Positions 1 through 64,000 of a stretch of 64,000 nt of DNA are shown here, one piece after another (positions within the stretch are counted from its first letter, which is position 1; every line of letters starts with the position of its first letter). The position numbers and the translations under genes were made by a program. The stretch comes from Qipengyuania profundimaris (GTDB lineage Bacteria; Pseudomonadota; Alphaproteobacteria; Sphingomonadales; Sphingomonadaceae), in NCBI RefSeq assembly GCF_030717945.1, contig NZ_JAVAIM010000001.1, positions 1,735,131 through 1,799,130 on the forward strand, in the 5' to 3' direction. Below the pieces are notes generated by a model. It was not told the DNA's origin. It was given only the letters and a program-made list of their open reading frames with translations, and made no database searches.

Positions 1-1281
1 GACGCCCTTCCTGCGGAGTTCGCCTCGCAACCTCGCGTCGCCATCGTGCGCGCCGAGTCGGACATTTTGCGGGGGCGGTTCGACGAAGCGCTCGCGGGGG
101 TGGCGGAAATCGAAGCAGGAGCGGCCGACCGCATTCGTGCGCTGGCCTATATAGGGCAGGAGAAGTTCGACCAAGCGGCGGAAGCCTTCGCTGTTGGCGC
201 GGCTCGCGACGAGGTCGATCCACGGCTGCTGGCTGCATACGGACGGTTCGCCCTGGCAAATGGCGAGGGCGACAAGGCCGCTGAATTGGTCGAGCAGGCG
301 ATCGAGAGCGATCCGCAACTGGTCGAAGCGCATCTGGTCAACGGCCTCGTCAGGGAAAGCCGCAACGATCTGAGCGGCGCGCTTATGGCCTATGATCGGG
401 CGCTGGAACTGCATCCCGACAATTTCGACGGCCGCCTGGGCAAAGCGCAAATGCTCGCCCGGCTCGACCGGTTCGAGGAAGCGGCCGGGATTGCCGACGC
501 TCTGTCGGCCGAAGCGCCCGAGGACCGCTCGATTGCGTTTCTCAAAGCGCGGATCGCTGCGGGCGAGGGCGAATGGAAGGCGGTACGCAAGATTTTGCAG
601 CCTTACGAAAACGAGCTGCGGTCCGCTGCGGGTCTGCCTGCGATTTATGGCGAATCGCTGATCGAGATCGACCAGCCTGCGCTGGCGCTCGGCGTGCTGG
701 AGCCGGAATTGAGCCGGCAGCCTAACTCGCGCCCGCTGCGCCGGCTTGTCGCGCGGGCGCAGCTGGCCGGTGGAGATGCACGCGCCGCCCTCGGCACGAT
801 CCGCCCGCTGGCGAGCCGGGCCGATGCGACGCCTGCCGAATTGCGCCTCGCCGCCCGCGCCGCAGAACGGACGGGAAGCAGCTCTGCCGAAGAATTCGTG
901 CGACGCGCCGAGATGCCCTCGGCCGAGTGGGTCGGGGGCGAACTGGCCAAGGCGGACCAGGCGCTGCGCAACCGGCAGTGGCGCGATGCGGAAACGCGGT
1001 ACGAGAGCATCCTGTCGCGGACACGGTCCGACAATGCGATGGTGCTCAACAATTTGGCCTTCGCGAAAGAGAAGCTCGGCAAGGAAAAGCAGGCGCTCGA
1101 GATCGCCCTGCGCGCGGCAAAGCTGGAGCCGGACAATGCCTCCATCCTCGATACCGCAGGGTGGCTGCTGGTCCAGACCGGGTCGCGGGCGCGCGGTCTC
1201 GAAATGCTGCGCCGGGCGGCGAAGCTCGATCCCGAAAACCCGACCATCCAGCGGCACCTGACCGATGCGACGAAGGGTTAA
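1..1281 (+). CDS. TPR-repeat protein, 5' end outside the window
   Basis: The frame is open from base 1, so this is the C-terminal 426 residues of a longer protein; the GTG at 46 is probably internal. Helix pairs with the TPR pattern (small residue, LG/A..Y..A, P at the turn) run through the whole piece, clearest near the end, where SDNAMVLNNLAFAKEKLG and PDNASILDTAGWLL occur. TPR arrays are protein-binding scaffolds. The arrangement recalls the TPR proteins that accompany PEP-CTERM/exosortase systems, and a PEP-CTERM gene follows directly on the other strand, but no exosortase gene is visible and the link is inference. It ends at a TAA followed by a strong bidirectional terminator. Confidence 0.8.
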   Translation, partial: DALPAEFASQPRVAIVRAESDILRGRFDEALAGVAEIEAGAADRIRALAYIGQEKFDQAAEAFAVGAARDEVDPRLLAAYGRFALANGEGDKAAELVEQAIESDPQLVEAHLVNGLVRESRNDLSGALMAYDRALELHPDNFDGRLGKAQMLARLDRFEEAAGIADALSAEAPEDRSIAFLKARIAAGEGEWKAVRKILQPYENELRSAAGLPAIYGESLIEIDQPALALGVLEPELSRQPNSRPLRRLVARAQLAGGDARAALGTIRPLASRADATPAELRLAARAAERTGSSSAEEFVRRAEMPSAEWVGGELAKADQALRNRQWRDAETRYESILSRTRSDNAMVLNNLAFAKEKLGKEKQALEIALRAAKLEPDNASILDTAGWLLVQTGSRARGLEMLRRAAKLDPENPTIQRHLTDATKG

Positions 1282-1325
1282 ATCCCTTCCGTCCGGTCGA
1301 TCTGGCCTATTTGGTCATCAGACAC

Positions 1326-1363
1326 AAAAACGGCGCGGGACCCATTGGTCTCGCGCCGTTTTT
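1326..1363. terminator. Bidirectional intrinsic terminator
   Basis: A long hairpin, aaaaacggcgcg paired with cgcgccgttttt and extended inward by GACC/GGTC through one G-U pair, lies between the convergent TPR and PEP-CTERM genes. The A-run on one side and T-run on the other make it usable in both directions. Confidence 0.9.
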
Positions 1364-1385
1364 CGTAAGCCAGGAGGCTCATCTA

Positions 1386-2117
1386 TCAGGCGTAGGCAAG
1401 CCGGACCGGAGCCGCTGCCAGCGGGCGGCGACGGCGGGTGCCGATCGCAAGCCCGAGGACTGCGAGGCCGAAGAGCAGCATCATGCCCGGTTCGGGGACA
1501 TCGGTGCCGCTGGTCGTGCCGCCGCTGGTCGAGGTCTGGCGACCGCTGGCCGAACCGACACCGTCGACGCCGGTGACCGACTGGTAGCGCACGAAGAAGT
1601 CGTCGAGGGTCAGCGAAGCCGGGGCAGTCCCGCCGAAATCGAGGCTCAGCGTACCGCTGCCGCTATCGCCGTCGAACACGCCGCCCGAGCCACCGCCGGC
1701 ACAGCTGCCGGTGCGCCGTGCCTGGAAGCACACGTCGACCGTACCGATGCCGTTCGGATAATTCGAATCGGTGTTCGTATAACGGTAAGCGCCGGTGCTC
1801 GTGGCCGAATCGATGTCAGGATCCGTGTTGAAGGCGAATCCAGAAACGCGCGAGCCAATACCGTCGCCGTCCGCGCCGGTGTTCGTCATCGTATAGTCAA
1901 AAGTGTAGACGCCGTTCTCGATGCCGGTCAGCGTGAGCGTGAGTTCGGATCCGAGGCCGTCGATCGAGGGGCCGCCGTCGACGAAGCCGTCGAAGGTGAT
2001 GGTGAAGCTTTCGCCGACCGAGCCGGCATCGAGCAGGATCGGCTCTGCGGCTGCCGGTGCGGCTGTCGCCACGCCGACAATGGCAAGTGCCTTAAGGAAA
2101 AGTCGTTTCAAGTTCAC
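1386..2117 (-). CDS. PEP-CTERM sorting-domain protein
   Basis: A 243-residue exported protein. The N-terminus (VNLKRLFLKALAIVG...APAAA) is a signal peptide. The C-terminus has the sorting tripartite signal: VPEP, a hydrophobic stretch MMLLFGLAVLGLAIG, and an RRRR cluster, here followed by 13 further residues, which is unusual since the basic cluster normally ends the protein. The middle is a Gly/Ser/Thr/Asp-rich beta-type sequence with one Cys pair. Proteins like this are cut and anchored by an exosortase; it resembles what is annotated as the 'cistern' PEP-CTERM family, recalled rather than tested. I chose the GTG at 2117 because the signal peptide starts there and a GGGGG tract lies upstream; an ATG further out at 2210 would add 31 non-signal residues across the promoter. 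Confidence 0.85.
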   Translation of the reverse strand: MNLKRLFLKALAIVGVATAAPAAAEPILLDAGSVGESFTITFDGFVDGGPSIDGLGSELTLTLTGIENGVYTFDYTMTNTGADGDGIGSRVSGFAFNTDPDIDSATSTGAYRYTNTDSNYPNGIGTVDVCFQARRTGSCAGGGSGGVFDGDSGSGTLSLDFGGTAPASLTLDDFFVRYQSVTGVDGVGSASGRQTSTSGGTTSGTDVPEPGMMLLFGLAVLGLAIGTRRRRPLAAAPVRLAYA

Positions 2118-2138
2118 GGTAGCCCCCGTCTCGGTTCC

Positions 2139-2168
2139 GTATAAAAGATGTTTGCACCGAGATGTCAG
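2139..2168 (-). promoter_or_regulatory. Sigma-70-type promoter of the PEP-CTERM gene
   Basis: Reading the minus strand, CTGACA and TTATAC are separated by 18 bases and sit about 20 bases above the GTG start at 2117. It supports the shorter start, because the longer reading frame would run through the promoter. Confidence 0.55.
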
Positions 2169-2260
2169 GAGCCAAGCCAAAATACTATCGGGACGAAGCG
2201 TATGTCTCATTAGGGAACACCCCGCGCCCGATTGGCTAATTGCGGCATCGCGTGGACTGA

Positions 2261-2830
2261 TCAGCCCTGCATTCGCATCGCGAAATCGCTCATGAAACGG
2301 GCATTGTCCCCCGCAGCGAGCCAGCCGGCTTCCGCTGCAATCGCGGCGAGCATATCGGCCAGCGATTCCATCTCGGCCTTGGCATAGTTGCCCAGCACAT
2401 GGCCGGTCACCCGATCCTTGCTGCCGGGGTGACCGATGCCGATCCGCACGCGGCGAAAATCGGGGCCAAGGTGCTGGTTGATCGAGCGCAGCCCGTTATG
2501 GCCCGCCAGACCGCCACCATCACGCACCTTCACCTTGAATGGTGCGAGGTCCAGCTCGTCATGGAACACGGTGAGCGCATCGGGTTCCAGCTTGTAGAAA
2601 CGCAGTGCCTCGCCCACGGCGCGGCCGCTTTCGTTCATATATGTGGCCGGTTTGAGCAGCAGGATCTTCTCGCCGCCGATGCGGCCTTCCTGCGTCCAGC
2701 CGGAGAACTTCTTCTGTACCGGGCCGAACCTGTGGATTTCGGCCAGCACATCGCACACCATGAAACCGACATTGTGCCGGTGCAGGGCGTATTTGGGTCC
2801 GGGATTTCCAAGGCCTGTCCAGATCTGCAT
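2261..2830 (-). CDS. pth: Peptidyl-tRNA hydrolase
   Basis: Releases tRNA from peptidyl-tRNAs that drop off the ribosome. The 189 residues match the usual length. Family residues are visible: Asn9 in GLGNPG, catalytic His19 in RHNVGF, the Asp of FHDELDL, and Asn in the GGGLAGHNGLRSI loop. It lies directly downstream of rplY on the same strand, the classic bacterial rplY-pth order, with a terminator-like hairpin in the 91-bp gap, so some transcripts of rplY may stop before pth. Confidence 0.97.
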   Translation of the reverse strand: MQIWTGLGNPGPKYALHRHNVGFMVCDVLAEIHRFGPVQKKFSGWTQEGRIGGEKILLLKPATYMNESGRAVGEALRFYKLEPDALTVFHDELDLAPFKVKVRDGGGLAGHNGLRSINQHLGPDFRRVRIGIGHPGSKDRVTGHVLGNYAKAEMESLADMLAAIAAEAGWLAAGDNARFMSDFAMRMQG

Positions 2831-2856
2831 CAGCGCCCTCTAGCTTCGTGCTGCCC

Positions 2857-2890
2857 AAAAGCAAAACGCCGGCCCATTGCTGGACCGGCG
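2857..2890 (-). terminator. Intrinsic terminator or attenuator between rplY and pth
   Basis: On the minus strand a GC-rich stem (arms 2882-2890 and 2867-2874) is followed by TTTTGCTTTT. It would end rplY transcripts or reduce read-through into pth. Confidence 0.7.
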
Positions 2891-2921
2891 CTTCGTGTTT
2901 CGCAGTTGGATGCGGAGCGGA

Positions 2922-3623
2922 TTATTCGCTCTTCGCTTCCTGCTCGTCTGCGGCGTCGTCGTCCGGACCCTGCTCGGTAGCAGCGGTCTCGCCCGGCTCC
3001 ATACCTTCGCCGGTCTGGTCTTCGCCTTCGCCTTCGGCGCCTTCGCTCTTCTTGAGAGCGGACGGGGCGACCAGCGTTGCAATGGTGAAGTCGCGATCGG
3101 TGATCGCGCTTTCGCTACCTTCAGGCAGCTGCACTTCGCTGATGTGGATCGAATCGCCGACTTCCTTGCCGGTGACATCGATCTCGATCTCGCCGGGGAT
3201 CTTGTCGTTGTCGCACACCAGCTCGAGCTCGTGGCGAACGACGTTGAGCACGCCGCCCTTCTTGAGGCCGGGCGATGCTTCCTCGTTCAGGAACACGACG
3301 GGCACGTTCACTTCGATCTTGCCGCCCTTGGCGAGACGGAAAAAGTCAGCGTGCTCCGGACGGTCGTTGACCGGGTGCAAGGCGACGTCCTTGGGAATTG
3401 TGCGGACCTTCTTGCCGTCGAGCTCGATCTCCACGATCGAGTTCATGAAGTGGCCCGTGCCGAGCTGGCGAACCAGCTCCTTCGCTTCCACATGGATCAG
3501 GGTGGGTTCTTCCTTGCCGCCATAGATAACGGCGGGAACACGGCCTTCGCGGCGAAGTTGACGGGAGGCTCCCTTGCCAGCCCGTTCGCGCGCCTCGGCC
3601 GGCAGGGTCAGAGCGTCGCTCAT
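2922..3623 (-). CDS. rplY: 50S ribosomal protein L25 (Ctc form)
   Basis: Binds 5S rRNA in the large subunit. At 233 residues it is the long Ctc/TL5 type: an N-terminal L25 domain ([13 protein letters not shown] near residue 25) and a C-terminal beta domain, ending in a strongly acidic tail of about 45 residues (from [13 protein letters not shown] to the end). The start ATG at 3623 has an AAAGG ribosome site upstream. Such acidic tails are common in alphaproteobacterial L25. It pairs with pth downstream. Confidence 0.95.
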
Positions 3624-3748
3624 TGCACATACCTTTCGAATGCATATTGAATGTTCGGTCCCACCACGCCTCCAGGGATGACCATGGTGCCGAAGGGCGC
3701 GCGCCTAGCAGGTCCGGCGCGAAAGGCAAGCGATTTGGCGGGGCTGGG

Positions 3749-4630
3749 CTATTCGATCCGGGTCACGACATATCCGTTCGCCTGGAGCAGTGCAGGCAGC
3801 CCGTCGTCACCGAGCAGATGCCCTGCACCCACGGCGATTAGCGGCCGGTCTCTCGCGGACAGCAGGTTTTCGATGCGCGTGGCCCAGGCGGTATTCCGGT
3901 CGATAAGCAGCGCCTGGCGCAATTCCGCGTCGGCCAGCATCCCGCTCTGTGTGAGTTGCTCCAATTCGTCAGTATCGCCTTCGCGCCACAAGCGGGCGAG
4001 GCGTCCGGGATCGCGTCCGTGCGTGGCCGCTTCCTCCAAGACTGCATTCAGCAGGTCGCGTTGCTCCGCGGGCGGCAGGCTGTCGAAGATCGCCAATTGC
4101 GCGCGGGCGCCCTCTAGCTCGATGAGGTCGCGCCCCTCGAACGCTTCGATCAGCGCACGATCGGCGCCGTTGTTCGACTGACCGTCCTGAGCAACCTGGG
4201 CGAGGGCGAGGGCGGCGGCCCAGCTTTCCATCGGATCGAAATAGCTGCGGCGCACCTTGGCTTTTACGAGCAGCTCGTCGAATTCGTCGCGCAGATCCTC
4301 GCGAATGCGGGCGCGGATCGGGCCTTCGGGCCGGTCGAAAGCCATATCCTCGAACAGAGCGGAGAGCTTCGCCCCATCGCCGAGATCGCCGACCTCGACC
4401 ACGAGCATGTCGGCGTCCTCGATCACCTGTTCGAGCTGTGGAGAGCGCCAGGCGATATCGTCCGGCAAAGCATGGACTGTGCCGAACAGCCAGCCTTCGA
4501 CGGCACCGTCCTCCCGCGCGATTTCCCACAGCGCGGGGTAGGTCGCCTGCTCGGGCGGCTGCGAGGGTTGCTGCTCGCAAGCCGTCGCGAGCGACAGAAC
4601 GGCAAAACCGAAGACGAAACGTTTCAGCAT
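3749..4630 (-). CDS. TraB/GumN (TIKI-like) lipoprotein, copy 1
   Basis: A 293-residue protein starting at MLKRFVFGF with a lipobox (LATAC, Cys at 18), so probably anchored in the outer membrane. It belongs to the TraB/PrgY/GumN superfamily: an early GTVH motif (in WLFGTVHALP) and a late GAGH motif (in AVGAGHLLGDDG) are the paired GxxH signatures of TIKI-type metalloproteases. Whether bacterial members are proteases is not established. The next gene upstream is a paralogue with the same architecture. I chose the ATG at 4630 because the signal peptide begins there. Confidence 0.85.
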   Translation of the reverse strand: MLKRFVFGFAVLSLATACEQQPSQPPEQATYPALWEIAREDGAVEGWLFGTVHALPDDIAWRSPQLEQVIEDADMLVVEVGDLGDGAKLSALFEDMAFDRPEGPIRARIREDLRDEFDELLVKAKVRRSYFDPMESWAAALALAQVAQDGQSNNGADRALIEAFEGRDLIELEGARAQLAIFDSLPPAEQRDLLNAVLEEAATHGRDPGRLARLWREGDTDELEQLTQSGMLADAELRQALLIDRNTAWATRIENLLSARDRPLIAVGAGHLLGDDGLPALLQANGYVVTRIE

Positions 4631-4699
4631 GCCGGTCTTCCAGCCGAAACTGCCGGGCCGTGCAAGGGGCACGCCGCAGGCGCCCCCGCGCGGAGCATC

Positions 4700-5620
4700 T
4701 TACTGGATCCGGGTGACCGCTATGTCGCGCCCGGCAAGGTAATCCTGGACGCTCTTTTCACCCGCCAGGTGACCGGCGCCGACGGCAATGAACACCGTTC
4801 CGGGCGTGTCCATCCGCTCATCGATCCACTCCGCCCAATTGGCATTGCGATCGTAGAGCAAAGCCTTGGCAAGCGCGGGATCGGTGAGGCTGCGGTTCAT
4901 GAGTTCGGCCAAGCCATCGGCATCGCCGGCGACCCATTCTGCCAGCATCTCATCCATCAGGGGCACGAGTTGGTCGATATTATCGATCGTGCTCATCAGA
5001 AACTCGATCTGCGTGTCCTGCGGGAGGTTGTCGAACACGCCGATCTGGTATTCGACCGTCTCCAGCGCATCGCGCGCCACCGACTCGCCCGCACTAGTCT
5101 CGACGACGTTTTCGACACCGCTCTCGGCCGTCCAACCATTCTTGAGCAGCGGGAGCACCGCCATGGTCATGCCGGCGAACCACGGCTCGAACCGGTCGAA
5201 GGCGTTCACGGGGAGGCCGAAGCCTGTGAGCGCCGCTTCGTATTTCGCCGCCTGTTCTTCACCCAGGATACCGCGGAGGGTCTCGCCCTCCGGCAACATG
5301 GCCTGCATCGCGATCGCTTGCTGCGAGGCAGGATCGCTGGTCGCATCGGCCGGGATCTCGGTCACGAGTGTATCGGCGGAATCGAGCGCGGTCTCGATCG
5401 GACCCTTATACCATTCTACGCCATCGGGCAGGGCGTGGACCGTGCCGAAGAGGTAGATGGTCGTGTCCTCGTCGGCGACCTTCCACAGGGCGGGGCCTTC
5501 GCCGGTGCCCTGTTCGACAGGCGCGACAGGGGTAGAGGCAACCGTCGTATCGTCGGCGTAAGTAGCGCAGCCCTGGAGCATAAGCGCGAGGGGGGCGGTA
5601 GCCAGAAGGAGGTTTTTCAT
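4700..5620 (-). CDS. TraB/GumN (TIKI-like) lipoprotein, copy 2
   Basis: A 306-residue protein with lipobox LQGC (Cys at 18). It shares layout and motifs with copy 1 downstream: ALWKVADEDTTIYLFGTVHALPDGVEW near residue 50 and AVGAGHLAGEKSVQ near the C-terminus, each with a GxxH signature, and both end in VTRI plus one residue. The two genes are 69 bp apart on the same strand, a tandem duplication that has since diverged. Function is unknown beyond the family; a periplasmic metal-dependent peptidase is possible. Confidence 0.85.
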   Translation of the reverse strand: MKNLLLATAPLALMLQGCATYADDTTVASTPVAPVEQGTGEGPALWKVADEDTTIYLFGTVHALPDGVEWYKGPIETALDSADTLVTEIPADATSDPASQQAIAMQAMLPEGETLRGILGEEQAAKYEAALTGFGLPVNAFDRFEPWFAGMTMAVLPLLKNGWTAESGVENVVETSAGESVARDALETVEYQIGVFDNLPQDTQIEFLMSTIDNIDQLVPLMDEMLAEWVAGDADGLAELMNRSLTDPALAKALLYDRNANWAEWIDERMDTPGTVFIAVGAGHLAGEKSVQDYLAGRDIAVTRIQ

Positions 5621-5649
5621 ATCGGTTATCTTTCAAGTGAAGGAAGCTA

Positions 5650-6303
5650 TCAGTTGGCCTTGCGATACAGCCAGACGATGCCCCAGACAGAAATGACAAG
5701 CAGGTACACGATCATCGGTTCCTGCGGCGGGATCAGGGCGGCGCGTTCGAGCAACCACCAGCATGGTGCGAGTATCGAATAGACATACATCGCGATGATG
5801 GCGCCATCGCCCGAAGCGCGTTTCTCGAACTCGTCGGCATTGGCGTACCAGTAGAAGCTCAGGAGCGGCACGAGCAGCGCGATGGCGGCGACGACGATGA
5901 GCGCGACGGTCGGCGAAAGCGATCCGTTGCTGAAGACGCCATTCTCACCGTTGGCCAGCCCTGCAATGGAAAGTGTCAGTCCGATAACGCCGCCGAGTAC
6001 TCCGCAGGCGACCAGCACCCAATTCGCGCGTCTGGTTTTCGCCGATTGCGGTTCGCCGGTCACAAACGCCGGCTTGAGCTTGACGATACCCCAAGCGCAC
6101 AAGGCAATGATGGCGATCGCGACCGCCAGAAGCATGCCGCCGCGCGTTGATAACCCGCCTTTTTCCGCGGCGGACATCAGCACGCCGGTGACGAAACCTA
6201 GCAGGGCGATGAGGATGAACCCCAGCGTACCCACGCCCAGCCAACGGCGGAACGGGGAAGTTTGCTCGTTTGCAGGAGCATCGAAGTCAGTCGAGTTCGT
6301 CAT
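5650..6303 (-). CDS. Six-TM membrane protein, function unknown
   Basis: A 217-residue protein (MTNSTDFDAP start) with a short polar N-terminus and six predicted membrane helices, the first at about residues 18-40. I do not recognise a named domain. Its start overlaps the end of the XRE regulator gene by 17 bp, so it is the last gene of the UrcA/small membrane protein/XRE operon and is likely translated by coupling. Cro-like regulators of this kind are often cotranscribed with multi-TM proteins of unknown role. The ATG further upstream at 6393 would lie deep inside the regulator gene and is unlikely. Confidence 0.75.
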   Translation of the reverse strand: MTNSTDFDAPANEQTSPFRRWLGVGTLGFILIALLGFVTGVLMSAAEKGGLSTRGGMLLAVAIAIIALCAWGIVKLKPAFVTGEPQSAKTRRANWVLVACGVLGGVIGLTLSIAGLANGENGVFSNGSLSPTVALIVVAAIALLVPLLSFYWYANADEFEKRASGDGAIIAMYVYSILAPCWWLLERAALIPPQEPMIVYLLVISVWGIVWLYRKAN

Positions 6304-6484
6304 CGAAGATCTCCTCGATAGGCATGTTGAAAAGGCGGGCGATGCGGAAGGCGAGCGGAAGCGAAGGATCGTGCTTGCCGGTCTCGATCGCATTCACGGC
6401 CTGGCGCGATACGTCGAGATGCATGCCGAGCTCGGCCTGGCTCCAATCGCGTTCGGCGCGAAGGACCTTGAGGCGGTTCTTCAT
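6287..6484 (-). CDS. Small XRE-family transcriptional regulator
   Basis: A 65-residue single-domain Cro/C1-type helix-turn-helix protein (MKNRLKVLRAERDWSQ..., recognition region VSRQAVNAIE, then DPSLPLAFRIARLF). This compact type (YozG-like) is nearly all HTH. I prefer the ATG at 6484 because GGAG lies eight bases upstream and family members begin at this MKN; an ATG at 6502 forms an ATGA overlap with the preceding gene and would add six residues. It probably regulates its own operon; an inverted repeat at 7073-7130 is a candidate site. Confidence 0.88.
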   Translation of the reverse strand: MKNRLKVLRAERDWSQAELGMHLDVSRQAVNAIETGKHDPSLPLAFRIARLFNMPIEEIFDDELD

Positions 6485-6498
6485 ACAATCTGCTCCAT

Positions 6499-6636
6499 TC
6501 ATGCGGTCCCCCTGATACGGGCCCAGGCATTGCCGACGAAGAAGGCCACGACGACAAAAGACAGCAGGCCGACCAGCGTCGCGAAATTGTGGCTGCGGGT
6601 TTGCTTATCGCGCTTGGTGATGGGTGGGTTGGTCAT
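6499..6636 (-). CDS. 45-residue single-TM protein
   Basis: A short frame beginning MTNPPITKRDKQTRSHNF with one hydrophobic segment (about residues 20-38) and a basic C-terminus. A GAGAG tract lies upstream of the ATG. Its TGA overlaps an ATG of the XRE gene (ATGA), which argues it is translated. No family recognised. Small membrane proteins next to an XRE/multi-TM pair could be partners of the six-TM protein, but that is a guess. Confidence 0.6.
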   Translation of the reverse strand: MTNPPITKRDKQTRSHNFATLVGLLSFVVVAFFVGNAWARIRGTA

Positions 6637-6657
6637 GAGAACTCTCTTCGCAAGGTC

Positions 6658-6690
6658 GCCGGAGCGGCGCGTAGGGCACGCCGCCCCGGC
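6658..6690. other. GC-rich hairpin in the UrcA operon
   Basis: Arms 6658-6669 (gccggagcggcg) and 6679-6690 pair with one mismatch around a 9-base loop, directly below the UrcA stop on the minus strand. No T-run follows in that direction, so it may stabilise the UrcA mRNA end or act as a partial attenuator before the downstream membrane/XRE genes. Confidence 0.5.
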
Positions 6691-6703
6691 GGTAAGTTTT
6701 CGC

Positions 6704-7021
6704 TCAGGCGTCGGGATCGACGTCGAGGGCTGCGAAGCGGTCTTCGCGGGCGGCGGCGATGGCGAGGCGGACTTCGACATTCGCAGCCTCGCGCAGTTCG
6801 GCACGGCATTGCGTTTCCGCAGCCATCACCGTCAGACCTTTGCCGCCGATGGTGCAGGCCTTGCGAATGGCGCTCTCGACGCGGCTTTCCAGGCGATCCT
6901 GACCATCCGCAGAAGCGAGGTCGAGATCGGTCGTCTCGACGGCGATCGAAGGAATGTGGCTCGCGATGGCCTGTGCAGGCAGGATCGCGAGGGCGGCAGC
7001 AATTGTTGCGGTCTTTTTCAT
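6704..7021 (-). CDS. UrcA family protein
   Basis: A 105-residue exported protein: signal peptide (MKKTATIAAALAILPAQAIA) then the UrcA pattern, a DLDLASADGQDRLESRVESAIRKAC block followed by a second conserved Cys (TQC). UrcA proteins are small periplasmic proteins frequent in sphingomonads and caulobacters, with no known function. It is the first gene of the operon below the promoter at 7090-7118, followed by a 45-residue membrane protein, an XRE regulator and a six-TM protein. Confidence 0.85.
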   Translation of the reverse strand: MKKTATIAAALAILPAQAIASHIPSIAVETTDLDLASADGQDRLESRVESAIRKACTIGGKGLTVMAAETQCRAELREAANVEVRLAIAAAREDRFAALDVDPDA

Positions 7022-7072
7022 TTCTCATCTCCAGATGGATATTCGGTCCAGTGGTAGGTCAACCTTCTTTGG

Positions 7073-7130
7073 TGTCAGGTTGTGCTGACTATATGTCGTG
7101 ATTCGCTGACCATGTCAACAAGACCTGACA
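7073..7130. promoter_or_regulatory. Operator-like inverted repeat over the UrcA promoter
   Basis: Arm 7073-7090 (tgtcaggttgtgctgact) and the reverse complement of arm 7113-7130 agree at 14 of 18 positions. The repeat surrounds the -10 region and covers the -35 hexamer of the UrcA promoter, so a bound dimer pair would block it. The XRE protein encoded in the same operon is the obvious candidate ligand (inference). Confidence 0.5.
7090..7118 (-). promoter_or_regulatory. Sigma-70-type promoter of the UrcA operon
   Basis: On the minus strand a perfect TTGACA (7118-7113) is followed after 17 bases by CATATA (7095-7090). It lies about 70 bases above the UrcA start. Confidence 0.65.
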
Positions 7131-7213
7131 AAAAGTTTTGATGACTTGTCTTTTGGCCGGCGCGAGCCTTGCGGCATTGACGCGTTTTCGCCCTTGCGCC
7201 ATTGCGCCGCTCC

Positions 7214-8113
7214 ATGGACCGAAACCCGCGTAAATCCTTTCAGGACATGATCCTTGCGCTGCACGATTTCTGGAGCGCGCATGGCTGCCTGATCCTCCAG
7301 CCCTACGATATGCGCATGGGAGCGGGGACCTTCCACACTGCGACCACCCTGCGCGCGCTGGGGCCGGAGCCATGGAATGCGGCCTTCGTGCAGCCATGCC
7401 GTCGGCCCACCGACGGGCGCTATGGCGAGAACCCGAACCGGTTGCAGCACTATTACCAGTACCAGGTGATCCTGAAGCCGAGCCCGCCGGACATCCAGGA
7501 CCTGTATCTGGAAAGCCTGCGCGTTATCGGCATCGATCCGCTCAAGCACGATATCCGCTTCGTTGAGGACGACTGGGAAAGCCCTACGCTGGGCGCATGG
7601 GGGCTGGGCTGGGAAGTCTGGTGCGACGGGATGGAAGTCACCCAGTTCACCTATTTCCAGCAGATGGGTGGTTTCGACTGCAAGCCTGTCGCGGGCGAGC
7701 TGACTTACGGCCTCGAACGCCTCGCCATGTATATCCAGAGCGTCGACAACGTCTACGATCTCGACTTCAACGGGCAGGGGGTCACATACGGCGACGTCTT
7801 CCTCGAGAACGAGAAGCAGATGTCGAAGTGGAACTTCGAAGTCGCCGAAACCGATGCGCTGTTCGACCTGTTCAACAAGGCCGAAGCCGAGTGCAAGAAT
7901 GCGCTCGCTAATGAAGTGCCGATCGCTGCCTACGAGCAGGCGGTGGAGGCGAGCCACATCTTCAACCTGCTTCAGGCGCGCGGCGTGATCAGCGTACAGG
8001 AACGCGCCAGCTACATGGGCCGCGTCCGCGACCTCGCGCGCGGATCCTGCGAAGCGCATATGGCCAAGGAAGCGCCCGTCTGGGCCGAGAAATATCCGGA
8101 GTGGTCGAAATGA
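7214..8113 (+). CDS. glyQ: Glycyl-tRNA synthetase alpha subunit
   Basis: The 299-residue alpha subunit of the tetrameric (alpha2 beta2) bacterial GlyRS, which carries the class II active site for glycine activation. The sequence [13 protein letters not shown]...[18 protein letters not shown] near the start and the [10 protein letters not shown] block near residue 175 are diagnostic. I chose the ATG at 7214; a TTG 12 bases upstream is also in frame. Its TGA overlaps the glyS ATG (ATGA), so the two subunits are made by coupled translation. Confidence 0.97.
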
Positions 8114-10368
8114 GCGGCTCCGACTTTCTCCTCGAACTGCGTAGCGAAGAAATCCCTGCCCGGATGCAGGCGGGCGCGCGAGCCGAGCTCGAAAAACTGT
8201 TCCGCCGCGAAATGGATGCCGCCGGTGTCGAGGCTGGCGAAATCACCGTCTGGTCGACCCCGCGACGGCTTGCTTTGATTGCGCGCGGGCTGCCGGAAGC
8301 TACCGAAGCGGTCAGCGAAGAGCTGAAAGGCCCCCCGGTCGGCGCTCCGGATCAGGCGCTCGACGGGTTTTGTCGCAAGGCGGGGGTCGAAAAGGGCGAC
8401 CTCGAAGTGCGCGAGGTGAAGGGCCGCGAGACCTATTTCGCCGTGAAGAACATTCCAGGGCGCGAGACTTCTAATCTCCTGTCCGAAGCGATCCCCGCAA
8501 TCATCCGCGATTTCAGCTGGCCCAAGTCGATGCGCTGGGGCGCCGCCTCGATCAGCACCGAGAGCCTGCGCTGGGTGCGTCCGCTGTCGGGCATCGTCGC
8601 GCTGCTGGGTGACGATGTGGTCGAATGCGAGGTGCACGGCGTTACCTCCGGCTCGGTCACGCTGGGCCACCGCTTCCACCATTCGGGTGACATCACCATC
8701 GGCAATGCCGACGACTATGCGATGAAACTTCGCGCAGGCCATGTCATCGTCGATCACGAGGAACGGCAGGACCTGATCCGCTCGGGCGCCGCCAAGGTAG
8801 CGAATGAAGCCGGCCTCAAGCTGGTCGAGGACGAGGGGCTGGTGATCGAGAACGCGGGCCTCACCGAATGGCCCGTCCCGCTGCTCGGCCGGTTCGAGGA
8901 GGATTTCCTCGAGGTTCCGCCCGAGACCATCCAGCTCACCGCGCGAGTGAACCAGAAGTATTTCGTCTGCGAGGATGCGCAGGGCGAGCTCGCCAACGCC
9001 TTCATCTGCACTGCCAATATCGAGGCGGAAGACGGCGGCGCGCGAGTGGTGGATGGCAACCGCAAAGTCCTCGCCGCCCGCCTGTCCGACGCGCGCTTCT
9101 TCTGGGACGTCGATCGCAAGAAGACCCTTGCCGAGCACGCCAGGGGGCTGGAGCGGATAACCTTCCACGAAAAGCTGGGCACCGTCGCCGACAAACGGAT
9201 GCGGCTTGCGAACATGGCTCGCGAGTTTAGCGAAGAAGGAGTCGTTCCGAACGCCGATGCTGATCGCGCCGAGTATGCTGCACTGGTTTGCAAGGCGGAC
9301 TTGGTCACGGAGATGGTTGGTGAATTCCCTGAGTTGCAGGGGTTGATGGGTGGATATTACGCGAAAGCAGAAGGTCTTTCCGACGTTGAGGCCAACGCTA
9401 TCCGCGATCACTATAAGCCTGTCGGCCAAAGTGACGAAGTACCCAGCGCACCCGAGAGCGTTGCAGTCAGCTTGGCAGACAAGCTCGATAATTTAGCTGC
9501 CTTCTTCGGAATCGAGGAAAAGCCAACCGGGTCCAAAGACCCATTTGCCCTGAGAAGGGCTGCAATCGGGGTTTCCCGTTTGATACTCGAAAACGGGCTT
9601 CGGTTCTCGCTTTTCAAGACAGTTAGAGAACTTCCAATCCTCTCGCCTGCGACTGACTCCTTCGCTATTTTTGAGCGCATCTATGGTGAAGGGTTCAAAG
9701 ACCGTCTCTCGCGCGGACAGACTGTCGAGGTGGACAATCAAAACCTGACGACAGTCGCGAGCGAAGTCGTTCAGTTCATCGTAGACCGCCTCAAAGTGCA
9801 ACAGCGTGAGGCTGGCGTTCGGCACGACCTCATCGACGCTGTCTTTGCACTCGGCGGCGAGGACGATCTTGTTCGCCTGCTCGCCCGCGTGAAAGCGCTC
9901 CAGTCGTTTATGGACACCGAAGATGGCGCCAACCTCCTCGCCGGCTACAAACGCGCGGCCAATATCCTCAAGAAGGAAGACTGGCACGGCGCGGAGGGTG
10001 AGATCGCGAAGACCGGCGAGGAGGACCCGCTGGCGCTGGTCGACGATCCCGACATGAAGGCGGTGATCGACGCGAAAATGTCCGAGCGGCACGCGAAGGA
10101 GCTTTCCTACACGCCCGAGCCGGCCGAGAAGGCGCTCATGGATGCGCTCGACACTTCGGAACCGGCCGCTTCGCGAGCCATTGCAGCGGAGGACTTCGGC
10201 GCGGCGATGGCGGCACTTGCCGGCCTACGCGGTCCGATCGATCGTTTCTTCGAAGAAGTGACGGTAAATGCGGACGAAGAAAACAAGCGGGCACACCGGC
10301 TCGACCTGCTTGCACGCTTCCGTGCTGCAGTGCACAAAGTCGCGGATTTCTCTCGTATCGAGGGATGA
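8110..10368 (+). CDS. glyS: Glycyl-tRNA synthetase beta subunit
   Basis: The 752-residue beta subunit, which binds tRNA-Gly. It opens with the typical [15 protein letters not shown] and ends with a DALR-type anticodon-binding region ([22 protein letters not shown]). The ATG at 8110 overlaps the glyQ stop; a GTG at 8101 is in frame but GGAG at 8098 fits the ATG better. The coding sequence between about 9221 and 9850 is clearly poorer in GC (52-53% in three 60-base lines) than the flanks (63%), yet the protein reads through without a break, suggesting a recombined segment. Confidence 0.97.
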
Positions 10369-10428
10369 AAATTTTCCCCAATGGACTGTGTAACATGCGG
10401 TCCATGTCTCAGTTTGACGGGCGGTAAT

Positions 10429-13088
<2,660 letters not shown>

Positions 13089-13092
<4 letters not shown>

Positions 13093-13847
13093 TCTTTCCA
13101 GCCGGTTAGCGTTAAAATCTCGAAGGTTTCGACGACGCGGCCCTTGGCGTTGGCTGAGCGCAGGAAGGCTGCCCGCGCCCGCTCCAGTGCTGCCTTGCCC
13201 AGCGGCGGTGCCGGACTGGCAAGCGAATTGCCAAGACCCTGGTCGCGCAGGTCGGAGACCAAGCGGTCGAGGCTGCCATAGGACACGCTCAGCGAGCGTC
13301 CATCGACCACTTGCCGCCGGAACAGCGCGCGCTGGAGGAGGGCCGAGGCCGCCGCATTGTCGATCAGCGGATGCATCCGGGCCGCCGGACGGTCTGGCTC
13401 GCTGGCGATCATGGCGGTCCGCAGATTGGCGAGGCTTCCGGCCCCGACCACGCTGGCAATCAGGATGCCCCCGTCGCCCAGCGCGCCGCGAAGGTGGAGC
13501 AGGGCGCCCGGCAGATCGTTCACTCGGTCAAGCGAGGCTAGCGAAACGATGAGGTCGTAAGGGCTGCCCGGCAGGGGTTGCTCCTCGTCAAGCGTGGCGA
13601 CATCGGCCTCCGCCACCTCGACGCCAAGTCCGCGCAGCGACAGCGCGAGCGTCCCCGTCCAGTCGCCGATGACTAAGGCGGTGGCCGGGGACAAGCGCAT
13701 GAACTCAAGGCGCTCGAGCACATCCTCGACCATATCCTGCAGGATATAGCGCGCGGCATCGCGCTGCGACTGGCGGACCCGCGCGCGCCGCAATCCAGCG
13801 ATTCTGCGGCGGCGCGAGAAGATGCGGGGCGGGGGCGTGCTGGCCAT
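13089..13847 (-). CDS. NDUFAF5/BioC-like class I methyltransferase-fold protein
   Basis: A 252-residue SAM-dependent methyltransferase-like protein. The N-terminus (PPPRIFSRRRRIAGLRRARV) and the motif DRVNDLPGALLHLRGALGDGGILIAS, followed by GAGSLANLRTAMIASE, match the alphaproteobacterial relatives of human NDUFAF5, a complex I assembly factor; BioC is the other close family. The glycine-rich SAM loop is poor (VIGDWTGTLALSL), as in NDUFAF5-type proteins. It is divergent from comF, a common alphaproteobacterial neighbour, with 54 bp between starts. Catalytic activity cannot be read from sequence. Confidence 0.8.
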
Positions 13848-13901
13848 GACGCGTGCCCTGCCGTGCTTGCGGGAAGCGCGCAAGACGGGCATCACCTTTC
13901 G

Positions 13902-14675
13902 ATGTCGACAAGACGCTTCCTCGCCGAAAGCCTCGCGCCGGTCGTGGACTTCATTTACCCGCCGCGGTGTCCGGCATGTGGCGAGAGCGTGGGCGAACAG
14001 GGCGGCCTTTGCCACGCCTGCTGGAATGAGTTGGTCATCCCCGCGGAGCCCAATTGCAGCCTTTGCCAACGCCCGTTCGGCGAGAACGGGCCGGAGCACG
14101 GTGCCATCTGCGCGCCGTGCTTCGCCGATCCTCCGTTTCACGACGGGATCGCGGCGGGAACGCTCTATGGTGAGACAGCTAGGAAGCTGATCCTCGCACT
14201 GAAGCATGGGCGCCGGATCGCACTCGCCCCGATACTGGCGCGCTTAATCGCGGCGCGCATCCCTGAAGGCGAGGCGAGAGAAAATCGGATCATCGTGCCG
14301 GTACCGCTTCATCGCCAGCGCTTGTGGCAGAGGGGATACAACCAGGGAGCCCTGCTGGGGCGGGAGCTGGAGAAACTCGGTCACGGCAAGTTGATCGTCG
14401 ATGCGCTGGTGCGGACGAGACCTACGCCCTCGCTCGGCGGCTTGGGGGCGAAGGCGCGAAAGAAGGTCCTTTCCGGAGCGATTGCGATCAACCCGAAGGC
14501 AAAAGTGGGCCTCGATGGAGCAAACGTCCTGCTGGTGGATGACGTTTTGACGAGCGGGGCGACCTCCTCGGCTTGCGTGAAGGTCCTCAAGCGTGCGGGC
14601 GCCAGGGCCGTTCGCATTGCTTGTTTCGCGCGAGTTCTGGAAGAGGCGAAAGACCTGTCGCGGCGCGCCGCCTAA
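13902..14675 (+). CDS. comF: ComF family phosphoribosyltransferase-like protein
   Basis: A 257-residue ComF protein: two CxxC pairs near the N-terminus (CPAC, CHAC) and two more (CSLC, CAPC) form zinc sites, followed by a PRTase-fold domain with the PRPP-binding motif VLLVDDVLTSGAT near residue 220. ComF is linked to DNA uptake and to recombination after transformation. I chose the ATG at 13902; a GTG at 13863 would overlap the divergent gene's upstream region. It ends in a palindromic gcggcgcgccgc just before TAA. Confidence 0.92.
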   Translation: MSTRRFLAESLAPVVDFIYPPRCPACGESVGEQGGLCHACWNELVIPAEPNCSLCQRPFGENGPEHGAICAPCFADPPFHDGIAAGTLYGETARKLILALKHGRRIALAPILARLIAARIPEGEARENRIIVPVPLHRQRLWQRGYNQGALLGRELEKLGHGKLIVDALVRTRPTPSLGGLGAKARKKVLSGAIAINPKAKVGLDGANVLLVDDVLTSGATSSACVKVLKRAGARAVRIACFARVLEEAKDLSRRAA

Positions 14676-15025
14676 ACGAAACGCCCGGGTCCTTGCGAAC
14701 CCGGGCGCCACGTGACGAATAATACCGGACCGGCCTTTCGACGGCGGTGCTGCCCCCCAGCAGGCACCTCGGTCCATCCCTCATCGTTATCGGATGCGCC
14801 GCGAAAACCCTCAACGCGGCAGCGGATCCGGGACCCCCATGAACCTGGCACTCTTACGGCACCGATGCTCCGGTTTGGCGGATCGTCGCGATCCACGAGA
14901 GGAATGTTCACCATGCGCGCACTCGATGGAACAGGCATTTTGAAAGCTGCTCGATTTTGAACCGGATTTGTGGTTATCGTGCAACAAGTCCGTCGCATTT
15001 TTACAAGCCCGAAAGGTCCAGCCGC
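14676..15025. other. 350-bp intergenic region, no confident gene
   Basis: Lies between comF and hisI. It holds a hairpin at 14683-14707 (7-bp stem, cgcccgg/ccgggcg) that on the minus strand is followed by TTTCGTTT, and several short open frames on both strands whose translations look random (Arg/Pro/Gly rich). The last 80 bases are AT-richer and probably contain the hisI promoter, but no convincing -35/-10 pair stands out. Confidence 0.6.
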
Positions 15026-15397
15026 GTGTCCGACAGCGATCAGCGTGAAACCAGTCGCACCCTCGATCCAAAATACGACGATCGCGGTCTGCTGAGTGCG
15101 GTGGTGGTGGATTCGGCGACCAAGGATGTGCTTATGGTCGCCTTCATGAATGCCGAAGCCCTTCAAGCGACGCTGGAAAGCGGCGAGGCGCATTTCTACT
15201 CACGATCCCGAGACACGCTCTGGAAAAAGGGCGAGACGTCTGGGAATATCCTGAAGGTCGATGAAATCCAGGTGGATTGCGACCAAGACGCCTTTGTCCT
15301 CTACTGCAGCCCCGCCGGGCCCACGTGCCACACGGGCGCTCGCAGTTGCTTTTACAGGGTCGTGGAGGGGCGAACTCTCCAACCCGTCAAGACTTGA
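15026..15397 (+). CDS. hisI: Phosphoribosyl-AMP cyclohydrolase
   Basis: Third step of histidine synthesis, opening the purine ring of PR-AMP. The 123 residues carry the family's metal site: the Asp cluster in [12 protein letters not shown] and the Cys residues of [12 protein letters not shown]. It is the stand-alone form without the HisE pyrophosphohydrolase domain, and it is away from the rest of the his genes. The GTG at 15026 is preferred because GAAAGG lies upstream and the product then has normal length; an ATG at 14957 would add 23 atypical residues. Confidence 0.93.
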
Positions 15398-15412
15398 CGC
15401 TTACGTAAACGT
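15397..15412. promoter_or_regulatory. ACGCTTACGTAAACGT palindrome, likely MerR-family operator
   Basis: A 16-base palindrome with one mismatch pair starts at the last base of the hisI stop codon and lies 17 bases before the MerR gene. It resembles the TTACGTAAACG-type sites described for LiuR, a MerR-family regulator of branched-chain amino acid and fatty acid breakdown. Its position suggests autoregulation of the downstream MerR gene. Confidence 0.6.
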
Positions 15413-15428
15413 TGAGTAGGGAAGGGGC

Positions 15429-15887
15429 ATGAACCAGCCGCTTCCCAAAGATGCTCGGCGCAGCGAAGGCGACCGCCGTCACGCCGGCGCGCACCTCGAA
15501 CGCCCGGATGCCTTCGACCGTGAGCAGTTCTCGATCTCGGATCTCACTAGCGAGTTCGGCTGTACCGCCCGCGCCCTGCGCTTTTACGAGGATGAGGGCC
15601 TGATTGCGCCGTCACGCGTCGGTCTGACCCGCATCTATTCGAAGCGCGACCGTGCACGGCTCGCCTGGATTATGCGAGCCAAGAACGTCGGCTTCTCGCT
15701 CACCGAAATCCGCGAGATGATCGATCTCTACGATCTCGGCGACGGGCGGGTCGAGCAGCGCCGCGTCACGGTAGAAAAGTGCAAGGCCCACGTCGCAAAA
15801 CTCAAGGAGCAGCGCGACGACATCGACAGCTCAATTAACGAACTGACCGATTTCATAGACCAGATCGAGTCGCTCGACCTCGATTGA
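15429..15887 (+). CDS. MerR-family transcriptional regulator (LiuR-like)
   Basis: A 152-residue regulator: polar N-terminal extension of about 33 residues, winged HTH (FSISDLTSEFGCTARALRFY then EDEGLI...RIYSKRDRARL), and a C-terminal dimerisation coiled coil (VEKCKAHVAKLKEQRDDIDSSINELTDFIDQIE). There is no Cys cluster for metal or redox sensing in the C-terminus. The gene sits 45 bp upstream of an acyl-CoA dehydrogenase on the same strand, and a LiuR-like palindrome precedes it, so control of acyl-CoA breakdown is the likely role (inference). Confidence 0.88.
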   Translation: MNQPLPKDARRSEGDRRHAGAHLERPDAFDREQFSISDLTSEFGCTARALRFYEDEGLIAPSRVGLTRIYSKRDRARLAWIMRAKNVGFSLTEIREMIDLYDLGDGRVEQRRVTVEKCKAHVAKLKEQRDDIDSSINELTDFIDQIESLDLD

Positions 15888-15932
15888 CCTCAGGTTCGAT
15901 TACCCAGTTATATTCCCAGCAAGGACACGCAG

Positions 15933-17738
15933 ATGCCCATCTATTCCGCCCCGACCCGCGACACGCGCTTCATCGTGAACGAGGTTCTCGACCTCGGCAG
16001 CTATGGCAATCTTCCCGGTTTCGAAATGGCCAGCGCGGACGTGACCAATGCCGTCATCAACGAAGGCGGGAAATTCTGCGCCGAGGTGCTGGCGCCCCTT
16101 AACCAGTCGGGCGACCAAGAAGGCTGCACCCGGAACGAAGACGGCTCCGTCACCACGCCCAAGGGCTTCAAGGAAGCGTTCGACCTTTTCAACGAAGCAG
16201 GGTGGGGCACGCTGTCCCATCCCGAAGAATTCGGCGGACAGGGCATGCCGCATGTTCTCGGCTTCGCGATGGAAGAGTTCATTTCCAGCGCAAACCAGGC
16301 ATTCGGCATGTATCCCGGCCTCACCAATGGCGCGATCTCGGCCCTGATTGCCAAGGGTTCGCAGGAACAGAAGGAAAAGTACCTGCCGAAGATGGTGTCC
16401 GGCGAATGGACCGGCACCATGAACCTGACCGAGCCGCATTGCGGCACCGACCTCGGCATGATCCGCACCAAGGCGGAGCCGCAGTCCGACGGCAGTTATG
16501 CCATCACCGGCACCAAGATCTTCATCTCGGCCGGCGAACACGACATGAGCGAGAACATCATTCACCTTGTCCTCGCCAAAACTCCCGGTGCCCCGGACAG
16601 CACGAAGGGCATTTCGCTGTTCGTGGTGCCCAAGTTCATCGTCAACGAAGACGGTACGCCGGGCGAGCGCAACGGCGTGATGTGCGGCTCGATCGAGCAC
16701 AAGATGGGCATTCACGCCAACTCGACCTGTGTGCTCAATTACGACGGCGCAAAAGGCTGGCTCGTCGGCGAAGAGAACAAGGGGCTCGCCGCCATGTTCA
16801 TCATGATGAATGCCGCGCGTCTCGGCGTCGGCATCCAAGGCCTGAGCCAGGCCGAGGTGTCCTACCAGAACGCCGTTGCCTACGCGCTCGACCGTCGTCA
16901 GGGCCGCGCGCTGACCGGACCCGCCGATCCCGATGCGCAGGCCGACCCCATTTTCGTCCACCCCGACGTGCGCCGTATGCTGATGGATGCAAAGACCTTT
17001 ACCGAAGGCATGCGCATGCTGTGCCTGTGGGGAGCGCTGCAGGTCGACCTGACGCACAAGGCGCAGACCGAGGAAGAGCGCGAAGAAGCCGACATGATGA
17101 TCGGCCTGCTGACGCCGGTCATCAAGGGCTACGGTACCGACAAGGGCTATGAAGTCGCGACCAATATGCAGCAGGTCTTCGGCGGCCACGGCTATATCGA
17201 GGAATGGGGCATGAGCCAGTTCGTGCGCGATGCCCGCATTGCCCAGATCTACGAAGGCACGAATGGCGTGCAGGCGATGGATTTGTGCGGTCGCAAGCTT
17301 GCCCAAAAAGGCGGCGCCGCGATCCAGGCGTTCTTCAAGGTCGTCGGCGAGGATATCGCCGCTGCCAAGGACGACGAGACGCTCGCGCCAATGGCCGAAG
17401 CGCTCGAGAAGGCGCTTGGTCAGCAGCAGGCTGCGACCATGTGGTTCATGCAGAACGCGATGCAGAACCCCAACCACCTCGGTGCCGGTGCGCATCACTA
17501 CATGCACATCATGGGCATCGTCTCGCTTGGGTGGATGTGGCTGCGCATGGCCAAGACTGCGGCGGCCGCTCTGGCCGGTGGCAGCGACGACACAGCATTC
17601 TACGAAGCCAAGCTCGCCAGTGCGCGCTATTACATGGACCGCTTCCTGCCCGATGCCGGTGCCCTGCGCCGCAAGCTTGAAAGCGGTTCAGAAAGCATGA
17701 TGGCGCTGGGCGAAGAGGCATTCGCTACCGCTGCCTGA
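15933..17738 (+). CDS. Acyl-CoA dehydrogenase, long form (DmdC/AcdH-like)
   Basis: A 601-residue FAD flavoprotein oxidising an acyl-CoA. The core carries GTMNLTEPHCGTDLGMIRTKA (the active-site flavin loop), the QVFGGHGYIEEWG block and IAQIYEGTNGVQAMDL. About 100 further C-terminal residues form the extra domain typical of long members such as 3-methylmercaptopropionyl-CoA dehydrogenase (DmdC) and its broad-range relatives; substrate cannot be assigned. It is probably cotranscribed with the MerR gene upstream. Confidence 0.93.
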   Translation: MPIYSAPTRDTRFIVNEVLDLGSYGNLPGFEMASADVTNAVINEGGKFCAEVLAPLNQSGDQEGCTRNEDGSVTTPKGFKEAFDLFNEAGWGTLSHPEEFGGQGMPHVLGFAMEEFISSANQAFGMYPGLTNGAISALIAKGSQEQKEKYLPKMVSGEWTGTMNLTEPHCGTDLGMIRTKAEPQSDGSYAITGTKIFISAGEHDMSENIIHLVLAKTPGAPDSTKGISLFVVPKFIVNEDGTPGERNGVMCGSIEHKMGIHANSTCVLNYDGAKGWLVGEENKGLAAMFIMMNAARLGVGIQGLSQAEVSYQNAVAYALDRRQGRALTGPADPDAQADPIFVHPDVRRMLMDAKTFTEGMRMLCLWGALQVDLTHKAQTEEEREEADMMIGLLTPVIKGYGTDKGYEVATNMQQVFGGHGYIEEWGMSQFVRDARIAQIYEGTNGVQAMDLCGRKLAQKGGAAIQAFFKVVGEDIAAAKDDETLAPMAEALEKALGQQQAATMWFMQNAMQNPNHLGAGAHHYMHIMGIVSLGWMWLRMAKTAAAALAGGSDDTAFYEAKLASARYYMDRFLPDAGALRRKLESGSESMMALGEEAFATAA

Positions 17739-17760
17739 GGCGCGGACGATCTACTGGGAA

Positions 17761-17785
17761 GGGGGCGCTTTGGTGCCACCTTTTT
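17761..17785 (+). terminator. Intrinsic terminator after the acyl-CoA dehydrogenase
   Basis: A short stem (ggcgc/gtgcc with one G-U pair, extended by GG/CC) with a TTTG loop is followed by TTTTT at 17781-17785. The stem is weak but the position, 22 bases after the stop, is right. Confidence 0.55.
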
Positions 17786-17814
17786 AGCAGGACCAATTGC
17801 CGAATGGTTGGGCG

Positions 17815-18525
17815 TCACGTTCGCGGGTTAGAGAGTATCTCATCGAACAGGCCGAGCATCGCCTGCCAGCTCTGCCGATCGGCGCTGGCGTCGAAGGCCG
17901 GATTGGACGAGCCGTCGAGGCCGACCTTGGCGGTGAAGCCATGCCCGACATTGGCATAGCTGTGGAAGTGCCAATCGGCCCCGACCTGGTCCATCTCTTC
18001 CCAGAAGGCCATGACATGCGAGCGTGGCACCAATTCGTCGCGGTCGCCATGGCAGACGAGCATGCGCGCCTTCGGACGGTCCTGAGCCGGAAGCCGCGTT
18101 TCGAGCAGGCCATGGAAACTCGCCACCGCAAGCAGATCCTGCCCGTCGCGCGCCATCTCGAGAACGGCCATTCCGCCTAGGCAAAACCCGATCGCCAGAT
18201 GCGGTAGGTCCGGTGCCAACTCGCTTAACAGATCGAGCGTCGCGCGCAGCCGCTGGCGCATCGCGGGCGGATCGCCGCGCAGTTTCTCGAGCGCCACGAA
18301 GGCTTCGTCGGGATCCGCGGGTGCTTCGGGCCCGTAGAAGTCGCCGATCAGAACTTCGTAGCCTTCGTTTATCAGCTCACGAGCCTTGGCTTCGACGCCG
18401 GGCGTGGAGTTCATGAAGGTCGGGAAGACGGCCACCGCCGCGCGAGCCTGTCCCGCAGGCTTACCGTGCAGGGCGACGAGCGGCGTGCCGTTGTCGCTGT
18501 AATCGATACGCTTGAGCCCGCTCAT
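17815..18525 (-). CDS. Dienelactone hydrolase family protein
   Basis: A 236-residue alpha/beta hydrolase with the Cys-Asp-His triad of dienelactone hydrolases: nucleophile Cys in GFCLGGMAV, Asp in HGDRDELVP, His in ANVGHGF. The true substrate is unknown; no aromatic-degradation genes surround it. The ATG at 18525 overlaps the cysK stop (ATGA), making it the third gene of a coupled MFS-cysK-hydrolase operon. Confidence 0.9.
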
Positions 18526-19439
18526 TCGGGCAGGAAGTCCGGCACCGACAGATAACGCTCGCCGGTATCGTAATTGAAGCCCATCACGCGGGTTCCTGCG
18601 GGCAGGTCGGGCAGTTTCTTGGCGATTGCGGCAAGCGTCGCGCCGCTCGAAATGCCGACGAGCATACCTTCCTTCGCGGCGCATTGCCGGGCCATCTCCT
18701 TGGCGGCCTCGGCATCGACCTGGATAGAGCCGTCAATCGATTGCGTATGCAGATTGTCGGGCACGAAGCCCGCGCCGATGCCCTGGATGGGGTGAGGGCC
18801 GGGCTGGCCTCCGCTGATGACCGGGGACTGGGCAGGCTCGACGGCGTAGGCCTTGAAACCGCTCCACTTCTCCTTAAGCACTTCCGCACAGCCGGTGAGG
18901 TGGCCGCCGGTGCCGACGCCGGTGATCATCACGTCGATCGGACTGTCTGCGAAATCGTCGAGAATCTCCTGTGCGGTCGTGCGGGCGTGGACTTTCCAGT
19001 TACTCTCGTTGTCGAATTGGCTCGGCATCCAGGCACCGTCGGTTTCGGCGACCAGCTCCTGCGCGCGTTCGATCGCGCCCTTCATGCCCTTTTCCTTCGG
19101 CGTGAGGTCGAAGGTCGCGCCATAGGCAAGCATCAGGCGGCGCCGCTCGATGCTCATGCTTTCGGGCATTACGAGGACCAGCTTGTAGCCCTTTACCGCA
19201 GCGGTCATCGCCAGGCCGATACCGGTGTTGCCGCTGGTCGGTTCCACGATGGTGCCGCCCGGCTTGAGCTTGCCGGCCTTCTCGGCATCCTCGATCATGG
19301 CGAGGCCGATGCGGTCCTTGATGGAACCGCCGGGATTGTTCCGCTCGCTCTTCACCCAAACCTCATGGTCGGGGAACAGGCGGGAGAGGCGGACGTGCGG
19401 TGTGCGCCCGATGGTGTCGAGAATGGAGTCGGCTTTCAT
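18522..19439 (-). CDS. cysK: Cysteine synthase A
   Basis: O-acetylserine sulfhydrylase of 305 residues. The PLP lysine is in NPGGSIKDR (about residue 41), the substrate loop PTSGNTG follows, and GTGGHLTG binds the PLP phosphate. The family's asparagine-rich loop is intact, so it should be active. Both ends overlap neighbours by ATGA: the MFS gene above and the hydrolase below. That arrangement with an EntS-like exporter is not one I associate with cysteine synthesis. Confidence 0.95.
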
Positions 19440-20749
19440 GGCATCTGCTCCTTGAGCTTTTCTTCCGGTGTCGGTTCTAGCAATTCTTCAGGCGGGTCAA
19501 AGGTCCGGGTTGTCCGCAGAACCGGGAACAGCTTGCTCCACAGCGCCACCGTGATGATGGCACCGGCGCCTCCGCCGACAACAGCGATCACCGGGCCGAA
19601 CACGAATGCGAGCGATCCGGAAAAGAAATCGCCGAATTCGTTGGAGGCGCTGATCGTCAGCAGGCTGACCGAAGATACCCGGCCACGCTTGTCGTCAGGG
19701 GTGTGCAGCTGGATCAGCGACTGGCGGATGTAGACGCTGAACATGTCCGCCGCGCCAACGATGAACAGCATGGCGAGGCTGAGCGGCATATAGGTCGACA
19801 GGCCGAAAACGATGGTCGCCACACCGAAGATTGCGACGGCCCACAGCATCTTCGGCCCGACATTGGTCTTCAGCGGGCGGAAGGAGAACAGCAGCGCGGT
19901 GAGCGCAGCCCCGACGGCGGGAGCCATGGCGAGCTGGGCAAGGCCGGTCTCGCCGACCTCTAGAATATCGCGCGCATAGACCGGGAACAGCGCAGTCGCC
20001 CCGGCCAGAAACACCGCGAACAGGTCGAGCGTGATCGCGCCGAGCACCATTTTGTTGCGTACGACATAGCGAAGCCCCTCGACCATCTGGTGGATCGGTC
20101 GCTTGTTCGCCTCGCGCGGTGGTTGCGGGACCTTGCCGATGAAGGAAATCGCAGTGATCGACACGGCGAACAGTCCGGCCGCCACAAGGTAGGGCAAGGC
20201 AGGGAGGATAGCATAGGTATAGCCGCCAATCGCGGGGCCGACGATCATGCCGACCTGCCACGCGATGCTCGACAAGGCGATGGCATTCGGGAGGATCGTC
20301 TTGGGCACGAGGTTCGGGGCCAGCGCCGACAAGGCGGGGCCGTTGAACGCGCGCACCACGCCGAGGACGATGGCGACGCCATAGAGCCAGGCGAGCGAGA
20401 GATCGCCGTGCCACGTCAGGAACGCCAGAGTTCCCGCGCATCCCAGCTGGGCCAGCATGGTCAGACGCGCGATATTGCGCCTGTCGAAATGATCGGCGGC
20501 CCAGCCCGAAAACGGCGTAAGCACGAAAAGCGGGAGAAATTGCAGCAGGCCGATCAGCGCAAGCTGGCCGGAGGACTCCGCCACGCTCAACCCGCCGTCG
20601 CGCGCGATATTATAGGTCTGCCATCCGATGATCAGCATCATCGCATATTGCGCCAGCGTCATGCTCAGGCGCGACAGCCAGTAAGCGCGGAAATTCGCGA
20701 TCCGGAAGGGCGAGCTATCGGGGGTTATTGCTTGGTCGTTCTGGCTCAC
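19436..20749 (-). CDS. MFS exporter, EntS-like (MFS_3)
   Basis: A 437-residue major facilitator with about 11-12 membrane helices. The opening [34 protein letters not shown] and the short [16 protein letters not shown] loop between helices 2 and 3 are typical of the MFS_3 group that includes the enterobactin exporter EntS. The cytoplasmic C-terminus is charged. Its stop overlaps the cysK start (ATGA), so export and cysteine synthesis are cotranslated. The substrate is unknown. Confidence 0.85.
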
Positions 20750-20761
20750 ACCAGACGCATG

Positions 20762-20795
20762 GCAGGCGCGCCTCCCATTGGGAAGACGCGCCTGC
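20762..20795. terminator. Hairpin between the PilZ gene and the MFS operon
   Basis: A perfect 9-bp stem (gcaggcgcg/cgcgcctgc) around a 16-base loop lies between the PilZ stop and the MFS start. In the minus direction no T-run follows, so termination there would be weak. Confidence 0.5.
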
Positions 20796-20823
20796 TTTCC
20801 GTGTGAGAATCAGATCTTGGCGA

Positions 20824-21162
20824 TTAGCGCAGCTTGCGCAGGCGCGGGTTCGGCTGAAGCTCGTCGATCAGGGCGAGGAAATCGTCCACCCGGATGATCC
20901 GCTCGAACTGGAAGCCGGCGCGATTGTCGCGAGTCCAGATCACGTAGGATTCGATCCGTCCGATTACCGGCAGGCGAATGATGACCCGCTCGCCGCGGCT
21001 GAGCCCGTCGGCATTGTCGACCATAAAGCCGTTTGCCGAGATATTGGCGATGTGGAGGCGCAGGTCACCCTTGCCGAAATGTTCGGCAATGACGGGGTGA
21101 TCGACCGGATGGCGTGCCATGCGCCGCTGGTCGGTTACGCTCAATTGTGCTCCGGCACTCAT
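20824..21162 (-). CDS. PilZ domain protein
   Basis: A 112-residue single PilZ domain, the cyclic-di-GMP receptor fold. The RxxxR motif is present as QRRMARH near the start, and the second motif (D/N)xSxxG as NISANGF about 25 residues later, so binding is plausible. I chose the ATG at 21162, which has GGAGG upstream; an ATG at 21201 would add 13 residues. No partner domain is attached, so it would work by protein interaction. Confidence 0.85.
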   Translation of the reverse strand: MSAGAQLSVTDQRRMARHPVDHPVIAEHFGKGDLRLHIANISANGFMVDNADGLSRGERVIIRLPVIGRIESYVIWTRDNRAGFQFERIIRVDDFLALIDELQPNPRLRKLR

Positions 21163-21273
21163 CTGTTGCGATCCCTCCGAAATATTGATCGCAGATCCCA
21201 TACCCCGGCAAAGGCTGATATTTGGTAAACCTGCGCGAAGGTATTGGCACTCGCAAGGCGACGACCGCCAAGT

Positions 21274-22503
21274 TCAGCGGCGCAAAATCGCGTGTTTCTT
21301 CTTGCCCAGGCTGAGCTTGATCTCCGTATCGGGCGCCACATTCACAAGGAAACCGGGGTCGCCGACCACCTCGCCGTCCAGCTTGACTGCGCCTTCCGCC
21401 AGCTTGCGCTTCGCCTCGCCATTGGAGGCCGTGAAGCCGAGCGCGGTGAGCGCGGCACCGATCCGCATGCCGTCGCTCCCAACCGAAAGCGAGGGCAGTT
21501 CTTCCCCCGAGCCGCCGCCCGCGAAGGTGTCGCTGGCCGTCTGCGCGGCGGCATTTGCGGCCTCGCGCCCGCGCACCAGTGCGGTGACCTCGGTGGCCAG
21601 CATCGTCTTCGCCTGATTGATCTCGGCACCTTCCAGCGCTTCAAGTCTGGCGATCTCATCCAGCGGAAGATCGGTGAACAGCCGTAGAAAGCGCCCGACA
21701 TCGCGGTCATCGACATTGCGCCAGAACTGCCAGAAGTCGTAGCTTGGTAGCTGGTTCTCGTTGAGCCAGACGGCACCCGCCGCGGTCTTCCCCATCTTCG
21801 ATCCGTCGGCGGTGGTGAGCAGCGGCGTCGTCAGTCCGAACAGCTCGCTGCCATCCATGCGGCGGGCAAGCTCCATGCCATTGACAATATTACCCCACTG
21901 GTCGCTCCCACCCATCTGCAACTGACAGCCATAGCGCTGCGCCAGCTCGCGGAAATCGTAAGCCTGCAGGATCATGTAGTTGAATTCGAGGAACGTCAGC
22001 GGCTGCTCGCGGTCAAGCCGCAGTTTGACCGAATCGAAGGTCAGCATGCGATTGACAGTGAAGTGCGGGCCTACATCGCGCAGCAACTCGATATAGCCGA
22101 GCTCGCTTAGCCACTCGTCATTGTTGACCATCACGGCGTCAGTCGGCCCGTCACCGAAGGTCAGCAGGCGCTCGAAGACCTTGCGGATGCCGGCGATATT
22201 CTTGTCAATATCGGCATCGGTCAGCATTTTACGGCTCTCGTCCTTGCCGCTGGGATCGCCCACCTTGGTCGTGCCGCCCCCCATCACGACGATCGGCTTG
22301 TGCCCGGCCTGCTGCAACCGGCGCAGCATCATGATCTGCACAAGGCTTCCCACGTGCAGCGATGGCGCGGTGGCATCGAAGCCGATATAGCCCGGCACCG
22401 TGCCCTTGGCAGCTAGCGCGTCCAGCGCCTCGCCATTGGTGATCTGGTGAATATAGCCGCGCTCTTCGAGGGTGCGCAGGAGGTCGGAGGAAAAGCTGCT
22501 CAT
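21274..22503 (-). CDS. tyrS: Tyrosyl-tRNA synthetase
   Basis: A 409-residue class I enzyme. The HIGH motif appears as HVGS (SLHVGSLVQ), the KMSKS loop as SKMGKT, and the tyrosine-binding GGSDQWGNI block is intact. A C-terminal S4-like RNA-binding region (about residues 340-405) contacts tRNA. It is monocistronic, divergent from the DOMON-like gene. Confidence 0.97.
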
Positions 22504-22535
22504 GATGGAGCGCGCGCTAGCAGGTAAGGACGCCC

Positions 22536-23078
22536 GTGCAAACGCATGAACTGGTGCCGCATGCCGCCTATCCTGCGGCGAGCGTAACCTCCGTGACGGC
22601 GAAGATCATCGGCCGCGACCCCAATTGGTTGCGTGTCCGTTGGCGCGTCGAGGGCGTGCAGAGCCTTGTCGTACCGAAGTTTGCGGGGCGGGGACGGGCG
22701 GACTGCCTTTGGCAAACCACCTGCTTCGAGATGTTCGTGAAGCCCAAAGGCGGCACGTCATACCTGGAATTGAACCTGTCCCCGTCGGAGCGTTGGAACG
22801 CGTATGCCTTCGATGCGCCGCGAAACGGGATGCGAGAACTCCCCATGGCTCGCGAGCCTGATTGCACCATGCGGCCCGGCAGCAGCTTCGCCATCTTCGA
22901 TGCGGCCATCCCCGCCGATGTGATACCGTCAGTCGATTGCGACTATGGAATGACCTGCATCCTAGAAGAGCAGGGCGGCACGAAAAGTTACTGGGCGCTC
23001 TGCCATTCGGGCGATGTGCCGGATTTCCATGAACCTGCTTGCTTCACGGGCACGCTTGCGGCACCCACCGCGCCATGA
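22536..23078 (+). CDS. DOMON-like domain protein
   Basis: A 180-residue protein without signal peptide, starting at a GTG with AAGGA upstream. The pattern [30 protein letters not shown] followed by [13 protein letters not shown] matches the DOMON-like beta-sandwich proteins (heme or sugar binding in other DOMON families). It is translationally coupled (ATGA) to the NamZ-type muramidase, so a carbohydrate-binding role is tempting, but this is inference. Confidence 0.75.
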
Positions 23079-24277
23079 AATTCGGCATCGACCGCCTTCT
23101 GACCGAAGACGAACTTCGCGCCCCGCTGGCGGGCAAGCGCGTATCGCTGGTGGCGCATCCGGCTTCGGTCACCGCGCAACTGCACCATTCGCTCGACGCG
23201 CTGATCGAACGCGGGGTCAACGTCACCTCTGCCTTCGGGCCGCAGCACGGGCTGAAGGGCGACAAGCAGGACAATATGGTCGAGACGGCGGACGAGACCG
23301 ATCCGCGCCACAATATCCCGGTTTTCAGCCTCTACGGCGAGGTCCGGCGACCGACCGGACAGATGATGTCGACGGCGGACGTTTTCCTGTTCGACCTCCA
23401 AGATCTCGGTTGCCGCATTTACACCTTCGTGACGACGCTGCTCTACCTGATGGAAGAGGCGGCGAAGGCGGGTAAATCGGTCTGGGTTCTTGACCGCCCC
23501 AATCCCGCTGGCGGGCCGGTGGAAGGCACCTTGCTGGTCCCTGGACAGGAAAGCTTCGTCGGCGCGGCGCCCATGCCGATGCGGCACGGCATGACGATGG
23601 GCGAAATGGGCCACTGGTTCAAAGCGCATTTCGACCTCGACCTCGATTACAAGGTGATCGAGATGGTCGGCTGGAAGCCCGGTCATGCGCCCGGCTTTGG
23701 CTGGCCGGAAGACCGGGTATGGATCAATCCGAGCCCGAATGCCGCCACCGTCAATATGGCGCGGGCCTATGCCGGTACCGTCATGATAGAGGGAACGACA
23801 CTGAGCGAGGGTCGCGGGACGACCCGGCCGCTCGAAGTGCTGTTCGGCGCGCCCGATGTCGATGCAGGCGGCGTTATGAAAGAGATGGAGCGACTTGCTC
23901 CTGCATGGCTTCGGGGCTGCGCTTTGCGCGAGTGCTGGTTCGAGCCGACGTTCCACAAGCACGCCGGGAAGCTCTGCAACTCACTGATGATCCACGCGGA
24001 AGGCCCCTTCTACGATCATCACGAGTTCCGACCGTGGCGGCTTCAGGCGCTGGCCTTTAAGGCGATCCGCAACCTCTATCCGGACTACGATCTGTGGCGC
24101 GATTTTCCCTATGAGTACGAGCTAGAGCGACTCGCGATCGACGTGATCAACGGCGGGCCGAGTTTGCGCGAATGGGTGGATGACAGCGAAGCCGAACCCG
24201 GCGACCTGGATAGCCTCGCGGACGCAGACGAAACTGCATGGCGCCAGACAATCGCGCCGCACCTGCTCTACGGATGA
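23075..24277 (+). CDS. namZ: NamZ-type exo-beta-N-acetylmuramidase (DUF1343)
   Basis: A 400-residue DUF1343 (YbbC/NamZ) protein; characterised members release MurNAc from the non-reducing end of peptidoglycan fragments. Diagnostic blocks are FGPQHGLKGDKQDNM near residue 70, FDLQDLGCRIYTFVTTLLYLMEEA, and LDRPNPAGG. No signal peptide is seen, so it would act in the cytoplasm, unlike the secreted Bacillus enzyme. The ATG at 23075 overlaps the DOMON stop, and its own TGA overlaps the hydroxylase start: three coupled genes. Confidence 0.9.
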   Translation: MKFGIDRLLTEDELRAPLAGKRVSLVAHPASVTAQLHHSLDALIERGVNVTSAFGPQHGLKGDKQDNMVETADETDPRHNIPVFSLYGEVRRPTGQMMSTADVFLFDLQDLGCRIYTFVTTLLYLMEEAAKAGKSVWVLDRPNPAGGPVEGTLLVPGQESFVGAAPMPMRHGMTMGEMGHWFKAHFDLDLDYKVIEMVGWKPGHAPGFGWPEDRVWINPSPNAATVNMARAYAGTVMIEGTTLSEGRGTTRPLEVLFGAPDVDAGGVMKEMERLAPAWLRGCALRECWFEPTFHKHAGKLCNSLMIHAEGPFYDHHEFRPWRLQALAFKAIRNLYPDYDLWRDFPYEYELERLAIDVINGGPSLREWVDDSEAEPGDLDSLADADETAWRQTIAPHLLYG

Positions 24278-25236
24278 CCCAGGCCGCGCCGGATTTCGCC
24301 AGTCTTGTGGCTGAAGGCGATGCTCGCCTCGATGCTGGCGATCATCGCGCCGCTTCCGCTTACTACACTGCCGCCTTGAAACAGGCCGAAGCAGGAGCGC
24401 CATATGATCGGCCCACGGCGCAAAGAGCCTTGCGGCGCTTGCAGGACATCGAGCAGGGCTATGTGCGCCATCTCCATGCATCGCTGGAACGGCAGGGCTT
24501 CCCGCAATCGGAATGGCATCCGAGATTTGCCAAAAGCATCGCGATCATGACCGGCCAATTCCAGCGCGAAAACACCGGCGAGCAATATCTCCGAATGCCG
24601 ACGACCTATTTCTATCCCGATCTGCCCTATGCGGAATATTACGATACCGCTGGCTGGTCCTGGGTAGAAGAACTCGAAGCATATACCGAGCAGATCGTCT
24701 CGGAAGCGAAAGCCCTCATGGATGGCGGTGAAACCTTCGCGGCTTACATGAAGCGCACCGAAGACCGCCCACAGGGCAATTCGCACGGTCTGCTCGAGAA
24801 TGACGATTGGAGCACCTTCGATCTTATCGATTCGGAGAAGCCGATCGCGGACCGGGTGAAGCTCTGCCCGCACACCTTTGGTGCGATTACCGACTTCGCT
24901 CCCCAGTGCCGGATACCCAAGCGCGCACCGACGATCATGTTCTCCCTTCTGAAGGCTGGTGCGCACATTCCCCCGCATACCGGGATGCTGAACCCGCGCC
25001 TCATATGCCACCTCCCACTGGTCGTGCCGGGTGACGGGGCCCTCCGGGTCGGCACATCGACGCGCGCTTGGGAAAAAGGTCGGCTGATGGTTTTCGACGA
25101 CACGATCGAACATGAAGCCTGGAACCACTCGCAGACCGACCGCTTGGTCCTGATTTTCGACATCTGGCATCCTGACCTCGACGAAATCGAGCAGGCGCAA
25201 ATCGCGGCGCTGTTCGACGCGGTGGATTCGTATTGA
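24274..25236 (+). CDS. Aspartyl/asparaginyl beta-hydroxylase family protein
   Basis: A 320-residue Fe(II)/2-oxoglutarate oxygenase. The first 90 residues look like a TPR-type helical repeat (DARLDAGDHRAASAYYTAALKQAEA). The catalytic domain shows the family sequence IPPHTGMLNPRLICHLPLVVP (first Fe-binding His) and FDDTIEHEAWNHS (second His, and Arg soon after for 2OG). Substrates of bacterial members include lipid A and peptides; here unknown. Coupled by ATGA to the muramidase upstream. No signal peptide, so cytosolic. Confidence 0.88.
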   Translation: MTQAAPDFASLVAEGDARLDAGDHRAASAYYTAALKQAEAGAPYDRPTAQRALRRLQDIEQGYVRHLHASLERQGFPQSEWHPRFAKSIAIMTGQFQRENTGEQYLRMPTTYFYPDLPYAEYYDTAGWSWVEELEAYTEQIVSEAKALMDGGETFAAYMKRTEDRPQGNSHGLLENDDWSTFDLIDSEKPIADRVKLCPHTFGAITDFAPQCRIPKRAPTIMFSLLKAGAHIPPHTGMLNPRLICHLPLVVPGDGALRVGTSTRAWEKGRLMVFDDTIEHEAWNHSQTDRLVLIFDIWHPDLDEIEQAQIAALFDAVDSY

Positions 25237-25353
25237 GCCACCCGTGGCACCAAACCGGACTTTCGATCGGTCGAAGAACGCTTGACGAAAGCCAATGGAT
25301 AGGGTTGCTTGACCGAAAGTGACGGGCATACCCGCGCTTCGGGAGAGAGTTTG

Positions 25354-26646
25354 ATGGCGACAGCGGCACCCACCGGCGCAGCGCAGAGTTCAGTGCGCGC
25401 CACCCTCTGGATTCTGTTGATCGTCTACATCTTCAATTTCATCGACCGGCAGATCGTCAACATCCTGGCCGAACCGATCGCGCAGGATCTGGGTCTGAGC
25501 GATACGCAGATCGGCCTGATGACGGGCCTTGCATTTGCGCTGTTCTACACCGTCCTCGGCCTGCCGATTGCGCGCTATTCCGACAGGCCGACAACGAATC
25601 GACCGCGGTTGATTGCATTGGCCTTGGCGACCTGGTCGGCGATGACCGCGCTGTGCGGCGTAGCGCAGAATTTTATTCAACTGCTTCTCGCCCGCATCGG
25701 CGTCGGTGTGGGAGAGGCCGGTTGCACTCCGCCGGCGCATTCGCTGATTTCAGATCTCGTGCCGCCGGAAAAACGCAGTTCCGCTCTGGCCTTCTATGCG
25801 CTTGGGATCCCGATAGGAACGCTGCTCGGCATGCTCATCGGCGGAGTCCTCGCCGATTGGGTGGGGTGGCGCAGGGCGTTTCTGTTCGTTGGTATTCCGG
25901 GCGTGGTTCTCGCCCTGATTGTGTGGTTCGTCCTGAAAGAGCCGCGCCGTAAGGACAGCCTCGAGGTTCTACGCCAGAGGGGCACCGATGACGTGGTCCC
26001 GTTCTTCAAGGCGATGGGCAAGGTCATGCGCTCGCGCGCCTTCGTCCTGCTTTTATGTGCCGGATCGGCGGCCGCGTTTCTCGCCTATGGCAAGGTCACC
26101 TGGACGACGATCTTCTTCCAGCGGACCCATGGCATGTCGCCGGGCGAGGTCGGCTTCTGGTTCGGCATCGTGAACGGCGCCGCGGGCATCGTGGGGACCG
26201 TGCTCGGCGGCTGGCTTGCGGACCGCTTCGGATCGCAGAACCGTCGCCACGTTCTCACGGCGCCGGCCATAGGCATGGCCGTTGCAGCGCCGATCGCGTT
26301 TCTCGCCTATCAGGCGCAGACTTGGCAGATGGGCCTGATCCTGCTGTTCGTGCCGACGCTGCTGAACTCCTTGTATTACGGACCCACCTACTCCGCGGCG
26401 CAGGGTTTGGTGCCTCTCCGCTCAAGAGCCATCGCGGCCGCAGTTCTCCTGTTCTTCCAGAACCTAATCGGGCTGGGCCTCGGGCCGTTATTCTTCGGCA
26501 TGCTGTCCGACTGGCTGCGCCCAGAATATGGCGAGGAAAGCGTGCGCTACGTCCTCTATGGCGCGGCATTCCTCGGTCTCATTCCGGCATTCTTCTTCTG
26601 GCGATGCAGCCTGCGTCTCAATGACGAGCTGGACAAGCAGGACTAG
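25354..26646 (+). CDS. MFS transporter, Spinster-like
   Basis: A 430-residue, 12-helix transporter. FNFIDRQIVNILAEPIAQDLGLSDTQIGLMTGLAFALFYTVLGLPIARYSDR is typical of Spinster-type MFS proteins common in sphingomonads. The ATG at 25354 has GGGAGAGAG upstream; a TTG at 25309 is unlikely. It lies 117 bp after the hydroxylase on the same strand and could be cotranscribed. Its TAG shares a CTAG with the stop of the convergent secreted protein. Substrate unknown. Confidence 0.9.
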   Translation: MATAAPTGAAQSSVRATLWILLIVYIFNFIDRQIVNILAEPIAQDLGLSDTQIGLMTGLAFALFYTVLGLPIARYSDRPTTNRPRLIALALATWSAMTALCGVAQNFIQLLLARIGVGVGEAGCTPPAHSLISDLVPPEKRSSALAFYALGIPIGTLLGMLIGGVLADWVGWRRAFLFVGIPGVVLALIVWFVLKEPRRKDSLEVLRQRGTDDVVPFFKAMGKVMRSRAFVLLLCAGSAAAFLAYGKVTWTTIFFQRTHGMSPGEVGFWFGIVNGAAGIVGTVLGGWLADRFGSQNRRHVLTAPAIGMAVAAPIAFLAYQAQTWQMGLILLFVPTLLNSLYYGPTYSAAQGLVPLRSRAIAAAVLLFFQNLIGLGLGPLFFGMLSDWLRPEYGEESVRYVLYGAAFLGLIPAFFFWRCSLRLNDELDKQD

Positions 26647-27029
26647 CCGGCGGGGATCAGTTCGACGCGATCGTCCAGTTCGGGCACCGGGCGCACATCC
26701 GACGTGTCGTTGTGCATCACCATGACGCTACATCCATCGATCCGGTGATCGACCGCCGCGATCATCTCGGCGTCTTCCGGGACGGCTCCCTCCCGCCGCA
26801 GCGAAGGCTGGCCATTCGCGTCGCGAACCTGCGTGATGGTCTGCTCGCACTCGTCCACGTCGATCGGCTTTTCAGGACAGCCTTCGGGATTGAAAACCGG
26901 CACGCTGCCATCGCACGGTGTTGCTTCCGCTGCCATTTCGATCTCGCCCGATACCGCGCGTTCTTCGTCGGGCTCCGCAGCAATGGCGACCCCTGCGAGG
27001 GCGAGGGCGGGTAGCACAAGATAGTGCAT
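26643..27029 (-). CDS. Small secreted Cys-containing protein, unknown
   Basis: A 128-residue protein with signal peptide (MHYLVLPALALAGVAIA) and a GGAG site eight bases above the ATG. The mature part is acidic and has four Cys (CDGSVP, GCPEKP, ECEQ, GCSVMV), suggesting disulfides. No family is recognised. It lies 20 bp below the DUF817 gene on the same strand. A much longer frame running up to 28007 is open by chance. Confidence 0.75.
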   Translation of the reverse strand: MHYLVLPALALAGVAIAAEPDEERAVSGEIEMAAEATPCDGSVPVFNPEGCPEKPIDVDECEQTITQVRDANGQPSLRREGAVPEDAEMIAAVDHRIDGCSVMVMHNDTSDVRPVPELDDRVELIPAG

Positions 27030-27049
27030 CGAGTTCTCCTTCGTTGCTC

Positions 27050-27883
27050 TCATACTGGCTCGCGCACCGGGTGAACAAGGCTGACGAGGACGAAGCTGAT
27101 CAGCATCAGCAAGAACCAGCTTCCCAGTTTGGCGAGGCTGACCGGCTGCCAGCCGTCCTCCTGCCCCGGGTAGGTCCAGGCGCGAGCGAAGGTACCGATG
27201 TTCTCTGCACCCCAGATGAATAATGCGACCAGGAAAAATCCAAGCAGCAACGGCATCCAACGATGCGCCAGCCAATTGCGGAAGTGAATTCTCGTCCGCC
27301 AGAACAGCAGAATCGTGACCCCGAACAGCAAATAGCGGACGTCCGGGAGCCAGTGATGGGCGAAGAAGTTCACGTAGATCGCCGCCGCCAGCGCGTAGGT
27401 CGCCCAGCGTGCGGGATAGTGCGAATAGCGAAAGTCGAAGATGCGCCAGACGCGGGCGATGTAGCTTCCTACCGCCGCGTACATGAACCCCGAGAATAGC
27501 GGCACGTCGCCAATCCGCAGCACGCTCGGTTCGGGGTAGATCCACGATCCCGCTGCCGTCTTGAACAGCTCCATCACCGTGCCGACGATGTGGAAGATCA
27601 GGATGACCTTGGCTTCGGACCAAGTCTCGAGCCGGAAGGCCAGCATCGCAGCCTGAATTGCAACGGCTGCCAAGGTGATGAAATCGTATCGGGGCAGGGA
27701 CGCGTCGTCGGGATAATACAGATGCGTCGCTAGAAGCAGGGCCAGCATCAAGCCCCCGAAAAGGCAGGCCCAAGCCTGCTTGAAGCCGAATAGCAGAAAT
27801 TCGTAGAGCCACAGCCGCCAGCCCGTGCCCGGATCGAACTGCTCGAGCCGGTGGCGGACCGCCTCGAAGCGGGTGTGCCGCAA
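27050..27883 (-). CDS. DUF817 multi-TM protein
   Basis: A 277-residue integral membrane protein with about eight helices. The sequence SEAKVILIFHIVGTVMELFKTAAGSWIYPEPS and GFMYAAVGSYIARVWR are characteristic of DUF817, a family with no known function. It is 6 bp downstream of the VWA gene on the same strand and 20 bp above a small secreted protein, so the three probably share a transcript. Confidence 0.88.
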   Translation of the reverse strand: MRHTRFEAVRHRLEQFDPGTGWRLWLYEFLLFGFKQAWACLFGGLMLALLLATHLYYPDDASLPRYDFITLAAVAIQAAMLAFRLETWSEAKVILIFHIVGTVMELFKTAAGSWIYPEPSVLRIGDVPLFSGFMYAAVGSYIARVWRIFDFRYSHYPARWATYALAAAIYVNFFAHHWLPDVRYLLFGVTILLFWRTRIHFRNWLAHRWMPLLLGFFLVALFIWGAENIGTFARAWTYPGQEDGWQPVSLAKLGSWFLLMLISFVLVSLVHPVREPV

Positions 27884-27889
27884 GGCGTC

Positions 27890-29071
27890 CTAACCCTGCT
27901 TGCGGCTCAATTCGCGCATCGCGTCGTCGAGGCCATCCAGCGTCAGCGGATACATCCGGTCGTTTACCAGGTGCTTCATCACCTTTGTCGACTGCGAATA
28001 TCCCCACTGCTTTTCGGGCACGGGATTGAGCCAGACGGTCGCGGGATAGGTGTTGGTGACCCGCTGCATCCAGGTGGCGCCCGCTTCCTCGTTCATATGC
28101 TCCACGCTGCCGCCCGCATGGGTGATCTCATAGGGGCTCATCGCTGCGTCGCCGACGAACGCGACCTTGTAGTCGTGGCCGTATTTGTGGAGGATATCCC
28201 AGGTCTTGGTCCGTTCCTGCCAGCGGCGGCGATTGTCTTTCCATACGCCTTCGTAAAGGCAATTGTGGAAGTAGAAGAATTCGAGATTCTTGAACTCGCT
28301 GGTGGCCGCGCTGAACAGCTCTTCGGTGATCTTGATGAACGGGTCCATCGATCCGCCCACATCTAGGAACAGCAGCAGTTTCACCGCATTGCGCCGTTCC
28401 GGTCGCATATGGATATCGAGCCACCCCTGCTTCGCCGTGCCGTCAATAGTCGCGTCGATATCGAGCTGGTCCGCCGCGCCCTCACGCGCGAAGCGACGCA
28501 GGCGACGCAGCGCCATCTTGATGTTGCGGGTGCCCAGTTCCTTGGTGTTGTCGAGGTTCTTGAACTCGCGCTTGTCCCACACCTTGATCGCGCGCTTGTG
28601 CTTGCTTTCGCCGCCGATCCGCACGCCTTCGGGGTTGTACCCTGAATTGCCGAACGGGCTGGTGCCGCCGGTGCCGATCCACTTGTTGCCGCCCTGATGG
28701 CGCTTTTCCTGCTCCTCGAGCCGCTTTTTCAGCGTCTCCATGATCTCGTCCCAGTCACCAAGCGACTTGATCTTCTCCATCTCCTCGTCGGAGAGGAACT
28801 TCTCGGCGACGGCCTTCAGCCAGTCTTCCGGAATATCGACCGGGTTCTGGCCGTAATCGGACAGGATGCCTTTGAAGACCTTGGCAAAGACCTGGTCGAA
28901 GCGATCGATCAGGCCTTCGTCTTTCACGAAGGTCGCGCGGGAGAGGTAGTAGAAGGCTTCCGGCGTCTGCTCGATCACATCCTTGTCGAGCGCCTCGAGC
29001 AGTGTGAGGTGTTCCTTGAAGCTTGCCGAAATTCCGGCAGCGCGCAGCTCGTCGACGAAATTGAAAAACAT
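27890..29071 (-). CDS. VWA domain protein, CoxE-like
   Basis: A 393-residue cytosolic protein with an N-terminal helical region and a C-terminal von Willebrand A domain. The metal-ion site reads DVGGSMD at residues 237-243 instead of the canonical DxSxS, a substitution I recall as common in this CoxE-type subgroup. These proteins work with MoxR AAA+ ATPases as assembly chaperones; the matching ATPase here lies at 30681-31547, separated by a chemoreceptor gene on the opposite strand. Confidence 0.88.
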   Translation of the reverse strand: MFFNFVDELRAAGISASFKEHLTLLEALDKDVIEQTPEAFYYLSRATFVKDEGLIDRFDQVFAKVFKGILSDYGQNPVDIPEDWLKAVAEKFLSDEEMEKIKSLGDWDEIMETLKKRLEEQEKRHQGGNKWIGTGGTSPFGNSGYNPEGVRIGGESKHKRAIKVWDKREFKNLDNTKELGTRNIKMALRRLRRFAREGAADQLDIDATIDGTAKQGWLDIHMRPERRNAVKLLLFLDVGGSMDPFIKITEELFSAATSEFKNLEFFYFHNCLYEGVWKDNRRRWQERTKTWDILHKYGHDYKVAFVGDAAMSPYEITHAGGSVEHMNEEAGATWMQRVTNTYPATVWLNPVPEKQWGYSQSTKVMKHLVNDRMYPLTLDGLDDAMRELSRKQG

Positions 29072-29196
29072 GACACAGGCTTAGCGCCCTCTACCGCGAT
29101 GGCGAAGCGAAAATCGGCGGAAGCTGCTTAACCGGGCAATAACCATTCCCGTCTAACCCCTAAATCGGGTCTAGAAATACAGGGACGTGGCCAAGC

Positions 29197-30597
29197 ATGG
29201 AAATGCGCGAAATCGCGATGACGGACAGCAAGGACTTGTCGGCAATTCCGGATAGTTGCGGCAAGGTTACGGTCGGATGCTCCGATGTCGCGGGGATCGT
29301 GCAAGGCGTCATCGACTCGTTCGGCCACTTGCGCTCCGAATATGTCGAATTGCAGGGCACGGTGTCCGCACTCGACGAAGACCAGCGTATGGTGCTCGAA
29401 GCGACCGACGAAGCGCGACTGCTATCGCAGCGCGCCATCGAGCGGCTTTCCCAGGGTTCCGAACTTATCGGCAATTCGCTCGGTCAGATCGGTAATCTTC
29501 TCGGCCTAGTCGAAACGCTGACCGAGCATGTCACCGGCTTCGCGGCGGCGATGGATCAGGTCCGCCGCAGTTCGCAGGAAATCGACCAGATTGCCGAAAC
29601 GACGAACATCCTCGCTCTCAACGCGACGATCGAGGCGATGCGAGCTGGCGAACAAGGCCGCACCTTCGCCGTCGTGGCCAACGAGGTGAAAACGCTCGCC
29701 AGCGAGACGCGCCGGGCGACCGAGGAAATCGGCCGGACGATCGACACGCTTGGCGAAGAAGCCGAACAGGTGATCGAGAAAATCCAGGTCGGCGCCACCG
29801 CCAGCGCCGAGGCCAAGAGTTCGGTCACTGCCATCGAACATACGCTTCAGGGCGTCACCGAACTGATCGGCGAGGTCGATCAGCAGCAGGACCAGATTGC
29901 CCGCAATACCGCAACCATTTCGGAACATGTTCACCGCGTCCAGGATACGCTTGGCGATTTCGACACCGCGGTCAGCGACAACGAGCAGAAGCTCGCCACT
30001 GCGCACGACCGCATGGAAGATCTCGAACTGACCGCCAGCGACATGTTCGACAATCTGGTCAAAGCCGGACTTTCGCCCGACGACAGCCTGATGGTGGATA
30101 AGGCTAGAAGCTATGCCGAAGAGATAACCAAGCTTGCCGAGAACGCGTTGGCCGATAGCTCACTGACTATGGAGCAGCTGTTCGACCAGAATTACGTGCA
30201 TGTCGCAGGCACCAATCCCAAGCAGTACAGGACGTCCCTCTGCAATTGGGCCGATGCCAATTGGCGCCCCGTAAATGACCGAGTGGTCGCAGAAGGCGGC
30301 GCGATCATGATGTGTTCGCAGGCCGACATGAACGGGTTCCTTCCCACGCATATCAGCGACCGTTGCCGCAAACCCACCGGAGACATCACGCACGATACGA
30401 CCTACTGCAGGAACGGTCGCATCATGCTGTACGGTATCGACAAGAAGGCCAAACAGCAGAACGATGCATTCATGATGGCGGTCTATCGCCAGGAAGGGGA
30501 CGGGAAGAATTACGTCGTCGTGCGCAATGTCTATGTGCCGATCGTAATCAACGGTCGCCGCTGGGGCGACTTCGAACTGGCGTACAGCTTCCGCTGA
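29197..30597 (+). CDS. Soluble methyl-accepting chemotaxis-type receptor with Cys-rich C-terminal sensor
   Basis: A 466-residue protein with no membrane segment. The signalling hairpin tip is at residues 131-166 ([24 protein letters not shown]). Residues 320-466 form a C-terminal sensory domain ([31 protein letters not shown]) seen at the end of other chemoreceptors. It contains four Cys (349, 373, 390, 404); only Cys373 is, to my memory, usual in relatives. The gene splits the usual VWA/MoxR neighbourhood and ends at a strong terminator. No che genes are in view. An ATG at 29218 is an alternative start. Confidence 0.88.
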
Positions 30598-30622
30598 TTG
30601 CATCCCCCTGTCGATACGCAAA

Positions 30623-30654
30623 AAAGGGCGCGAACGACTTGGTTCGCGCCCTTT
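30623..30654. terminator. Bidirectional intrinsic terminator
   Basis: A perfect 13-bp stem (aaagggcgcgaac/gttcgcgcccttt) around a 6-base loop lies between the convergent chemoreceptor and MoxR genes, with an A-run before and T's at the end. Confidence 0.92.
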
Positions 30655-30680
30655 CGCTACTTTCTGCTTACTGGACGTTG

Positions 30681-31547
30681 CTAGCTCTGGCGCCGGGCCA
30701 TGAAGGCGAGACGCTCGAACATCATCACGTCCTGCTCGTTCTTGAGCAGCGCGCCGTGGAGCGGCGGGATGGCGCTGTTGGGATTGGCGTCCTGCAGCGT
30801 CTCGAGCGGCATGTCCTCGTTCATCAATAGCTTCAGCCAGTCGAGCAACTCGCTGGTGCTGGGCTTCTTCTTGAGGCCGGGCACTTCGCGCAGCTCGTAG
30901 AAGATATCCATCGCTTTCTTGACCAGCGTCTTCTGGATATCGGGATAATGGACGTCGATGATCTCCTGCATCGTCTCGCGATCGGGAAACTTGATGTAGT
31001 GGAAGAAGCAGCGACGCAGGAATGCGTCGGGCAGTTCCTTCTCGTTGTTCGAGGTGATTACCACGATCGGACGTTCCTTCGCCTCGATCCGTTCATGCGT
31101 TTCGTAGACGTCGAAGCTCATGCGATCGAGTTCCTGCAACAGGTCGTTGGGAAACTCGATGTCGGCCTTGTCGATCTCATCGATCAGCAGGACGGGCAGC
31201 TGTTCGCTGGTGAAGGCTTCCCACAGCTTGCCCTTCTTGATGTAGTTCGAGATCTCGTGCACCCGCTCGTCGCCGAGCTGGCCGTCGCGCAGGCGGGCGA
31301 CCGCATCGTATTCGTAGAGGCCCTGCTGCGCCTTGGTGGTGGATTTCACGTTCCACTCAATCAGCGGCGCATCGAGCGCCTTCGAAATCTCGTGCGCGAG
31401 CACCGTCTTGCCCGTACCCGGCTCGCCCTTCACCAGCAGCGGACGGCGCAGCGTTACGGCCGCATTCACCGCGACCTTGAGGTCTTCGGTGGCGATATAG
31501 GACTGGGTGCCTTCGAAACGTGTCTGGTCGGAAGTGTTGTCGGCCAT
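30681..31547 (-). CDS. MoxR-family AAA+ ATPase
   Basis: A 288-residue ATPase: Walker A GEPGTGKT near residue 42, Walker B LLIDEIDKAD near 115, sensor 1 ITSNNEKELPDAFLRRC. MoxR ATPases act with VWA proteins in maturing enzyme complexes; the VWA partner gene is at 27890-29071, same strand, beyond the chemoreceptor. I chose the ATG at 31547 (MADNTSDQ); upstream codons run into the divergent hydrolase region. Confidence 0.93.
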   Translation of the reverse strand: MADNTSDQTRFEGTQSYIATEDLKVAVNAAVTLRRPLLVKGEPGTGKTVLAHEISKALDAPLIEWNVKSTTKAQQGLYEYDAVARLRDGQLGDERVHEISNYIKKGKLWEAFTSEQLPVLLIDEIDKADIEFPNDLLQELDRMSFDVYETHERIEAKERPIVVITSNNEKELPDAFLRRCFFHYIKFPDRETMQEIIDVHYPDIQKTLVKKAMDIFYELREVPGLKKKPSTSELLDWLKLLMNEDMPLETLQDANPNSAIPPLHGALLKNEQDVMMFERLAFMARRQS

Positions 31548-31648
31548 CGGTTTTCCCTTGCAACTTGACGGGAGCGTTAGGGGGAGGGCACGCGAAGGGC
31601 AAGGGGGCGTTGTAACCTCCATGGCCCGCCGGACGGACAGGAGAGAAT

Positions 31649-32869
31649 ATGCCGACAGAAGCACTCAGCATCACGACCGAAGCGGGCCATGCGCTCGAAG
31701 GGTCCCTCGAACTCCCGACGGGGCTTGTGCGGGGCGCTGCGCTGTTCGCGCATTGCTTCACCTGCACGAAGAACAGCAAGGCCGCCGTCACCGTGGCGCG
31801 GGCGCTGGCGCAGGAAGGCATTGCGACGCTGCGGTTCGATTTTACCGGCCTCGGCGGTAGCGAGGGCGAGTTCGGACGCGCGGGGTTTGCCACAGATGTC
31901 AGCGATCTGGTCGACGCGGCCCGCAAGCTAGTCGAGCGTTTCGGAGGGCCGATCCTGATGGTCGGGCACTCGCTCGGTGGCGCGGCCGTGCTGGCCGCAG
32001 CCGACGATCTGGGCTCCGACCACGTCGCCGCGATTGCCACGATCGGCGCGCCCAGCGATGTGCCGCATGTGCTCGAGAATATCGATGGCGACCTCGAGGC
32101 GGTCCGGGCTGGCGAGGATACCACGGTCACCATCGGCGGCCGCGAATTCAGCCTTAGCAAGGAATTCCTCGACAAGGTCGAAAGCGCCGATTTGCTGGCC
32201 GAGGTCGCCCGCATCCGCAAGCCACTGATGTTCCTCCACTCGCCGACGGACCAGATCGTCGGCATCGAGCACGCGAGCGCGCTGTTCCAGGCGGCGAAGC
32301 ATCCCAAGAGCTTCGTCAGCCTCGAAGGCGCGGATCACCTGCTGGTCAAGGAAGCCGACGCGCGCTTCGCCGCCACGGTCATCGCCGGTTGGGCGCAGCG
32401 CTATCTACCCCTACGCGACGACTGGCCGATGCCGGAGGACGGCGTGGTCGTGAAGACCGGCCACGGCAAGTTCGGCACCGAGGTCCACACCAAGGCGCAC
32501 CGCTTCATCGCCGACGAACCGCGCGGCTACGGCGGCGACGATACCGGCCCGACGCCCTACGACCTGCTCAATGCCGCGCTCGGCACCTGCACTGCGATGA
32601 CCATGAAGATGTACGCCGATCGCAAGAAGTGGCCGCTGGACGGCGTGACCGTCGAAGTGCGCCACGAACGCCAGCATGCGGACGAATGCGACCATGTCGA
32701 AGCGATGGAGCAGGGCAAGCAGCTACAGGCGCTCCACCGTACAATCACGATCGAGGGCGCCGGTCTGGAGGAAGACCAGCGTGCAAAGCTGATCGAGATT
32801 GCCGACAAGTGCCCGGTACACAGAACGCTCGAGGGCGAACTACATGTGCACACGGAAAGATCGGGCTAG
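31649..32869 (+). CDS. Alpha/beta hydrolase-OsmC fusion protein
   Basis: A 406-residue two-domain protein. Residues 1-250 are an alpha/beta hydrolase (nucleophile Ser in VGHSLGG, Asp in SPTDQIV, His in ADHLL). Residues 270-406 are an OsmC-type peroxidase with the two catalytic Cys in ALGTCTAMT and DKCPVHRTLEG. OsmC reduces organic hydroperoxides. The fusion is a recognised bacterial architecture; what the hydrolase contributes is not known. Its TAG shares a CTAG with the stop of parE. Confidence 0.94.
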   Translation: MPTEALSITTEAGHALEGSLELPTGLVRGAALFAHCFTCTKNSKAAVTVARALAQEGIATLRFDFTGLGGSEGEFGRAGFATDVSDLVDAARKLVERFGGPILMVGHSLGGAAVLAAADDLGSDHVAAIATIGAPSDVPHVLENIDGDLEAVRAGEDTTVTIGGREFSLSKEFLDKVESADLLAEVARIRKPLMFLHSPTDQIVGIEHASALFQAAKHPKSFVSLEGADHLLVKEADARFAATVIAGWAQRYLPLRDDWPMPEDGVVVKTGHGKFGTEVHTKAHRFIADEPRGYGGDDTGPTPYDLLNAALGTCTAMTMKMYADRKKWPLDGVTVEVRHERQHADECDHVEAMEQGKQLQALHRTITIEGAGLEEDQRAKLIEIADKCPVHRTLEGELHVHTERSG

Positions 32870-34857
32870 GCGTCGATCATATCGCGGTCGAATTCGCCGG
32901 CGTTGTTCTGGATGAAATTGAAGCGGTGTTCCGGGTTACGGCCCATGAGCTGGTCGACGAGTTCCTTGACCACCGCGCGCTGCTCGAATTCCGCGGGTAG
33001 GGTTATGCGGATGAGCGAACGCGTGTCGGGGTTCATCGTGGTTTCGCGCAGCTGGGCGGGGTTCATTTCGCCGAGGCCCTTGAAGCGGCCGACTTCCACC
33101 TTCTTGCCCTTGAACACCGTTTCTTCCAGCTCGGCGCGGTGGGCGTCGTCGCGGGCGTAGCGACTCTCCTTGCCCGCGGTCAGGCGATAGAGCGGCGGCT
33201 GGGCGAGGTAGAGGTGCCCGCCGCGCACGACATCGGGCATTTCCTGGAAGAAGAAGGTCATCAGCAGCGTTGCAATATGCGCTCCGTCGACGTCGGCATC
33301 GGTCATGATGATGATGCGGTCGTAGCGCAGGTTCTCCGGGTCACAATCCTTGCGCGTGCCGCAACCCATGGCGAGCGACAGATCGGCGATTTCGCTGTTC
33401 GCGCGGATCTTGTCTGCCGTGGCGCTGGCGACGTTGAGGATCTTGCCGCGGATCGGCAGGATCGCTTGGGTCTTGCGGTTGCGCGCCTGCTTGGCGCTGC
33501 CACCGGCGCTATCGCCTTCGACGATGAACAGCTCGGTCTCGCCATCGCCTTCGCCCGAACAATCGGTGAGCTTGCCGGGCAGCCGCAGCTTCTTGGCATT
33601 GGTCGCGGTCTTGCGCTTGACCTCGCGCTCCTGCTTGCGGCGCAGGCGCTCGTCCATGCGCTCCATCACCTGGCCGAGCAGCGCTTTGCCGCGGTCCATA
33701 TTGTCGGTGAGGAAATGGTCGAAGTGGTCGCGCACCGCGTTTTCGACCATCTTGGCGGCTTCGGGCGAGGTCAGGCGGTCCTTGGTCTGGCTCTGGAACT
33801 GTGGATCGCGGATGAAGACGCTGAGCATCACCTCCGCGCCGACCATCACATCGTCGGCGGTCAGGTCCTTCGACTTCTTGACCCCGGTGAGGTCGCCGAA
33901 GGCCCGCAGGCCCTTGGTGAGCGCGGCGCGCAATCCCTGCTCGTGCGTGCCGCCGTCGGGCGTCGGAACGGTGTTGCAATACCAGCTGGTCGAACCGTCG
34001 GAGAAGAGCGGCCAGGCGATCGCCCATTCGACGCGGCCCTGCTGGCTGCCGTCTTCGCCTTCGGGGAAATCCTGGCTGCCGGCGAAAGGCTGGGCGGTAA
34101 CGCACTCGCGCCCGTTGATCTGCTCGGCCAGATGGTCGGCGAGGCCGCCGGGGAACTTGAAGACCGCTTCTTCCGGTACGTCTTCGGATGCGAGGCTTTC
34201 CGCGCATTTCCAGCGGATCTCGACGCCTGCGAAGAGATAGGCCTTGGAGCGGGCTAGCTTGAACAGGCGTTTGGGATTGAACTTCCGGTCACCGAAGATT
34301 TCGGTGTCGGGCACGAACCTGACGGTGGTCCCGCGCCGGTTGGGGGTCGGCCCCAGTTCCTCCAGCTTGCCCGACGGGTGCCCCTTGGCGAATTCCTGCG
34401 CATACAGCGTCTTGTCGCGCGCGACCTCGATCCGCGTGTCGCTGCTCAGCGCGTTGACGACACTGACGCCGACCCCGTGCAGGCCGCCGCTGGTCGCATA
34501 GGCCTTGCCCGAGAATTTGCCGCCCGAGTGCAGCGTGGTGAGGATTACTTCGAGCGTCGACTTGCCCGGATATTTCGGATGCTCCGCGACGGGAATGCCG
34601 CGGCCATTGTCCGAGACGGTGACCTTGTTGCCCTCGTCGAGACGGATTTCGATGCGGCTCGCATGGCCCGCCACCGCCTCGTCCATCGCGTTGTCGAGCA
34701 CTTCGGCGACCAAGTGATGCAGCGCGCGATCGTCGGTGCCGCCGATATACATGCCCGGGCGACGACGGACGGGCTCGAGCCCCTCCAGTACTTCGATAGA
34801 GGAGGCATCGTAATCGCCGCTGGAAGTCGGCGTGTTCTCGAAAAGATCGTTGGACAT
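32866..34857 (-). CDS. parE: DNA topoisomerase IV subunit B
   Basis: The 663-residue ATPase subunit that decatenates daughter chromosomes with ParC. GHKL ATPase: EGLEPVRRRPGMYIGG, Asn in VLDNAMDEAVAG, DNGRGIPV. TOPRIM: IVEGDSAGGSAKQARNRKTQAILP and MTDADVDGAHIATLL. The short length, without the ~170-residue insertion of proteobacterial GyrB, favours ParE. parC is not in the window. Confidence 0.93.
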   Translation of the reverse strand: MSNDLFENTPTSSGDYDASSIEVLEGLEPVRRRPGMYIGGTDDRALHHLVAEVLDNAMDEAVAGHASRIEIRLDEGNKVTVSDNGRGIPVAEHPKYPGKSTLEVILTTLHSGGKFSGKAYATSGGLHGVGVSVVNALSSDTRIEVARDKTLYAQEFAKGHPSGKLEELGPTPNRRGTTVRFVPDTEIFGDRKFNPKRLFKLARSKAYLFAGVEIRWKCAESLASEDVPEEAVFKFPGGLADHLAEQINGRECVTAQPFAGSQDFPEGEDGSQQGRVEWAIAWPLFSDGSTSWYCNTVPTPDGGTHEQGLRAALTKGLRAFGDLTGVKKSKDLTADDVMVGAEVMLSVFIRDPQFQSQTKDRLTSPEAAKMVENAVRDHFDHFLTDNMDRGKALLGQVMERMDERLRRKQEREVKRKTATNAKKLRLPGKLTDCSGEGDGETELFIVEGDSAGGSAKQARNRKTQAILPIRGKILNVASATADKIRANSEIADLSLAMGCGTRKDCDPENLRYDRIIIMTDADVDGAHIATLLMTFFFQEMPDVVRGGHLYLAQPPLYRLTAGKESRYARDDAHRAELEETVFKGKKVEVGRFKGLGEMNPAQLRETTMNPDTRSLIRITLPAEFEQRAVVKELVDQLMGRNPEHRFNFIQNNAGEFDRDMIDA

Positions 34858-34921
34858 GAGACCGGCTATATCGTGCCGCAGAGCCGCGCTACAAGCGCGC
34901 GGGCGAGGTTATCCGCCCCGC

Positions 34922-36079
34922 TCAGAAGCCGGAAGGGGCGTTGGCAACCACCACGACGCTGTCGCCGCGCACTTCGCGGACCTCCATGGCGCGCTCGACG
35001 ATGCCGCTCGGCCCGAAGCGGAACGCTCCGTCGAGACCGAGGAAACCGTCCGAACTGCGCAACTCGCGCACCGGGAAGGGACGACCGACCTGCCAGTCGC
35101 GCGCGACCCGCAAAGTTAGCAGCACCGCATCATAGCCGAGCGTCGCGATTCGATAGGGCTGGCCGCCAAAGCGCGCTTCGTAGCTGTCGACGAAGCGCTT
35201 GTAGCGATTGTCCGACACGGCGGAGAACAAAGCGCCGTTCATCGCGCGTGCGCGTGTCAGCGAGCTTTCCCCGCTCCATAATTCGGTGCCGAGTAACCGG
35301 GCGGACCCGCCGCCCGACTTCAACGCGCCGGCCGCCTGGATCGATAGCCGCGCGCCATCGGCAATCAGCACGGTGTCGTAGCCGCCGTGCGCCTTCAGCC
35401 GCTCCGCCGCGCTGACGATGGAGGTGTTTCCGCGCGAATAGCGCTCCGTCCACACCACGCTGCCGCCATAGGCCGCAGTCGCCCGTCGCATGGCTTCCTC
35501 GGCACGGACGCCATAAGCACCGTCCGGTGCGATCACCGCGAAATTCTGCGCACCGCGCTCTCGCGCATATTCGACCGTTCGCATGATCGACTGTTCGGGA
35601 ATGTGGCCCATGATGAAGACATTCGGGCCGGCGGCATTGGTATCGTTGGAGAAAGAGATGACCGGGACGTCCGCCGACCGGGCGACCGAAAGCACCGACG
35701 GGATATTGCTGCCGAGCAGCGGGCCGAGGATCAGGCTATTGCCTTCCGCCACCGCCTGCCGCGCTGCCGCCTCCGGACCCTGCGCAGTATCGTAAGTCGT
35801 AATTCGCAGGTTTTCCGCATTCGTATCGAGCAGCGCCATCGTCGTCGCGTTAGCGATCGCCTGGCCCACGTTACCGTTCGACCCGGACATCGGCACCAAA
35901 AGCGCGACACGGTGGCGGGTCTGGTCTTCGGGCAGGGCAGTCGCGCTCGGTTCCGGCGTAGGCGTCGGATCGACCGGCGCGGGCCGTTCCGCCCCGCGCG
36001 GAATGACGGCGCAACCGGCCAGCAGCGTGGCCAGCGCTGCGGTTGCCAGCGTTCTACGGTCGATAGTCCAGCGCTTCAT
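34922..36079 (-). CDS. lpoA: Penicillin-binding protein activator (LpoA-like lipoprotein)
   Basis: A 385-residue lipoprotein: signal with lipobox LAGC (Cys 23), a Pro-rich linker (PAPVDPTPTPEPS), then a type I periplasmic-binding fold (VALLVPMSGSNGNVGQAIANATTMA). It matches the C-terminal domain of E. coli LpoA; the N-terminal TPR half of LpoA is missing, as in other alphaproteobacteria. It is divergent from rsmI-yraN, the same neighbourhood as E. coli yraLMN, which supports the assignment. Confidence 0.85.
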   Translation of the reverse strand: MKRWTIDRRTLATAALATLLAGCAVIPRGAERPAPVDPTPTPEPSATALPEDQTRHRVALLVPMSGSNGNVGQAIANATTMALLDTNAENLRITTYDTAQGPEAAARQAVAEGNSLILGPLLGSNIPSVLSVARSADVPVISFSNDTNAAGPNVFIMGHIPEQSIMRTVEYARERGAQNFAVIAPDGAYGVRAEEAMRRATAAYGGSVVWTERYSRGNTSIVSAAERLKAHGGYDTVLIADGARLSIQAAGALKSGGGSARLLGTELWSGESSLTRARAMNGALFSAVSDNRYKRFVDSYEARFGGQPYRIATLGYDAVLLTLRVARDWQVGRPFPVRELRSSDGFLGLDGAFRFGPSGIVERAMEVREVRGDSVVVVANAPSGF

Positions 36080-36098
36080 CTTGCCGCATCCCTTGCCA

Positions 36099-36968
36099 AT
36101 GGTTCATGGGGAGGGGGTGAGCGATCCCGCACTTCCCGAAAAAAGCCTCGAGCCCGGGCTGTATATCGTGGCGACGCCAATCGGCAACCTCGGTGACATC
36201 ACCCTGCGTGCTGTCGATGTTTTGCGCGCCTGCGACGGGGTTGCGTGCGAGGATACGCGGGTGACGGGCAAGCTGCTCAAGCACTTAGGCATCTCCAAGC
36301 CCCTATGGCGCTACGATGATCATAGCGAGCATCGCGATCGCGGGCGACTGGTCGAATCGATGCGGACGCGGGCGGTGGCGTTGGTCAGCGATGCGGGCAC
36401 ACCGCTGGTCAGCGATCCAGGCTACCGGCTGGTCAACGATTGCCGCGCCGAGGGCATTCCTGTGACCGCGCTGCCCGGCGCATGTGCGGCGGTGATGGGT
36501 CTGTCGCTGTCCGGCCTGCCGAACGACAGGTTCATGTTCGCAGGGTTCCTGCCGGCAAAGGACAAGGCGCGACGGGAAATGCTCGAGGAACTTGGCGGCA
36601 TCGACACGACGCTGGTGTTCTACGAAACCGCGCCCCGCCTGCTCAAGTCGCTCGACGCGATCGAACAGGTGCTGCCGCATCGCGAGGTTGCGGTCGCGCG
36701 GGAGCTGACGAAGTTGCACGAGGAAGTCCGCCGCGGGCTTCCGCACGGCCTGCGTGCCTATTTCGAGTCGCATCCTCCCAAGGGTGAGATCGTCCTGCTG
36801 GTTGGTCCGCCGATCCCGATGGAAGCGAGCGAGGCCGATGCCGACATCCTACTGCGCGACGCGCTGGCAACGCTCAAGCCGTCTCAGGCCGCCGCCCGCG
36901 TCGCGCGGGAAACCGGACTGGAGCGCAAGGATCTTTACGCCCGCGCTCTGGAACTGCGCGCTGAATGA
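36099..36968 (+). CDS. rsmI: 16S rRNA 2'-O-methyltransferase RsmI
   Basis: Methylates C1402 of 16S rRNA. The tetrapyrrole-methylase fold shows GLYIVATPIGNLGDITLRA, CEDTRVTGKLLKHLGI and SDAGTPLVSDPGYRLV. I chose the ATG at 36099, which gives 289 residues; a GTG at 36117 is possible, and an ATG at 36003 would overlap the divergent lpoA gene. Neither nearby start has a good ribosome site. The TGA overlaps the yraN ATG. Confidence 0.95.
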   Translation: MVHGEGVSDPALPEKSLEPGLYIVATPIGNLGDITLRAVDVLRACDGVACEDTRVTGKLLKHLGISKPLWRYDDHSEHRDRGRLVESMRTRAVALVSDAGTPLVSDPGYRLVNDCRAEGIPVTALPGACAAVMGLSLSGLPNDRFMFAGFLPAKDKARREMLEELGGIDTTLVFYETAPRLLKSLDAIEQVLPHREVAVARELTKLHEEVRRGLPHGLRAYFESHPPKGEIVLLVGPPIPMEASEADADILLRDALATLKPSQAAARVARETGLERKDLYARALELRAE

Positions 36969-37315
36969 GGCGGCAGCTCGCCGAAAAGAGCGGCCGCGAC
37001 GGCGAGGCGAGAGCGGCGTTCTGGTTGAAAGCCAAGGGCTGGCAAATTCTCGATACACGGGTGAAAACCCCGGCGGGCGAGATCGACCTGGTCGCCAAGC
37101 GGGGCAATGTGGTCGCGTTCATAGAAGTCAAATGGCGCCGCAAGCGGGCCGATCTCGACCATGCGATCGACGAATACCGCCTGTCGCGCGTGGCGGCGGC
37201 AGTGGAGGCCGTCGCGCATCGCTATGCCGAGAACGGCGAGGACATACGGATCGACGTAATCCTGCTTGCGCCCGGCAGCTTCCCCCGCCACATCGCCAAC
37301 GCCTGGCAACCCTGA
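36965..37315 (+). CDS. yraN: YraN family (UPF0102) nuclease-like protein
   Basis: A 116-residue protein with the PD-(D/E)xK nuclease core (GEIDLVAKRGNVVAFIEVKWR). Overlaps rsmI by ATGA, the conserved rsmI-yraN pairing. Activity and substrate of the family are uncertain; Holliday-junction-resolvase-like folds are the nearest relatives. Confidence 0.93.
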   Translation: MRRQLAEKSGRDGEARAAFWLKAKGWQILDTRVKTPAGEIDLVAKRGNVVAFIEVKWRRKRADLDHAIDEYRLSRVAAAVEAVAHRYAENGEDIRIDVILLAPGSFPRHIANAWQP

Positions 37316-37325
37316 GGAGCCGCCG

Positions 37326-38294
37326 ATGAGTCTGCGTGTCGCCGTCCAGATGGACCCGCTGGAAAGCATCAACATCGCTGGCGACAGCTCTTTCGCGCTG
37401 ATGTTGGCGGCGCAGGCCCGTGGGCACGAGTTGTGGCAGTACGACGTCTCGACGCTGGCTTACGAAAGCGACGGCAGTCCTCGCGGCCGGATCACGGCGC
37501 ATGTCGCGCCGGTCACGGTCCAGCGGGTCGAGGGCAACCACTTCACGGCCGGCGAACGGCGCAGGGCAGATCTCGCGAAGGATATCGACGTCGTCCTGAT
37601 GCGGCAGGATCCGCCGTTCCACCTCGGCTACATCAGCGCCGCCTTCCTGCTAGACCGGCTTAAGGGCACGACGCTCGTCGTGAACGACCCGCGCGAAGTG
37701 GTGAATGCGCCAGAGAAGATGTTCGTGCTGGATTTTGCGCAGTATATGCCGCCGACGCTGGTCGCCCGGCACCTCGACGATCTGCGCGATTTTCAGAAAA
37801 AGCACGGCTCGGTCGTGGTGAAGCCGCTGCACGGCAATGGCGGCAAAGCAATTTTCCGGATCGACAAAGACGGGACGAATTTGTCGGCGCTAAGCGAGGT
37901 CTTCGACCAGACCTGGCCCGAGCCACACATGGTCCAGCCATTCCTCCCGGAAGTCAGCGAAGGCGACAAACGCATCGTGCTGGTCGATGGCGAATTTGCT
38001 GGGGCAATCAATCGCTTCCCGGGGAAAGGTGAGTTCCGTTCTAACCTTGCGCAGGGAGGTCACGCCGAAGCGGCGACACTGACCGAACGCGAGGAAGAAA
38101 TCTGCGCGGCAATGGGTCCCGAGCTCAAACGACGCGGGCTGGTGTTCGTCGGCATCGACGTAATCGGCGGCAAGTGGTTGACCGAAATCAACGTGACCTC
38201 TCCGACCGGGATAGTCGCCATCGACAAGTTCAACGGTACCGACACCGCCGGGCTGATCTGGGATGCCATCGAGCGCCGTCACTCGGAGCAATAG
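37326..38294 (+). CDS. gshB: Glutathione synthetase
   Basis: Second step of glutathione synthesis, ATP-dependent addition of glycine to gamma-glutamylcysteine. A 322-residue ATP-grasp protein: VAVQMDPLESINIAGDSSFAL at the start, the phosphate loop VVVKPLHGNGGKAIFRI, and EINVTSPTGI at the metal site. GAGGAG lies seven bases above the ATG. Lies 10 bp after yraN. Confidence 0.97.
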   Translation: MSLRVAVQMDPLESINIAGDSSFALMLAAQARGHELWQYDVSTLAYESDGSPRGRITAHVAPVTVQRVEGNHFTAGERRRADLAKDIDVVLMRQDPPFHLGYISAAFLLDRLKGTTLVVNDPREVVNAPEKMFVLDFAQYMPPTLVARHLDDLRDFQKKHGSVVVKPLHGNGGKAIFRIDKDGTNLSALSEVFDQTWPEPHMVQPFLPEVSEGDKRIVLVDGEFAGAINRFPGKGEFRSNLAQGGHAEAATLTEREEEICAAMGPELKRRGLVFVGIDVIGGKWLTEINVTSPTGIVAIDKFNGTDTAGLIWDAIERRHSEQ

Positions 38295-38318
38295 CCGACC
38301 GGGCGCGTTGGTGCCTGC

Positions 38319-38927
38319 GTGAACAGCTTCATTCTCAATGCCATCGCCGGCGGCGGTTACATCGGGATATTTATCCTGATGGCGCTGGAAAACATCTTCC
38401 CGCCGATGCCGTCCGAAATCATCATGGGCTACGGCGGCGTGCTGGTGGCGCAAGGGCGCATGACCTTCGCGCCGCTGCTCATCATCGGAACCCTCGGGAC
38501 GGTCGCGGGAAATTATTTCTGGTACTGGCTCGGCTCACGCTGGCGCGAGGAGGACCTCAAGCGCTTCATCGCAAAGCGCGGACGCTGGCTGACCTTCGAA
38601 TGGGAGGAATTCGAAAAATCACGTCGCATCTTTCGCAAGCATGGCGACTGGATCGTTTTCCTGCTCCGCTTCTCGCCATTCCTTCGCACGATCATCTCGT
38701 TACCCGCCGGCTTGGCGAGGATGAAGCTCTGGCGCTTCCTGCTTTTCACATTCCTCGGATCGCTGGTCTGGAACGGTGCCTTGATCTGGGGAGGGCGATC
38801 CCTGGCGGGACTGATCGGCGAATACGAGACCTATGCCAGCTGGGCGGTCGGCGGTTTCATCGGACTTGGCGCCGTGTGGTATGCCTGGCGGGTGTGGAAA
38901 TGGAAGCCATCGGAAAGCGAGTCCTAA
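38319..38927 (+). CDS. DedA family membrane protein
   Basis: A 202-residue protein with five or so membrane segments. The family residues are present: acidic and Pro positions in ENIFPPMPSEIIMG and Arg in RFSPFLRTIISLPAG. DedA proteins move undecaprenyl phosphate or other lipids across the inner membrane. It starts with GTG, 24 bp after gshB. Its TAA and the xerC TAG share the four bases CTAA. Confidence 0.92.
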   Translation: MNSFILNAIAGGGYIGIFILMALENIFPPMPSEIIMGYGGVLVAQGRMTFAPLLIIGTLGTVAGNYFWYWLGSRWREEDLKRFIAKRGRWLTFEWEEFEKSRRIFRKHGDWIVFLLRFSPFLRTIISLPAGLARMKLWRFLLFTFLGSLVWNGALIWGGRSLAGLIGEYETYASWAVGGFIGLGAVWYAWRVWKWKPSESES

Positions 38928-39820
38928 TCCCGGTCGCGCGGATGGGCGGTGCGGTAGGTCTCAAGTAGTTTCGCAGCATCGACCTGCGTGTAGATCTGCG
39001 TCGAGCCGAGGCTTGCGTGGCCGAGCAGTTCCTGGAGACTCCGCAAGTCTGCTCCGGCGCCCAGCAGATGGGTGGCGAAACTGTGCCGCAACGCATGCGG
39101 GGTAGCAGTATCGGGCAAACCCAGGGCCTTGCGGGCTCGCGCCGTCGCCTTCTGCACCATACCTTGCGACAGCGGACCGCCTTTCGCCCCCCGGAACAGC
39201 GGCTCGCCGGTAGACAGCGGCCATGGGCATTGGCGGACATAGTTGGCCACCGCCTCGCTGACGATGGGCAGGATCGGGACGACGCGTTGCTTGCCGCCCT
39301 TTCCGGTGACGGTCAGCCGCTCGCCGAGCGGGAGGACATCGGCGGTCAGGGAAAGCGCCTCGGCTATTCGCATCCCAGCGCCATAGAGCAGCAGGAGCAC
39401 CGCCCGATCGCGTGCGCCGGTCCAGGCCTCGCCAGCCATCGTCTCGACCGTCTCCGCGAGCGCAGTCGCATCGTCGGGCGTCACCGGGCGGGGCAGGCCC
39501 TTCTTGATCCGCGGCCCTCGCATTCGTGGCGGATCGGTGACGCCATGGCCAGCCTGCGCGCGGGCAAAGGCAATGAAGCCTTTCAGCGCCGACAGTTCCC
39601 GCGCAGCCGAGGAGTTCGCCAGTCCTTCTGCGCGTCGTGATGCCATATGCGTGCGCAGACGGGTTGCCGTCAGTGTGGCGACCTCGGGCCAGTCGGTCAG
39701 CTCTTGGCGGGTCAGGAGCCCTTCTGCCGCCTTGTGATAGGCGCGAACCGTATGCGGCGACTTGCGTTGGCCGATAGCAAGGTGGTCGTGCCAGGCTTGC
39801 AGAAGCTCGGCTTTGCTCAT
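38924..39820 (-). CDS. xerC: Tyrosine recombinase XerC
   Basis: Resolves chromosome dimers at dif with XerD. A 298-residue recombinase with all catalytic residues: Arg in GAGMRIAEAL, Lys in TGKGGKQRVVP, HxxR in PHALRHSF, His in LLGHASLG, nucleophile Tyr in TQIYTQVD. N-terminal SAM-like core-binding domain present. The start overlaps the hemW stop (ATGA). Confidence 0.95.
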   Translation of the reverse strand: MSKAELLQAWHDHLAIGQRKSPHTVRAYHKAAEGLLTRQELTDWPEVATLTATRLRTHMASRRAEGLANSSAARELSALKGFIAFARAQAGHGVTDPPRMRGPRIKKGLPRPVTPDDATALAETVETMAGEAWTGARDRAVLLLLYGAGMRIAEALSLTADVLPLGERLTVTGKGGKQRVVPILPIVSEAVANYVRQCPWPLSTGEPLFRGAKGGPLSQGMVQKATARARKALGLPDTATPHALRHSFATHLLGAGADLRSLQELLGHASLGSTQIYTQVDAAKLLETYRTAHPRDRD

Positions 39821-40971
39821 GACGTCACGAGGTCTGCGGACACCAGTTCACCCAGCAGCGCATCGAGCAGCGGCATGCCTTGCGGCGTTACGCCGATCCG
39901 GCTGCCGCGTTGCCAGATCATGCCGAGGTTAGTGTAGAGCGCGAGCTTGTCGAACTCGATCGCCCGTTCGGCGTCGAGACCAAAACGGCGGGAGAGCGCC
40001 GTGGCGTCAATCCCTTCGGCGAGGCGCAAACCCATGAGCAGCGCTTCGGATAGTTGCTCGGCCGCATCGAGGTCGCGCGCTTCGGAGATACCGTGCGCCT
40101 GCCGCTCAACCGCAGCGAGGTAGTTCTCCGGCTTGCGATGGCGTGTCGTCGCGACGCCACCGCGTCGGCCATGCGCGCCAGGGCCGATCCCGGCATAATC
40201 CTCGTAACGCCAGTAGGTAAGATTGTGACGGCTCTCCTCGCCAAGCTTAGCATGGTTGCTGATCTCATAGGCCGGCAGGCCCGCCGCTGACGTCATCTCC
40301 TGCGTCAGCGTGTAAAGATCGGCTCCGTGATCGTCGTCGAGCGGGTCGAAAATCCCGCGCCGAACGTCTGAGGCGAAGCGCGTCGCCGGCTCGATGGTCA
40401 ACTGGTAGAGCGACATATGGCTCGTCCCCAGGGCCAGAGCTTCGGATAGCTCGGTGCGCCACTCCTCATCGGTTTGCTTCGGCCGGGCGTATATGAGGTC
40501 GATTGAGACGCGCTCGAAATGCGTTTGCGCCGTTTCGACGGCTTTCAGTGCCTCGTCCACGCCATGCAATCGACCGAGAAAACGTAACGCCTCGTCGCGC
40601 AGGCTTTGAATGCCGAGCGAGACACGATTGATCCCCGCAGTCGAAAGCGCCGCGAAATTCGCAGCTTCGACAGAGGATGGATTGGCTTCCAGCGTGATTT
40701 CTATATCGCCTTCGAAGCCCCAAAGCCTTTCGGCCTCTTGAAGCAATTCGGCAACCAAGGCAGGGGGCATCAGCGAGGGAGTTCCTCCGCCGAAAAAGAT
40801 ACTTGCGAGCTTTTCCTGAGAGCGGATCGAAGCCGCTTCATGGCGCATGTCGGCAATCAGCGTCTCCCGCCACGCATCATCGTCATGCGTCGCCCGCACG
40901 TGGCTGTTGAAGTCGCAATACGGACATTTTGCGAGGCAGAATGGCCAGTGGATGTAGAGTGCGCGCGCCAA
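39817..40971 (-). CDS. hemW: Radical SAM heme chaperone HemW
   Basis: A 384-residue HemW. The cluster motif is CLAKCPYC with the HemW-type spacing CxxxCxxC plus the extra Phe (CDF). FFGGGTPSLMPP and LGIQSLRDEALRFLGRLH follow, and a C-terminal winged helix completes the protein. It lacks the CxxxCxxC-to-CxC features of HemN. The gene normally follows rdgB; here a CAP gene on the other strand intervenes. The 5' portion of the gene is GC-poor (one 60-base line 52%). Confidence 0.95.
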   Translation of the reverse strand: MARALYIHWPFCLAKCPYCDFNSHVRATHDDDAWRETLIADMRHEAASIRSQEKLASIFFGGGTPSLMPPALVAELLQEAERLWGFEGDIEITLEANPSSVEAANFAALSTAGINRVSLGIQSLRDEALRFLGRLHGVDEALKAVETAQTHFERVSIDLIYARPKQTDEEWRTELSEALALGTSHMSLYQLTIEPATRFASDVRRGIFDPLDDDHGADLYTLTQEMTSAAGLPAYEISNHAKLGEESRHNLTYWRYEDYAGIGPGAHGRRGGVATTRHRKPENYLAAVERQAHGISEARDLDAAEQLSEALLMGLRLAEGIDATALSRRFGLDAERAIEFDKLALYTNLGMIWQRGSRIGVTPQGMPLLDALLGELVSADLVTS

Positions 40972-41009
40972 GGTCGCCTTCAGCTTATCTTAACCCTGCA
41001 GGCGAAAAC

Positions 41010-41570
41010 ATGGCCTGCATGGACGGGTCGAAAAAATGGATAGCGCCGGTGATCGGCGCTGTGAGCTTGCTATGTGCCACGGGCGTCGGCGTCGCCGCAA
41101 GCGCGTCGTCGCGCAACACTGCGTCGAGCGACGTGCATACAGCCGCGCGCATCCTGCATCTTCATAATGCAGAACGCCAACGCTTGCGATTGCCGGAGCT
41201 CAAGTGGAACGTGCATCTGGAACGCGAGGCGAAACAGTGGGCACACGAGCTTTCGCGCAAGGGCCGACTCCAGCATGCCGATCGAGCAGTTCGCAACGGC
41301 ACGGGCGAAAATCTCTGGATGGGCACCGCCGGATATTGGTCCGTAGATACTGCCGTTAACCTCTTCATCGAAGAGAAGAAGCATTACCAGCATGGCAATT
41401 TTCCCCACATCTCGCGCACCGGCAAGTGGGCCGACGTCGCGCATTACACACAGGTCGTGTGGCGAGATACGCAAGAAGTCGGCTGCGCCTGGATAACCGC
41501 ACGCGGCAACGATGTGCTTGTGTGCCGGTACTGGCCCGCCGGAAATGTCTGGGGCCGTAAAGCCTATTGA
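41010..41570 (+). CDS. Secreted CAP/SCP-domain protein
   Basis: A 186-residue protein with signal peptide (WIAPVIGAVSLLCATGVGVAASA) and one CAP domain: ILHLHNAERQRLRLPELKWN, GENLWMG, HYTQVVWRDTQEVGCA, VCRYWPAGNVWG. It resembles the eukaryotic PR-1 type more than the divergent bacterial YkwD type. GC is low for the window (45% and 53% in two 60-base lines). It sits between hemW and rdgB on the opposite strand and breaks up a common operon, so it may be a later insertion. Confidence 0.88.
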   Translation: MACMDGSKKWIAPVIGAVSLLCATGVGVAASASSRNTASSDVHTAARILHLHNAERQRLRLPELKWNVHLEREAKQWAHELSRKGRLQHADRAVRNGTGENLWMGTAGYWSVDTAVNLFIEEKKHYQHGNFPHISRTGKWADVAHYTQVVWRDTQEVGCAWITARGNDVLVCRYWPAGNVWGRKAY

Positions 41571-41573
41571 TCC

Positions 41574-42200
41574 TCAGCCGAACTGCTCGGCCACCAGCTT
41601 CTTAAACGCATCGGCCCTGTGGCTGATGGCATGTTTTTCGGCCGGATCGAGCTCGGCGAAAGTCTGCTCGCGGCCAACCGGGACGAAAACGGGGTCGTAG
41701 CCGAACCCCATCGTTCCGCGCGGCGGCCAGGTCAATGTGCCCGGAGCCTTGCCCTCGTAGACCGCGTATTCGCCGTCGGGCCAGGCGAGGGCGAGGACGC
41801 AGTGAAAAGCGCAGGAGCGTGGCGCATCGGCGCCTTTCTCCTGTAGCATCCCCTCGACCTTGCCAATGGCCATGTACCAGTCGCGGCCCGGATCGCCTTC
41901 GAACCACTGCCGCTCCGCCCAGTCCGCCGTGTAAACGCCCGGCCGTCCATCGAGCGCATCGACCGACAAACCGCTATCGTCGGCCAGCGCGACTAGGCCT
42001 GAGGCCTCCGCCGAAGCCCGCGCCTTGATCAGCGCATTCTGCACGAACGTCGTACCCGTTTCAGCAGGCTCCGGCAGGCCGAGCGAGCCTGCCGAGAGAC
42101 ATTTCACGCCATGCGGTTCCAGCAGCGCGGATATCTCCTTGAGCTTGCCCGCATTATGCGTCGCAATCACGAGGCTGCCGGAACCGAGGCGGCGGGTCAT
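41574..42200 (-). CDS. rdgB: dITP/XTP pyrophosphatase
   Basis: Cleans non-canonical purine triphosphates from the nucleotide pool. The 208 residues include the substrate loop [37 protein letters not shown] and [10 protein letters not shown]. The ATG at 42200 overlaps the rph stop (ATGA). Three bases separate its stop from the CAP gene's stop. Confidence 0.96.
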
Positions 42201-42913
42201 TTGCGCGTCGCCTCGTCCTGTGCCTTGAAGATCTGCGCGCAACCCATCTGGGCGAGCCGCAAGAGGCGCAGGAAAGCCTCTTCATCGTAAGGTGCGCCTT
42301 CGGCAGTCGCTTGCGCTTCGGCAATCTTGCCACCTTCGATCAGGACGAAGTTCGCATCGGCATCGGCATTGCTGTCCTCGGGGTAATCGAGGTCGAGCAC
42401 CGGCGTGCCCTGATAAACGCCGCAGGAAATTGCCGCGACCTTGGCGGTGATGGGGTCCCGCGTGATTGCGCCCGACTTCATCAGCCCGTCGACGGCCAGA
42501 CGCAATGCGACCCAAGCTCCGGAAATCGAAGCCGTCCGTGTGCCGCCATCGGCTTGGATCACATCGCAATCGAGTGTGATCTGCCGCTCGCCGAGCTTCT
42601 TGTGATCAACCACGGCGCGCAAGGAACGGCCGATAAGGCGTTGGATTTCCTGCGTTCGCCCGCTCTGCTTGCCCTTGGCCGCCTCACGTTGGCCGCGGGT
42701 GTGGGTGGCGCGCGGGAGCATCGAATATTCGCCCGTCACCCAGCCTTCGCCCTTTCCGCGCAGCCACGGCGGGATGCGTTCTTCGACGCTTGCAGTGCAT
42801 AGCACGCGCGTTTCGCCGAAGCTGATCAGGCAGCTGCCCTCGGCATGCTTGGTGTAGCCGGTTTCGATGGTGATGGCGCGCATTTCGTCGGGCGCGCGTC
42901 CTGAAGGTCGCAT
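42197..42913 (-). CDS. rph: Ribonuclease PH
   Basis: Phosphorolytic 3'-5' exoribonuclease in tRNA 3'-end maturation. 238 residues, starting [14 protein letters not shown] as in E. coli MRPAGR; GGAG lies seven bases above this [27 protein letters not shown] and [13 protein letters not shown] form the active site. Coupled to rdgB; divergent from hrcA. Confidence 0.96.
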
Positions 42914-42998
42914 TCTCATTCTCCAATGCAGTCGAATCTCGGGTGTGCGTTTGGCGCAAGGGTCTTGAGGCCGCAAGGGGACGGGCTAGATAGAGGGA

Positions 42999-44042
42999 AT
43001 GAATTCCCCGCCGCTCACCGACCTGTCCGACCGCGCGCGGGATATCTTCCGCCTTGTGGTAGAAGGCTATCTCGATAGCGGGCAGCCGGTCGGATCGAAA
43101 GCGCTCGCTTCCGATGGCGGACTGAACCTTTCGCCGGCTTCCATCCGCTCGGTGCTGGCGGAGCTGGAGCAGCGCGGATTGCTGGCAGCCCCGCATACCA
43201 GTGCCGGACGCATGCCGACCGAGACCGGGCTGCGCCTGTTCGTCGATGCGATGATGCAGGTCGCCGAACCGACGCGGGAGGAGCGTGCCGCCATAGAACA
43301 GCGCCTCGGTGAGCCGGGGCCCATCGAGCGGGCGCTGGAAGAAACTTCCGCCCTCCTGTCCGACCTATCCGGCGCGGCAGGCATGGTGATGGTCCCGACG
43401 CGCGAACCGAAGCTGGCGCAGGTCTCTCTGACCGCGCTCGACGCCAATCGCGTGCTCGCGGTGCTGGTGGGCGAGGATGGGCATATCGAAAACCGCGTGC
43501 TCGCACTTCCGGCAGAGGCACTTGGCACCTCGCTCGAACAGGCGAGCAATTACCTCACCGCGCGAACATCGGGCCGGACTTTGGCCGAGGCGGCAAAGCT
43601 GGTCGAAGCCGAGATCGTTTCGGGCAAATCCGCGCTCGACGAGGCCAGTCGCGATCTCGTTCAACGGGGACTTGCGACATGGAGCGAGGATGCGAGCCAT
43701 CGCCCGGTGCTGATCGTGCGAGGACAAGCGAACCTGCTGGACGACAGCGCGCTGTCCGATATCGAGCGGGTGCGTTCGCTATTGGACGACCTCGAAAGCA
43801 AGCAGTCGGTGTCCGCCCTGCTCGAACGGGCCCGCCGCGCCGAGGCCATGCGTATCTTCATCGGGAGCGAGAACCGGCTTTTCTCGCTGTCCGGCTCGTC
43901 CGTCATCGCCTCGCCCTATCGCGACCGTGAGGGCAAGGTCGTCGGCGTGCTGGGCGTGATCGGCCCGACTCGGTTGAATTACGCGCGCGTCGTCCCCATG
44001 GTGGATTTCACGGCCCGATCCTTGGGCAAACGCATAGGCTGA
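42999..44042 (+). CDS. hrcA: Heat-inducible transcription repressor HrcA
   Basis: A 347-residue repressor with N-terminal winged HTH (SDRARDIFRLVVEGYLDSGQPVGSKAL) and a C-terminal GAF-like domain. It normally binds CIRCE elements, which in alphaproteobacteria sit before groESL; no CIRCE is found here. Upstream, CTTG at 42964 and CTAGATA at 42986 with an 18-base spacer form a weak RpoH-like promoter. GrpE follows after 12 bp. Confidence 0.95.
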   Translation: MNSPPLTDLSDRARDIFRLVVEGYLDSGQPVGSKALASDGGLNLSPASIRSVLAELEQRGLLAAPHTSAGRMPTETGLRLFVDAMMQVAEPTREERAAIEQRLGEPGPIERALEETSALLSDLSGAAGMVMVPTREPKLAQVSLTALDANRVLAVLVGEDGHIENRVLALPAEALGTSLEQASNYLTARTSGRTLAEAAKLVEAEIVSGKSALDEASRDLVQRGLATWSEDASHRPVLIVRGQANLLDDSALSDIERVRSLLDDLESKQSVSALLERARRAEAMRIFIGSENRLFSLSGSSVIASPYRDREGKVVGVLGVIGPTRLNYARVVPMVDFTARSLGKRIG

Positions 44043-44054
44043 CAGGGTTTACCA

Positions 44055-44657
44055 GTGACCGAAGAGAACAAGAACGAGCCGCAAGACAAGGCGGTCGATG
44101 AAGAAGTGGCGCGAGAGATGGAAGGCGTGCCCGAACACATGCGCGATGACGGCGAGGCCGACGAAACGAGCGAAGAAAACCCGCTGGACGAGGCGCTTGC
44201 CAAGCTGAAAGCGGATCTCGAAGCTGCGATGCAGGACGTGCTTTATGCGCGCGCGGACACGCAGAACGTACGCCGCCGCCTCGAGAAGGAAGTGCAGGAC
44301 GCTCGCAACTACGCCGCGACCGGCTTCGCGCGCGACATCCTAAGTGTGTCCGACAACCTCGCTCGCGCGCTCGACCATATCCCCGAAGAACTGCGCGAGA
44401 ACGAGAAGTCGAAGCATTTCATCGCCGGGATCGAAGCGACTCAGCGCGAACTCGAAAAGGTCTTCACCCAGAACGGCATCACGCGGATCGCCTCGACCGG
44501 CATGCCGCTCGACCCGAACCAGCACCAAGCGATGATGGAAGTGCCGACCGACGAAGCCGAACCCGGCACGATCGTGCAGGAAATGCAGGCCGGCTACATG
44601 ATCAAGGACCGCCTGCTGCGCCCGGCCATGGTCGGCGTGGCGAAGAAGCCGGACTGA
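44055..44657 (+). CDS. grpE: Nucleotide exchange factor GrpE
   Basis: A 200-residue GrpE that releases ADP from DnaK. An acidic N-terminus, a long coiled coil (LDEALAKLKADLEAAMQDVLYARADTQNVRRRLEKE) and the beta domain (MPLDPNQHQAMMEVPTDE...GTIVQEMQAGYMI) are visible. GTG start, 12 bp after hrcA; dnaK-dnaJ are 4 kb downstream. Confidence 0.96.
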   Translation: MTEENKNEPQDKAVDEEVAREMEGVPEHMRDDGEADETSEENPLDEALAKLKADLEAAMQDVLYARADTQNVRRRLEKEVQDARNYAATGFARDILSVSDNLARALDHIPEELRENEKSKHFIAGIEATQRELEKVFTQNGITRIASTGMPLDPNQHQAMMEVPTDEAEPGTIVQEMQAGYMIKDRLLRPAMVGVAKKPD

Positions 44658-44682
44658 CCTTTGAATTCGAGGGGATGACTTG

Positions 44683-46434
44683 ATGAGGACTGCAATCTTC
44701 GGAGCGGCGGTCCTCGTCGCCTCTGCCTGGTCGTTGCCTGCCGTAGCGCAGGAAACCAGCGACGATCGCCTGTCGGCTCTGACCGAGCAATGGTACGACC
44801 AGCGGATTGAAGACGCCGGGCGCATCGTTTCGGATTTGGGCGCTACGTCGCCTGGCAGCGGCCTCGCGTCGGTCACGCCCGAAGCGCAGCTGGCGCGAGC
44901 CGAATATGCTGAGGCAATGCTGGCACGGCTCGAAGCGCTGGACGAGTCGCAGTTCAGCGATGCGGGGCGGATCGATGCGGCGGTGTTCCGCCACCTGCTC
45001 GAAACCGAGATCGGCGATGCCCGATTCCGCGAATGGGAAATGCCCTTCGACAGCGACAACAACTTCTGGAGTTATCTCGCCGCATCGCGCGGGTTTGCGA
45101 CAGTCGAGGAGTATGAACGCTACATCGGCCGGATGCGCGACATCCCGCGCTTTTTCGCCGAGCACACCGCCAATGCCCGCGCGGGGCTGGCTCGCGGCTT
45201 CAGCGTGCCGCGCGTCACCCTCGAGGGCCGTGACCGTTCGCTGACGGCCTATATCGTCGATAATTCCGAGGAAAGCCCGTTCTGGGGCGCCTTCGCGCAA
45301 ATGCCCGAGCGCTTTTCCACCGAAGACCGCGAGCGTCTGCTGGCCAAGGGCAGGGCCGCCATCAGGGACGCGGTAACGCCTGCCTATAGCGAACTGCTAT
45401 CCTTCTTTCGCGACGAGTATCTGCCGAACACCCGCACCACGCTCGGAGCACGCGAGTTTCCCGACGGTGCGGCTTATTACGCCCAACAGATCAGGGAATA
45501 TACGACTCTCGACCTGAGTGCCGAGGAAATCCACCGGATCGGCCTCGACGAAGTGACGCGAATCACCGCACAGATGGAGACGGTGAAGGCGGAAGCCGAA
45601 TTCGAGGGCACGTTGCCCGAGTTCGTCACCTTCCTGCGCACCGATCCCCAGTTCGTGGCTGACACGCCCGACGAACTGATGGGTGTCGCCGCCTATACTG
45701 CCAAGCGGGTCGACGACCGGCTGGGCGAGTATTTCGGCTTCCTGCCGCGCTACCGCCATGGCATCCGCCCGGTCGATCCGGCCATCGCCCCGTTCTACAC
45801 CGCGGGCAGGGGCGGGCTAGAGTTTTGCCAGATCAATACCTACGACCTGCCTTCGCGTCCGGTCTACAACATCCCGGCGCTGACCATGCACGAATGCGCC
45901 CCCGGCCATTCCTTTCAGGCAGCGATCGCGCTGGAGCGGGACGCGGCACCGCCGTTCCGCCGCCAAACCTATTTCTCAGGCTTCGGCGAGGGGTGGGGGC
46001 TCTATACCGAATATCTCGGCAACGAGATGGGCATCTACCGCACGCCCTACGAACGTTTCGGCCAGCTCAGCTACGAGATGTGGCGCGCGGTGCGGCTGGT
46101 GATCGACACGGGCATCCATCATTACGGTTGGAGCCGGGAGAGGGCGATGGGCTATCTCGCCTCGCGCACGGCGCTGTCCGAGCACGAGGTCGGCACCGAG
46201 GTCGATCGCTACATCAGCTGGCCCGGACAAGCGCTGGCCTACAAACTCGGCGAGATGACTATTCGCCGCGTGCGCGGTAAGGCCGAAGCGGAGCTTGGCG
46301 AGAACTTCGATATCCGCAAATTTCACGATGTCGTGCTCGCGCTGGGTTCCGTCCCGCTGCCCGTTCTGGAAGAGCGCATCGACGCATTCATCGCAGATGG
46401 CGGGCAGGGGCTGCTCGGCGTAACCTACGACTGA
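44683..46434 (+). CDS. DUF885 family secreted metallopeptidase-like protein
   Basis: A 583-residue protein with signal peptide (MRTAIFGAAVLVASAWSLPAVAQ). DUF885 proteins carry an M3-like zinc site; here HECAPGH lies near residue 403, with GEGWGLYTEYLGNEMG following, where the Glu is the third ligand. They are probably periplasmic dipeptidases or oligopeptidases. AGGGG precedes the ATG. It is 25 bp after grpE, but unrelated in function. Confidence 0.88.
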   Translation: MRTAIFGAAVLVASAWSLPAVAQETSDDRLSALTEQWYDQRIEDAGRIVSDLGATSPGSGLASVTPEAQLARAEYAEAMLARLEALDESQFSDAGRIDAAVFRHLLETEIGDARFREWEMPFDSDNNFWSYLAASRGFATVEEYERYIGRMRDIPRFFAEHTANARAGLARGFSVPRVTLEGRDRSLTAYIVDNSEESPFWGAFAQMPERFSTEDRERLLAKGRAAIRDAVTPAYSELLSFFRDEYLPNTRTTLGAREFPDGAAYYAQQIREYTTLDLSAEEIHRIGLDEVTRITAQMETVKAEAEFEGTLPEFVTFLRTDPQFVADTPDELMGVAAYTAKRVDDRLGEYFGFLPRYRHGIRPVDPAIAPFYTAGRGGLEFCQINTYDLPSRPVYNIPALTMHECAPGHSFQAAIALERDAAPPFRRQTYFSGFGEGWGLYTEYLGNEMGIYRTPYERFGQLSYEMWRAVRLVIDTGIHHYGWSRERAMGYLASRTALSEHEVGTEVDRYISWPGQALAYKLGEMTIRRVRGKAEAELGENFDIRKFHDVVLALGSVPLPVLEERIDAFIADGGQGLLGVTYD

Positions 46435-46497
46435 TCCGGAACATGCAGCGCACCTCTCCGTAGTGTCTCCAACGGGGACGAAAGACGGAGAACATTC

Positions 46498-46788
46498 ATG
46501 AAGACGAAGCTCATGCTCGCGCCGGCGCTGGCGCTATCGACCCTTTCGCTGGGCGCATGCGCGCAGAACTACGGCGTGGAAGGTGCTGCGGCCGGTGCCG
46601 CAGCAGGCGCCGGATTAGGCGCAATCCTTGGTGAAGATATCAAGACCTATGCCCTCGCCGGAGCGGCCATCGGCGGCGTGGTCGGTTACGCCACCGACAA
46701 GAACGACCGCTGCGACGGTTATTATGGCGATGGCCGCTATGTGGACGACGATTGCCGCTACGACGATCGCTACGCGCGCTACTGGTAA
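46498..46788 (+). CDS. Glycine-zipper lipoprotein
   Basis: A 96-residue protein with lipobox LGAC (Cys 21), a glycine zipper of AAAGAAAGAGLGAILG and AGAAIGGVVGYATDK, and a tail rich in Asp, Tyr and Arg ending in ARYW. It resembles the Rickettsia 17-kDa surface antigen/YMGG family, small outer-membrane proteins of unknown role. A clear terminator follows. Confidence 0.82.
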   Translation: MKTKLMLAPALALSTLSLGACAQNYGVEGAAAGAAAGAGLGAILGEDIKTYALAGAAIGGVVGYATDKNDRCDGYYGDGRYVDDDCRYDDRYARYW

Positions 46789-46809
46789 GATCTACTGCTC
46801 AATCAGCGC

Positions 46810-46844
46810 AAAAGCCGCATCTCTGCGACGAGGTGCGGCTTTTT
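46810..46844. terminator. Bidirectional intrinsic terminator
   Basis: Arms aaaagccgca (46810-46819) and tgcggctttt (46834-46843) pair perfectly around a 14-base loop, between the convergent glycine-zipper and membrane-protein genes. Confidence 0.9.
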
Positions 46845-46854
46845 CGCATGATCG

Positions 46855-47427
46855 TCAGATGGCGTAAACGACGAGGTAGCGGGCGATAAGCAGTGCGAGC
46901 AGCACCAGATTGGCCTTCACCGAGCTGACCACCGCCACTGCAGCCATCAATCCGACAAGAAGCACCGTCAATCCGATCGAAAGTGGGCTCAACAAGCTAT
47001 CGCGCAAATCGGGGAGCGACAGGAGATATGCCCACTGCACGAGCACAAGGGCGATCAGGATGACCATTACCACGCGCTTGACCCGCGCGTAGTGAGTATC
47101 AAGATCGGTGAACCGGTCGGGCTCTGAAGGAAATACGAGGCGCGCGGCGAGATAATAGGATGAGGCGAAGGCCATCACCGCGAGCAGCGATAGCGCGTCG
47201 ACGGTAATCCGATCTTGCAATCGCCACGCGAAAATCCAGAAGCTGAGCAGGTCCAGCATCACGAAGATCGCCAGTGCGGGAGTCAACCACCCGATCGTGA
47301 ATGTCGTCCCACCGGCATCGCTGGCAAATTTAAGCTCCAACGCATGGCCAAGCCCGGCGAGCAATTCGATCAGCGAGAGGCCGAGCAGCAGGGCGTAGAG
47401 AATGAATACGAACTCGAAATTGGTCAC
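46855..47427 (-). CDS. Six-TM membrane protein, unknown
   Basis: A 190-residue protein starting at a GTG (VTNFEFVFILYALLLGLSLIELLAGLGHA) with six membrane helices and a loop DLDTHYARVKR. No family recognised. Its GTG overlaps the stop of the HExxH protein gene (GTGA), so it is the last of a three-gene operon with PCu(A)C. A longer frame upstream lies inside the neighbour and is not used. Confidence 0.75.
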   Translation of the reverse strand: MTNFEFVFILYALLLGLSLIELLAGLGHALELKFASDAGGTTFTIGWLTPALAIFVMLDLLSFWIFAWRLQDRITVDALSLLAVMAFASSYYLAARLVFPSEPDRFTDLDTHYARVKRVVMVILIALVLVQWAYLLSLPDLRDSLLSPLSIGLTVLLVGLMAAVAVVSSVKANLVLLALLIARYLVVYAI

Positions 47428-47849
47428 GCCTGCGCTGCTCCGCGAAACCTGACGAGAAGGTCGTAGGCCGAAACATCGGGTGCGCCTGCGACCCGCATAC
47501 CGTTCCTCAGCCAGAAGGCGTGCTTGACGATCTCGGCCTGTTGTTCGATCCCGTACCGCTCCAGCCCCCATCCGGGCTTCAGCGCATAATCGTAGCGGGC
47601 CCAAGGCATGCGGCGGGTGACGAGATACCAGCGGCCCTTGGTCTGGACCTGCCAGACGTGGACCAGTTCGTGAATGAAAAGGCCCTGCCGCGTCAGGCTC
47701 GCGGTGCTGAAATCGTCGCAATAGGCTTCGCTATGAGGATGGAAGTGCAGGTGGCCGCGCGGGGCCATGGTGACCCGGCGCGGCTGAAACGGAAACCACT
47801 TGCGGCGCTTGATCGTGACCCGGTCGTAATCGATGGTATCGCCGAACAC
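47424..47849 (-). CDS. 'Vgr-related' HExxH protein; start uncertain
   Basis: From the GTG at 47849 the protein has 141 residues and carries FIHELVHVWQ, a zinc-protease type HExxH motif, then YALKPGWGLERYGIEQQAEIVKHAFWLRNG. It resembles sphingomonad proteins labelled 'vgr-related'; function unknown. The frame stays open upstream to a TGA just before 47969 and encodes ERPLTPGEITLARTV, which looks like the conserved N-terminus, yet holds no ATG, GTG or TTG. A CTG at 47966 overlaps the PCu(A)C stop as CTGA, which would give 180 residues. The real start may be that CTG, or there is a frameshift. Confidence 0.75.
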   Translation of the reverse strand: MFGDTIDYDRVTIKRRKWFPFQPRRVTMAPRGHLHFHPHSEAYCDDFSTASLTRQGLFIHELVHVWQVQTKGRWYLVTRRMPWARYDYALKPGWGLERYGIEQQAEIVKHAFWLRNGMRVAGAPDVSAYDLLVRFRGAAQA

Positions 47850-47962
47850 GGTGCGTGCCAGCGTGATTTCGCCGGGCGTGAGCGGGCGTTCGCCCCCGGC
47901 AGGACAGGCCGCCGCGCTCTCATCCGCATGGCTTTCCAGCCCAAGCGTGTCGGTCGGTCCGC

Positions 47963-48445
47963 TCAGCGATCAGCCCCGGCAGCGACAATCTCGACATCGG
48001 TGGTCATCGATTTGCCACCCGCGACCGTCAGCGTCATCGCCGTGCTGCCGCCTGCTTCCAGCGCGGGGTCGAGATCGAAGGCCATGACATGCTTGCCGCC
48101 CGGTTCGAAACTCGCACTGTCGCCCGCGTTCAGAGTCAGCGGCCCCATCTCGCCCATGACCATCTCACCGCTCCACTCCGTCGTATCATGGATCTGGGCG
48201 CTGCTGGCGCCTTCCACAGACGCGCTTCGGATGGCGACATTGCGCTCGCTGGCATTGGTCAGTTCGAAATAGATCGCCGCTGGATTGCCGGACACGGCCG
48301 GCAGCACGAGCCGCGCATCGGTCACTTCCAGGCCTGTTGGGTTCGCCTCTGCCGCGGTTTGCGAGGCATCTCCGCCATCGGAGCAGGCAGCGACCGAAAA
48401 GGCCGCGACGGCAACAGCATAAGGGGCGAAACGCGCGAAATTCAT
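47963..48445 (-). CDS. PCu(A)C-type periplasmic copper chaperone
   Basis: A 160-residue lipoprotein (lipobox VAAC) with the DUF461/PCu(A)C fold. The copper site is visible: His in IHDTTEW, Met in GEMGPL, and the HxM of GGKHVMAF. These proteins deliver Cu(I) to cytochrome oxidase. It heads the operon with the HExxH and six-TM genes. No oxidase genes are nearby. Confidence 0.92.
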   Translation of the reverse strand: MNFARFAPYAVAVAAFSVAACSDGGDASQTAAEANPTGLEVTDARLVLPAVSGNPAAIYFELTNASERNVAIRSASVEGASSAQIHDTTEWSGEMVMGEMGPLTLNAGDSASFEPGGKHVMAFDLDPALEAGGSTAMTLTVAGGKSMTTDVEIVAAGADR

Positions 48446-48494
48446 GGATTGGCCTCCGTGTCCAACAAGCTTTGAAAACTAGCCGCGGGGGTCC

Positions 48495-48522
48495 CTTGTG
48501 CCAAGCAAAACCGCTCCTATAT
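48495..48522 (+). promoter_or_regulatory. RpoH (sigma-32) promoter of dnaK
   Basis: CTTG at 48495 and CCTATAT at 48516, separated by 17 bases, match the alphaproteobacterial heat-shock consensus closely. It lies about 110 bases above the dnaK start. Confidence 0.8.
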
Positions 48523-48548
48523 CCCGTGCGTAACACACCTAACACACC

Positions 48549-48574
48549 ACCACTCGAACGAGCCGCCGAGTGGT
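48549..48574 (+). other. Hairpin in the dnaK leader
   Basis: Arms accactcg (48549-48556) and cgagtggt (48567-48574) pair perfectly around a 10-base loop. A second weaker hairpin (ggttcc/ggaacc) follows between 48572 and 48593. Together they structure the dnaK leader. The spacing is not that of CIRCE. Confidence 0.6.
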
Positions 48575-48633
48575 TCCGCCCGTAGCGGGGAACCGACAGA
48601 GCGGTGTCCAACGAAGCAATTGATGGGGAAACC

Positions 48634-50562
<1,929 letters not shown>

Positions 50563-50580
50563 TCGCTGATGAAAATCGAC

Positions 50581-50612
50581 CCGCCACCGGTGCTTGCACG
50601 CTCCGGTGGCGG
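50581..50612 (+). terminator. Attenuator hairpin between dnaK and dnaJ
   Basis: A perfect 10-bp GC-rich stem (ccgccaccgg/ccggtggcgg) with a 12-base loop, followed by tatgatttt. It would let only part of dnaK transcripts continue into dnaJ. Confidence 0.75.
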
Positions 50613-50635
50613 TATGATTTTGGGTAGGGAAAACA

Positions 50636-51754
50636 ATGTCAGCGACTGAAATCGATTTCTACGAATTGCTCGGTGTGTCCCGCGATGCGGACGGCGCAAC
50701 GATCAAGAGCGCCTATCGCAAGCTCGCGATGAAGCATCACCCGGACCGCAATCCGGGCTGCACCGAGAGCGAGGCGAAGTTCAAGGCGGTGAGCGCTGCC
50801 TACGATTGCCTCAAGGATCCGCAGAAGCGGGCGGCTTACGACCGCTTCGGCCATGCCGCCTTCCAGAACGGCGGCCCGGGCGGCGGGCATCCCGGCGCGG
50901 ATTTCGGCGACATCGGCGATATTTTCGAGACGATCTTCGGCAGCGCCTTCGGCGGCGGCGGTCGCGCCCAGGCACGGCGCGGGGCGGACCTGCGCTACGA
51001 TATGCAGGTCGATCTCGAGGACGCTTTCCACGGCAAGTCGACCGAGCTGGAAATCGAAGTCTCGCAGAATTGCGACACCTGCCACGGTTCTGGCGCCACG
51101 CCCGGTACGCAGGCCCGCACATGCAACCTGTGCAACGGCCGCGGGCAGGTCCGCGCCAAACAGGGCTTCTTCGTGGTCGAGCGGCCATGCCCAAACTGCC
51201 ACGGCAGCGGGCAGGTCATCACCTCACCCTGCCGCGATTGCCGCGGGGAAGGGCGGGTCGACCGGGCGCAAAAGCTCGAGGTGGACATTCCGCCTGGCGT
51301 CGACACCGGTACGCGCATCCGTCTGTCGGGAAAGGGCGAAGCAGGTCCGCGCGGTGCGCCTCCGGGCGATCTCTACATTTTCGTCCACGTGAAGCCACAC
51401 CAGATCTTTCAGCGCGAAGGCACCACGCTCGCCACCCGCGTGCCGATCAGCTTCACCAAGGCCGCACTCGGCGGTTCGATCGAGATTCCGAACATCGACG
51501 GCGACGAGGTGACGATCGAGATCCCGGCAGGCATCCAGTCCGGCAAGCAGTTGCGCCAGCGCGGCGCGGGCATGCCGGTGTTGCAGGGTCGGGGCCGTGG
51601 CGATCTGGTCGTCGAAATTGCCGTCGAGACGCCGACGAAGCTCAGCAAGGAGCAGCGCGCGTTGCTCGAGGAATTTCGCGAGACCGAGACCGGCGACGAA
51701 TGCCCCGAAAGCCGCGGCTTCTTCGACAAGCTGAAAACCGCGCTCGGCGGCTAG
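50636..51754 (+). CDS. dnaJ: Chaperone DnaJ (Hsp40)
   Basis: A 372-residue type I J-protein: J-domain with HPD (KHHPDRNPG), a Gly-rich region, four zinc-finger repeats (CDTCHGSG, CNLCNGRG, CPNCHGSG, CRDCRGEG) and C-terminal substrate domains. Stimulates DnaK ATPase. It is 73 bp after dnaK. Confidence 0.98.
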   Translation: MSATEIDFYELLGVSRDADGATIKSAYRKLAMKHHPDRNPGCTESEAKFKAVSAAYDCLKDPQKRAAYDRFGHAAFQNGGPGGGHPGADFGDIGDIFETIFGSAFGGGGRAQARRGADLRYDMQVDLEDAFHGKSTELEIEVSQNCDTCHGSGATPGTQARTCNLCNGRGQVRAKQGFFVVERPCPNCHGSGQVITSPCRDCRGEGRVDRAQKLEVDIPPGVDTGTRIRLSGKGEAGPRGAPPGDLYIFVHVKPHQIFQREGTTLATRVPISFTKAALGGSIEIPNIDGDEVTIEIPAGIQSGKQLRQRGAGMPVLQGRGRGDLVVEIAVETPTKLSKEQRALLEEFRETETGDECPESRGFFDKLKTALGG

Positions 51755-51803
51755 CTCGACAGCTCTCCCGGCTGGCTCTACCAAGGCCCCAAGGGAGACT
51801 GCC

Positions 51804-52694
51804 ATGACCAAATTTTTCGCATGCGCTGCCGGTGCCATCGCGCTGGTGGCCGCGCCTTTGTCCGCCCAACGCAATTTCGACGAGGTCGAGATCACTGCCG
51901 AGCAAGTCGCGCCCGGTATCGCCGTCTTGTTCGGCGCAGGCGGCAATATCGGGGTCAGTCACGGCGAGGACGCCACGGTCCTGATCGACGACCAGTTCGC
52001 CCCCCTAACGGCAAAGATCGAAGCGGCGATTGCAGGGCTCGGCGCGCAGCCGGTCGATTATGTGATCAACACGCATTGGCACGGCGACCACACGGGCGGG
52101 AACGAAAACCTCGGCGAGAAGGGCGCGCTTATCTTTGCTCATCACAATGTCCGTGCGCGCCTCGCCGACGGACGGGAGGGCGAAAACCCGATCGCTCCGG
52201 CCGCCAAGGTAGCCCTGCCGGTCGTGACCTATGGACAGGGCGTCAGCATGCATCTGAACGGTTATCGCACGGATGTGATGTTCGTCGGCGGCGGCCATAC
52301 CGATGGCGACAGCGTGGTCATGTGGCACGGCGCCAATGTCGTCCACATGGGCGACCTCTATTTCAATATCCCCGGCTTCCCCTTCATCGACACGGCATCG
52401 GGCGGGAACGTGATCGACGCGATGAACTCGCTCGATGCGGTGATCCGCATGATCGACGACCAGACGGTAGTGATCCCCGGCCACGGTCCGGTGTCGAACA
52501 AGTCCGAGCTCGTCGCTTACCGCACGATGATCGGGCAGGCAGTCGATCGGGTCCGCGCTTTGAAGGATGAGGGAATGAGCCTTGAACAGGCCGTCGCGAC
52601 GCAGCCGCTCGCAAGCTTCGATCGCGGCGAAGGGTTCATCGATGCCGACGGGTTCGCAAGAGCCGTGTACCGCAGCCTTGAAATGCGCGACTAA
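51804..52694 (+). CDS. Secreted MBL-fold metallo-hydrolase
   Basis: A 296-residue protein with signal peptide (MTKFFACAAGAIALVAAPLSA) and a metallo-beta-lactamase fold: THWHGDHTGGN, a GGGHTDGDSVV His, HMGDL Asp and PGHGP His. The second group is the QPR/SoxH-like type rather than a proven beta-lactamase. Substrate unknown. Its TAA and the patatin TAG share CTAA. Confidence 0.9.
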   Translation: MTKFFACAAGAIALVAAPLSAQRNFDEVEITAEQVAPGIAVLFGAGGNIGVSHGEDATVLIDDQFAPLTAKIEAAIAGLGAQPVDYVINTHWHGDHTGGNENLGEKGALIFAHHNVRARLADGREGENPIAPAAKVALPVVTYGQGVSMHLNGYRTDVMFVGGGHTDGDSVVMWHGANVVHMGDLYFNIPGFPFIDTASGGNVIDAMNSLDAVIRMIDDQTVVIPGHGPVSNKSELVAYRTMIGQAVDRVRALKDEGMSLEQAVATQPLASFDRGEGFIDADGFARAVYRSLEMRD

Positions 52695-55006
52695 GGCAGG
52701 CGCTCGCTCACTTCGCGGCGGAGCTGATCGATCAACCTGACCGAGCAGCGCCCGGCGACAAGCTCCTCGTCGAGGATCGCGTGGAAAGCGTCGCGCTTGT
52801 ATTCGCGGCACGCCCCGTCGGGCAGGGGCTCGGGCATGGTGGAGCAAACGATGTCGATCATCCGCTCGGCCCCGTGGAGGCGGCCCCATAGGTAATCGTT
52901 CTCGCGATAGGCGCGGCTGAAGAATGCTCCGAAATTGTAGAACTCGATCCCGCGCAAGGTCCCTTGCGTACCACCTTCGCGAATACTGCGAGCATCGTCC
53001 GGACTGATCCGGTCGACTTTCACAACATCGAATTCGGTCAGTCCCTCGTTGCGCGACAGGGCTAGAGTGGCCGTGTCGTAGAATGGAAAGCCGAGATAGG
53101 CGAAGAGCATGCGCCGCCGCAGGTTCTTGGGCATTTGCTCCAGCGCCTCGGCCAGCATAACCTCCGCCCGGTCGTCGATCTCCGGCAACAGCCGTTTGGC
53201 ATCGAGCATGTCCAGCAGCGTGCCGGGATCGGCCAGAACCTGCTCGGCGACGCCTTCGAAGGCCGGCCCGAGCGCGGCGGTGCCCTCCTTCTCGAAATAC
53301 AGGGACAGGATCGCATAGACCGTGTCCCGGGCTTGCTGCAGCGCCTCGTCGGGAATCTCCGGATCGGCTTCCCAATCGCGAGCCAACCTGCGGGCAAGCA
53401 AGCGCAGGCGGCGGATGCGAAAACCGATATCGTGCTCGCGGAAGAAGGCGATGGCCTGCGGGGTCGCACCGCCTCCGGGCAAAGACAACATGTCGAGCCC
53501 GCGCCGGTGCAATTCGGCTCGCAGGACCGCCTCGATCGGTCCGGCATCGTCCAACGCCAGGCGCGGTGCGGCCGCCATCGTAAGGCGAGCGAGCCGTTGC
53601 ACAATCCCGCTCAGCTTAGCCTGCGCGTAGGAATGAAACGCATATCCCGCCTGTTCCACCGCCGCCTGCTGCGCCTTGCGCCGCCAGTTTCCGAGACGCG
53701 CCGGAGTGGGTTGGTCCAGGAACAGCGTGCGGCCGAACAGTTTTTCGACCGTTGCTTCGACCTCCGGTCGCAAAGACGAGACGATGCGCCCGATCCGCTC
53801 CGCCTCGCGCGTCTGGTCCTCGAGTTGCTCCAGATTGTCGCGGATGGGCTGCTCACGCGGGATGGTCGAAAGCGAACCGAAGATGGCGGAGAAGAAACCG
53901 ACCGGCTCGTGTTTCCCGCCATCGGGCTTGCCGAACCGGTCGGGCCGCGGATCGACATAGATGAAACGGCGATCGACCTCACGCTGAGCTGGACGGCCCC
54001 GCAACGCACCGATCGCGCCGGCAAAGGGCTTGTTGACCAGCACCGACCCGTCGATCAGCGATACGTGATCAGTGGTTTCGCGCATCACATGCACCGGCAT
54101 GATGCGGTCCAGGAAGGCATCCCGCCCTGGCCAGCTGCGCCCGCTCGCGTCCGATAGTGCATCCATTTCGTCAAGGCGTAGCGGCGGGAAGGCACCGGGA
54201 AAGCTGGCCGTCGCCCGCGCCGCGAACACAAGTTCGAGCGGATTGGCCAGCCCCTCGCCGCCGTGCGTCGGCGTTTTCTCGCGGAAGGAAATCGGCATGC
54301 GGTGCTCGGTATCCTCGACCACCGGCGGACTGTTGAGATGCAGCAGCTCCATGTGTCCGTGAAAATCGGTTGCCGTGACATAAAGATCGAGTGGGTGGCC
54401 CGGCGGGAGCAATGGCGCTTCGGCGCGTGTCTGCTCCATCGCCGCAAACGCCCGTTCCAGCAGCCGCGAAAAGCCCAGTCCCGAAAACGGCGGTTCGAAC
54501 CAGCGGCCGCGGATCAGGTGCGATACCTTGCGCTCGACCTCGCGCCGCGTCTCCGGTGCGACCGTGTCTGCAATATCGCTCCCCGGCCTGCTGAGCAGCC
54601 AATTGGCAAACGGTTGCGCCCAGATCTTCGAAAGCCGCCAGTTCGGCTTGGCCTCAGGATCGACCAGCTCGTCGACATCGGCCACCTCCAGCCACAGATC
54701 GGTCAATGGCTCTAGCGACTGGCCGGAATAGATCGCCTGCGCCAAGAACACGGCATTGATCCCGCCCGCACTCGCGCCGCTCATTATATCCGGCAGCACC
54801 CGCAACCGCAGGTCGTGGCACTCCTCCATCTGCTCGAACAGGCGGCGATAGACCGCATCGACCCCGCTGCGCGGTGCATTCTCGCTGTGGAAATCGCGGC
54901 TTGCCCGCGCCAACTGCCACAGCTCCCGCGTGACGCCGTGCATGTAGACCGCCAGGCTTACCCCGCCATAACAGACCAGCGCTATGCGTAACTCTTTCTG
55001 GCGCAT
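52691..55006 (-). CDS. Large patatin-like protein (DUF3376 type)
   Basis: A 771-residue protein with an N-terminal patatin domain: oxyanion region CYGGVSLAVYMHG, nucleophile Ser in MSGASAGGINAVFLA, and the Asp of DGSVLVNKP, so the Ser-Asp dyad is present. The long C-terminal helical half has the DUF3376 arrangement. A cytosolic acyl hydrolase is likely; substrate unknown. Start at 55006 (MRQKELRIALV) is chosen; an ATG at 55030 is also possible, and further extension would enter the divergent radA. Confidence 0.88.
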   Translation of the reverse strand: MRQKELRIALVCYGGVSLAVYMHGVTRELWQLARASRDFHSENAPRSGVDAVYRRLFEQMEECHDLRLRVLPDIMSGASAGGINAVFLAQAIYSGQSLEPLTDLWLEVADVDELVDPEAKPNWRLSKIWAQPFANWLLSRPGSDIADTVAPETRREVERKVSHLIRGRWFEPPFSGLGFSRLLERAFAAMEQTRAEAPLLPPGHPLDLYVTATDFHGHMELLHLNSPPVVEDTEHRMPISFREKTPTHGGEGLANPLELVFAARATASFPGAFPPLRLDEMDALSDASGRSWPGRDAFLDRIMPVHVMRETTDHVSLIDGSVLVNKPFAGAIGALRGRPAQREVDRRFIYVDPRPDRFGKPDGGKHEPVGFFSAIFGSLSTIPREQPIRDNLEQLEDQTREAERIGRIVSSLRPEVEATVEKLFGRTLFLDQPTPARLGNWRRKAQQAAVEQAGYAFHSYAQAKLSGIVQRLARLTMAAAPRLALDDAGPIEAVLRAELHRRGLDMLSLPGGGATPQAIAFFREHDIGFRIRRLRLLARRLARDWEADPEIPDEALQQARDTVYAILSLYFEKEGTAALGPAFEGVAEQVLADPGTLLDMLDAKRLLPEIDDRAEVMLAEALEQMPKNLRRRMLFAYLGFPFYDTATLALSRNEGLTEFDVVKVDRISPDDARSIREGGTQGTLRGIEFYNFGAFFSRAYRENDYLWGRLHGAERMIDIVCSTMPEPLPDGACREYKRDAFHAILDEELVAGRCSVRLIDQLRREVSERLP

Positions 55007-55077
55007 CGCGTCCGGTTTGCACTGCTGCATCGCAGATGGCAATTGCGTTCCGCAAATGTTCTGGTTAGCAAGCGCAC

Positions 55078-56445
55078 ATGGCCAAGCCCAAGAAACGCTA
55101 TGTCTGCCAAGCCTGTGGCAGTGTCTCTCACCGCTGGCAGGGCCAATGTGGCGATTGCGCCGAGTGGAACACGCTGACCGAGGATGCGCCGGCGACGGTC
55201 TTCTCGCTGAAGCACGACCTATCCAGCGGCGGCCGGGCGGTAGAATTTGTCGATCTCGACAAGCCGGGTGCGCTGCCGACACGCCAACCCACCGGCCTGG
55301 CCGAGTTCGACCGCGCACTTGGCGGCGGACTGGTGCCCGGATCGGCGATCCTGATGGGCGGCGATCCCGGCATCGGCAAATCGACCCTTCTGCTGCAGGC
55401 CGCCGGTAAGATCGCGCGCGAGGGAAGGGGTGTCGTCTATGTCAGCGGCGAAGAGGCGACCGGGCAAGTCCGCATGCGCGCGGCGCGCCTCGGACTGTCC
55501 GATGCGCCGGTCAAGCTCGCTGCGGCGACCGGCGTGCGCGATATCCTGACCACGCTGGGTCAGATGGAAGCGCCGAGCTTCCTCGTGATAGATTCCATCC
55601 AGACGATGCATTCGGACACGATCGAGGGCGCGCCGGGTACGGTCAGCCAGGTGCGTGGCTGCGCGTTCGAGCTGATACGCTACGCCAAGGAAAACGACGT
55701 CGCGCTGGTGCTGGTGGGCCACGTCACCAAGGACGGCAATATCGCCGGGCCGCGCGTGCTGGAACACATGGTCGATGTGGTGATGAGCTTCGAGGGCGAG
55801 CGCAGCCACCAGTACCGCATCCTGCGCGCCCTCAAGAACCGCTTTGGCGCGGTGGACGAGATCGGCGTGTTCTCGATGGCGGGCGAGGGGCTGGAGGAGG
55901 TTGCCAATCCCTCGATGCTATTCCTTTCGGGGCGGGACGAGCCGATGGCGGGCAGCGCGGTGTTCCCGGCCATCGAAGGGACGCGACCGGTGCTGCTGGA
56001 GATCCAGGCGCTGATCGTGCGGTTGCAATCGGGCGCAACGCCGCGCCGCGCGGTCGTCGGTTGGGACAGCGGACGCCTCGCCATGCTGCTGGCGGTGCTC
56101 GAATCGCGCTGCGGCCTCAATTTCAGTTCGGCGGAAGTCTATCTCAACGTGGCGGGCGGCTATCGCTTGTCCGATCCGGCGGCCGACCTTGCGGTAGCCG
56201 CGGCATTGGTGAGCGCCCTTGCCGACAAGCCTTTGCCGGATCGTAGCGTCTGGCTCGGCGAAGTTTCCCTTGCCGGGGAAATTCGTGCCGTCGCGCATGG
56301 TGGTTTGCGCCTGCGTGAGGCGGCGAAACTCGGTTTCGAGCGCGGGTTCGGACCGGTCGATACCAAAGGCAAGGATGTCACACTCGATTACAAGGGTTTG
56401 GGACAACTCGCCAACCTCGTTGACCGGGTGATGGGCAGCGCATAA
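55078..56445 (+). CDS. radA: DNA repair protein RadA
   Basis: A 455-residue RadA: zinc finger (CQACGS...CGDC), Walker A GGDPGIGKST, the KNRFG motif (LKNRFGAVDEIGVF) and a Lon-like C-terminal domain. A branch-migration ATPase in recombination. It starts 71 bp from the divergent patatin gene and leads the run radA-cvpA-NifU-like. Confidence 0.97.
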   Translation: MAKPKKRYVCQACGSVSHRWQGQCGDCAEWNTLTEDAPATVFSLKHDLSSGGRAVEFVDLDKPGALPTRQPTGLAEFDRALGGGLVPGSAILMGGDPGIGKSTLLLQAAGKIAREGRGVVYVSGEEATGQVRMRAARLGLSDAPVKLAAATGVRDILTTLGQMEAPSFLVIDSIQTMHSDTIEGAPGTVSQVRGCAFELIRYAKENDVALVLVGHVTKDGNIAGPRVLEHMVDVVMSFEGERSHQYRILRALKNRFGAVDEIGVFSMAGEGLEEVANPSMLFLSGRDEPMAGSAVFPAIEGTRPVLLEIQALIVRLQSGATPRRAVVGWDSGRLAMLLAVLESRCGLNFSSAEVYLNVAGGYRLSDPAADLAVAAALVSALADKPLPDRSVWLGEVSLAGEIRAVAHGGLRLREAAKLGFERGFGPVDTKGKDVTLDYKGLGQLANLVDRVMGSA

Positions 56446-56459
56446 TTCTCTGCCCGGTC

Positions 56460-56984
56460 ATGACGGGTTTCGATCTCATCGTCCTATTCATCGTCGGCGT
56501 TGCGGCGGTCGGAGGTTTCATGCGCGGCTTCGTGCAGGAGTTCTTCTCGCTGGCCGCTTGGGTGCTTGCGGTGTTCGCGATCAAGTACCTGCATACGCCG
56601 CTGACGCTCGCAATGCAGGATTATCTGGGCTCCGGGATCACCACGACGCTGCTCGCCTTCACCATCCTGCTGCTGATCCCCTATGCGGCTATGAAGGTCA
56701 TTGCCAATAACGCCAGTTCCGCTTCGAGCGGAACAGTCCTCGGACCGATCGATCGCGTGCTGGGCTTCGGTTTTGGAGCGATCAAGGGCATCATAATCGC
56801 CGTGGTCGCTTTCTCCCTGCTGGTGCTCGGCTACGACGACATCTGGGGCTACAAGGGTCGCCCGGCATGGATCACGACCGCTCGCAGCTACGAGCTCGTC
56901 GATGCCGGCTCGCGATCGTTGTCCGACGTTCTGGCAGAGAGGCGCGCTCGCCTTCGCGGGGAAGAGGCCGCCGACGCCGAATGA
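56460..56984 (+). CDS. cvpA: CvpA family protein
   Basis: A 174-residue membrane protein with four helices (FDLIVLFIVGVAAVGGFMRGFVQE at the start) and a basic cytosolic tail. CvpA is linked to colicin V production and envelope stress. 14 bp after radA. Its TGA overlaps the next ATG. Confidence 0.9.
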   Translation: MTGFDLIVLFIVGVAAVGGFMRGFVQEFFSLAAWVLAVFAIKYLHTPLTLAMQDYLGSGITTTLLAFTILLLIPYAAMKVIANNASSASSGTVLGPIDRVLGFGFGAIKGIIIAVVAFSLLVLGYDDIWGYKGRPAWITTARSYELVDAGSRSLSDVLAERRARLRGEEAADAE

Positions 56985-57421
56985 CAGCGGCATCGCGAAC
57001 CACGCTCTATTCCCCGCAAATGCTCGCCCTTGCGGTCGAATTGGCGGATATTTCTCTCGATCCTCATGCACCGCATTCGGGCGAAGTGCGTTCGCGCACA
57101 TGCGGCAGCACGCTGGCCATCGGTTGCACGATCGATGGTGCTGGCGCGATATCCAGTATCGGCATGAAGGTGAGAGCCTGCGCGGTCGGCCAGGCAGCCG
57201 CGGCGATCTTTGCGGGCGACGCAGTCGGCAGGAACTTCGCAGACCTAGAGGCGGCGGAGCGGAGCATCGCTGCGTGGTTGTCGTCTGGGGGCGAGCTGCC
57301 GGACTGGCCGCGCCTAGGCATGCTCGAACCGGCGCTGCCGCATCAAGGCCGTCACGAAGCGATCCTCTTGCCGTGGAGAGCTGCGCTGGACGCGCTTTCC
57401 AAGGAAACAGCCTCCCGCTAA
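56981..57421 (+). CDS. NifU-N/IscU-like scaffold, ligand set incomplete
   Basis: A 146-residue protein of the IscU/SufU fold. Cys41 (SRTCGST) and Cys67 (RACAVGQA) correspond to the first two cluster ligands of IscU. The Asp two residues after the first Cys is Ser43, and the third Cys is replaced by Glu126 in GRHEAILLPW. Fe-S assembly is therefore doubtful; relatives in sphingomonads look similar as I recall. Coupled to cvpA by ATGA. Confidence 0.78.
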   Translation: MTAASRTTLYSPQMLALAVELADISLDPHAPHSGEVRSRTCGSTLAIGCTIDGAGAISSIGMKVRACAVGQAAAAIFAGDAVGRNFADLEAAERSIAAWLSSGGELPDWPRLGMLEPALPHQGRHEAILLPWRAALDALSKETASR

Positions 57422-57462
57422 ACCCGGGCAAACAGCGCAAAAGGGCAATTGGGGAGCGACGC

Positions 57463-59082
57463 ATGTCCGGGGGCACAACCGCCTTGCAAAGGGAACCGAC
57501 CGACAAGGAAATCCGTCTCGTGATCGCAGCGAGTTCGGCGGGGACCATCTTCGAGTGGTACGACTTTTTCATCTACGGTACTCTCGCTGCGCTGATCGGC
57601 GCGGCCTTCTTTCCCAGCGATAACGAGACCCTCGAAATCCTCCTCGTGTGGGCTGGCTTTGCCGTCGGCTTCGGTTTTCGGCCGCTTGGTGCCGTCCTGT
57701 TCGGCTTCCTCGGCGACCGGCTGGGACGCAAATACACATTCCTCGTGACCGTCACGCTGATGGGCGTGGCGACTGCCGGCGTGGGTCTGATCCCCAGCGC
57801 GGCAAGCATCGGGATCGTAGCGCCGATCATCGTGATTGGCCTGCGCATTCTGCAAGGCCTTGCGCTGGGCGGCGAGTATGGCGGCGCGGCGATCTACGTC
57901 GCCGAACATGCCCCGCCGGAAAAGCGCGGCTTCTACACGAGTTTCATCCAGGCCAGCGTGGTCGGCGGCTTCGTGCTTTCGATCATCGTGGTCATCGCGT
58001 GCCGCGCGTTCATCCCGGCAGACGATTTCGCGGCCTGGGGCTGGCGCATTCCGTTCCTGCTCTCGATCGTCCTCCTCGGCATTTCGCTCTGGATGCGATT
58101 GAAGCTGTCCGAAAGCCCGGTGTTCCAGGCGATGAAAGAAGCCGGCGAGACCTCCGCCAATCCGTTCAAGGAAAGCCTGACTTATCCCGGCAACGGCAAG
58201 CGCATTTTCGTGGCTCTGTTCGGCATTACCGGCGTCCTGACAACGATCTGGTACACAGCCTTTTTCTCCGGCCTGTCGTTCCTGCGCGGCCCGATGCGGG
58301 TCGAAGAGAATGTCGTCGAATGGATGCTGCTGATCGCCGGTTCGATATCGATGGCGTTCTACCTCGTGGTCGGCAAATGGTCCGACAGGGTGGGGCGCAA
58401 GAAACCGATCATCATCGGGGCAGCCCTTTCGTTGGTCCTGCTGTTCCCGGTGTTCTGGGGCATCGGCGCGCTCGCCAATCCGGGGTTGAATGCCAGCGCG
58501 AATGCCGCGCCGGTGGTGGTGACGGGCGAAGCATGCGACTACGATCCCTTCGCCGAAGTGCAGGCGAGCAGTTGCGGCCGGGTTTTGCAGGATCTCACGG
58601 CGCTAGGGGTGCCCTACGACATCGGCGCGGGCTCTGCCCAATCGGTCGCGATCGGGACGCAGCCCTATGAGTACGCCGAGGTCGGCGACAGCGATCGCCG
58701 GGCGACGATCCAAGGCTGGCTGGAAGAGCAGGGCTACAATTTCGAGCGGCAGACCCCGCCATTGACGAGCATCATCGGAATCATCGCACTTCTGCTGGTT
58801 CTCGGCATGCTGTCGGCCCTGACCTACGGCTCGGTCGCGGCGCTGCTGTGCGAGATGTTTCCGGCCAAGATCCGCTATAGTTCGATGTCCATCCCCTACC
58901 ACATCGGCGCAGGCTATCTCGGCGGATTCCTGCCGCTGATCGCGGGCTATATCGTGGCCATGACGGGTAACGCCTATTCCGGCCTTTGGTATACGATTGC
59001 GGTCGTTGCCTTCGGCCTGCTGGTCGCATGGTGGGGCATTCCCGACGGCCCGCCGAAGGACTTCGAAGACGCGCATGGCTGA
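57463..59082 (+). CDS. MHS-family MFS transporter with a large external loop
   Basis: A 539-residue metabolite:proton symporter (AGTIFEWYDFFIYGTLAALIG, GDRLGRKYTFLVT, LGGEYGGAAIYVAEH). Residues 337-434, between two C-terminal helices, form a soluble loop of about 97 residues with a Cys pair (EACDYDPF, SSCGRVL), so probably disulfide-bonded in the periplasm. GGGGAG lies upstream of the ATG at 57463; the frame is open further up but overlaps the previous gene. The stop overlaps the alr start by 8 bp. Confidence 0.9.
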   Translation: MSGGTTALQREPTDKEIRLVIAASSAGTIFEWYDFFIYGTLAALIGAAFFPSDNETLEILLVWAGFAVGFGFRPLGAVLFGFLGDRLGRKYTFLVTVTLMGVATAGVGLIPSAASIGIVAPIIVIGLRILQGLALGGEYGGAAIYVAEHAPPEKRGFYTSFIQASVVGGFVLSIIVVIACRAFIPADDFAAWGWRIPFLLSIVLLGISLWMRLKLSESPVFQAMKEAGETSANPFKESLTYPGNGKRIFVALFGITGVLTTIWYTAFFSGLSFLRGPMRVEENVVEWMLLIAGSISMAFYLVVGKWSDRVGRKKPIIIGAALSLVLLFPVFWGIGALANPGLNASANAAPVVVTGEACDYDPFAEVQASSCGRVLQDLTALGVPYDIGAGSAQSVAIGTQPYEYAEVGDSDRRATIQGWLEEQGYNFERQTPPLTSIIGIIALLLVLGMLSALTYGSVAALLCEMFPAKIRYSSMSIPYHIGAGYLGGFLPLIAGYIVAMTGNAYSGLWYTIAVVAFGLLVAWWGIPDGPPKDFEDAHG

Positions 59083-60109
59083 CCGGCCTCCGCCCACCCT
59101 GCGGCTGCATATCGACAAGGATGCCCTCGCGCAGAACTGGCGCGCGCTCGACCGTCTTTCAGGTCCGGCGCGGGCAGGTGCGGCGGTGAAAGCGGATTGC
59201 TACGGTCTTGGCGCGAATACCTGCGTACCGGTCCTGCGCAACGCCGGATGCCGGGATTTCTTCGTGGCGCATTGGTCCGAGGTCCCCGCGGTTCTGGAAC
59301 ATGTACCTGCCGAGCAACTTTCGGTGCTGCACGGTGTCGGGTGCGCCGCAGAGGCGGAGTACGCGAGAGCCACCGGCGTGCGGCCGGTCATCGACAGCCT
59401 CCGCCAAGCGCAGATCTGGACCGAGGGCGGCGGCGGCCCGTGCCATCTGATGGTGGATACGGGCATCAATCGCCTCGGCATCTCGCTCGGCGAGGCAAGC
59501 GACCCTGCCATCCAGGCCTTGTCGGTCGAAGTCCTGATGAGCCATCTCGCCTGTGCCGATGAGGACAGCGACAAGAACACGGCCCAACTCGGCGCATTTC
59601 GCGAAGTCATGAACAAAGTTGCGCATCGTGAGACCAGCCTGGCCAACAGCGCAGGCGTGGCGCTCGGGAGCAAGTTCTCGTTCGATCTTACCCGGCCCGG
59701 CCTTGCGCTCTACGGAGGCGTACCTCGGCCGGAACTCGCCGATACCATCCGGCAGGTCGCCTTTCCGCAAGCGAGGATCATCCAGACCCGGCAGATCGAA
59801 GCGGGTGAAAGCGTCGGCTACAATGCGACCTTCACGGCTTCTTCGGCGATGCGTGTCGGAGTCGTGTCGTTAGGCTATGCCGACGGGATTCTGCGCAACT
59901 GGGGCGGGGCGCATTTCGAAGAGGGCGGCAAGCACCTTCCCATCCTCGGCAAGGTCTCGATGGATATGATCGTGCTGGACCTCACCGACGCTCCCGAGAT
60001 CGGTGAGGGGGACTGGGTCTCGCTACCCTATCACCTGCCCGATGCTGCGCGGCAAACCTCTCTTTCCCAATATGAATTGCTGACCGTTCTGGGACACCGC
60101 TTCGGTTGA
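59075..60109 (+). CDS. alr: Alanine racemase
   Basis: A 344-residue PLP enzyme supplying D-alanine for peptidoglycan. The PLP lysine is in AVKADCYGLGA, catalytic Tyr in VGYNATFTA, and the C-terminal barrel has SLGYADGI. Overlaps the MHS gene by 8 bp, so they are probably cotranscribed, which hints at an amino-acid-like substrate for the transporter (inference). Confidence 0.94.
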   Translation: MADRPPPTLRLHIDKDALAQNWRALDRLSGPARAGAAVKADCYGLGANTCVPVLRNAGCRDFFVAHWSEVPAVLEHVPAEQLSVLHGVGCAAEAEYARATGVRPVIDSLRQAQIWTEGGGGPCHLMVDTGINRLGISLGEASDPAIQALSVEVLMSHLACADEDSDKNTAQLGAFREVMNKVAHRETSLANSAGVALGSKFSFDLTRPGLALYGGVPRPELADTIRQVAFPQARIIQTRQIEAGESVGYNATFTASSAMRVGVVSLGYADGILRNWGGAHFEEGGKHLPILGKVSMDMIVLDLTDAPEIGEGDWVSLPYHLPDAARQTSLSQYELLTVLGHRFG

Positions 60110-60188
60110 CCTTTGCGTCATGTTGCGCTGCCGTTTTTGCACGTGCTAAGCCTTCCTCCGCACTGCACAATTCGGGGAGCATGCAAGG

Positions 60189-60743
60189 ATGGCCAAACGT
60201 ACCGCCGAGGGCGAGCCGATCATCATCAAGAAATACGCCAACCGGCGGCTCTACAACACCGACACCAGCAGCTACATCACGCTCGACGACCTGGCGAAGA
60301 TGGTCCGCGAGAATGTCGATTTCCAGGTGCTCGACGCGAAGAGCGGGGACGACATCACCCACACCATCCTGACGCAGATTATCGTCGAGGAAGAAAGTCA
60401 CGGCACGCAGATGCTGCCGGTCAGCTTCCTGCGCGACCTCATCAGCATGTACGGCAATTCCATGCAGTCGATGATGCCGAGCTATCTCGAAGCGAGCATG
60501 GCAAACTTCCGGAAGAACCGCGAACAGTTGCAGGCAGCCTTCGCCAAGGGCATCGAGGCCAACCCGCTCGCCAAGATGGCGGAAGCCAACTTCAAGATGA
60601 TGCAGAACGCCGCAGAAGCCTTCATCCCAGGCACCCGCAAGACAGGCGCGAAGGAGGTTAAACCGGAGCAGACCGACGAACTCGCCCAGATGCGCGAGCA
60701 GATGGCGGCCATGCAGAAGAAGCTGGACGAACTGTCCAAATAG
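60189..60743 (+). CDS. phaR: Polyhydroxyalkanoate synthesis repressor PhaR
   Basis: A 184-residue PhaR: PHB/PHA accumulation regulator DNA-binding domain (IIIKKYANRRLYNTDTSSYITLDDLA) and the regulatory repeat (LPVSFLRDLISMYGNSMQ). It binds PHB granules and represses phasin genes. The 79 bp upstream hold several TGCA/GCTGC groups such as tttttgcacgtgc and actgcacaa, compatible with autoregulation. Confidence 0.95.
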   Translation: MAKRTAEGEPIIIKKYANRRLYNTDTSSYITLDDLAKMVRENVDFQVLDAKSGDDITHTILTQIIVEEESHGTQMLPVSFLRDLISMYGNSMQSMMPSYLEASMANFRKNREQLQAAFAKGIEANPLAKMAEANFKMMQNAAEAFIPGTRKTGAKEVKPEQTDELAQMREQMAAMQKKLDELSK

Positions 60744-60791
60744 CGGCATCGGCCCGCGCGCCTTTACACCCATAGCTCCCGAGGAACGCCC

Positions 60792-62333
60792 GTGGCCCAG
60801 ATCCGCCATGCCCTGAACACCAAGCGCGCCGACGATTTCGCAGCCTGGTATCAGGAAGTCATTTCCGCCGCCGAAATGGCCGAGGAATCCGGCGTTCGCG
60901 GATGCATGGTCATCCGCCCTTGGGGCTACGGCATCTGGGAGCGCATGCAGCGCCTGCTCGACGACCGGATCAAGGCGACCGGGCACGACAACGCCTATTT
61001 CCCGATCTTCATCCCGCTCTCGAATTTCGAACGCGAAGCGGAGCATGTCGAAGGCTTCGCCAAGGAGATGGCTGTCGTCACGCACCATCGCCTGATCGCA
61101 GGCAAGGACGGAGGACTGATTCCCGATCCCGAAGCCAAGCTGGAAGAGCCGCTGGTCGTGCGTCCGACGTCCGAAACCATCATCGGCGATGCCATGGCGC
61201 GCTGGGTGCAGAGCTGGCGTGACCTTCCGCTCAAGCTCAACCAGTGGGCCAATGTCGTGCGCTGGGAAATGCGCACCCGCATGTTCCTGCGCACCAGCGA
61301 ATTCCTATGGCAGGAAGGCCACACGGCCCATGCCGACGAAGCCGAGGCGAAGGAACACACGCTGCGGATGCTCGAGGTCTATCGCGCCTTCGCCGACGAG
61401 GATCTGGCGCTGGCGGTGGTCGCGGGCGAAAAGCCCGAGAACGAGCGTTTCCCCGGTGCGGTCGAGACCTGGTCGATCGAGGCGATGATGCAGGACGGCA
61501 AGGCCCTGCAGGCCGGCACCAGCCACTATCTCGGGACCAATTTCTCGCAGGCCTCCGGCATCAAGTTCCAGAACAGGGAAGGCAGCGAGAGCCTTTGCCA
61601 CACAACCAGCTGGGGCGTTTCGACCCGCATGGTCGGCGGCGTCATCATGACGCATGGCGATGACGACGGCCTTTGCTTGCCGCCGAAAATCGCACCGCAG
61701 CAGGTCGTCATCCTGCCGATGCTGCGCGACAAGCCTGAGGACGAAGCGCTAATCGACTATTGCGAGGCCCTGCGCGCAACGCTCGCCAGCCAGCATGTGC
61801 TGGGCGAGCCGCTGCGTGTCCTCCTCGACACCCGGCCCGGCAAGGCCGCGGCCAAGCGTTGGGACTACGTTCGCAAGGGCGCGCCGGTCATCATCGAGGT
61901 CGGCGGACGCGACATGGACAATGGCGTCGTGAGCCTGCTGCGCCGCGACCGCCTGTGGGACGCGGATAGCGGCAAGCCTGCTTTCCAGACGCCTACTCGC
62001 GAGGTCGCGGGCCAGACCGTTCCCGACATTCTCGCCGACATGCAGGCATCGCTGCTGACGGCGGCCGGCGAGCGGCGCGACGAGAACCTTACGCGCGGCG
62101 TGGCCGATTTCGCCCAGGTCGAGCAGCATTTCGCAGCGTCGAAATATCCCGGCTGGGTCGAGGTCCAGTGGTCCAAACCGACCGGAGAAGCGCTGGAAAA
62201 GGTGGTCGAGCGGCTCAAGGAGCATAAGCTGACGATCCGCAATGTGCCGATGGACGCCGCGCCGGTCGATGGCTCGTGCATCTTCACTGGCGAACCGGCT
62301 GTCGAGCGCGTCCTGCTGGCGAAGGCTTACTAG
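60792..62333 (+). CDS. proS: Prolyl-tRNA synthetase, archaeal/eukaryote-like
   Basis: A 513-residue class II enzyme. RPTSETIIGDAMARWVQSWR, NQWANVVRWEMR and FLWQEGHTAHAD are characteristic of the archaeal/eukaryote-like ProRS type, without the INS editing domain of bacterial type I enzymes. GTG start at 60792 (VAQIRHA). 48 bp after phaR. Confidence 0.95.
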   Translation: MAQIRHALNTKRADDFAAWYQEVISAAEMAEESGVRGCMVIRPWGYGIWERMQRLLDDRIKATGHDNAYFPIFIPLSNFEREAEHVEGFAKEMAVVTHHRLIAGKDGGLIPDPEAKLEEPLVVRPTSETIIGDAMARWVQSWRDLPLKLNQWANVVRWEMRTRMFLRTSEFLWQEGHTAHADEAEAKEHTLRMLEVYRAFADEDLALAVVAGEKPENERFPGAVETWSIEAMMQDGKALQAGTSHYLGTNFSQASGIKFQNREGSESLCHTTSWGVSTRMVGGVIMTHGDDDGLCLPPKIAPQQVVILPMLRDKPEDEALIDYCEALRATLASQHVLGEPLRVLLDTRPGKAAAKRWDYVRKGAPVIIEVGGRDMDNGVVSLLRRDRLWDADSGKPAFQTPTREVAGQTVPDILADMQASLLTAAGERRDENLTRGVADFAQVEQHFAASKYPGWVEVQWSKPTGEALEKVVERLKEHKLTIRNVPMDAAPVDGSCIFTGEPAVERVLLAKAY

Positions 62334-62370
62334 CTTGATTTGACGGCGGGTTTGGCCGAGAGCTTCGGTC

Positions 62371-63750
62371 ATGAAAAAACTCGCCCTGTTCGCCGCCCTC
62401 TCCGCCACCACACCGCTCGCAGCGCAGGAGGCCGACCCGGCGCTGGAGGTATCCGAAGAACGCCTGCGCGCCGACATGGACACCATCGTCAGCTTCGGAA
62501 CGCGGCATACCTTGTCCAGCCAGACCGATCCGGAACGCGGGATCGGAGCCGCGGTCGATTGGGCGCTCGACGAATTCCGCAGGATCGGGGCGAACTGCGG
62601 CAATTGCCTCGACGTGCAATCGGTCGAGCGTATCGTGGAAGCCGACGGACGGCGTATTCCCGAGCCGACGCTTGTCCGCAACGCGGTCGCCATCCAGCGC
62701 GGGACTGAGCGGCCGGACGAGATCATCATCGTGCAAGGCCATTACGACAGCCGCGTCACCGATCCGCTCAATGCTTCCGACGATGCACCCGGTGCTAACG
62801 ACGATGGTTCGGGCAGCGTGATGATCCTCGAAGCTGCGCGCATCCTTTCGCAGCGCGAATATCCCTCGACGATCGTCTATGCACTTCTCACCGGGGAGGA
62901 ACAGGGGCTGTACGGGGCGCAGATCCTAGCCGACTGGGTCGAGGCAGAGGGCCTGACCGTCAAGGCAGTGCTCAACAACGACATGATCGGCAATAGCTGC
63001 GGCTCCGATGGCGTGTGCGATGCGCAACACGTTCGCGTGTTCTCGGAAGGCCTGCGCGCGGATTCGACCGCACAACTGCGCGCACTCCAGCGTCGCTTCG
63101 GCGGCGAGAACGACAGCCCGGGCCGCAACCTGTCCCGCTGGCTGGCGGAACTGGCAGAAAAGCATCCCGACGGCATGCAGGTGCGGCAGATCTGGCGCAC
63201 CGACCGGATGGGACGCGGCGGCGACCAGATACCCTTCCTCGACAAGGGCTACCCCGCCGTACGCATCACCGTGGCGGTCGAGGACTACGAGCACCAGCAT
63301 CAGGACCTGCGCACGGAGGACGGCGTGACATATGGTGATACGGTCGAAGAGCTGGATTTCGATTACCTGACACGCGCATCGCAACTGAATGTGCGGGCGC
63401 TGCATGCGCTGGCCAATGCGCCGATGCCGCCGGAACCGGCGGCAGATGCTGCCGTGCGGGTGGATACAGAAATCAAATGGCTGCCGGTGCCAGGTGCAGG
63501 TACCTATGCAGTCGCGAAACGCCGGACCGATGAATCTTATTGGCGCGACGATGCGGCCACCGTTCCTCACACCGGGCCGGCGACCGCGCAGGACAATGCC
63601 GAAATAAGCTATACCGCCCCATTGCGCGGCGACGACTGGTTGTTCGGTGTCCGGGCCTGCGCATCCGGCAGTTATTGCTCGCCATATGCCAGCGCGGTTC
63701 CGGGCGGCGCTTTCGAACCTGTGGAGCAGCCAGAGGATGAAACCGAGTAA
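62371..63750 (+). CDS. Secreted M28-family metallopeptidase
   Basis: A 459-residue aminopeptidase-like protein with signal peptide (MKKLALFAALSATTPLAAQ). Zinc ligands of the M28 family are all present: His in GHYDSR, bridging Asp in GANDDGSG, Glu pair in TGEEQGLYG, Asp in LNNDMIG, His in EDYEHQHQ. A C-terminal beta domain (about residues 365-450, FN3-like) with a Cys pair follows. Starts 37 bp after proS. Confidence 0.92.
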   Translation: MKKLALFAALSATTPLAAQEADPALEVSEERLRADMDTIVSFGTRHTLSSQTDPERGIGAAVDWALDEFRRIGANCGNCLDVQSVERIVEADGRRIPEPTLVRNAVAIQRGTERPDEIIIVQGHYDSRVTDPLNASDDAPGANDDGSGSVMILEAARILSQREYPSTIVYALLTGEEQGLYGAQILADWVEAEGLTVKAVLNNDMIGNSCGSDGVCDAQHVRVFSEGLRADSTAQLRALQRRFGGENDSPGRNLSRWLAELAEKHPDGMQVRQIWRTDRMGRGGDQIPFLDKGYPAVRITVAVEDYEHQHQDLRTEDGVTYGDTVEELDFDYLTRASQLNVRALHALANAPMPPEPAADAAVRVDTEIKWLPVPGAGTYAVAKRRTDESYWRDDAATVPHTGPATAQDNAEISYTAPLRGDDWLFGVRACASGSYCSPYASAVPGGAFEPVEQPEDETE

Positions 63751-63762
63751 ACCCATCCCCAT

Positions 63763-64000
63763 ATGGCGCGCATGACAAAACAGAACAAACATCGGAAGCC
63801 GAAAGGCCTGCCGAGCAACGAACAGATACTCGAATTCATCCAGACCTCCGAAACGCCTGCCGGCAAGCGGGAGATCGCCAAGGCATTCGGCCTCAAGGGA
63901 CAGGAAAAGATCGCGCTGAAAAAGCGCCTCAAGGACATGGCGGAGGAAGGCCTGATCGACGGCAAGCGCACCGCCTATCACCGCATGGGTGGCGTGCCTA
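63763..64000 (+). CDS. rnr: Ribonuclease R, 5' end only
   Basis: The first 79 codons of a gene cut by the window edge. A basic start is followed by a winged-helix segment (LPSNEQILEFIQTSETPAGKREIAKAFGL) typical of the N-terminus of alphaproteobacterial RNase R. An ATG at 63772 is an alternative start. It lies 12 bp after the peptidase gene. Confidence 0.8.
   Translation, partial: MARMTKQNKHRKPKGLPSNEQILEFIQTSETPAGKREIAKAFGLKGQEKIALKKRLKDMAEEGLIDGKRTAYHRMGGVP

Follow-up and report, generated by a model that had tools for sequence, protein, structure and literature searches.

A CBM9-fold protein and a Gln-type NamZ protein form a conserved pair that occupies the place of AnmK in many sphingomonads and may take over its step in peptidoglycan recycling

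INTRODUCTION

What could a DOMON-like protein, a NamZ-type muramidase, and an Asp/Asn β-hydroxylase do together in an alphaproteobacterium that encodes them in three overlapping genes? The genes lie in a 64,000-nucleotide stretch of the Qipengyuania profundimaris chromosome (contig NZ_JAVAIM010000001.1, positions 1,735,131 to 1,799,130), hereafter the window. A first-pass annotation, made from the sequence and its reading frames, proposed that the three products recognize, cleave, and oxidize one cell wall–derived or sugar-linked substrate, possibly with a downstream Spinster-type MFS transporter.

NamZ enzymes cleave the β-1,4 bond following MurNAc; the family (NamZ_N/NamZ_C, formerly DUF1343) presumably corresponds to GH171. 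In Pseudomonas and Caulobacter, 1,6-anhydro-MurNAc is described as passing through AnmK, MupP, AmgK, and MurU (PMC5371407, PMC13046382). AnmK is presented as the conserved handler of anhydro-MurNAc in Gram-negative recycling (PMC5371407), and in Caulobacter the AnmK branch is reported to influence ampicillin and fosfomycin tolerance (PMC13046382). Our literature search, outside which most subscription papers lay, returned no alternative to AnmK and no report linking NamZ with AnmK. A mycobacterial preprint concerns a separate route and MurNAc probes (PMC13041923).

RESULTS

Layout of the locus

The features of the locus, in window positions, are the following.

21274..22503, minus strand: tyrS (PF00579), flanking in divergent orientation the slot taken by the pair or by anmK
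22536..23078, plus strand: gene 1, DOMON-like/CBM9-fold protein, 180 amino acids, GTG start; conserved partner of NamZ
23075..23078, plus strand: ATGA overlap of the DOMON-like and NamZ genes, seen in the sequence; conserved
23075..24277, plus strand: gene 2, 400-amino-acid NamZ-type protein with the PQHG motif of the Gln subfamily, without an evident signal peptide
23243..23245, plus strand: codon CAG for Gln57 of NamZ, where other NamZ proteins have the glutamate of the PEHG motif
24274..24277, plus strand: ATGA overlap of the NamZ and hydroxylase genes; within the genus, in the closest relatives only
24274..25236, plus strand: gene 3, Asp/Asn β-hydroxylase–type Fe/2OG protein, 320 amino acids (PF05118); accessory
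25354..26646 (the reading frame opens at 25309), plus strand: MFS transporter (PF07690, E 4.8e-63); optional neighbor
27890..29071, minus strand: VWA/CoxE-like gene (PF05762), the other flank of the slot

The three genes and their two ATGA overlaps are present in the sequence as the first-pass annotation had described them. On the upstream side, tyrS is divergent from gene 1 at a spacing of 32 bases. As had also been noted, no signal peptide is evident by eye at the start of any of the three products; Gram-positive NamZ, in contrast to gene 2, is described as acting extracellularly (PMC13204101).

Gene 2 belongs to a distinct NamZ subfamily

Like the NamZ exo-β-N-acetylmuramidases, gene 2 has both domains at full length (NamZ_N, PF07075: E 3.1e-71, 239.4 bits against a cut-off of 26.9; NamZ_C, PF20732: E 1.1e-37, 130.6 bits against a cut-off of 25) and matches structures 4k05 and 4jja both by sequence and by fold. 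Its structure model is of moderate quality and limited use (pLDDT 74.2, with 46 residues below 50). Mean column identity across 21 sequences is 81%.

Unlike those muramidases, gene 2 and its closest relatives have Gln in place of the glutamate of the PEHG motif, which we take to be the likely catalytic residue of NamZ. The replacement is found in 97 of 97 subfamily rows, whereas Glu is kept in five other NamZ rows and in 4k05 and 4jja. Besides Gln57, about 45 further positions are fixed in the Gln subfamily and differ from the muramidases, acidic and basic residues such as H38, D66, E150, E254, and H294 among them. Throughout Alphaproteobacteria, NamZ proteins are of two kinds by motif, PQHG or PEHG. 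Judged by sequence, the NamZ of gene 2 is a distinct subfamily, which also differs from the exo-muramidases in being paired with a CBM9-fold protein and in excluding AnmK (see below). The loss of the Glu together with the other fixed charged residues is as would be expected of a re-tooled active site; taken alone, loss of the presumed catalytic residue could equally mean a changed or a lost glycosidase activity.

Gene 1 has a CBM9/DOMON-type fold, and gene 3 is a hydroxylase

No family match to gene 1 was obtained in Pfam (up to E 0.1) or NCBIfam, the CBM9 profile included, and a sequence search against the PDB returned just two weak matches to designed proteins. The DOMON-like identity proposed earlier was recovered at the level of predicted fold. 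The AlphaFold2 model (pLDDT 96.6) aligns in VIA-align with 4jpq at a Z score of 16.0 and with the CBM9 modules 7nwn and 1i82 at 12.6 and 11.9, over 150 to 167 residues. Identity to these CBM9 modules and DOMON-type sandwiches is 11 to 19%, and gene 1 differs from them in being a stand-alone cytosolic protein. Ten residues are invariant in 48 sequences (H9, W59, C63, E65, E78, N80, R96, W153, F164, and H165). Since the predicted fold is that of CBM9 and Trp, Glu, Asn, and Arg residues are conserved in it, gene 1 likely binds sugar. The GTG start aligns with the column of ATG starts in relatives, which supports it.

Gene 3 matches Asp_Arg_Hydrox (PF05118; E 2.5e-40, 138.3 bits). Its nearest solved structures are AspH, with which the histidines of both the HTG and EHE motifs align; these are presumably the iron ligands. 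While it shares the domain and the histidines with the AspH/LpxO/OlsC β-hydroxylases, gene 3 scores far under the cut-offs for LpxO (47 against 500 bits) and OlsC (85.8 against 450 bits). The helical-repeat N terminus that had been read from the sequence corresponds to a TPR_16 match just below threshold (E 0.052).

Genes 1 and 2 are inherited together; gene 3 and the transporter are optional

The DOMON-like and NamZ genes are inherited as one unit, and their co-occurrence is far above chance. NamZ was found in 36 of 37 genomes of the genus, and the order tyrS, DOMON-like, NamZ is identical in all 30 loci recovered from it. Among 249 Sphingomonadaceae-level genomes, NamZ is present in 172 and the DOMON-like gene in 170, every one of them also a NamZ genome; the assemblies of the two that have NamZ only (G085 and G141) are fragmented into 380 and 360 contigs. 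A 4-base ATGA overlap joins the two genes in 70 of 89 loci; in a set of named loci, which come mostly from Qipengyuania, Erythrobacter, Novosphingobium, and their kin, the count is 73 of 76. At the class level, 7 of 210 Alphaproteobacteria genomes have the DOMON-like gene; all 7 have NamZ as well, and in each the DOMON-like gene is positioned just upstream of it (with a gap of ~0.6 kb in G101). Gene 1 is not strictly required, for two genomes (G384 and G488) have a Gln-type NamZ and neither a DOMON match nor AnmK. The same two genomes weaken the possibility, also considered, that gene 1 supplies the catalytic residue missing from gene 2.

The hydroxylase is a recurring yet optional neighbor of NamZ. 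It follows NamZ immediately in 4 of the 30 loci of the genus, and the two genes share an ATGA overlap in three of these 30 (L001 to L003) and in one locus of another genus (L120). Among the matches listed, at least 15 family genomes have it no more than 80 bases past NamZ, at least 2 more have it within 1.6 kb on the same strand, and at least 1 further genome has it nearby in the opposite orientation. The MFS gene is downstream of the pair in 15 of 80 loci, and we rejected it as a fixed partner. Because both genes are usually absent from the locus, they are accessory, and neither can be a required step. Conservation thus divides the trio of the first-pass annotation: rare adjacency in related genomes, which that annotation held would speak against its proposal, was found for the three genes as a unit but not for the pair (170 of 172 NamZ genomes). 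The trio as one pathway was accordingly set aside.

The pair nearly excludes AnmK and holds its chromosomal slot

A search of the Q. profundimaris genome with the AnmK profile (PF03702) returned no match, while five control genomes were positive. Across the family, the pair holds the AnmK slot and hardly ever occurs together with AnmK. AnmK is present in 76 of the 249 genomes and coincides with NamZ in one alone (G092), compared to an expected overlap of 52.5 (Fisher P = 2.7e-60, kinship ignored). Only two genomes (G211 and G249, 67% and 88% complete) have neither.

The pair adjoins tyrS in 79 of 80 loci, and tyrS is divergent beside it in 57 of the 59 family regions listed. Of 30 anmK loci, 26 likewise have tyrS as a divergent neighbor. 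When 20 larger anmK regions were inspected, tyrS was adjacent in 19, and in 6 the VWA gene of the window lay beyond anmK; a DOMON-like or NamZ gene, looked for in the same regions, was found in none of the 20. The near-exclusion and the shared slot did not figure in the first-pass annotation.

Both states, pair and AnmK, occur inside each of five genera (g43, g50, g98, g111, and g112). A GlmU tree of 30 genomes, picked to include these mixed-state genera, implies at least seven state changes, at least four of them forced by well-supported branches; a tyrS tree (82 rows) gave eight changes, at least three of them forced. In a test of independent pairs restricted to well-supported branches, four of four agreed with the expectation, a number too small to reach significance (sign test P = 0.125).

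Among the 210 Alphaproteobacteria, Gln-type NamZ was found in 9 genomes, of which 1 (G396) has AnmK, compared to 160 of the 201 others (Fisher P = 4e-5, kinship ignored). AnmK is kept in all four genomes of the class draw with a Glu-type NamZ. The pair adjoins tyrS in G368, while in five genomes (G309, G310, G428, G384, and G488) there is no tyrS in the 12 to 16 kb around the Gln-type NamZ and AnmK is absent all the same; sharing of the slot alone is therefore insufficient to account for the exclusion. Together with G092 and G396, the exceptions that have both genes include G038, where the Gln-type NamZ is beside an SIS-domain, MurQ-like gene and AnmK is beside tyrS elsewhere.

Downstream recycling genes are kept

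All 30 genomes surveyed retain an AmgK-like gene next to tsaE; they comprise 20 of the NamZ kind (G384 and the both-state G092 included) and 10 of the AnmK kind. AmgK is kept without AnmK, and free MurNAc is therefore still needed. In the Q. profundimaris genome, the gene pair beside tsaE has its best NCBIfam hits in the AmgK and MurU models, with scores below the equivalog cut-offs. The genome therefore has homologs of both enzymes of the AmgK-MurU recycling described for Pseudomonas and Caulobacter (PMC5371407, PMC13046382) but, unlike those systems, lacks AnmK.

Of 30 genomes drawn from both the NamZ and the AnmK groups, 27 keep a HAD gene next to glmU. In Caulobacter, this is the place of the proposed MupP (PMC13046382). 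The predicted joint loss of MupP with AnmK was not seen; the HAD gene is an uncertain proxy for MupP, its phosphoglycolate phosphatase score exceeding its MupP score in the six examples scanned.

DISCUSSION

Our results give good support to a replacement of AnmK by the pair in some form, which we consider probable. The best explanation overall is that it is a cytosolic enzyme pair that would take over the AnmK step of peptidoglycan recycling through hydrolysis, a reading whose chances we consider evenly balanced. Whether gene 2 itself hydrolyzes 1,6-anhydro-MurNAc to MurNAc we likewise judge to be an even call. Gene 2 would open the internal β-1,6 bond of the anhydro sugar with water to yield free MurNAc, which AmgK and MurU would turn into UDP-MurNAc, and gene 1 would probably hold or present the sugar or else tune NamZ. 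Hydrolysis would spare the ATP that AnmK spends on a 6-phosphate that is later removed, making the route shorter than AnmK-MupP-AmgK by one phosphorylation and one dephosphorylation. Since NamZ relatives bind MurNAc at a β-glycosidic bond and the anhydro sugar has a β-1,6 bond at the same residue, a MurNAc site may be a natural starting point for such an activity. The pair would share with AnmK, in addition to the slot beside tyrS, the presumed substrate and the place in the pathway ahead of AmgK and MurU; it differs in that gene 2 is nonhomologous, with a NamZ fold instead of a kinase, and in that the product would be MurNAc rather than MurNAc-6-phosphate. In its fullest form, the proposal is held somewhat more tentatively, at a little short of an even chance: the pair would be an ATP-independent 1,6-anhydro-MurNAc hydrolase and the first alternative to AnmK, built on a relocated NamZ active site with a CBM9-fold partner, that on several occasions in sphingomonads took over the site of anmK and shortened the AnmK-MupP-AmgK route.

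Several other explanations have to be weighed against hydrolytic replacement. Gene 2 may be an ordinary cytosolic exo-muramidase that takes MurNAc off MurNAc-leading fragments after NagZ has removed GlcNAc and feeds it to AmgK, with the exclusion of AnmK arising indirectly. The retained NamZ domains and fold and the retained AmgK agree with this, as does the presence of SIS-domain (MurQ-like) genes beside NamZ in G038 (Gln type) and in several Glu-type relatives. We nevertheless consider it unlikely, because lytic transglycosylases would still make anhydro-MurNAc, for which there would be no enzyme without AnmK, because the PEHG Glu is replaced in this subfamily, and because all four Glu-type genomes keep AnmK, so that muramidase activity alone is no replacement. 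Less probable again is that the two states reflect two whole recycling lifestyles, in which lineages with the pair import other wall fragments, meet no anhydro-MurNAc, and lost AnmK as unused. AmpG is indeed reported to be missing from some Alphaproteobacteria (PMC9790009), but switches within single genera, at one locus and with AmgK retained, fit a one-step swap better.

About as improbable, or marginally more so, is that the interval between tyrS and the VWA gene is a recombination slot whose cassettes exclude each other by place and not by job. Use of the same slot across most of the family speaks for it, and so do G396 and G038, which keep both genes with anmK in the tyrS slot and NamZ elsewhere. 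A neutral slot, however, should often be empty, which only the two incomplete genomes without either gene could represent, and the five genomes with no tyrS near their Gln-type NamZ lack AnmK nonetheless. Least credible, and very improbable in our view, is the original proposal that all three products recognize, cleave, and oxidize one wall-derived substrate. Although the genes overlap in this genome and the hydroxylase directly follows NamZ more often than random placement would give (the at least 15 family genomes among the matches listed), it is not there in 26 of the 30 loci of the genus and cannot be a required step. What stands of that proposal is its theme of cytosolic wall-sugar processing, which our results support, and not its oxidizing route.

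Overall, the pair is present and AnmK absent in ~70% of the sampled family genomes (NamZ in 172 and AnmK in 76 of 249). If the pair does the job of AnmK, a large bacterial group would have a recycling enzyme that has so far gone undescribed, the Gln-type NamZ proteins would be misannotated as muramidases, and a group of proteins without a Pfam or NCBIfam family would gain a testable role.

Genes beside the pair and around NamZ genes elsewhere

In the window, the slot that holds the pair is adjoined by the following gene, which was clustered in 20 loci:

27050-27883: DUF817 membrane protein (family of unknown function)

G396 belongs to another family; there an MFS transporter gene (PF07690; L201:9642-11003) comes immediately after the DOMON-NamZ pair, and its product shares 33% identity with the window MFS (25354-26646, plus strand).

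Glu-type NamZ genes (PEHG motif) of other Alphaproteobacteria are usually found in apparent MurNAc/GlcNAc catabolic islands (L205-L208, from G311, G512, G320, and G407). The island genes encode SIS-domain (MurQ-like) proteins, a NagA-like deacetylase or a BadF-type kinase, as assigned by reading; AnmK itself is present at L207. At L209 of the comparison genome G038, a Gln-type NamZ gene (PQHG motif, as in the window) has no adjacent DOMON gene; it and a SIS-domain (MurQ-like) gene are arranged back to back, and further neighbors of this NamZ gene were assigned, again by reading, as GntR-type regulator and NagA-like genes. The G038 genome also retains AnmK, adjoining tyrS.

Divergence and possible exchange of the DOMON-like gene

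At most same-genus loci, NamZ is 82-89% identical to the product of window gene 23075-24277, while the DOMON-like protein is only 47-67% identical to that of 22536-23078 (lowest value among genus loci, 36%, at L012). The evolutionary rates of the two genes thus differ strongly despite constant gene order. A shorter second DOMON-like version (about 173 amino acids, 33-36% identity to the window protein) was observed at L119, L127, L132, L134, L146, L174, and L176, the last two from members of the same genus as the window. Since this version occupies the same slot ahead of NamZ across several genera, own genus included, the comparison suggests that the DOMON-like gene was exchanged without its partner NamZ.
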